A stretch of DNA of 36,406 nt from Bacillota bacterium (GTDB lineage Bacteria > Bacillota > Desulfitobacteriia > Desulfitobacteriales > Desulfitobacteriaceae), in NCBI GenBank assembly GCA_030706025.1, contig JAUZPJ010000003.1:1-36406 (forward strand), read 5' to 3'. Positions 1 to 36,406 of the stretch are shown here, one piece after another. How positions within the stretch are numbered: the first letter of the stretch is position 1; every line of letters starts with the position of its first letter. The notes below the pieces were generated by a model. That model was not told where the DNA came from, did not search any database, and saw nothing but the letters and a program-made list of their open reading frames with translations. Position numbers and translations under genes: made by a program.

Positions 1-51
1 TGTTCTGCGAGATCGTCTTTCTTAAATGCTAAATCGAGAAGACTTTGACTT

Positions 52-80
52 CCGTCCCTTTAAATAAGGGACGGCTTTTT
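52..80 (+). terminator. Rho-independent terminator of an upstream gene
   Basis: CCGTCCCTT-TAAA-TAAGGGACGG hairpin followed by CTTTTT. Confidence 0.85.
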
Positions 81-314
81 CTATGTAAATATATACAAGC
101 TTTTATGTAATAAGGTAATTGGCAATTACAAACTAGTGCGGGTTTAATATTAGATAACCTCAAATATTAAGCTTCTTTTTCCATTTACCAAAAAGGGGTA
201 AATATTTGGTTAAATATGTTATTATTATTTATAGTTGTACACAAAAAAGCAATAAATACTTTGCAAAGGGCTATCTTTAGCATATAATAGGAAACATATG
301 GAGGAAAGTTAGGA

Positions 315-764
315 GTGAGGAATGTGAAAACATTTGAAGGTATTTGTACATTGTTGCGCAATCACTCCTATAAATTAACTCCTCAGCGTCAGACGATTTT
401 ACAGATGTTTTTAGAACAAGAGGATCGTCATCTAAGTGCTGAAGAGTTGTATATATTGGTTAAAAATCAAAACCCTGAAATAGGTTTAGCAACAGTATAT
501 CGAACACTTGATATACTGGCAGAAATTGGAGTATTGCTTAAAAATGATTTTGGAGATGGCAGAGCAAGGTATGAATTTAGTAGAAAAGATGAACGGCACC
601 ACCATCATCACCTTATTTGTTTAAGGTGTGGAAATGTTTCGGAATTCGATGACGATTTGTTAGAGTCCCTTGAAGCTGTGATTATAAAGCGAAATAAATT
701 TAAAGTCATGGATCATGATTTAAAATTCTATGGATATTGCCAAAAGTGTGAAGAGGTGCGGTAA
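315..764 (+). CDS. Fur family transcriptional regulator (Fur/PerR/Zur type)
   Basis: ORF with YKLTPQRQTIL...LATVYRTLDIL...HHHHHLICLRCGNVSEF, and CQKC near the C-terminus; GTG start with upstream GGAGG-like RBS. Confidence 0.93.
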   Translation: MRNVKTFEGICTLLRNHSYKLTPQRQTILQMFLEQEDRHLSAEELYILVKNQNPEIGLATVYRTLDILAEIGVLLKNDFGDGRARYEFSRKDERHHHHHLICLRCGNVSEFDDDLLESLEAVIIKRNKFKVMDHDLKFYGYCQKCEEVR

Positions 765-775
765 AGCGCCTCTTT
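753..775 (+). terminator. short terminator-like hairpin overlapping the fur stop codon
   Basis: GAGGTGC...GCGCCTC then TTT. Confidence 0.5.
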
Positions 776-989
776 CTTAGTTTCTTAGTTTCTTAGTATC
801 TGAGGATAAAGAAACTTTCCTCATATTGTGATAGAAAATATAGAACATAAGATAGTCAGCTACATTATTATACGAATTAGCGCGCAATTAATAGGCATTT
901 GGCGTACGATTTTAGGAATAAAGAAAAGGGAAAACAGGAAAGAAGGAGAAGATGTATATGGTAAAATAAGTAAAAAGGGGCGAAGACCT

Positions 990-2156
990 ATGGGTGTACC
1001 TTTGGCCTCGAATGTAAAACAAAAAAGGCCATCTCTTAAGAGTTCATATTTATGGAATACTTTGCAAGCCAAATGGCATCATTGGTCTGGGAAGACTGAA
1101 ATTGCTGTCCAGGAATGGGTAGATATGTTAAATCAGGACGAGACTAGGCCACGTCTTCGAGAGGTCGGATATTTGATCGATGTCCAGGCTTATCAAGAAG
1201 CAAGAGATTATCTAGAACGTTTTGATAACGACCGTAATGAAAATTCAGCGGAAATATGCTATCTGCTAGCTCGTTGTTATCTCGGGCAAGCACTCATTCC
1301 TTTGGCTAAAAGCAAGATTGAGCGGGCTATCCTTGAAATGCCACAGAAAGCCTGTTATTGGGAACTTTTAGCGGATTGTCATTTAGAACTTGGTGATTGG
1401 CTTGAAGCGATTAAGGCCTTGGATAATTCGTTTCGTGCCTCCCCAAAAAGAGCAGAAACGAATTTTCGTTTAGGGACTATTTACGCTTATCATGAAGAGT
1501 ATAAGGAAGCTTTAAGGTGTTTTCAAGGATGCTGTGAACTAAAACCACGCGAATCTTTATATTGGGAAATGAAGGCGGAGATGCATTTGCAGTTAGAACA
1601 ATTGTCTGACGCATGCATAAGTTTTGATAGAGCGCTTCGCTATGGGGGAACCCCTGACCTAGCTGCTCGATTAGCATACTGTTATATTCAGACAAATCAA
1701 ATCAAAAAAGGGATTCAGTACTATAAATTCACCCTTAAATATGAACCAGATCATTATGATGCATTAACCAATTTGTCAGCTGTTTATCAGAATCAAGGCC
1801 AATCAAAAGAGGCTTTGGCTTTGTTGGAACGGGCTAAAAATATCTATCCTAAGGATCCTATTCTGCTTAATAATCTGGCGTTTACGTTGGTTCACCAGGG
1901 GCGAACAAGAAAAGCTATGGAGTATTATCGTGAAGCTTTAGAATTAGCACCGGACCACCCGCTTATTCTCTATAATTTCAGTGTTTGTCTTACTCGCAAA
2001 GGACATTGGCAGGAAGGGATTGATTTGTTAAATAAGCTATTTGAGGTAGACCCGAACCATTCGGCAGGATGGGCCTTACTGGGAAATATTTATGACCAAA
2101 TGGATAAATACGACACAGCGATCGATTGTTTTAATAAGGCATTAAAGCTTGCGTAA
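990..2156 (+). CDS. tetratricopeptide repeat protein
   Basis: Multiple TPR-like repeats (e.g. NNLAFTLVHQGRTRKAMEYYREALELAPDHP, GWALLGNIYDQMDKYDTAIDCFNKALKLA); ATG at 990 has a better RBS context than the ORF start at 828. Confidence 0.85.
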   Translation: MGVPLASNVKQKRPSLKSSYLWNTLQAKWHHWSGKTEIAVQEWVDMLNQDETRPRLREVGYLIDVQAYQEARDYLERFDNDRNENSAEICYLLARCYLGQALIPLAKSKIERAILEMPQKACYWELLADCHLELGDWLEAIKALDNSFRASPKRAETNFRLGTIYAYHEEYKEALRCFQGCCELKPRESLYWEMKAEMHLQLEQLSDACISFDRALRYGGTPDLAARLAYCYIQTNQIKKGIQYYKFTLKYEPDHYDALTNLSAVYQNQGQSKEALALLERAKNIYPKDPILLNNLAFTLVHQGRTRKAMEYYREALELAPDHPLILYNFSVCLTRKGHWQEGIDLLNKLFEVDPNHSAGWALLGNIYDQMDKYDTAIDCFNKALKLA

Positions 2157-2200
2157 TACTCAATATCTTAGTACTTTATGAATAGTTTTGCATAAATATT

Positions 2201-2225
2201 AAAGCGAGGGACTGTCCCTCGCTTT
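2201..2225. terminator. bidirectional terminator-like hairpin
   Basis: Perfect 11-bp inverted repeat AAAGCGAGGGA-CTG-TCCCTCGCTTT. Confidence 0.8.
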
Positions 2226-2364
2226 ATTATTTAAGTTATATAAAGACGTTAATCGTGTGAGCCCATAAATTGGGAAATCGTATTTTAGATTTATTGATAT
2301 TTCATTTCCTTTTGTAAATAATAATGGTAAAATGAAATGTAATATGTCAAATAAGGAGTTAAAA

Positions 2365-2742
2365 ATGTTTCAGGTATGTGTTCAAATGCATTTCGATGCA
2401 GCCCATTTTATCCGTAATTATGATGGTAAGTGTGCAAACATGCACGGTCACCGTTGGAACGTGGAAGCGTGTATTGAAGGCAAAAAGTTAGATGATTTGG
2501 GGATGTTAATTGATTTTAGCGAAATTAAGCAGGCAATGCGAAAATCTTTAACAATGCTTGATCATAGTTTATTAAATGATCTGCCTTCCTTTGGACCCAA
2601 AGGGGTCAATCCTACTGCCGAGAACCTCGCACAATTTCTGTATTTGGAATTAAAGAAAGACTTGGTCTTAGAGGAAAAGCACCTAGCGTGGGTTAAAATT
2701 TATGAATCTCCAGATACATGGGCTATCTTTAAGGAGGACTGA
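2365..2742 (+). CDS. queD: 6-carboxy-5,6,7,8-tetrahydropterin synthase (QueD/PTPS family)
   Basis: FDAAHFIRNYDGKCANMHGHRWNVEACIEG...GMLIDFSEIK...LDHSLLND; AAGGAG RBS before ATG at 2365; operon with queC/queE. Confidence 0.93.
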   Translation: MFQVCVQMHFDAAHFIRNYDGKCANMHGHRWNVEACIEGKKLDDLGMLIDFSEIKQAMRKSLTMLDHSLLNDLPSFGPKGVNPTAENLAQFLYLELKKDLVLEEKHLAWVKIYESPDTWAIFKED

Positions 2743-2745
2743 TAA

Positions 2746-3438
2746 ATGGCAGGGATTGTCTTACTTTCAGGTGGTTTAGATTCAACAGTTGCCTTAGCGC
2801 TTTACCTGGAAAGGTATGCAATAAACTTAGCTCTTACATTTGATTATGGACAGAGGGCTAACGAAAAAGAAATTATTGCATCTCAAAAAATTGCGGAATA
2901 TTATGACATCCCACATAGAGTTCTTCCTCTGCCATTTCTACAGGAACAAACGCATTCAGCTCTCGTTAATCTCTCTGAGAATCTTCCCAATGTCGGGTTA
3001 GATGAATTGGATCTTCAGGGGGTAACTCGAGAAAGTGCAAGTGTAGTATGGGTTCCTAATCGTAATGGCTTATTTATGAACATCGCTGCAGTATTTGGAG
3101 AAAACATGGGGGAACCCTCTAATATCATAACGGGTTTTAACAGGGAAGAGGCCGCAACGTTTCCTGACAATTCCTTGGAATTTATAGATGCTATGAACCG
3201 GTGTTTTACCTATTCTACCCAAAAAAAGGTGAGTGTTGTTAGTCCCACTTCAAATTTAACAAAAGCGGAGATTGTCAATGAAGGGTTGCGTTTAAAAATT
3301 CCGTTTGAGTATATATGGAGCTGTTATGAAAGTAAGGAAAAACTATGCGGACTGTGTGAGAGCTGTCAGCGATTGAAGCGAGCATTATTTTGTAACAATG
3401 CCCAGGAACTTGTTGGTCAATTGTTTTATGATCAATGA
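2746..3438 (+). CDS. queC: 7-cyano-7-deazaguanine synthase
   Basis: LLSGGLDSTVALAL PP-loop; C-terminal CYESKEKLCGLCESCQRLKRA zinc-binding cysteines. Confidence 0.96.
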   Translation: MAGIVLLSGGLDSTVALALYLERYAINLALTFDYGQRANEKEIIASQKIAEYYDIPHRVLPLPFLQEQTHSALVNLSENLPNVGLDELDLQGVTRESASVVWVPNRNGLFMNIAAVFGENMGEPSNIITGFNREEAATFPDNSLEFIDAMNRCFTYSTQKKVSVVSPTSNLTKAEIVNEGLRLKIPFEYIWSCYESKEKLCGLCESCQRLKRALFCNNAQELVGQLFYDQ

Positions 3439-3465
3439 GGATGCTTTGAAAAGAGGAAAACAATC

Positions 3466-4023
3466 ATGAAATTACACGTAGTGCACGAATCTTTGAATTA
3501 TGATGGCAGTCAACTTCAATCCCTATTCACATATAAAAATTTTGGCCTTAAGGGCGATAGTATAAGCATATTCCGTGGCTCGTGCCGTGTTGAACAAAAT
3601 GAGATGGTAGATATAGAGGATGTATTAGCCAAAGACTGGATCTATAGCGAGGACATGCTGCATTTTATTGTTGAACATTTTGATATGGATTTAGAAAAAG
3701 CAATTGTTCGTCAGCGACTACTGATCGCAACGATAAAAGAAGAACTTGAAAAACTTGGAGTAACTATTCTGAGCCGGAGCGGTGATGATCTGTATGCAGC
3801 AGATAAAAAGCTTTCAGTTAGTATTGCAACGCTTTCTCCGGTATCTTCACTCATTCATTGTGGACTGAATGTTTCCAGTAAAAATACTCCTATCCCTACT
3901 ATTAGCCTTGAAGATCTAAATGTTGGAGGGGTTTTATCATTTGGGGAGAGAGTAGCCCAGCATTATTGTGATGAAGTTCAATCGATGCGCCTTGCGCGTT
4001 GTAAAGTACGTGGGGTGCAATGA
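3466..4023 (+). CDS. DUF366 family protein
   Basis: YDGSQLQSLFTYKNFGLKGDSISIFRGSC...MVDIEDV...HFIVEHF pattern; embedded between queC and queE. Confidence 0.8.
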   Translation: MKLHVVHESLNYDGSQLQSLFTYKNFGLKGDSISIFRGSCRVEQNEMVDIEDVLAKDWIYSEDMLHFIVEHFDMDLEKAIVRQRLLIATIKEELEKLGVTILSRSGDDLYAADKKLSVSIATLSPVSSLIHCGLNVSSKNTPIPTISLEDLNVGGVLSFGERVAQHYCDEVQSMRLARCKVRGVQ

Positions 4024-4769
4024 TGCAGCAGGAGAAAATTACGAATCTTCCGGTTACTGAAATCTTCTCATCGATCCAAGGAGAAGGTCCGTATGTCGGA
4101 GTTCGGCAGATATTTCTTCGTTTGCCTATGTGCAATCTAACGTGTCCCTACTGTGACACTGAGACTAGGGAGCCGGAAAAGTTGAGGTTGGAAACGGTAC
4201 CTGGTTCAAGGATATTCAAGGAGATAGAAAACCCTGTATCCTTAACGCAATTACTGGGATTACTTCAAACTTATGACTTTTCAATGCATCATTCCCTAAG
4301 TATCACAGGGGGAGAACCCTTGCTTTGGGCTAAAGAATTAGGTGCCTTGTTACGACACATAGACAAGAAGAAGTTGAGGATATACCTTGAAACAAATGGC
4401 ACGTTGCCGAATCAACTACTTGAAGTTTTACCAATGATCGATATTATCAGCATGGATATTAAGCTTCCATTTGCAGGCCGATCCTTTTGGAATGAGCATG
4501 AATCTTTTCTTAAATTAAGTCAGCAAAAGGATGTCTTCGTTAAAATTGTCGTCGATGAGGATACACCTCTAAAAGACCTTGAAAAGTCTAGAGATTTAAT
4601 CGCTAAGGTTAATCCAATGGTTCAAACGATTCTTCAACCAGTCACCAAAACGCGCGGAATTAGTACTCCAAACCCGCGTCAGCTTTTGGAGTGGCAAAGC
4701 CTATTTCTTAAGAAACTTAATAATGTTCGAGTCATCCCTCAAACTCATGTTTTTATGGGCCAGCTATAG
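4020..4769 (+). CDS. queE: 7-carboxy-7-deazaguanine synthase (radical SAM)
   Basis: EIFSSIQGEGPYVGVRQIFLRLPMCNLTCPYCDT (CxxxCxxC-type cluster) and ITGGEPLLW; ATGA overlap with the upstream gene. Confidence 0.94.
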   Translation: MMQQEKITNLPVTEIFSSIQGEGPYVGVRQIFLRLPMCNLTCPYCDTETREPEKLRLETVPGSRIFKEIENPVSLTQLLGLLQTYDFSMHHSLSITGGEPLLWAKELGALLRHIDKKKLRIYLETNGTLPNQLLEVLPMIDIISMDIKLPFAGRSFWNEHESFLKLSQQKDVFVKIVVDEDTPLKDLEKSRDLIAKVNPMVQTILQPVTKTRGISTPNPRQLLEWQSLFLKKLNNVRVIPQTHVFMGQL

Positions 4770-4811
4770 AAAAAGTTATAATAAGGAATGCAGAGTAAAG
4801 GAGAAAAGATT

Positions 4812-5387
4812 ATGGGAATGGATCAAGAAAAAATTGAGCAAGCGGTTTATATGATTTTAGAGGCTATAGGTGAAGACCCAAGCCGCGAAGGGTTAAGAGA
4901 TACGCCAAAACGTGTTGCGAGGATGTATGCCGAAGTCTTTGCGGGGTTGCATGAAGACCCAAGTCGGCATTTAAAAGTACAATTTACGGAAGAACAACAC
5001 GAAGAGATGGTGATCGTTAAAGATATTCCCGTCTATTCAATGTGCGAACACCATTTGGTTCCTTTTTATGGTAAGGCTCACGTTGCTTACATTCCTAGAA
5101 AAGGAAAGATAACTGGGTTGTCAAAATTCGCCCGTGTGGTTGAAGGGTTTGCACGCAGACCTCAACTCCAGGAACGGCTGACGTCCCAAGTCGCAAATGC
5201 AATAATGGACGAACTTTCTCCGTTGGGTGTACTAGTGGTTATTGAAGCAGAGCATATGTGTATGACTATGCGAGGAGTAAAAAAAGCAGGTGCCCAGACT
5301 TTAACATCTGCCGTGCGGGGGATCTTCAAAACCAATCCTATTACAAGATCGGAAGCCTTTTCTATGATTCAAGGTCAAAGAACCTAA
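4812..5387 (+). CDS. folE: GTP cyclohydrolase I
   Basis: [19 protein letters not shown]...[21 protein letters not shown]...[25 protein letters not shown] before ATG 4812. Confidence 0.97.
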
Positions 5388-5400
5388 GAAAGAGGTAGTC

Positions 5401-5595
5401 ATGGACGATCAACAAATGCGCCCGTCAGATCGCCGCGGAAAAATTGAACTCATTGCAACAAAACAGGTCGGAGTTAACGGTGAACTATATAAGGTCGTTG
5501 ATTTTCTCAACAAGAATTTGAAAGATCATCAACTTATGTTTGGCTTGACGAAAAAAGGGGATAAAATGATCATTTCAGTCTATGAAGTTGAGTGA
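5401..5595 (+). CDS. DUF4264 (YpmA-like) small protein
   Basis: IELIATKQVGVNGELYKVVDFLNKNLKDHQLMFGLTKKGDKMIISVYEVE. Confidence 0.7.
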   Translation: MDDQQMRPSDRRGKIELIATKQVGVNGELYKVVDFLNKNLKDHQLMFGLTKKGDKMIISVYEVE

Positions 5596-5608
5596 TTGGG
5601 GTAATGAC

Positions 5609-6358
5609 ATGAATATTTTACTGACAAATGATGATGGCTATAATGCACCGGGTATCCAAACGTTATATCGAACACTAAGATCTCGAACAAAGCATGAAAT
5701 TAGTATATTTGCCCCCGAAGGCCAGCGCTCGGCCACAGGGCATTCAATAACCTTATTTCAACCGTTATTTCTCACTGAACACCATAATGGCGGCAAGGTA
5801 GAGGGGTATTCGGTAAGCGGCACTCCATCAGATTGTGTAAAAATAGCCATCCAAGGAGGGCTCATACCCAAGCCAGATCTTCTTATTTCGGGTATTAACC
5901 AAGGTTCAAACTTAGGTACGGATGTTTTCTATTCGGGAACCGTTTCGGCCGCCATGGAGGGAGTATTGCTAGGAATCCCTTCTTTAGCGGTATCTTTGAC
6001 TAGCTTTGATTTTGTGGATTTCGAACCATCTGCTGCGTATCTCGCGGATCAATTGGACTTCATTGTTCAACATCTTCATGAAGGATTAATGAATATCAAT
6101 ATCCCGGGGAAACCTTCGTCTGAGTGGCGTGGTCGCAAAGTGACGAAATTAGGTAAGGCAATTTATGAAAATGTTTTTGAGCGACGAGTCGATCCTCATG
6201 GCAGGACTTATTATTGGCAGGCCGGGAACTTGACCCGGGATCTTGAAGAGGATACGGATTTAAGAGCAATTCAAGATGATTATATTTCAATAACCCCTAT
6301 GCATAGCGATTTAACCGATTTTAAGACCCTTCAGGCATGGCAAACTATTTTCGCTTAA
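5609..6358 (+). CDS. surE: 5'/3'-nucleotidase SurE
   Basis: MNILLTNDDGYNAPGIQTL...FAPEGQRSATGHSIT...SGTPSDCVKIA...SGINQGSNLGTDVFYSGTVSAAMEG. Confidence 0.96.
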   Translation: MNILLTNDDGYNAPGIQTLYRTLRSRTKHEISIFAPEGQRSATGHSITLFQPLFLTEHHNGGKVEGYSVSGTPSDCVKIAIQGGLIPKPDLLISGINQGSNLGTDVFYSGTVSAAMEGVLLGIPSLAVSLTSFDFVDFEPSAAYLADQLDFIVQHLHEGLMNINIPGKPSSEWRGRKVTKLGKAIYENVFERRVDPHGRTYYWQAGNLTRDLEEDTDLRAIQDDYISITPMHSDLTDFKTLQAWQTIFA

Positions 6359-6407
6359 TAAAAATAAAACTTGCCTAGTGCCTAGTTGTAACGATTACTA
6401 GAAAACA

Positions 6408-6442
6408 AAAATAAAGGAGTACAAAATGTACTCCTTTATTTT
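6408..6442. terminator. bidirectional terminator between surE and the convergent SASP gene
   Basis: AAATAAAGGAGTACA-AAA-TGTACTCCTTTATTT inverted repeat. Confidence 0.85.
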
Positions 6443-6453
6443 TAAATTTAGAT

Positions 6454-6696
6454 TTACATAGGTGTATTTTTTAAAGATTCTTGGGCGCGGCGAATCATAG
6501 TTTTTACCATGCTGCCACCAATTCGTCCTCCAACATGACCACATTCACGTGAAGTCATATTCTCCCAACCTTGTTCCTTGATTTTAGCGGATAAACCTAA
6601 TTCATCTGCAACTTCCCACTTAAATTGATCTAAAACTGATTGAGGCAGAATGCCACTATTACGATTGCTATTGCTATTGCGACCCATATTATGCAT
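6454..6696 (-). CDS. alpha/beta-type small acid-soluble spore protein
   Basis: LDQFKWEVADELGLSAKIKEQGWENMTSRECGHVGGRIGGSMVKTMIRRAQ. Confidence 0.92.
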   Translation of the reverse strand: MHNMGRNSNSNRNSGILPQSVLDQFKWEVADELGLSAKIKEQGWENMTSRECGHVGGRIGGSMVKTMIRRAQESLKNTPM

Positions 6697-6805
6697 CTCC
6701 TCTCAATATATCTTTAATACAAATGTAGTATTCTCGAAATTTCAGAAGTTTATAGGGTTTAAATTTTGGCTGGACTATGCCTTTTTGCTAATGGAGGAAG
6801 TTTGT

Positions 6806-7063
6806 ATGATAATTGGAACTTTTATATTTTATTTTCTACTCTTTCTTATCCTATTTTCTTATCCGGGCATAAGGAACAAAGAAAAATCAAATACGTTATT
6901 GAAGTTTCTGGCAATACCTGCTATTTTAGGTATAATAATAACCTTTTTTTCGTTTATCAAGGTATTCTTTATCTACAAATTATTTTTTTTGTTATTTGGG
7001 TTTGTCACCTTTCTTTTAACCTATTGGCAATGGGGAGAACGGTTCCGGCGTTGGTGGCGATAA
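6806..7063 (+). CDS. small hydrophobic membrane protein, unknown function
   Basis: ORF from ATG 6806 (preceded by GGAGGAAG); multiple hydrophobic segments MIIGTFIFYFLLFLILF...IPAILGIIITFFSFIKVFF. Confidence 0.55.
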   Translation: MIIGTFIFYFLLFLILFSYPGIRNKEKSNTLLKFLAIPAILGIIITFFSFIKVFFIYKLFFLLFGFVTFLLTYWQWGERFRRWWR

Positions 7064-7066
7064 TAA

Positions 7067-8614
7067 TTAGTGTTGAAGATATTTTCCGATCCAAGGAAGC
7101 CGTACCAAATCTGAAAAGGTAACTCCTCCATTAATAAATAAGATCAACCCGTAAAGTGCGAAACCGATCGAGAATTCGCTTACATATCCAGCAATATGGC
7201 CTCCGATTAAGGGATCTAGCAAATGAAAAAAAAGTAACATTCCTACTGCCCCACTGATGGGTTGGAGGACGAAACGCTGAAGGTCTAAGGGCATTCCGGT
7301 AAGGCGTACAATAGTCATTAGATTAAGAGCGGCTGTAATAAAAAAACCAAGTGTAAAAGCCCAAGCCGTACCTCGCAGACCCCATTGCGGAAGTCCGGTG
7401 AGGTAGATCAGGACAGGAATACGAATAATAGCCGCAACGATAGAATGGAGGACCGGAAGCTGAACTTTTCCTAGTCCTTGCAGGATTCCCGTTGTGGTTT
7501 GTTGTATATATGAAAATATTCCACCTATTGCTAAGAGACGTAAAATGGGCGCAATTTCTGTACTTTTAAAAAAGGCAGTTAAAGGCCGGGCGAAATAGAA
7601 TAAGATGATGAGACAAGGAATTCCGATCAAGATAGTTAAGCGGATCGCTTCGGCGCTGCGGGCTCGAACGACATTAAATTGACGTTGGGTAGCCGCTTCC
7701 GAAATCGAAGGGACGAGTGATGTTGCTAGAGCGAAGGTAAATACGCTTGGAAAGGTGAGTAAAGTAAAAGCACTGCCCCCAAGTTGCCCAAATAGGGTGG
7801 TTGCTTCCCGGGCGGCGTAGCCCGCTGCTTGCAAACGCTGAGGAATAATCATGGCATCTAAGGCAGACAACCCTGTGGAAAGCAATCTTCCGACGGTTAC
7901 AGGGGAGGCAAGGCGCCATAATTTACCTAAGATATGACGGGTTGTGTACGTTGATTTTGGCGCCGCCGCCCCTTTGAACTTAACCTTTACGCGCTGATAT
8001 TGAAAAACAATCGTCAATAGTCCAACCAATTCCCCTATCAACATACCGAAGGCTAAACCTCCTGCAGCCCATTCAACCCCATTATTTAGCAACCTAAGTG
8101 CTACGGTATAACCTACAGTAACTCGGACAATTTGTTCAAAAATTTGGCTGATCGCTGTTGGGACCATGTTTTGTAAACCTTGAAAATAGCCTCGAAATAC
8201 TGATGAAATCGAGACAATGAAAATGGCCGGGGTGCAGATAAGGAAGATGTTGAGTACTCTCGGATCCGGAAAGATTCTATGGGCTAAGTAGGGAGTAAGA
8301 TAATAAAGTCCGATGGAAACAATGGCCCCGGAAATGCTAAGAAGCCAAAGGGCTACTCGAAAGATGGAACGAGCCTGTAATATACGTCCTAAAGACACTT
8401 CTTCGGAGACCATTTTGGCAATAGCTAAGGGAATACCGGCTGTCGTAAAGACCAAGGCCAGCATGTAGATTGGGAAAACCATATTGAATAAACCATAAGC
8501 TTCCCCGCCAATATAATTCATAATCAGATACTGGTAAACAAACCCCAGTACTCGGTTCAATAAGTTGGCACCCAAGAGTATAGTCGCCCCATAGACAAAG
8601 GTCCTTTTCGGCAT
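7067..8614 (-). CDS. polysaccharide biosynthesis / MurJ-like flippase, SpoVB family
   Basis: GATILLGANLLNRVLGFVYQYLIMNYIGGEAYGLFNMVFPIYMLALVFTTAGIPLAIAKMVSEE; CAGGAGG RBS before ATG at 8614. Confidence 0.88.
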   Translation of the reverse strand: MPKRTFVYGATILLGANLLNRVLGFVYQYLIMNYIGGEAYGLFNMVFPIYMLALVFTTAGIPLAIAKMVSEEVSLGRILQARSIFRVALWLLSISGAIVSIGLYYLTPYLAHRIFPDPRVLNIFLICTPAIFIVSISSVFRGYFQGLQNMVPTAISQIFEQIVRVTVGYTVALRLLNNGVEWAAGGLAFGMLIGELVGLLTIVFQYQRVKVKFKGAAAPKSTYTTRHILGKLWRLASPVTVGRLLSTGLSALDAMIIPQRLQAAGYAAREATTLFGQLGGSAFTLLTFPSVFTFALATSLVPSISEAATQRQFNVVRARSAEAIRLTILIGIPCLIILFYFARPLTAFFKSTEIAPILRLLAIGGIFSYIQQTTTGILQGLGKVQLPVLHSIVAAIIRIPVLIYLTGLPQWGLRGTAWAFTLGFFITAALNLMTIVRLTGMPLDLQRFVLQPISGAVGMLLFFHLLDPLIGGHIAGYVSEFSIGFALYGLILFINGGVTFSDLVRLPWIGKYLQH

Positions 8615-8756
8615 GTAATCCTCCTGAAACAAAGGTTATAGCTTGGCATAAGCCAAGTTTTCTATATAACCATATGCTTGGGGAAAATAAGAAATGCTTT
8701 CACATTGGAATATTACTCCGGAGTAGGGGTATTCTACTTCCTAGGGGGGTACTCAC

Positions 8757-9923
8757 ATGTGGCAGTTACTTAAAAATGCAAAGATTTATAACCCAGAAGC
8801 AATTAAAGAGACCGATGTCTTGATCGTGGGCAAGAGTATTGCGGCAATGGGCAATGATCTGATCATGCCTGACTATGTAGTGGGAGATGTTATCGATCTC
8901 CAGGGCAAAACACTAGTCCCGGGATTTATTGATGCCCATGTTCATATCATTGGAGGTGGGGGGGAGGCGGGACCGGCTTCCCGTACTCCGGAAATTCAGC
9001 TTTCCCAATTAACTCGCGGAGGAACCACTACCGTCGTCGGATGTTTGGGAACAGATTCTATCTCACGCTCTATGTCTGAGCTTCTTGTCAAAGCGCAAGC
9101 CCTTGAAAATGAAGGAATTACGACATTTGTATATAGCGGTGCTTATCAGGTTCCTACACGAACACTATTTCCCACCTTGCAAGAAGACCTTGTTTTAATA
9201 GACAAGGTTATTGGTGCTGGTGAAATAGCGATTTCAGATCATCGTTCTGCTCAACCACAGATTGCTGAGCTGGAACATCTAGCCGCAGAAGCCCGAGTTG
9301 GTGGAATGCTCGGAAATAAGGCAGGAGTTGTCCACCTCCATCTGGGAGAGGGAAAGCGAGGTTTGCAACCAATATGGGACATTCTGGACCATACTGAAAT
9401 TCCAATTACGCAGTTTGTGCCGACGCACATCAACCGCACATATTCTTTACTCGAACAGGGCATCCAGTTTCTTCAAGCAGGGGGGCATATTGATCTAACT
9501 GCTGGGTGCGACGATTTTCCTGATGAACTTCAGGTTCCAGCTGTCTTACATATGCTCAACGAACGTAAAATTCTTAACGATCACGTTACCGTTACATCAG
9601 ATGGAAATGGTAGTATGCCCCAATACAACGAAGCAGGTGTACTGATCGGAATGGGTATTGGTTCTGTCGAAGTATTATGGCGTGATGTGAAAGAATCAGT
9701 CTTGCACTACGGACTTCCTCTCGAAGTGGCCTTGCGTACCATCACATCCAATGTTGCCAATGTCCTTGGTCTTAAGAATAAAGGAATGATACGCATCGGC
9801 TATGATGCAGACCTTGTATCACTAGATCAAGATTTAGAAGTACAGGATGTTTGGGCAAAGGGACAATATATGCAAGCTAACAAACAAACTAAGGTATGGG
9901 GGACCTATGAAAACAAAAAGTAA
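8757..9923 (+). CDS. iadA: beta-aspartyl (isoaspartyl) dipeptidase-like amidohydrolase
   Basis: GKTLVPGFIDAHVHIIGGGGEAGPASRTPEIQLSQLTRGGTTTVVGCLGTDSISRS; GHIDLTAGCDD; VTSDGNGSMP. Confidence 0.9.
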   Translation: MWQLLKNAKIYNPEAIKETDVLIVGKSIAAMGNDLIMPDYVVGDVIDLQGKTLVPGFIDAHVHIIGGGGEAGPASRTPEIQLSQLTRGGTTTVVGCLGTDSISRSMSELLVKAQALENEGITTFVYSGAYQVPTRTLFPTLQEDLVLIDKVIGAGEIAISDHRSAQPQIAELEHLAAEARVGGMLGNKAGVVHLHLGEGKRGLQPIWDILDHTEIPITQFVPTHINRTYSLLEQGIQFLQAGGHIDLTAGCDDFPDELQVPAVLHMLNERKILNDHVTVTSDGNGSMPQYNEAGVLIGMGIGSVEVLWRDVKESVLHYGLPLEVALRTITSNVANVLGLKNKGMIRIGYDADLVSLDQDLEVQDVWAKGQYMQANKQTKVWGTYENKK

Positions 9924-10109
9924 ATTTTAGAACTACATAATAGAATATATTTAATTATAATATTATTCTAAAGATAGAGAATACTTGACCCACTCTCCAT
10001 GATAAACTAATACAAAGCGGAATCTTCAGACCCAGAGAACTCCGGTAATACTGTTGCAAGTTAAAGGCACTTGTCCTTTTTCTTAATAACATATCAAGGA
10101 GGAAATCGT

Positions 10110-12131
10110 ATGAAGACCTATGACGCAGAACATCTTCGCAACGTCTGTTTGGTGGGGCATAGTGGTGGCGGAAAAACATCCCTAACGGAAACGTTTCTTT
10201 TCAATTCGGGAGTCATCAAACGTATTGGAAAAATCGCTGAAGGAAACACCGTTTCAGATTACCTTCCGGAAGAAGTTAAACATCAAGTGTCTATTAGTAC
10301 GAGTCTTATTCCGATCGAGTGGCAAGGGGTCAAGGTAAATGTTCTCGATACTCCTGGATATTCGGATTTTTATGGAGAAGTCAAAGGTTCCTTGAGGGTT
10401 GTTGAGTGTGGGGTTTTGGTTCTTTGTGGGGTGACTGGGCTAGAAGTCCAGGCGGAAATTACGTGGGATGTTATGGAGGAACAAAAGTTACCAAAGGTGA
10501 TTTTTGTCAATAAACTTGATCGACAAAATGCAAATTTCGGAAAGGTAATGGAACAATTAAAGTGCACTTATCCACAAGTAAGATTTGTTCCCCTGCAAAT
10601 TCCTATCGGGCAAGAAGCAAGCTTTCAAGGACTTATTGATATCGTGAAGAATAAAGCGTATGAGTTTGAGAATGATGGGAGCGGAAAGTTCTCTGTAATA
10701 GAAGTCCCGCCAGAGTATAAGCAAGAGACTGAATTACTAAGAGAACAATTGTCAGAAGCAGTCGCAGATGCAGACGATGAAATATTGACGAAATACCTTG
10801 AAGGAGAAGGGTTAGATGAGGGTGATATCCAAATCGCTTTAAGGAAAGCTTTGCAGCAAAATCTTGTTGTTCCAGTGCTCTGTGGCTCGGCGTATAAAAA
10901 TATTGGGATTGCCAATATCTTAGATTTCGTTGCAGATTTTGTTCCTAGGCCAGAAGTTATGACCGAACAAGCGGCCTTAGTGTTTAAAACCTTAGCAGAT
11001 CCTTATGTAGGCAAAATGTCGTTCTTTCGCGTTTATGGTGGAAAGTTTACGAATGAATCCCTGGTCTATAATTCAACTCGCGATTTAGAAGAAAAAATGG
11101 GGCAGCCCTTCTATTTGCGTGGAAAAACCCAGACGCCCGTTTCATCAGTTTCAGCGGGCGATATTGCTGTTATTGCCAAGTTACAAGACGTAAAAACTGG
11201 CGATACCTTATGTAGGAAGGATCATCGCGTACAGTTTCCCGGAATCGAGTTTCCAGTTCCTTATTTATCTATGACCATTGAACCAAAAAGTAAAGGAGAC
11301 GAGGATAAGCTTGGTAGTACATTAGTGCGATTGGTGGAAGAAGATCCCACGCTTAGGGTTAGTAAAAACACCGAAACTAAAGAGATGCTGTTAACGGGAA
11401 TCGGGGAAATGCACCTAGAAATTCTGCAGGAAAAACTGAGCCGTAAATATGGCGTTGAGGTTGCCATGAAGATTCCACGCGTGCCTTATCGCGAGACAAT
11501 CCGAAAAACCGTGAGAGTAGAGGGGAAACATAAGAAACAAACTGGTGGGCATGGTCAATATGGTCACGTCTGGATTAACCTCGAACCCTCGGATGGCAAG
11601 GAATTTGAGTTTGCTGAGGATATTTTTGGCGGTTCTGTTCCTAAGCAATATATTCCAGCTGTAGAAAAGGGTATTCGAGAGGCAATGGCGGAAGGAGCAA
11701 TGGTTGGTTATCCTGTGACAGATATTAAGGTCACGCTTTGTGATGGTTCTTATCATGCCGTGGATTCATCAGAAATGGCCTTTAAACTTGCTGCAATAAT
11801 CGCTTTTCGCAAGGGAGTACAGTTAGCAAAACCGATTTTACTTGAGCCCGTTGTTGAGGTAGAAGTTCAGGTGCCAGAAGTCTTCATGGGTGAAGTGATT
11901 GGAGACCTTAATGCTAAACGGGGGAAAATCCTAGGTTTGGTTGCCTGTGGGAAATATCAGGTAATCCGTGCTCATGTTCCGCAGGCCGAAATGATGCGCT
12001 ATGCCATTGATTTGCGCTCTCTCACGCAGGGTAGAGGGACATTTACTATGAATTTCAATCAATATGAAGAAGTACCAGACAAAATAAGCGAAGCGCTAGT
12101 AAGCCAATTAAAAGTTGCACAAGGTCACTAA
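10110..12131 (+). CDS. elongation factor G-like translational GTPase (FusA paralog)
   Basis: GHSGGGKTSLTE P-loop, LDTPGYSDF, VNKLDR, and EF-G domain IV/V HGQYGHVWINLEP, GRGTFTM; AAGGAGG before ATG 10110. Confidence 0.92.
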   Translation: MKTYDAEHLRNVCLVGHSGGGKTSLTETFLFNSGVIKRIGKIAEGNTVSDYLPEEVKHQVSISTSLIPIEWQGVKVNVLDTPGYSDFYGEVKGSLRVVECGVLVLCGVTGLEVQAEITWDVMEEQKLPKVIFVNKLDRQNANFGKVMEQLKCTYPQVRFVPLQIPIGQEASFQGLIDIVKNKAYEFENDGSGKFSVIEVPPEYKQETELLREQLSEAVADADDEILTKYLEGEGLDEGDIQIALRKALQQNLVVPVLCGSAYKNIGIANILDFVADFVPRPEVMTEQAALVFKTLADPYVGKMSFFRVYGGKFTNESLVYNSTRDLEEKMGQPFYLRGKTQTPVSSVSAGDIAVIAKLQDVKTGDTLCRKDHRVQFPGIEFPVPYLSMTIEPKSKGDEDKLGSTLVRLVEEDPTLRVSKNTETKEMLLTGIGEMHLEILQEKLSRKYGVEVAMKIPRVPYRETIRKTVRVEGKHKKQTGGHGQYGHVWINLEPSDGKEFEFAEDIFGGSVPKQYIPAVEKGIREAMAEGAMVGYPVTDIKVTLCDGSYHAVDSSEMAFKLAAIIAFRKGVQLAKPILLEPVVEVEVQVPEVFMGEVIGDLNAKRGKILGLVACGKYQVIRAHVPQAEMMRYAIDLRSLTQGRGTFTMNFNQYEEVPDKISEALVSQLKVAQGH

Positions 12132-12178
12132 AAAAAGAGGAGTTGTCGGCGATTCATAAGCCTACAACTCCTCTTTTT
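12131..12178. terminator. terminator
   Basis: AAAAAGAGGAGTTGT...ACAACTCCTCTTTTT inverted repeat. Confidence 0.85.
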
Positions 12179-12236
12179 AGGTCGATGTATATCCCCATTT
12201 TTTGGATTGAAGTGTTTTCGTAATAATGGTAGAATA

Positions 12237-12256
12237 ATGTTAGTACCAACTAACAT
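12237..12256. promoter_or_regulatory. candidate TetR-family operator
   Basis: Perfect palindrome ATGTTAGT-ACCA-ACTAACAT located 36 bp upstream of the TetR start. Confidence 0.7.
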
Positions 12257-12292
12257 ACATATTGTTATTAACTAATAAAATGGGGTCGAGTT

Positions 12293-12874
12293 ATGTGCAG
12301 TTTTAATACCGAAGACAAAATTCTTAATGCTTCAATTGTCCTGTTCTCACAAAAAGGGTATAGCGCTGTTACAACTAAAGAAATCGCCAAAGTAGCTGGC
12401 GTAAGCGAAATGACGCTTTTCAGACATTTTGAAAGTAAACACAACCTGTTTGAAAAGGCTTTTGAGAAATTTGTTTTTTCACCCAAGTTCAAAGCCCTGT
12501 TTGAAGGACTGGAAGGAGATTTAGAAAGAGATTTAAATAAAATTTGCACTTCATATCATGATATATTGTTCAAAAATCAAAATATAATTTTAATGTATTT
12601 TAAAAACGAGGAATTAAATCCCGAATTCGATATCACATTATTTAAATTTCCTAATGAATTAAAAAAACACTTATGCCGCTATTTTGAAATAATGAGAGAT
12701 AAAGGTGTTATACAGGAAAATCCCGAATCCTTAGCAATTAGTTTCCTTACCACGAATTTTGGCCTCTTTTTTACTTCTTTGGTCATGAATAAACTGAACA
12801 ACGAAATCGACGTAGAGGCTTGTATTTATAATTACGTTAGAATTTTCGCAAAAGGGATAACCTGTTCAATATAA
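12293..12874 (+). CDS. TetR/AcrR family transcriptional regulator
   Basis: ILNASIVLFSQKGYSAVTTKEIAKVAGVSEMTLFRHFESKHNLFEKAF N-terminal HTH. Confidence 0.93.
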   Translation: MCSFNTEDKILNASIVLFSQKGYSAVTTKEIAKVAGVSEMTLFRHFESKHNLFEKAFEKFVFSPKFKALFEGLEGDLERDLNKICTSYHDILFKNQNIILMYFKNEELNPEFDITLFKFPNELKKHLCRYFEIMRDKGVIQENPESLAISFLTTNFGLFFTSLVMNKLNNEIDVEACIYNYVRIFAKGITCSI

Positions 12875-12918
12875 TATTATAAATTTTAATTTTCAAAGTT
12901 GTACAGTTGGAGGAAGAT

Positions 12919-15900
12919 ATGAGTGCAATCTTAAATATTGGACTGGATGTTGGATCTACAACGGTAAAAGTTGTGGTTTTAGATACTAATAAAACTATTA
13001 TTTACAAAAAATATTTGAGACATTTTTCTAATATCAAAAATACTGTCGTAATGATGCTTGAGGATGCCAAATCGATCATTCAGGGACATTTGTTAACCCT
13101 TATGGTGACAGGATCTGGCGGATATAATATTTCCCAAAAGTTAGAGGTTCCATTTATTCAAGAGGTTATTGCTTGTACAAATGCCATTAAAATGGTTATA
13201 CCCAAAACGGATGCAGCCATTGAACTTGGCGGTGAAGATGCTAAAATTACCTATTTCGGTGAATCTGTTGAACAAAGAATGAATGGAACGTGTGCTGGGG
13301 GGACGGGTGCATTTATTGACCAAATGGCGACCTTGCTGCAAACCGATGCGCCCGGTCTTAATGAGCTTGCCAAAAACTACCATACTATTTACCCAATTGC
13401 TTCAAGGTGTGGTGTCTTTGCCAAAACAGATGTTCAACCTTTGCTTAATGAGGGGGCCGCTAAGGAAGATATTGCGGTGTCCGTATTGCAGGCGGTTGTG
13501 AATCAAACAATCAGCGGACTGGCCCAAGGACGTCCGATTAGTGGAAATGTGGCATTTTTAGGGGGCCCTTTGCATTTTATGTCCGAACTAAGACATCGCT
13601 TTATCCAGACTTTGTCTTTAGATAACAATAATGTAATCTTTCCTGAAGACTCACAATTTTTTGTGGCTATTGGAGCCGCGTTATCTTCACGCGATAAGGT
13701 GCCGTTTACACTAGAGTGTCTTTACGAACGAACCCCCATGATTTATGACATTAGTGATACGGAGGGTGGAAAATCTGAAGTTTTATTTGCTAATGATGAG
13801 GAATATCGAGACTTTAAAGCAAGACATAACTTGCATAAAGTTGGCAGAGTAGATCTCAAAAGCTATTCCGGGAATGCATATTTAGGAATTGATGCTGGGT
13901 CGACGACCACTAAGGTTGCGCTAGTTAACGATCAAGGTGAGCTATTGTATTCACACTATGGAAGCAATAAGGGCAACCCTTTAGAATCCACCATTGAAGC
14001 AATGAAAACTTTGTATGGAAAACTCAATCACGAGACTAGTATTGTCAATTCTACCGTCACTGGTTATGGAGAACACTTGATAAAAGCGGCTTTGAAAGTT
14101 GATATTGGGGAGATTGAAACAGTTGCTCATTATACAGCGGCTAACTTTTTTAGACCGGGAGTCGACTTTGTCTTAGACATCGGTGGACAAGACATGAAAA
14201 GTTTGGTGATTAAAGATGGAGTGATTGAATCCATTACCTTAAATGAAGCCTGTTCAGCTGGGTGTGGATCCTTTGTGGAAACTTTCGCAAATTCTCTTAA
14301 CTTAGAAGTCGAAGAATTTGCGCGCTTGAGTCAAGGATCTCGGCATCCCGTTGACCTGGGAACTCGTTGTACCGTTTTTATGAATTCTAAAGTAAAACAA
14401 GCACAAAAGGAAGGGGCTGAGGTCAGCGATCTTTCAGCGGGGATTGCTATTTCAGTTATTAAAAACGCTCTTTTTAAAGTGATACGCTTAAGAAGTGCTG
14501 AACACCTCGGCAACAAGATTGTTGTGCAGGGGGGAACCTTTTACAACGATGCCGTCCTGCGGGCCTTCGAGAAAATTGCCAATCAGGAAGTGGTCCGCCC
14601 TGATATTGCTGGCATCATGGGGGCGTTTGGAGCAGCTTTGATTGCCAGAGACCGTTATAAAGTAGGGTATCATTCAGGCCTTTTGCCTGTGGACGATCTA
14701 TTAGATTTTAAAACTCAGACATCGACCAAACGGTGCGGACTGTGTGGTAATAACTGTCTGGTGAGTATCAAACAATTCTCAGGCGGAAGTGAATATATTT
14801 CCGGAAATCGCTGTGAAAGAGGGGCTGGGAAAGAGGTTATTAATCGGGGGACTCCCAACCTCTATGATTATAAGTATAAACGAGTCTTTAACTATAAGCC
14901 CTTGACTGAAGAAAAGGCTATGCGAGGTACAATTGGTATTCCACGAGTTCTCAATATTTATGAGGATTACCCATTCTGGTTCACATTGTTTACAGAGCTC
15001 GGTTACCGAGTGGTTATTTCGGGCCGCTCCTCAAAACAACTCTATGAGCTGGGGATGGATACGATTCCGTCAGAATCTGCTTGTTACCCTGCAAAACTTG
15101 TCCATGGTCATATCAATTATTTAATTAAAAAAGGGATTAGAAAGATTTTTTATCCTTGTATTCCTTATGTACCACAAGAAGATCCTAAGGCTGACAACCA
15201 CTATAATTGTCCTGTAGTCACTTCCTACCCAGAAACCATCAATGCGAACATGGACTGTCTTCGTGAGCCAGATGTAAGGTTTTATCACCCGTTTCTGCCA
15301 CTGGATATGCCAAGCAGAATGGTCAAACGATTGTTTGAAGAGTTGGAGCCCGAGGAAATTCCCAAGCATGAGTTTGCCGATGCCCTGAAAAAAGCCTATG
15401 CGGAACAGGAGCGGTATAAAGAAGACGTTAGACTTAAAGGGGAAGAAGCCCTGCGCTATATTCATGAAAACAAGATAAAAGGCATTGTACTCGTGGGTAG
15501 ACCATATCATATTGATCCAGAAATTAACCACGGTATCCCAGAGATGATAGGGTCCTATGGCTTTGCCATTTTATCCGAGGATTCAATCCGGCATCTGGGC
15601 GAAATCGAAAATCCTTTACGGGTTGTCAATCAGTGGGTATATCACTCAAGGGAGTATTCTGCGGCGAGCTACGTTGCGCAACAGAAGGATTTGGAGATTA
15701 TTCAGCTAAACTCGTTCGGCTGTGGTCTTGATGCCGTTACAACTGATCAGATTAAAGAGATCTTGGACCCTTATGGTAAAATTTATACCGTCTTAAAAAT
15801 TGATGAAATTAACAATTTGGGGGCTGCTAGAATACGGTTGCGCTCCTTGATTGCGGCCATTAACGAACGTGACAAGAAAAACTTTACTCCTAAGAAACTT

Positions 15901-17229
15901 TATGAGAAACCGCAAAAGGTTTTATTTACTAAAGAGATGAAAAAAACACACACGATTTTGGTGCCCCAGATGTCTCCCATTCATTTTCAATTTTTTAAAA
16001 CAGCGTTTATGAACGATGGGTATAATATTGAAGTTTTGCCTTCAGTTGACAAGTCTGCTATTGATGAAGGATTAAGATATGTGCATAATGACGCCTGTTA
16101 TCCTGCTATCATTGTCGTTGGGCAGTTAATGAAAGCCCTGAAATCAGGGATGTATGATTTACACTCCACTTCTGTCATTATTTCTCAAACTGGTGGAGGA
16201 TGCCGAGCTACGAACTATATCGCATTTATCCGAAAAGCTTTACGTGATGCTAATATGGAACGGGTCCCGGTGATTGCCATTAATACAGGGACATCATCTA
16301 ATTTAGAAAACAATCCAGGTTTCAAACTTACCCTCTCGATTTTCAACAAGTTGATGAGAGGACTAATTTATGGGGATCTCCTCATGAGAGTGCTCTATCG
16401 CGTTCGTCCCTACGAGAAAGTACCCGGTTCCGCTAACCAGTTATATGTTTCCTGGGTTCAACGCTGTCAAGAATCATTAAAGGATGGGAATAAGAAGGAC
16501 TTCCATGAAAATGTTCGCCGGATTGTCAAGGACTTTGATGCTTTAGAACTACATGAAGATATGGTGAAACCAAAAGTTGGGGTTGTCGGTGAGATCCTCG
16601 TTAAGTTCCATCCCACAGCGAATAATAACATTGTGGAATTGTTAGAAGCAGAAGGGGCTGAAGCTGTTGTACCCGACCTTGCTGATTTTCTCTTATACGG
16701 TGCCTTTGATAATAGTATTAAGTACGAGAAGTTATCAGGAAGTTTTTGGGGTATGGTGTCTGGCAAACTTTCCGTTAATAGAATTGAATCGTATCGCAAA
16801 GAGATGAAGAAGGCTTTAAGTGCCAGTAAACGATTTGGAGCACCCAAACCCATTTCGGAGATCGCTAAATATGCTCAACAGCATCTTTCGTTGGCCAACC
16901 AATCGGGAGAGGGTTGGTTTCTAACGGGTGAGATGGTTGAGTTAATTCGCAGCGGAGTGAATAACATCGTCTGCTTACAACCATTTGCCTGCTTGCCAAA
17001 CCATATTACGGGAAAAGGGATGTTTCGTGAGCTAAGACGATCTTATCCCGCGGCCAATATCGCCCCGATCGACTATGATCCAGGAGCTAGTGAAGTCAAT
17101 CAGTTAAATCGAATTAAGCTGATGCTTTCCGTGGCCATGGAAAATTTGCATAAAACAGTGAACTCAAAACTGGTAGAGGCTAAGTTGGAGAATGTTTATA
17201 TTAAACGTAAACAGGGGCTTAACCTATAG
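12919..17229 (+). CDS. 2-hydroxyacyl-CoA dehydratase activase-type fusion (two BadF/BcrA-type ASKHA modules plus DUF2229/HgdB-like C-terminal regions)
   Basis: Two ASKHA modules: [17 protein letters not shown]...[10 protein letters not shown]...[16 protein letters not shown] and [16 protein letters not shown]...[10 protein letters not shown]...[16 protein letters not shown]; long C-terminal region with [12 protein letters not shown] and [15 protein letters not shown]. Confidence 0.92.
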
Positions 17230-17233
17230 CAGA

Positions 17234-17268
17234 AGAGAACCATGCTGAATTCCGGCGTGGTTCTCTTT
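17234..17268 (+). terminator. terminator
   Basis: AGAGAACCATGC...GCGTGGTTCTCTTT. Confidence 0.75.
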
Positions 17269-17323
17269 AATATGACTTAATACTATCAGGGGTCAGGTTT
17301 ATTTAGTCAGACGTTAAGTTTTG

Positions 17324-18067
17324 CTATTTAAGAAAAGGATAAGCCGCCAGTAAACAAACGAGTTCCGAAAGTTCGATCATCGCCCCGTACAGGTCTCCAG
17401 TCAACCCTCCAAGTAGAGCGGAAATTCTAAAAGCTAACAAGGTGATAAAAAGAATCGAAATCCCAAAAGAAATGGGCCCAGCTAAGCCTACCAGGTAAAA
17501 CGAAATTCCGCAAACAATCCCCCCAGTAAGAAGAAAGGGAATCCACGTAGTTGCTTCATGAAAACCTTTGCCTAGACCTTGCGCTCGGGCATAGGGGAAT
17601 CCAATAACCCCTATCTGGAATACCCAGCGTGAGAGCATAGGCATCACAAGAAGAATTGAAAATTGAGTTGCTGTTAAACTAGCAAATAAGGAGAACTTTA
17701 GGAGCAATAAGCCCACGAGTGCCATAGAAGCGTGGGCTCCGACTCGGCTGTCTTTCATGATTTCCAAGATTCTTTCAGGACTTCGGGCAGAGAGTAAACC
17801 ATCCATGCTATCCATGTACCCATCCAGATGGATCCCACCAGTGAGAATTAACTCGACAACTAATAATAGCGCACCGATAGCTAACGGTGGGAAAACGTGG
17901 GTTAAGGATTTGGCCACAAGCCAGAGAAACAGGCCTATGACCAGTCCGACCAAGGGATAATAACGATAACTTCGTGTAAATTCTTCCGCAGTAACGTCCT
18001 CAGGTCCTGGCAAAGGGATGCGGGTCAGGAAGGTAAGGGCAATTAGAAAACCGCGCACGATAATCAC
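17324..18067 (-). CDS. cobS: adenosylcobinamide-GDP ribazoletransferase (cobalamin synthase)
   Basis: FLIALTFLTRIPLPGPEDVTAEEF...GGIHLDGYMDSMDGLLSARSPERILEIMKDSRVGAHA; GTG start overlaps the cobU stop as GTGA. Confidence 0.93.
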   Translation of the reverse strand: MIIVRGFLIALTFLTRIPLPGPEDVTAEEFTRSYRYYPLVGLVIGLFLWLVAKSLTHVFPPLAIGALLLVVELILTGGIHLDGYMDSMDGLLSARSPERILEIMKDSRVGAHASMALVGLLLLKFSLFASLTATQFSILLVMPMLSRWVFQIGVIGFPYARAQGLGKGFHEATTWIPFLLTGGIVCGISFYLVGLAGPISFGISILFITLLAFRISALLGGLTGDLYGAMIELSELVCLLAAYPFLK

Positions 18068-18669
18068 TCCTCGCGAAGGGAAGATAGGAGTTGTTCCCCA
18101 GTGTGTTTTATTTCCATAGGGAAACCTGCCACAACCAAATAAACTTCGTTCGCACTTTGTGCCAGGATTCGATTGCATCGTCCCACGACATCCCGATAAG
18201 CTCTAGATAAAGGGTATTCTGGGACGATCCCTTGCCCGATTTCATTGGTTACAAAGATAACTTGCGGTTTAATCTCACGGGCAAGTCTCGCAACCTCATC
18301 AACTTCAGCTGCGATTTGTGGTTCTAGGTCTGAAAATTTTACTTGGTTGAGTTCAGAGGTTGATGTCGGTTTTGTTTGTCCTTGTAAGAGTAAATTCGAG
18401 AGCCAAAGGGTAACACAATCAAGGAGGATCACCCCATCTTCGTCTTTGAGTTGGAGCAATGTTTCACGAATGTTCTGGGGCTCTTCAATGAGCCTCCAAG
18501 TAGACGGGCGTTGTTCTTGATGTTTTCTTACACGTCGGGCCATTTCATCATCCCAGACTTGGGCAGTTGCTATGTAGATAACAGGACGTTTTGTCGAAGC
18601 GGCTAGAAGTTCCGCGAATTGGCTTTTTCCACTTCGCGCACCGCCAGTAATAAGTGTAAATTGAGACAT
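18064..18669 (-). CDS. cobU: adenosylcobinamide kinase / adenosylcobinamide-phosphate guanylyltransferase
   Basis: LITGGARSGKSQFAE P-loop...YIATAQVWDDEMARRVRKHQEQRP...FVTNEIGQGIVPEYPLSRAYRDVVGRCN; AGGAG upstream of ATG 18669. Confidence 0.95.
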   Translation of the reverse strand: MSQFTLITGGARSGKSQFAELLAASTKRPVIYIATAQVWDDEMARRVRKHQEQRPSTWRLIEEPQNIRETLLQLKDEDGVILLDCVTLWLSNLLLQGQTKPTSTSELNQVKFSDLEPQIAAEVDEVARLAREIKPQVIFVTNEIGQGIVPEYPLSRAYRDVVGRCNRILAQSANEVYLVVAGFPMEIKHTGEQLLSSLREE

Positions 18670-18765
18670 TGTATTCACCGACTCCTATACTTTTAGTTTT
18701 AAACAATATGACAAAGGTCATTGTTACATTAGTTTTTTGGCTCAGCTTCTAGCCTTGTCATGTTG

Positions 18766-18806
18766 GAGAAAAGTCCCGACCACAAATTTCTCTGTGGTCG
18801 GGACTT
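18766..18806 (-). terminator. intrinsic terminator/attenuator between the cobalamin riboswitch and cobU
   Basis: 13-bp arms AGTCCCGACCACA / TGTGGTCGGGACT followed by TTTT on the minus strand. Confidence 0.85.
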
Positions 18807-18851
18807 TACCGTCATCACCGCCGCTCCCTACATTGTAGGAAGGCATTAATA

Positions 18852-19002
18852 TTTTAGGCAGGTCTCCTGGCTATCGAATCATAGCTCAATTTCGTAACCT
18901 TCCCAGCTAAGGCCAGTGATTTACGAAGCTCATCGAATACAGTGGTGGGTCCGCGTCGGTTTTAAGCCGAACTTCCCTATTCTCCCAAAAGGGCACCTAA
19001 AA
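18852..19002 (-). ncRNA. cobalamin (AdoCbl) riboswitch controlling cobU-cobS
   Basis: Minus strand contains the B12-box-like AGCCAGGAGACCTGCC, plus GCGGACCCACCACTG, CACTGGCC and GGGAAGG segments, with P1-like closing arms TTTTAGGTGCCC / CCTGCCTAAAA. Confidence 0.95.
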
Positions 19003-19175
19003 TAACAATATTTTTCTTAAGCTTAACATAATCCTATATCAATCTCAAGGATATTAGAGGATTTCAGAGGATATTTAGGTACAACTTTTCGTAGAAACAG
19101 TAATTAAAATATAGACCAACGATATGAATAAAAAAATTAAATATTTGAATTTGTTGGAATAGTTTAAAAATGGAC

Positions 19176-19204
19176 TTGACGTCTCTATAAAGGATAGGTA
19201 TGAT
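19176..19204 (+). promoter_or_regulatory. sigma-A type promoter of the first CoA-transferase operon
   Basis: TTGACG - 17 nt - TATGAT. Confidence 0.6.
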
Positions 19205-19421
19205 GTCATTAGGATCTATTTTAGAGAAGCTTCTTTAGTTAGAGGGGGAAAAAGAGAAGAATGTAAGGAGTGAGAAAATAGCAATAATTATAATCACTTT
19301 GGCGCCTTAAATTTATGGGAATTCACACAACTCGGAAAGTTGGATATTGCCTCTGAAATAGTGGCCCGTGAGGCCAAACAATTCACGAAAATCAGCGAAT
19401 AAAAAAAGGAGGTATGGATAT

Positions 19422-20396
19422 ATGAGCAGACCCCAAAAAGTTAGTTTGGCAGAAGCTATCAGCCTAATTAGCGATGGCGATATGCTAACATTTAGCGGAT
19501 TTACCATCTGGCGTCGCCCGATGGCGGCCATCATGGAACTCATTCGGCAGGGTAAGAAGAACCTTCATTTGGTAGAGGTTAACGGCGGGACTCATAGTGA
19601 TATGCTGATCGGAGCCGGTTGTGTAAAGATATGGGAGTCTTGTTGGAATGGTCATGAATTGTATGGCAAGATTGCTGGAAATATGTCTCGCAAAGTTGAA
19701 ACGGGCGAGTTAATTATTGAAGATTACAGCCATGTGCAGATGCTACATCGCCTAGTGGCAGGTTCTCAAGGAATACCGTTTATGCCTACGTATGCTGCGA
19801 TGGGTTCCGATATATTAAATCCTGAATACGATATGCTAGGTAAAGCTGGACTTCGGGATGGATCTAATCCCAAAATACCGGCTAAAAAATATGAAATGTA
19901 CAAAGAAAACTTTACCGGAAATGAAGTGTGCCTAATTCCAGCAGCTCAGCCCAACTGGTGTATCGCCCATGTTAATATGGTGGGTTCAGAGGGAACCGTT
20001 CGCGTGATGGGACAAAAGTACAGTGATGAAGAGGCGATGAAATCAGCTGACAAGTTAATCGTCATTACTGAGCAGATCGTCCCGGAAGAATACATCCGTC
20101 GTGAGCCGGAAAGGAACCTTATTCCGCCTCACCTGGTTGACTATATTGTGGAGTTGCCTTGGGGAGCACATCCTACAGGATGTTTTGGCTCTTATGAGAC
20201 AGACGGAGCTTTCATCAATAATTTCTTTACTAAAACTCGTACACAGGAAGGTTTTGATGAGTGGGCCAAAGAATGGATCTTCGGAGTTGCCGATCATGAG
20301 GAATATCTCAACAAGCTAGGTGTAAGCCGCCTGGAAACTTTGAAAGCTAGTGCTGCTCTAGGTTATTCCACCAAAGTGAAAAGGGGGTCGAGATAA
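19422..20396 (+). CDS. CoA-transferase subunit A (glutaconate CoA-transferase A-like)
   Basis: VSLAEAISLISDGDMLTFSGFTIWRRPMAAIMELIR...AGSQGIPFMPTYAAMGSD; AAAGGAGG RBS before ATG 19422. Confidence 0.88.
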   Translation: MSRPQKVSLAEAISLISDGDMLTFSGFTIWRRPMAAIMELIRQGKKNLHLVEVNGGTHSDMLIGAGCVKIWESCWNGHELYGKIAGNMSRKVETGELIIEDYSHVQMLHRLVAGSQGIPFMPTYAAMGSDILNPEYDMLGKAGLRDGSNPKIPAKKYEMYKENFTGNEVCLIPAAQPNWCIAHVNMVGSEGTVRVMGQKYSDEEAMKSADKLIVITEQIVPEEYIRREPERNLIPPHLVDYIVELPWGAHPTGCFGSYETDGAFINNFFTKTRTQEGFDEWAKEWIFGVADHEEYLNKLGVSRLETLKASAALGYSTKVKRGSR

Positions 20397-21202
20397 TGGC
20401 TAGTAATGATTATGCAAAAGTCGGAGAATTTAAACCAATCGACCTTCTGGCTGTATCTGCGGCAAGGGAAGTTACTGACGGGGAAGTCGTTTTTGCCGGA
20501 ACCGGATTGCCCATGCTGGCTATCATGCTAGCCCAACATACCACTGCGCCTAACGCAGTATGTATATATGAAGCAGGCAGTGTAGACGGCAGGCCCATAT
20601 CTCTGCCTACCTCCGTAGGAGATGCGCGCTGTATATATCAAGCTTCGATCGCTTCTGGTCTATATGACGTTTTTGGGCAACTACAAAGAGGAAATGTAGA
20701 TATGGCTTTTCTAGGCGGTGCAGAAATTGATCAGTATGGCAGTGTCAATACCACCGCCATGGGTGGCTACTCCCCAATCGGCAAACGTTTGACGGGTAGC
20801 GGCGGAAACGCTGACATCAATGCTCTCGCCAAACGAACCGTATTCATTATGATTCAGGAGAAAAGACGGTTTGTAGAACGCTGCAGCTATATCACTTCTC
20901 CAGGATGGAGAATCCCTAAGTGGCCTAGTGGTGAATTTGTCCATAAAAAAGAGGTTTACGGCAGTGCTTTCCGAGGTGGCCCCTGGGCTGTAATATCTAA
21001 TATGGGTGTCTACCATTTTGATGATGATGGAATAATATACCTCGATACAGTTCATCCTGGTTTTACCCCTGAACAGGTGAAAGAGAATTGCAGCTTTGAC
21101 TTGAATATATCTAGGGTGACCGGAGAAACAAAACCTCCTACTTACAATGAGTTGGAATTACTTTACAAGACGGTTGACCCTGAAGGCATATTCCTGCCTT
21201 AA
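20396..21202 (+). CDS. CoA-transferase subunit B (glutaconate CoA-transferase B-like)
   Basis: DGEVVFAGTGLPMLAIMLAQHTTAPNAVCIYEAGSVD...DMAFLGGAEIDQYGSVNTTAMG; overlaps subunit A stop. Confidence 0.88.
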   Translation: MASNDYAKVGEFKPIDLLAVSAAREVTDGEVVFAGTGLPMLAIMLAQHTTAPNAVCIYEAGSVDGRPISLPTSVGDARCIYQASIASGLYDVFGQLQRGNVDMAFLGGAEIDQYGSVNTTAMGGYSPIGKRLTGSGGNADINALAKRTVFIMIQEKRRFVERCSYITSPGWRIPKWPSGEFVHKKEVYGSAFRGGPWAVISNMGVYHFDDDGIIYLDTVHPGFTPEQVKENCSFDLNISRVTGETKPPTYNELELLYKTVDPEGIFLP

Positions 21203-21260
21203 AAAGGAACATAAGAATCGGAAATGTGAAAGTTATAATTTAAATTAAAAACCATTAAAA

Positions 21261-21297
21261 GATTAGCACCTCAGTTAGAAGAGGTGCTAATCTTTTT
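21261..21297 (+). terminator. terminator after the first CoA-transferase operon
   Basis: GATTAGCACCTC-AGTTAGAA-GAGGTGCTAATC-TTTTT. Confidence 0.93.
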
Positions 21298-21417
21298 GAA
21301 TTTATTCTTTATTTTTTTGATATACTGCTTGGATGACGAAATTCGTAATGGGAATGTTAATAATACCTTTTTAAAAGTGAAAGGGTAATAAATAACTAAC
21401 TTGAGGAGGTATTTAAA

Positions 21418-21804
21418 ATGAAGAAATTTATGAGCGTCGCACTAATCGTCGGGACCATTGCGATAGCGACCGGTTGCAGTTCGCAAAAACCAGCTCCAGC
21501 TCCGGCTCCGCAAGTTCAACAACCTACACAAACTTCACCTACACCTAATCAGACAACTCCATCCACCTCAGCTACAACGACGGCCGGAAGTGGCAAGGAC
21601 ATCTATGATAAAAATTGTGTTGCCTGTCATGGTGCCGGAGGTGCAGGTGGTTCCGCTCCTGCTTTGAATTCCGAGAAGAGAACTCAAGCTCAAGTCGTTG
21701 ATGTAACTAAGAAAGGTAAAGGAAGTATGCCCGGCTATGCAGCGACACTTAGTGACACGGAGATACAAGCTGTATCAAAATATGTTTCAGAACTAAAAAA
21801 ATAA
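21418..21804 (+). CDS. monohaem c-type cytochrome lipoprotein
   Basis: Lipobox-like IATGCSS, Pro/Ala/Thr-rich linker, DIYDKNCVACHGAGGAGGSAPAL (CxxCH), GSMPGYAATLSDTEIQAVSKYVSEL. Confidence 0.92.
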   Translation: MKKFMSVALIVGTIAIATGCSSQKPAPAPAPQVQQPTQTSPTPNQTTPSTSATTTAGSGKDIYDKNCVACHGAGGAGGSAPALNSEKRTQAQVVDVTKKGKGSMPGYAATLSDTEIQAVSKYVSELKK

Positions 21805-21821
21805 ATTGTGATTTGGTCAAG

Positions 21822-21867
21822 AGGCTGTAACAAACTTGGTTCTGAAATTTGTTGCAGCCTTTTTTTA
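21822..21867 (+). terminator. terminator
   Basis: AGGCTGTAACAAA...TTTGTTGCAGCCT-TTTTTT. Confidence 0.85.
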
Positions 21868-21899
21868 GTGAGATATCCTTTGGTGGTGAGAGTATAATT

Positions 21900-23180
21900 T
21901 TAGGTATTGAACGTCATATAGAGCAAAACCCCGTTTAACGCAATAATGATACTGACGACAACAATCCCAATCCAATTTGTTAATCTTCGATTAATCATCT
22001 CACCCATAATATCTCGGCGGCTGGTAATCAAAAGAAGGGGAATAATCGCTGATGGTAGGGCGAAACTTAGGACCACCTGGCTCATGATTAGAATTGTCAT
22101 AGGGTTAAATCCAAGGGCCAGAAGGGCCAATGCTGGGATGACGGTGATGATACGGCGGACATTAGGGTGGATATCAAGACCAATGAAGCCTTTCATCATG
22201 CATTCACCTGCCATTGCCCCGACAGCTGAGGATGATAGCCCAGATGCTAGTAGTGCCAAACCAAAAGCTCCGCTTGATAATGATCCGAGAAGTGGAGTTA
22301 AAGAACGATGGGCCTCTTCAATCGTATCAATTGGCAAGCCTTCCGAGCAAAACACTGAAGCAGAAACGATAACCATCGCTGCATTTACCAAAAATGCAAT
22401 ATTCATGGCGATGATGATATCAAGGCGTTCAAGCCGATAGTGCTTTTGATTGGCAGCAAGATCGTTGGAAGTTCGGCGGCTTTTTACAAGATCGGAGTGA
22501 AGGTAGATGACATGGGGCATGACCGTTGCTCCCAGCATTCCAACGGCTATCATAATACTACTTGAATTTAAACTGGGAATCAAAGTGTGGTACACAACAT
22601 CGCCCCAGGCAGGTTTGGCATAGAAAATTTCTACGAAATAGGATAGTCCAATAACGGCAATCAAGACAGTAATAACTCGTTCAACCACGTGTTGTCCAAA
22701 CCTCTGTAAATATACGATCATGAAGGTCATACCAATGGTCATTAAACCAGAAATTAGGAGAGGAATACCAAACAGCAGATAAAAGCCAAGTGTTGCCCCA
22801 AGAAACTCAGCCATATAGGTTGCCATAGCAGCCAAAAGAGTTATCGACCATAGGAAGGTATTTACGGGTTTGTTAAAAACCCGACCACAATGTGTCGCAA
22901 GATCCACTCCTGTTGCGATGCCAAGTTTTGCGGAAAGAGTTTGTAAGAATATGGCCATCAAGTTACTCCAGAGAATAACCCAAAGGAGTGTGTTGCTGAA
23001 CTTTGAACCTCCACTTATGTTCGTAGCAAAGTTTCCAGGGTCGATGTAGGCAACACTAACGACAAAGGCTGGACCAAGATACCGTGATAAAGCTTTGAGT
23101 TTTTCTTGCCAAGTTTCGCGAATAAGAGGTAGAGGTAAAGAGATGTTACGTACTATGAGAGGTGGAATGCCGTTATTCAT
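21900..23180 (-). CDS. mntH: Nramp family divalent metal (Mn2+/Fe2+) transporter
   Basis: YLGPAFVVSVAYIDPGNFATNISGGSKF (DPGN motif); GATVMPHVIYLHSDLV (MPH motif). Confidence 0.94.
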   Translation of the reverse strand: MNNGIPPLIVRNISLPLPLIRETWQEKLKALSRYLGPAFVVSVAYIDPGNFATNISGGSKFSNTLLWVILWSNLMAIFLQTLSAKLGIATGVDLATHCGRVFNKPVNTFLWSITLLAAMATYMAEFLGATLGFYLLFGIPLLISGLMTIGMTFMIVYLQRFGQHVVERVITVLIAVIGLSYFVEIFYAKPAWGDVVYHTLIPSLNSSSIMIAVGMLGATVMPHVIYLHSDLVKSRRTSNDLAANQKHYRLERLDIIIAMNIAFLVNAAMVIVSASVFCSEGLPIDTIEEAHRSLTPLLGSLSSGAFGLALLASGLSSSAVGAMAGECMMKGFIGLDIHPNVRRIITVIPALALLALGFNPMTILIMSQVVLSFALPSAIIPLLLITSRRDIMGEMINRRLTNWIGIVVVSIIIALNGVLLYMTFNT

Positions 23181-23373
23181 AGGAAAACACTCTCCTCGCT
23201 GAGGGGTCTTTCATCACATTAACACCGCCTTTTTTCAATTCATAGCCTGAGGTCCTATTTACAGCGTATGGAATTGAGTGTTAAGGGGTTACATTTTTAC
23301 AAGAGTGTTTTATTCGTATATAATAGTATATATATGAATGTAATTTGGATTGAGGAGGAAGGGGTTAAGGGGT

Positions 23374-24483
23374 TTGTTTGAAAGTGATATTCTCGTAGCC
23401 GGGGCCGATCCTGGATTCGGAGCGATAAAACTTGACACTGGAGATACGAAGATATTATTTCCCGCAGTGATTTGTAAGGGAAACGAAAGGATATTCTCAA
23501 CGTTAGGAAATACATTGATTAATAGAGGATCAGATGTAGAGACACAGATTGCCTCTCTGGACGTAATTGTTAGGAACCATTCAACAAGCGTAGAACGTCA
23601 TTATTTTATGGGAAGCTTGGCGGAGAGCTTGAATCCAAATGAGGCTCATTATTGCTGGGATGAAGATAAGTCCTCTGATGAAGAGGCTACTGCCCTTCTA
23701 GTGGTTGCTTTAGCCTTAGCCCAAAAAACTCCTAAGGCAAATGTCTATCTCGGCACAGGTGTTCCGGTGAAATATTATGCCAGTTTAAAAAATAAATATG
23801 AATCAGAGTTAAAGGGTTCTTTCTCAGTCGAATTTCGTTCCGGTCCCATGGTAGGGATAACGCGTCAAATTAATATCCTACGTTCCCGAGTGCTGCCGCA
23901 AAGCTATGGCGTGTTCATCAAAGAGTCCCTCAACGAATATGGAATACCGACGAAAGCCAGTCTTTTTAATGGTTACGTTGTAGTCATCGATCCCGGCTTT
24001 CGCACGACGGATATTGCTACGTTTTATGATGGGATTATGCTTGATCCACCGAATTCCTTCAGTATTGAGAAGGGGTTGAAATGGGCCTATATTGGAGTGG
24101 CGGAAAAGCTAAAAGAAATGACAATTAATCACAAAAACCCGATAGAAACAGATGATAAAGAACTCGATAAGATTTTCCGAGTGAATAAGGGATTGTATCC
24201 TTGGAATAACGGATCGTTAAACCTCAATCCAATTATGCAAAATATGCTCACTCAGTTGGGAACAGATATCTCACGAGAAGTGAAGAAGGCTCTTAAACCA
24301 ATGCTTGGAAAATTGCATACCGTCCTTGTCGCCGGAAAAGTAGGTGAGATGGTTTTTGAACAGATTCAATTGGAAAATAAGCAACTGATTGAGGATCCGC
24401 AGTTCGGTAACGCTACGGGATTTCGCATTATGGCAGCGACCTTGGTTAATAATATTACGAAGAAAGGGAAAACATCGGAATGA
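23374..24483 (+). CDS. ParM/actin-like (StbA-type ASKHA) protein
   Basis: ILVAGADPGFGAIKLDTGDTKILFPAVI...VYLGTGVPVKYY...VVIDPGFRTTDIATFYDG; TTG start proposed. Confidence 0.8.
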   Translation: MFESDILVAGADPGFGAIKLDTGDTKILFPAVICKGNERIFSTLGNTLINRGSDVETQIASLDVIVRNHSTSVERHYFMGSLAESLNPNEAHYCWDEDKSSDEEATALLVVALALAQKTPKANVYLGTGVPVKYYASLKNKYESELKGSFSVEFRSGPMVGITRQINILRSRVLPQSYGVFIKESLNEYGIPTKASLFNGYVVVIDPGFRTTDIATFYDGIMLDPPNSFSIEKGLKWAYIGVAEKLKEMTINHKNPIETDDKELDKIFRVNKGLYPWNNGSLNLNPIMQNMLTQLGTDISREVKKALKPMLGKLHTVLVAGKVGEMVFEQIQLENKQLIEDPQFGNATGFRIMAATLVNNITKKGKTSE

Positions 24484-24899
24484 TATTTGCCCAATCTTCC
24501 TTTATTCCGTTGTATTTTGCAGAAGAAGAGGCGGATCTTTGGCAAGCGTTGCAACGAATAGAACCTGAAAAGAGAAGTTCCTTTATAAAAGGAATTTTGC
24601 GACAGGTGCTGATTAATGAAAATAACCCTCCTCCTCAAGACATGTTATCGGAGGATACTAGGGAATCTAGTGCATACCACCAAGAGGAAACTATCATCAA
24701 GTCACCCGATGAAGTTCCTGAAGATGATCAACAAGAGTTTGAACAGTTTTCCTTGGAATCGTTATTTACAGAAGTTCTCGTACCGGAATCGGACATGGAT
24801 TACCCCCTGCCTTCTAAAGGGTACGATTACATGATGAAGCACATTATTGGAACAGAAGAAGATGAAGAGGTTCTAAAGATTTTGCAAGGGAGTCCATAA
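24480..24899 (+). CDS. small acidic protein partnered with the ParM-like gene
   Basis: ATGA overlap with the upstream gene; 139-aa ORF, N-terminal SSFIPLYFAEEEADLWQALQRIEPEKRSSFIKGILRQVL (possible RHH-like), acidic C-terminus. Confidence 0.65.
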   Translation: MIFAQSSFIPLYFAEEEADLWQALQRIEPEKRSSFIKGILRQVLINENNPPPQDMLSEDTRESSAYHQEETIIKSPDEVPEDDQQEFEQFSLESLFTEVLVPESDMDYPLPSKGYDYMMKHIIGTEEDEEVLKILQGSP

Positions 24900-24910
24900 A
24901 GGGGGAAAGA

Positions 24911-26260
24911 ATCATAAACGGTCTGCTCTGGAGTCTAATAAAGGTTTTAATTGCTTTTGTATTAGTCGGAATTAACGGTGTTTTCGTAGCAGCCGAATTT
25001 TCGTTGGTTAAGGTGCGCAAAACTCGGTTGGCGGAATTGGCGGAGAATGGATCTAAGAGAGCACAAATTACCCTTGATGTTACTTCAAAACTCGATGCCT
25101 ATCTTTCGGCCTGCCAACTGGGGATTACCTTGGCCTCCCTGGGTTTAGGCTGGCTCGGTGAACCAGCAATTGCGTCATTAATTGAACCCTTATTTGTGAA
25201 TTTCGCTGGTTGGAGCACGATATATACGGAAACTATTGCGATTACGATAGCGTTTTTACTCATTTCGTTCTCTCATATTGTGCTTGGGGAGCTTGTTCCC
25301 AAATCATTGGCCATTCAAAAGGCTGAAGGTATTGCCCTAGGTACGGCTGGCTTTTTAAAAAATTTCTATTGGGTATTCTACCCCGTGATTTATGCTCTTA
25401 ATAGTGTCGCTAACTTAGTGTTGCGTATTTGGAAAGTTGAACCAGCTAATGAAGCTGATTTAGCGCATAGCGAAGAAGAACTCCGTATGTTGGTTGATGC
25501 CAGCCAAAGACACGGTTATCTTGATAAAATGGAAGGCAAGTTGTTGGACAATGTGTTTGAGTTTTCAGATCGGATTGCGAGCGAAGTAATGATACCCCGT
25601 CAAGATATGGTGTGTATCTTCATTCAGGATTCGTTTGAAGAAGTACTCGAAATAATCAAGAAATACGGGCATACTCGTTATCTTCTGTGTGATGATGATA
25701 AGGACCATGTTCTAGGATTAGTACATATGAGAGACATCTTCCGCTTACGGGAACAAGATAAGAAGGATATTATTCAAATTAAGCGAGATATTCTCGCGGT
25801 TCCTGAGGGAATGCCCATCTCCCATCTTGTGCAAAAGATGCGTAGTCAAAGAACGCATTTGGCAGTGGTCGTGGATGAATTCGGAGGATCGGCTGGGCTT
25901 GTCACGATCGAGGATATGCTGGAGGAATTAGTCGGTGAAATCTACGATGAATTTGAATCGGAACAACCAGACATTGAAAAATTGGCAGAAAATGAATACA
26001 TTCTAAACGGAAGGGTTTTAATGGAGGAGGTTTCTGAGTTATTACAAATTCAACTTGAGGAAGAAACGGTTTCAACAATTGGAGGATACGTTTTTTCTCG
26101 GTTAGGCCGTAAACCTGTTAAAGGGGATACCGTTTTTTTTGATGGTTTCTACTTTGAAGTAAAAGAGGTCATCGGATTTAGAATCACTAAAGTTAGGGTT
26201 ATGAGAAAACCACAAGAACCCAAAACCGATAAAGTCACTGATGTGAATGAAGCGGTTTGA
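24911..26260 (+). CDS. CNNM-CBS-CorC_HlyC family (hemolysin-like) membrane protein; true start is upstream of the track's TTG and appears non-canonical
   Basis: Frame upstream of 25004 reads IINGLLWSLIKVLIAFVLVGINGVFVAAEFSLVKVRKTRL, the first CNNM helix; later LVPKSLAIQKAE, EVMIPRQDMVCI, HLAVVVDEFGGSAGLVTIEDMLEELVGEIYDEFE. Start placed at ATC/ATA 24911/24914 because no ATG/GTG/TTG exists between the in-frame stop (24863) and 25004. Confidence 0.85.
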   Translation: MINGLLWSLIKVLIAFVLVGINGVFVAAEFSLVKVRKTRLAELAENGSKRAQITLDVTSKLDAYLSACQLGITLASLGLGWLGEPAIASLIEPLFVNFAGWSTIYTETIAITIAFLLISFSHIVLGELVPKSLAIQKAEGIALGTAGFLKNFYWVFYPVIYALNSVANLVLRIWKVEPANEADLAHSEEELRMLVDASQRHGYLDKMEGKLLDNVFEFSDRIASEVMIPRQDMVCIFIQDSFEEVLEIIKKYGHTRYLLCDDDKDHVLGLVHMRDIFRLREQDKKDIIQIKRDILAVPEGMPISHLVQKMRSQRTHLAVVVDEFGGSAGLVTIEDMLEELVGEIYDEFESEQPDIEKLAENEYILNGRVLMEEVSELLQIQLEEETVSTIGGYVFSRLGRKPVKGDTVFFDGFYFEVKEVIGFRITKVRVMRKPQEPKTDKVTDVNEAV

Positions 26261-26281
26261 TTAATTTAATTTGGCTGAGCT

Positions 26282-26318
26282 AGAAATGGCCTGTAAGGAT
26301 TACTTGCAGGCCATTTCT
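26282..26318. terminator. terminator-like hairpin
   Basis: AGAAATGGCCTGTAAG...CTTGCAGGCCATTTCT. Confidence 0.8.
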
Positions 26319-26463
26319 TAATGCTATGTCGTCAAAGTACATCGACGAGTAATATGCAAGCAATTCCCCATAGTTTTCGGTATTTTCGGAAGGAATTAGC
26401 AGTGCATATGAAGAAATTTCTAATCACCTAGATAAATACATAAATAAAGGAGGGATTAAATCA

Positions 26464-27570
26464 ATGGATAATATTCAATACGACCCTCAACAAGTTTTGA
26501 ACGGATTTACTGAAGATAGCCTAAAAGAATTAGCAAAACGACTAAAACGGAAAATTAATCTGCCAAAAAACGATATCATTGAAGAAATTCTATCCCCACA
26601 CAAGGGAAAAGCAGAGGACAAAGTTAAGATATGGCAAGAAATCAATCGACTGTTGAGAAAAGAATTAGAAACACTCACAGAGGAAACATATCTCAAGTTT
26701 TCAGCTGGAGATGTTTCATCAATAGAACAATATAAAATTGGATACATGTTTACATTAAGTACTAACCCAGAAATAAGAACAAGAGGGGAAGAATTATATT
26801 GTCAGGCCGAAGAAAACAAAGAACTAGAGCAAGAAGAAATTTTACCAGTTATGTCAGGAAGAGTAGCGGTGATTGTAGATGAGGTGGATAAGGATGTGGC
26901 TGAAGTTGCCCTGGCAGAAGAAAGGATCGAGGTACAGAATGAAGAGGAGTTATTAGACGTTCAGGAAACGGAACAACTACAAAAGCGGGTCAAAACTCTA
27001 GAAAATAAGCTCAGAAAGGCCAATTTGGAAACTATCAGAACCAAGGCACAATTAGAAAAGGTTAAAAATGAGTTAGCAGCTATAAAAGCCCGATGGGTTA
27101 AAGAAAAAGAAGAAGCTGGAAAATATCGCAACATACTGAGAGATCTTGAAGAGGAACGGATTGAAAAAGAAACAGAACTAGAAATCCTTAAACAAAAATT
27201 AGAACAAACAAAAACTATAAATCAATCTAAAACTAAGGAACAATTACAACGGAAGGAGCCCCAAAAACCTAAGGACACGGTATGTGGGGATATCGATCTC
27301 GCATCATTTCAGGGGCGAAAAGCTTTAATTTTTGCAGAGCGTGATAAGGAGATAGAAATCAGACTTAGTTCATTAGGGATCATATCCATTTGGGCTATGG
27401 AAATTGATTGGAACCGTCCTCGACGAAGAATGTCTACTTGTGAAATAGTCTTATATAAAAAGAACGAAAAAATAACAACTAAACTTAATGAGATTCGTGA
27501 GGTAGCAGGGTACTGGAATATTCCGTGCTGTGAACTTTTGGACATCAGTGGGGGGAATTTCCATGATTAG
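26464..27570 (+). CDS. coiled-coil protein with basic N-terminal SAP-like segment and C-terminal DUF2325-like alpha/beta segment; first gene of McrBC-like cassette
   Basis: N-term FTEDSLKELAKRLKRKINLPKNDIIEEIL; long Glu/Lys heptad region (LQKRVKTLENKLRKANLETIRTKAQLEKVKNELAAIKARW...); C-term GRKALIFAERDKEIEIRLSSLGIISIWAMEID; GGAGGG RBS. Confidence 0.7.
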   Translation: MDNIQYDPQQVLNGFTEDSLKELAKRLKRKINLPKNDIIEEILSPHKGKAEDKVKIWQEINRLLRKELETLTEETYLKFSAGDVSSIEQYKIGYMFTLSTNPEIRTRGEELYCQAEENKELEQEEILPVMSGRVAVIVDEVDKDVAEVALAEERIEVQNEEELLDVQETEQLQKRVKTLENKLRKANLETIRTKAQLEKVKNELAAIKARWVKEKEEAGKYRNILRDLEEERIEKETELEILKQKLEQTKTINQSKTKEQLQRKEPQKPKDTVCGDIDLASFQGRKALIFAERDKEIEIRLSSLGIISIWAMEIDWNRPRRRMSTCEIVLYKKNEKITTKLNEIREVAGYWNIPCCELLDISGGNFHD

Positions 27571-29623
27571 AGACAGTAGAATTTGGAATTCTGTTATTAT
27601 TGGAAAACCGATAATAGAAAGTATTGATGTGGATATTAACTCTCAGTCTTTACGAATACAAGTAGATATGATTTCCATTTTACCGGATAGCATGCATAAG
27701 GCTTTAGACGGAAGACGGCAAATCACGATTTGGGGTAAGGATTTAATGCTGGCAGGGTTTCCAGACGAGCTTGTGACAACCTCTCATTTTCGCCAGTTCG
27801 AGATTAACGAGAGCCGAAAATCAAGAACAAGGGAGTTTTTTAAAAATAGACTCCTTTCTTTTACGGTTGAAGCCGTTAAGAAAGATACCCTCCGTGTATA
27901 TTTTAATGGTAAAAATGTGTCTTTTCATGATACACCGATTACATTCAATCCGTATACTTCACAGTTTACACCGATACCCATCATTGCCAAAGATGTGCCG
28001 GCGGAGCGCGTCCAAAGGATCCTATATGAGAAATTACCTACGATTGATTTTCTATCGTATCAATATCCGGAAGATCCCCCTTTAATCCTCGGGTACAGGG
28101 ATCATTTTTTTGGCTGTAAATCGGGTTGGCTGGGAGAACTGAGGCAACACTGGCGCATTTATTGCCCAGAAGGAGAAGATATTGCTTGTGTCCCTGATGA
28201 AACGCCTGTATCACAAATTTTGCAACGAGGAAATTTAGCCTTCTTACTGGATGAAGATTTAAATGAGATTAGCAATCGATTGTTATTGGCTGAGCCCTTG
28301 CCGGCTCATCAATTTATCGAGCATTTCAGTACAAAATTAGGGCATTATTCTGCGCTTGAATCTAAGTTAAATGGGTTAGTGGTGCCCAACTTGGATGAAA
28401 AAGAAACAATTCTTTCTAAGGGGAAAGCCGAGGCCAGCGATTTTGCGGCTCAGGAAGTTGTCGATTACGGTGAGCAAACGTTTATAAATGATTTGAATCA
28501 GGTAGCCTTAGCTAATCAGCTTGTTTATAATATGGAAGATCTCGTAAATTTTCATATCGCGATTAAAACTGGCGCATTAGTCGTTTTAGCAGGAATGTCC
28601 GGGGTGGGTAAATCTCAGCTTGTCATCAGCTATGCTCGTGCCTTAGGCCTCTCAGGAGTTGACGAAGCCGGTGAAGAACGAAAACAGTTTTTATTTATAC
28701 CTGTTCGTCCGCGTTGGAATGACGATGCCGACTTAATTGGTTTTTATGACGCAGTGCACAAAATATATCGCCCGGCGGAGACAGGGCTTGTTGATTTGCT
28801 CATTGAAGCGGCAAAAGAGGATAACCAAGACAAACTCTACCTCATTTGTTTTGATGAGATGAATTTGGCTCGTGTTGAACATTATTTCAGTCAGTTTCTG
28901 AGCATTTTAGAACTATCTGAAGATCGTTACTTAACCTTATACAGCGAGAAACTCGCACCTGAGGTCTACAATCGGCACGAGTATCCCCCTCGAGTTCCTA
29001 TTGGAAATAATGTGTTTTTTGTTGGCACAGTAAACATCGATGAATCGTCGTTTCAATTTAGTGATAAGGTCCTGGACCGTGCCAATGTTATAAATCTCAA
29101 AATCTATGATTCCTTAAAAGCTTGGAAGTTTGCCTTCGAAGAAAAGGCAGCCCAAAAACCTTCTGACGAACATGCTCAACTATCGCCTGTCCCTGGCAAA
29201 GTGTTTGCATCATGGTGCAATAATTCATCGACTGAGCTCGGATTGACGGATGTTGAAATTGATTTTCTAGATGAATTGAACTTAGCTTTGCGGAAAATTG
29301 ATAAAGACCGGGTCGTGGGGTATCGGATTATTCGCCAAATCGGTTTGTATCTAAAAAACATTCCCTGCAAAGTAAAAGGAAAGCGATTTCTCGATCGAGG
29401 AAAGGCCTTCGATTTACAGCTTGTGCAGAGGATAATAACCAAATTTAAAGGTCCAGAATGTGATTTGGTACAGCTCTTTGGTAAATATTCGGACCATGAA
29501 CAGACCACAAGCACTATGTTAAGGCTATTTGATAAGTATCACTCAGTCTCAATGTTCACATATTCTCGCAATGTCTGCCATAAAAAAGCAAAGGAACTAT
29601 TGGATCATGGTTATGTATCCTAA
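27563..29623 (+). CDS. McrB-like AAA+ NTPase
   Basis: Walker A LAGMSGVGKSQL; FIPVRPRWNDDADLIGFYDAVHKIYRPAETGL; Walker B LYLICFDEMNLARVEHYFSQFLSILE; sensor NNVFFVGTVNIDESSFQFSDKVLDRANVINL; overlaps upstream ORF by 8 nt. Confidence 0.85.
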   Translation: MIRDSRIWNSVIIGKPIIESIDVDINSQSLRIQVDMISILPDSMHKALDGRRQITIWGKDLMLAGFPDELVTTSHFRQFEINESRKSRTREFFKNRLLSFTVEAVKKDTLRVYFNGKNVSFHDTPITFNPYTSQFTPIPIIAKDVPAERVQRILYEKLPTIDFLSYQYPEDPPLILGYRDHFFGCKSGWLGELRQHWRIYCPEGEDIACVPDETPVSQILQRGNLAFLLDEDLNEISNRLLLAEPLPAHQFIEHFSTKLGHYSALESKLNGLVVPNLDEKETILSKGKAEASDFAAQEVVDYGEQTFINDLNQVALANQLVYNMEDLVNFHIAIKTGALVVLAGMSGVGKSQLVISYARALGLSGVDEAGEERKQFLFIPVRPRWNDDADLIGFYDAVHKIYRPAETGLVDLLIEAAKEDNQDKLYLICFDEMNLARVEHYFSQFLSILELSEDRYLTLYSEKLAPEVYNRHEYPPRVPIGNNVFFVGTVNIDESSFQFSDKVLDRANVINLKIYDSLKAWKFAFEEKAAQKPSDEHAQLSPVPGKVFASWCNNSSTELGLTDVEIDFLDELNLALRKIDKDRVVGYRIIRQIGLYLKNIPCKVKGKRFLDRGKAFDLQLVQRIITKFKGPECDLVQLFGKYSDHEQTTSTMLRLFDKYHSVSMFTYSRNVCHKKAKELLDHGYVS

Positions 29624-31394
29624 GGATGAGAAAATCTCAGAACAGAGATTCTCTATCGTATTTTACGTTGGACGCCATGAGGTTCCTCGTTCAGTTACCC
29701 AATACTGCCTTATTGAAGTTTTTGAACGGGAAAACTTATCAGTTTCGTTTAGTTCTAACACAGACAATCTGTACTTATATATTGACGGTTTGGACGGCAA
29801 TGATTCATCTAACCTCCACCTTGACGGGGAAGGAATTCCGTGTTTGGCGCCAGGAACGCAGCAATTTCCTATCTATAGTGATGTTAATGAGGACTATCCG
29901 TTGATTCCCGGAGACTATCTGATTTTTGTTAAAGGTAAACAGGAAGTTTCAACCTTACTAGAAGCTACACTAAGGGTCCGACCTAACAATATTACAGAAG
30001 ATGAACTTAATGTGATGCGTAACGAGCTTAACGAAATGGTGCAAGGGCTTGCCTATGACCAAACACGAGTAGGCCTGGGGCATAAACTGATTGGTGAGAA
30101 AGGTCTTCTCCCGCCTATCGTGTTGGTTGAATACGTGCTACTGACTCACATTGTTGAGGAGCTAGGAATAACTCTCGAAGATTTGACCCGTCGTCCAGAC
30201 CAATATATTAAGCGACATTATCGAGAAGTACGAGCCAACTTCAAGAGCAAGCAGGATGATAAGTCTTATCGATGGTTGCTCTCAGTTCAAGGGCAGAGGG
30301 CTAATTCAGCGGTTAATAGCCTTATGCAACCGAACGTTATCCTTGGGGCTGTCGATCACCTATCGTATGATACGCCTGAAAATCGAATGGTTCTGAGTTT
30401 CTGTCACGATGTTTTATCACAATTGGAGTTTGTTTTAAAGGCAATTAGAGGTACGCTTAATGAAGAACAAAGGGCTATTGAAACAAGAACTCCTTATATT
30501 TTACTTCAGAAATCAACAAATAACGAAGTGCGGGCTCTAAAGGCGAAAATAGCAAAACTAGAATCTATGGAGAAGAAAATACAAAAAGGGATTTTCCTTG
30601 TGCGAAAATACATGGAACATCCTGTTTTATATGGACTTAAACCGTTGAATTCCTGTAATCGCCTTTCGCTTAAAATTCAAAGGGATTGGCGTTATAAGAA
30701 GGTTTTCACATGGTGGAAACAGCTTCAAACGCGAGACTTTCAAATACCTGAGAGCCATCTGATTAGAGTGCAATGGAAGCGTACGGATGTATTGTATGAA
30801 TATTGGTGTTACATTAAAACCATTATAGCGTTGGAGCAAGTTGGGTATATCCCCATTTCCGGTTGGATTTTCGATCGGTCATATCAACCCAGCCAAGAAT
30901 TTCTCTACCCAGTTCTTCAAGAAGGCACATTCGTGGAAATGGTAAAGGATTCAATCCGTCTTTACGTCTTTTACAATGAAAAAATGCCACGAGCCAAGCG
31001 AGGTGCACTTAATAACAAACGCCTTCTTTATATGGAAGGTACTAATTATAAGCCGGATATTAGAATTGATATCTTTCGAAGATATGAATATTTTGGTTCG
31101 ATTATTATCGAGGCCAAATACCGTAAACGCTTAAATATTTGGAATCAGGATAGGGTAGAAGAGGAGAACCGTCCCAAAAACATGAACACACTCCAAAATT
31201 ATGCTAATTCTCTAAAGCATATTGGCGACTCTTCTGGCGTATCTAAAGCCCTTAAAGTGATAGCCCTTCACCCCAGTAATGGAACAGAGATCGACGACAT
31301 TGAAGACACGAATGTTTGCCTTATACAACTCAAACCGAATGAGCACGTACTGCACTATATGGAGTATTTGAAGGGCTTAATTGAGGGCAAATAA
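29607..31394 (+). CDS. McrC-like protein with DUF2357-type region and C-terminal PD-(D/E)XK nuclease
   Basis: KPDIRIDIFRRYEYFGSIIIEAKYRKRL (PD...EAK core); ILGAVDHLSYDTPENRMVLSFCHDVL; overlaps the AAA+ gene by 17 nt. Confidence 0.78.
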   Translation: MVMYPKDEKISEQRFSIVFYVGRHEVPRSVTQYCLIEVFERENLSVSFSSNTDNLYLYIDGLDGNDSSNLHLDGEGIPCLAPGTQQFPIYSDVNEDYPLIPGDYLIFVKGKQEVSTLLEATLRVRPNNITEDELNVMRNELNEMVQGLAYDQTRVGLGHKLIGEKGLLPPIVLVEYVLLTHIVEELGITLEDLTRRPDQYIKRHYREVRANFKSKQDDKSYRWLLSVQGQRANSAVNSLMQPNVILGAVDHLSYDTPENRMVLSFCHDVLSQLEFVLKAIRGTLNEEQRAIETRTPYILLQKSTNNEVRALKAKIAKLESMEKKIQKGIFLVRKYMEHPVLYGLKPLNSCNRLSLKIQRDWRYKKVFTWWKQLQTRDFQIPESHLIRVQWKRTDVLYEYWCYIKTIIALEQVGYIPISGWIFDRSYQPSQEFLYPVLQEGTFVEMVKDSIRLYVFYNEKMPRAKRGALNNKRLLYMEGTNYKPDIRIDIFRRYEYFGSIIIEAKYRKRLNIWNQDRVEEENRPKNMNTLQNYANSLKHIGDSSGVSKALKVIALHPSNGTEIDDIEDTNVCLIQLKPNEHVLHYMEYLKGLIEGK

Positions 31395-31396
31395 AG

Positions 31397-32593
31397 TTAT
31401 TGGGCGATCACGCGCCTTGCGCCATAATACCTTGTAGACCAATACTCACTATTTATATTTGCGTAAGAAACACCACTATTTGAACAGTTAATCATGATAC
31501 CATTACCTATATATATACCTACGTGAGATGGGCCTGCCTGATATGTTGAGAAAAAAACCAAATCTCCCGCCTGTAATTTATCTTTCGAAACGTCTTGTCC
31601 TTCGTTATATTGATCCCATGTTACCCTATTAAGTTTGATCCCAAAGTGTCCATAGACATATTGTACATAGCTTGAACAATCAAATTGTGGGAAAGTTCCT
31701 CCCCAAGTGTAAGGTACTCCAAGAAACGTTGATGCAAAGGATAGTATCTGACTTACCTGCCCATTAAATTTAACAAGCGTGTTCAATGTTCCCTGGGATT
31801 TATCGGATAAAAGCTGAGAGGCTAGTAATTGCTGGTAATTCGCTTGTGTAGCAAGTTGAGCTTGTAATTGTTCCGCTGCCATTAAGCGTTCAGATTCAGT
31901 TTGCTGGCCTCGGCTTTGTGTTTGCATGTTTAGCAATGAATCATTCGTTGTAAATTTTAAAACTTCATTCTGTTTAGCCAGGGCTACATTAAGACCGTCT
32001 AAAAGTTGTTGCTTAGCCTTTACTTCGTCTGTTAGTTTATTTGTTTCAGCGAGTTCCAAGCTGCGCTTTGATTTGAGCAAATCAGAATTTGCAGCTATCT
32101 TGGCTTTAAGATCTTGATAATTTCTGTGAATTGTATCAACATAGCTATATCTATTTATCAAGTCATCAAAACTTGTCGAACTCACCAACCAACTAACATA
32201 TGTTAGGAAGGGAGTATCCCCGTCGGTATATAAATTTTTGACATAGTTTCCTAGGTTTGAAATGTATCTTTTCTGCTCGTCTGCTAATCTTTGTTGCTCC
32301 GAATCTAAATCGGCTATGGCTTTCTTGTGCTGTTCTATGACTAGGTTGTCCTGATCAATAGCGCTTTTTAATACATCGATTGATTCTTGGATCGATTGCG
32401 TCTGAGTCGCTGCTGTGGCTTCAAGTAGGAGCAGTAATTTGGCCTGATCCTGAAGAGAAATCGATTCGTTCTCCAAAGTACCAAGGTTATCATTAGGAGT
32501 AACCGCATAAACAGATTTTATAGGTGTGGAACAACATATTAAAGTTAGTACTAATAAGTACATATACAATCGGCGAACTATAAATATTTTCAA
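31397..32593 (-). CDS. secreted NlpC/P60 peptidoglycan endopeptidase with N-terminal coiled coil
   Basis: Signal peptide MKIFIVRRLYMYLLVLTLICCSTPIKSVYA; C-terminal FLGVPYTWGGTFPQFDCSSYVQYVYGHFGIKLNR...LQAGDLVFFSTYQAGPSHVGIYIGNG. Confidence 0.93.
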   Translation of the reverse strand: MKIFIVRRLYMYLLVLTLICCSTPIKSVYAVTPNDNLGTLENESISLQDQAKLLLLLEATAATQTQSIQESIDVLKSAIDQDNLVIEQHKKAIADLDSEQQRLADEQKRYISNLGNYVKNLYTDGDTPFLTYVSWLVSSTSFDDLINRYSYVDTIHRNYQDLKAKIAANSDLLKSKRSLELAETNKLTDEVKAKQQLLDGLNVALAKQNEVLKFTTNDSLLNMQTQSRGQQTESERLMAAEQLQAQLATQANYQQLLASQLLSDKSQGTLNTLVKFNGQVSQILSFASTFLGVPYTWGGTFPQFDCSSYVQYVYGHFGIKLNRVTWDQYNEGQDVSKDKLQAGDLVFFSTYQAGPSHVGIYIGNGIMINCSNSGVSYANINSEYWSTRYYGARRVIAQ

Positions 32594-32826
32594 ATTTATG
32601 ATTCTCCTTTACTCATTTTAGCAAGCCAAAAAATTTCCCCCTGCTTGTTAGACTAACAAAGACTTATAGGAGATTCAATGGAACTATTTACTAATCGGAT
32701 ATTTTTTATGACGTTAGATTTACGAAATCCTTGTTAGAGTAAGGGCTTGTCCGATTGCGTCAAAGCACAAATTAATAATTTCATCATAAACTATCCTGAT
32801 AAAAAACTACGAGGGGTCGATCTAAA

Positions 32827-33144
32827 ATGGTATCTTATCAGCAAAATCCCATAGATCATAACCATGGTAGCTCAACTCATACATCTTGTGTTCATGGGCA
32901 TACTCACCAGTGTTTAGATATTACGGGTCCTGCAATCCCAACTTCTGATGGCAACCATGTCCACCATTCGGAAAGTTGGGTCATGCATGAGCAAGGACAC
33001 TCTCACTACTATAAATCTGTATCCGGTCCAGCTCTACATTTACCAAACGGATGGCATGTGCACGATTGGAACTTTTATACGACAGTGGATGCTGGTCATC
33101 GCCACCACGTCATGGGCCCAGATATGCCTGCTCAAGGAACTTGA
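32827..33144 (+). CDS. YmaF family histidine-rich protein
   Basis: 18 His in 105 aa; repeated units HTH..CLDITGPAIPTSDGNHVHH / GHSHYYKSVSGPALHLPNGWHVHD / GHRHH. Confidence 0.8.
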   Translation: MVSYQQNPIDHNHGSSTHTSCVHGHTHQCLDITGPAIPTSDGNHVHHSESWVMHEQGHSHYYKSVSGPALHLPNGWHVHDWNFYTTVDAGHRHHVMGPDMPAQGT

Positions 33145-33195
33145 AATAACACAACCACCTTGTCGAAAATTAATTGAAATGCTGATAAAACGTTA

Positions 33196-33232
33196 AGCGT
33201 GGCTTGGTCATCACTAACCAAGCCACGTTTTA
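33196..33232. terminator. terminator
   Basis: CGTGGCTTGGT...ACCAAGCCACG-TTTTATTT. Confidence 0.88.
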
Positions 33233-33322
33233 TTTGAAAGAGCAATACCTAATTGTTATTTACGAACATTTATTGACAAGATTGCCGGGTATAATTAGAC
33301 TGATTTTGTTTTTCAATGTTCA

Positions 33323-34168
33323 CTAAGAGATAAAGGCCATGATTTTCTCATACGAATTTTTAGTATCATCGTATCCGCTTCTAAGCAGTGCATAAAGCTT
33401 TTTAGGGTCTTTTTCCAATCGCCCGACCTCTAACTTTCTTAAGGGTCGTATTACGATTGCCTTGTTTTCCTCTTCAAGCTGTTCAATATACTCTAGAGTC
33501 TTATTGTAATTTTTATAGCGATTCGTCATGGTTTCCAATAATAATGGATAATTTTTATATTTTAGCTTAAGTAGTCCGTTTAATTTTTTGGGACTTTTTC
33601 TATAGTCCTTGTTTCTGGTTAAAACAATAATATTCTTTGTATTACCATCATCAAGGGATTTTTTTATGGGGATGGAGTCAGAAATCCCGCCATCTAATAA
33701 TTCGTGACCTTTATAATTTACAATAGGAGATATCATGGGCAGAGAAGCGGATGCCCTCAAAGCCTGAAATTTTTCGCCGAGATCTTCCTTACTAAAATAA
33801 ATTGGTTTTCCGGTTTTGCAATCGGTTGCACCAATTAAAAAGTTGCAAGGAGAATTTTGAAAGGTTTTAAAATCAAAAAATACATGCTTATTGGGAATAT
33901 CATCAAAAATAAAATCCATACCAAAATATGATTTATTTAAGATAAGATTTCTTAAACTCATGTACCGCCAATCTTTAACGAAATTAATAATGACTTTCTC
34001 ATTTCTCCCCAATTGCTTAGAAACATATGAAGCTGCATTGCATGCCCCGGCAGATACTCCTACAACATAATTGAAATACAAATTGTTTTCCATAAAATAT
34101 TCCAATACCCCGCAGGTATATAATCCTCTCATACCTCCGCCCTCAAGCACAAGTCCTACATTGTACAT
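33323..34168 (-). CDS. patatin-like phospholipase family protein
   Basis: VGLVLEGGGMRGLYTCGVLEYF, GVSAGACNAASY (GxSxG), LLDGGISDSIPIKKS (DGG). Confidence 0.93.
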   Translation of the reverse strand: MYNVGLVLEGGGMRGLYTCGVLEYFMENNLYFNYVVGVSAGACNAASYVSKQLGRNEKVIINFVKDWRYMSLRNLILNKSYFGMDFIFDDIPNKHVFFDFKTFQNSPCNFLIGATDCKTGKPIYFSKEDLGEKFQALRASASLPMISPIVNYKGHELLDGGISDSIPIKKSLDDGNTKNIIVLTRNKDYRKSPKKLNGLLKLKYKNYPLLLETMTNRYKNYNKTLEYIEQLEEENKAIVIRPLRKLEVGRLEKDPKKLYALLRSGYDDTKNSYEKIMAFIS

Positions 34169-34423
34169 AATGAACACCTCATTTAGATGGCTTTTATTCC
34201 GGAAAGTATAACATGGTAACTTTTAACTTTCAATATCAGATTGTTATCGGAGCAAATAAGGGGATAGGCATCTTGTGATATTAATTATTGCGTTTTACTA
34301 AAAGTATCTCTAAAGTAAAATGTTAGCAGAAAATTCTAACTAGTAGGAAAAGGGGGGGATATGTCGAATAGCTAACAAGGAAGATGTAAGTAGAAGTTTG
34401 TTAGACGAGGAGGGGTAGCTAAA

Positions 34424-35245
34424 ATGTTAAGTAGAGTAAAGACAATGTCTGAAGCTGTTCGATTAGTGCAGGATTCGCAAATGCTCGCAGTCGGTGGCAA
34501 TGCTTTACATCGGACCCCCGCTGCTTTCTGTCACGAACTGGCGAAGCTGGAGCGAAAGGAACTAAAAGGTGTGGGGGCTGCTCCGGGTTACGCTATGGAT
34601 GTTCTCTGCGCATCGGGGAGTATTTCAGAGGTGTTTTTTGGTTTTTTTGGATTTGAAAATGAGTATGGTTTAGCTCCGGGTATGCGTAAAGGTATTCAAG
34701 AAGGGTTGATTAAAGCTATAGAGGGTTCGTGAACAGCAATCATCAATGCTCTCCGTGCGGGAGCTTATGGGATTCCGTTTATGGGTGTAGGAGGCTTGTG
34801 GGGTAGTGACCTAATCGCTCAGCGCCCGGAATTTTTCCAAGTGATGAAGAGTCCATTCTCCGATGAGGAGGTTGTAACCGTCAAGGCTTTACGCCCTGAT
34901 TGGGCGATCATCCATGTTCAAGAAGCAGATCAGTATGGCAACGCTCGGATCCTCGGCTCGGATTTCCAAGATGTGCTGCTTAGCCGAGCTGCCAAGAAAA
35001 CAATCATTACCACGGAGAAACTTGTGGAAACCCAAACTTTCCAGCAAGAACCTAAACTGACCTCTATACCCTATTTTTTAGTAGAAGCTGTTGTTGAAGC
35101 ACCGGGAGGAGCTAAACCAGGAATTTGCTTCCCAAACTATAAGACGGTCGATGATACGGGCATGAAAGCGTATGGTCAAGCCATTAAAGAATGTAAGTTC
35201 AACGAGTACCTGACCAAAGTTATAGAAGAGAGGGACGCAAAATGA
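34424..35245 (+). CDS. CoA-transferase subunit A, interrupted by a single in-frame UGA at 34730-34732 (candidate selenocysteine codon, otherwise nonsense mutation)
   Basis: ORF 34424-34732 and ORF 34781-35245 are in the same frame; read-through gives ...GIQEGLIKAIEGS(U)TAIINALRAGAYGIPFMGVGGLWGSDLIAQ..., colinear with the subunit-A paralog at 19422; ATGA overlap with subunit B retained. Confidence 0.75.
34748..34764 (+). promoter_or_regulatory. candidate bacterial SECIS-like hairpin downstream of the UGA
   Basis: GCUCUC-CGUGC-GGGAGC: 6-bp stem (one G-U), 5-nt loop with G at second position; loop begins 21 nt after the UGA. Confidence 0.45.
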
Positions 35246-35970
35246 AATACGGACCTGCCGAAATGATGGTCATTGCTCTTGCACGAGAAATTATAAAGAG
35301 TGATCTTGTTTTCCACGGTTTGGCATCGCCCGTACCAATGACAGCGATGAAGCTTGCGAAAGCGTTAGGCACTGATTTTACATATATTAATATAACAGGT
35401 GGGGTTGACCCAGATTGGCATAAACCGGCGGTTGTTGGTTCTACCCTTTCACAAAACTTATATGAAGGAGGAGTAGCTAATTTTGGCTTGGAGGAAATCT
35501 TTGATTTAGCTTGTAATGGTCGAGTCGACATTTCAATGTTAAGCTTAGTGCAGATAAGTCCGAGGGGCGAGATTAATATGTCCTTTGTGGGCGGAGACTA
35601 CGATAAGCCAAAGGTGAGATTGCCTGGAGGAGCTGGCAGTGCCACTTTAATACCAGTGACTAAGAAATCATTGATATGGAAGACCAAGCATGATTTAAAG
35701 TCATTTGTTTCAGATGTTGCTTTTTGTACCGCTAAAGCCAATCCCAATAATCAGTTTAGAGTAATTACTAATTTATGTATATTTTCTTTGAAAGACAATC
35801 GGTTGGAAGTGGAAAGTATCCATCCCTATTCGAGCTTAGAGGAAGTAAAGTCGAATACCGGATGGGAAATTACTCAAGAGAATCTACCATACACTGACGC
35901 CCCGTCGGAGCTAGAGTTGGCTTTGATCGAAGAGGTTGACCCCAATCGTATACGCTACATTGAGTTCTAA
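35242..35970 (+). CDS. CoA-transferase subunit B
   Basis: DLVFHGLASPVPMTAMKLAKALGTDFTYINITGGVDPDW...GRVDISMLSLVQISPRGEINMSFVGGDYDKPKVRLPGGAGSATLIP; ATGA overlap with subunit A. Confidence 0.88.
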   Translation: MKYGPAEMMVIALAREIIKSDLVFHGLASPVPMTAMKLAKALGTDFTYINITGGVDPDWHKPAVVGSTLSQNLYEGGVANFGLEEIFDLACNGRVDISMLSLVQISPRGEINMSFVGGDYDKPKVRLPGGAGSATLIPVTKKSLIWKTKHDLKSFVSDVAFCTAKANPNNQFRVITNLCIFSLKDNRLEVESIHPYSSLEEVKSNTGWEITQENLPYTDAPSELELALIEEVDPNRIRYIEF

Positions 35971-36145
35971 ATCAAATTCCAAGTGGCAGAACACAGACCA
36001 ACTATTCGTTCTTAGTCTGTTAGAAGTGCTTTGCAAAATTGAGCCTAATAAGAATGTGTGACTCCTACGAAAATTGGTGTAGCAATCTGTTGCAATGCAT
36101 GAGAAAATAGGGGGTAGAAAATAGAAAAGAATTTAAGAGAAATAG

Positions 36146-36406
36146 GTGAGAAAAGTTATAATTTTCAAATTGTTGTTGGCAGGAATTTATATATTTGCAG
36201 GAGGATCGAAACTTTTAAATCTTTACCTTTTTAAAGTCACTATTTTAGCATATTATCCCTTTTTGCCGGAATTATTAGCACTGTTGATTGCTATTCTGTT
36301 TCCTTGGTTAGAAATATTCGCTGGCTTATCTCTGATCTTGAATTGGAAAACGAAGTTTTCCGGCCTTTCTTTATTTATGCTGTCTTTGTTTTTCCTTGTT
36401 CAAACA
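36146..36406 (+). CDS. MauE/DoxX-like membrane protein, truncated by window end
   Basis: GTG-initiated open frame to window end: MRKVIIFKLLLAGIYIFAGGSKLLNLYLFKVTILAYYPFLPELLALLIAILFPWLEIFAGLSLILNWKTKFSGLSLFMLSLFFLVQT; absent from the ORF track because no stop lies in the window. Confidence 0.65.
   Translation, partial: MRKVIIFKLLLAGIYIFAGGSKLLNLYLFKVTILAYYPFLPELLALLIAILFPWLEIFAGLSLILNWKTKFSGLSLFMLSLFFLVQT

Follow-up and report, generated by a model that had tools for sequence, protein, structure and literature searches.

The question raised by this locus is whether a subunit A gene of CoA-transferase type that is interrupted by an in-frame UGA is simply broken, or is read through to give a full-length protein. 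The window, which is the whole stretch of DNA analysed here, comprises 36,406 nucleotides of contig JAUZPJ010000003.1, and its relevant features are listed in Table 1. Two open reading frames (34424-34732 and 34781-35245) share a frame and are separated by a single UGA, as the preliminary description reported; this UGA is the sole stop between the first ATG and the true stop, TGA, at 35243-35245, and the two frames are one 273-codon gene with UGA at codon 103. The putative ribosome binding site GAGGAGGGG lies 8 nt upstream of the ATG, and the stop overlaps the start of the subunit B gene (ATGA), again as first described. The read-through protein matches Pfam CoA_trans once, at full length (residues 6-226, E=2e-22), and its AlphaFold2 (AF2) model has a pLDDT of 89.7, with GctA, IpdA and AibA as the nearest PDB folds (TMq 0.85-0.89); in this model helix 103-115 begins with residue 103. 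As set out below, the gene apparently broken by a stop very probably encodes a previously uncatalogued selenium-containing enzyme.

Table 1. Features of the window referred to in the text.
Feature	Position	Strand	Basis or remark
Probable ribosome binding site of subunit A gene	34407..34415	+	Sequence
GctA/AibA/IpdA-like subunit A, 273 aa, almost certainly Sec-containing	34424..35245	+	Read-through, Pfam match, model, dN/dS
UGA codon 103, almost certainly read as selenocysteine	34730..34732	+	Same-column UGA in 39 homologues, Cys in 7
SECIS-like hairpin	34748..34764	+	Stem 34748-34753 / 34759-34764, loop CGUGC 34754-34758
Subunit B, 242 aa, AibB-like	35242..35970	+	Ile51 (35392-35394) at catalytic-Glu place of GctB-type subunits
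Paralogous conventional CoA-transferase subunit A (comparison only)	19368..20396	+	His at Sec column
Paralogous subunit B (comparison only)	20396..21202	+	Catalytic-Glu motif YEAG

The UGA might reflect a nonsense mutation, a pseudogene or an assembly error in one metagenome-assembled genome, and the window's genome is indeed fragmented (3.19 Mb in 511 contigs, 79.7% complete). However, all 39 UGA-bearing homologues found have the codon at exactly the same alignment column as codon 103, that of the isolate Desulfosporosinus metallidurans (91% identical), of the same genus as the window's genome, among them, and seven other homologues have Cys there. Since neither a sequencing error nor a nonsense mutation could strike the same column in 39 genes, this alternative, which the preliminary description had left standing, is refuted, and we give the broader reading of a defect in one genome essentially no weight. 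Purifying selection also argues against it, being equal on either side of the UGA at a dN/dS of about 0.08: for the window and three congeners the values are 0.09-0.11 before the UGA and 0.07-0.10 after it, and for six pairs in the genus 0.05-0.11 and 0.07-0.13, respectively.

The UGA homologues span at least two phyla, with identity measured down to 41% and relationships beyond that recognised by profile. Protein searches gave homologues whose frame also contains a TGA, their identities being 91, 83, 82, 61, 43, 41 and 41%, wider profile searches gave 29 distinct UGA sequences and six with Cys (TGC or TGT) at the Sec column, and a later search in the phylum of genome G071 added ten with UGA, all at the same column, and one with Cys. 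Among sequences scoring above approximately 250 bits to the family profile, only UGA or Cys is found at this position. On a 73-row tree two changes suffice for the 39 Sec rows (shuffled mean 24.6), and Sec may have been gained twice in the family. Of the seven Cys rows, five fall together in a single clade nested in the Sec family, which fits a conversion of Sec to Cys; Cys is also seen outside this clade in L146 / L175 (G838) and L109 (G457), so that it possibly arose more than once. We also note that ten genomes in the phylum of G071 (L165-L174) form a second, distant clade of UGA-containing homologues with hairpins of the GGGCUCC-AGG-CUGGAGCC type and different neighbours, and these possibly act on another substrate.

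The hairpin downstream of the UGA is as the preliminary description gave it, with a 6 bp stem (GCUCUC pairing with GGGAGC), a CGUGC loop and 21 nt from UGA to loop. The published bSECIS model has a loop of 3-9 nt with G in the first two positions, 16-37 nt from the UGA, a stem of at least 4 bp and a minimum free energy of at most -7.5 kcal/mol; the loop, distance and stem of the window's hairpin lie within these ranges, as does the 48-nt fold (-10.4 kcal/mol), whereas the isolated hairpin, at -6.9 kcal/mol, falls slightly short. By itself it is unremarkable and not convincing in one sequence: the synonymous-shuffle p is 0.06, 8% of the gene's other codons score as well, and the 61-nt fold around it has z=-1.77. 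Its weight comes from being conserved and covarying across relatives, in which it lies 21-23 nt after the UGA.

In the 24 closest sequences (class 1) the stem columns 19-24/30-35, counting the UGA as 1-3, are paired in 100% of cells, and the covariation score is 0.263, against at most 0.082 when the stem is slid and with 0 of 500 shuffles reaching it. The main compensating columns are 21-33 (UA, CG and GC pairs) and 24-30 (CG, GC, GU, UA and UG), both synonymous third codon positions, and selection on the protein is thus no explanation for the joint changes. All 24 class 1 sequences use CGU for the Arg of the loop, though six codons are possible. A second class of 14 sequences has double changes in five of eight pairs (covariation 0.368 against at most 0.078), and in distant homologues the stem is longer and its register shifted, with compensatory changes again present. 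In the Cys homologues the hairpin is mostly weak or absent, one (L077) reaching -6.2. A search of 34650-34850 against Rfam gave no match, so the hairpin belongs to no known SECIS family.

The machinery for selenocysteine insertion accompanies the UGA. The window's genome contains selA (C42), selB (C390), selC (C465) and selD (C177), the four genes that the preliminary description had proposed looking for. SelB is above the curated cut-off in 29/29 distinct UGA genomes tested (32 handles before records reached twice were removed, all from the searches that preceded L165-L174), and tRNA-Sec scores 65-81 bits in 19/19 UGA genomes tested and falls under the gathering score in 4/4 Cys or Gly genomes tested. 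No SelB exceeds the cut-off in the Gly genome, the Glu genome G125 or the three Cys genomes from the rumen; three other Cys genomes do have SelB over the cut-off, and Cys is therefore not simply due to loss of SelB. As a separate observation, selD of the window's genome (G000:C177:1619-2546) itself has an in-frame UGA, probably encoding Sec, and its matches are split in two pieces, perhaps by an assembly frameshift.

These findings bear on two further readings of the UGA. It could be a true stop, with subunit A made as two pieces by restarting at the in-frame ATG at 34781, 48 nt past the UGA, or subject to regulated truncation. That ATG, however, lacks a clear ribosome binding site, as was noted at the outset, and encodes Met120 of a GIPFM motif, a residue that is not Met in all relatives; furthermore, seven homologues have Cys in place of the UGA rather than a split gene, and the hairpin covaries and sits at SECIS distance. 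We regard a true stop as extremely improbable. The chance that the UGA codes here for some other residue, whether as Trp or Cys, by near-cognate suppression or under a variant code, is similarly minute: close homologues do have Cys, but UGA ends the same gene, SelB and tRNA-Sec are present in all the UGA genomes tested for them, and the hairpin covaries. The conserved UGA/Cys column, the selABCD genes and the covarying hairpin all support the original Sec interpretation, and comparison of these sequences makes it almost certain that Sec is inserted at codon 103, with SelB and tRNA-Sec predicted to decode the UGA using the hairpin just downstream.

A more complex question is what such a protein does. 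The preliminary description called it a CoA-transferase subunit A, of which the fold stands; the function is probably wrong, since the pair lacks the transferase catalytic Glu. Subunit B has the AibB-like (ASP) insertion, and the catalytic Glu of B is absent in every Sec and Cys pair with a readable B. Among the collected A/B pairs B-Glu is present when the subunit A column is Asn, His or Leu and absent when it is Sec, Cys or Glu, with Gly found in both settings; UGA loci L165, L170 and L172 and Glu locus L177, in which an unrelated ORF was picked as B, were left out of this count. From this pairing of residue states we infer a transfer of the catalytic residue from B to A. In IpdA the Sec column is occupied by Glu105 (MDEG in the wild type and MDAG in the mutant 6coj, the assignment coming from the 6coj title, E105A, and the mutant sequence), in GctA (1poi) by Gln102, and in AtoD by a Gln that aligns with CtfA Gln98, which is reported to lie 2.5 A from bound acetate (PMC12400318). 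Gly is found in AibA and in some relatives that lack B-Glu, and an ionisable residue here is thus not obligatory in the superfamily. L153, L155 and L054 likewise have Gly with a partner lacking the catalytic Glu, as in AibAB, and are possibly decarboxylase-like.

The fold and Pfam family would suit a conventional CoA-transferase that happens to have Sec, but the missing B-Glu, whose replacement by Ser inactivates CtfAB (PMC12400318), makes this very unlikely. We consider it very probable that Sec is inserted in a non-transferase enzyme with the CoA-transferase fold, and from its alignment with relatives of solved structure a catalytic role for Sec103 seems likely.

The neighbourhoods of relatives offer some context. 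In approximately 13 loci the Sec pair adjoins a HdrC-HdrB-HdrA(~345 aa)-HdrC-HdrB cluster, usually accompanied by an MFS transporter and by a conventional CoA-transferase pair in which the Glu is retained, and occasionally by a PrdR-like regulator. The same arrangement, with CoA-transferase genes and an MFS transporter alongside, recurs in L113-L118, L122, L123, L125, L127, L134 and L135; the name sHdr is not used for the cluster because the gene order was not confirmed in the sHdr papers. CoA-disulfide-reductase-like (CoADR-like) genes adjoin the pair in approximately seven loci, the Cys clade included, and the second Sec clade has Liv-type ABC transporter parts and acyl-CoA ligases, as judged from sequence rather than by profile. 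The window and its close relatives have none of these neighbours. Elsewhere in the window, and with no evident link to the Sec gene, positions 12907-17229 encode a 1440-aa protein with repeated sequence that, judged by eye, is activase-like (2-hydroxyacyl-CoA dehydratase activator type). Judged by gene content, the common theme of the neighbourhoods appears to be carboxylate uptake and CoA activation.

One reading of these neighbours is that Sec is inserted for redox chemistry, Sec103 forming a selenylsulfide with a CoA or thiol substrate that Hdr or CoADR-like partners would reduce, and most known selenoproteins are indeed thought to be redox proteins (PMC13188914). We find this possible yet rather doubtful: no resolving Cys is present near Sec103 (no CxxU or UxxC), relatives have Glu at the Sec column, and such neighbours are mostly missing from the second Sec clade and from the close relatives of the window.

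The reading we favour is a CoA-transferase scaffold in which catalysis passed from a residue of B to one of A and Glu gave way to Sec; that this makes up a widespread and uncatalogued selenoenzyme family in which Sec performs non-redox acyl-CoA chemistry (C-C cleavage, hydrolysis or decarboxylation) has about an even chance. To our knowledge, such chemistry is hardly known for selenocysteine. Within the glutaconate CoA-transferase superfamily, subunits A and B would together make an acyl-CoA enzyme of the AibAB/IpdAB type. B having lost its Glu, catalysis would pass to Sec103, which begins the active-site helix of A and occupies the position of Glu105 in IpdA; its selenolate would act on the acyl group of an acyl-CoA, either as a nucleophile or in acid/base catalysis. 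Relatives' neighbourhoods, with a transporter, a conventional CoA-transferase or acyl-CoA ligase and the Sec enzyme, suggest a route in which an imported carboxylate is activated with CoA and passed to the Sec enzyme; a role in carboxylate catabolism has perhaps a one in two chance.

Of the 119 families or subfamilies of prokaryotic selenoproteins catalogued in a review of May 2026, none is a CoA-transferase (PMC13188914), in agreement with the initial remark that this family was not known to contain selenoproteins. No model in NCBIfam release 20 exceeds its cut-off for subunit A, and among open-licence papers we found nothing relevant on a Sec-containing CoA-transferase, though description elsewhere is possible. 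Automatic annotation presumably splits or truncates such genes. The UGA, bSECIS position, exchange of Sec and Cys and co-occurrence with SelB are all as in known bacterial selenoprotein families, but the catalogue would gain a new fold, and the Sec site differs from the thioredoxin-like and other thiol-redox motifs.

Among enzymes of this fold, GctAB (glutaconate CoA-transferase, 1poi) and CtfAB/AtoDA/SCOT share the subunit organisation, but use a Glu of B that is absent here, and GctA, AtoD and CtfA have Gln at the Sec column. AibAB (3-methylglutaconyl-CoA decarboxylase, PDB 5mzw-5n03) provides the closest solved B subunit (AibB, E about 1e-26), with the same ASP insertion and missing catalytic Glu (PMC7756340); it differs in the Gly of AibA, and Cys56 of AibB aligns with Ile51 of the window's subunit B. 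IpdAB (cholesterol ring-cleaving acyl-CoA hydrolase, PDB 6con, 6co6, 6co9 and 6coj) has the same fold (TMq 0.87-0.89) at 23-24% identity, but its actinobacterial steroid context is absent here and Sec or Cys replaces its Glu105. Glu, Sec, Cys and Asn thus form a natural series at one active-site position, coupled to residue loss in the partner subunit, that offers a direct test of why selenium is used.
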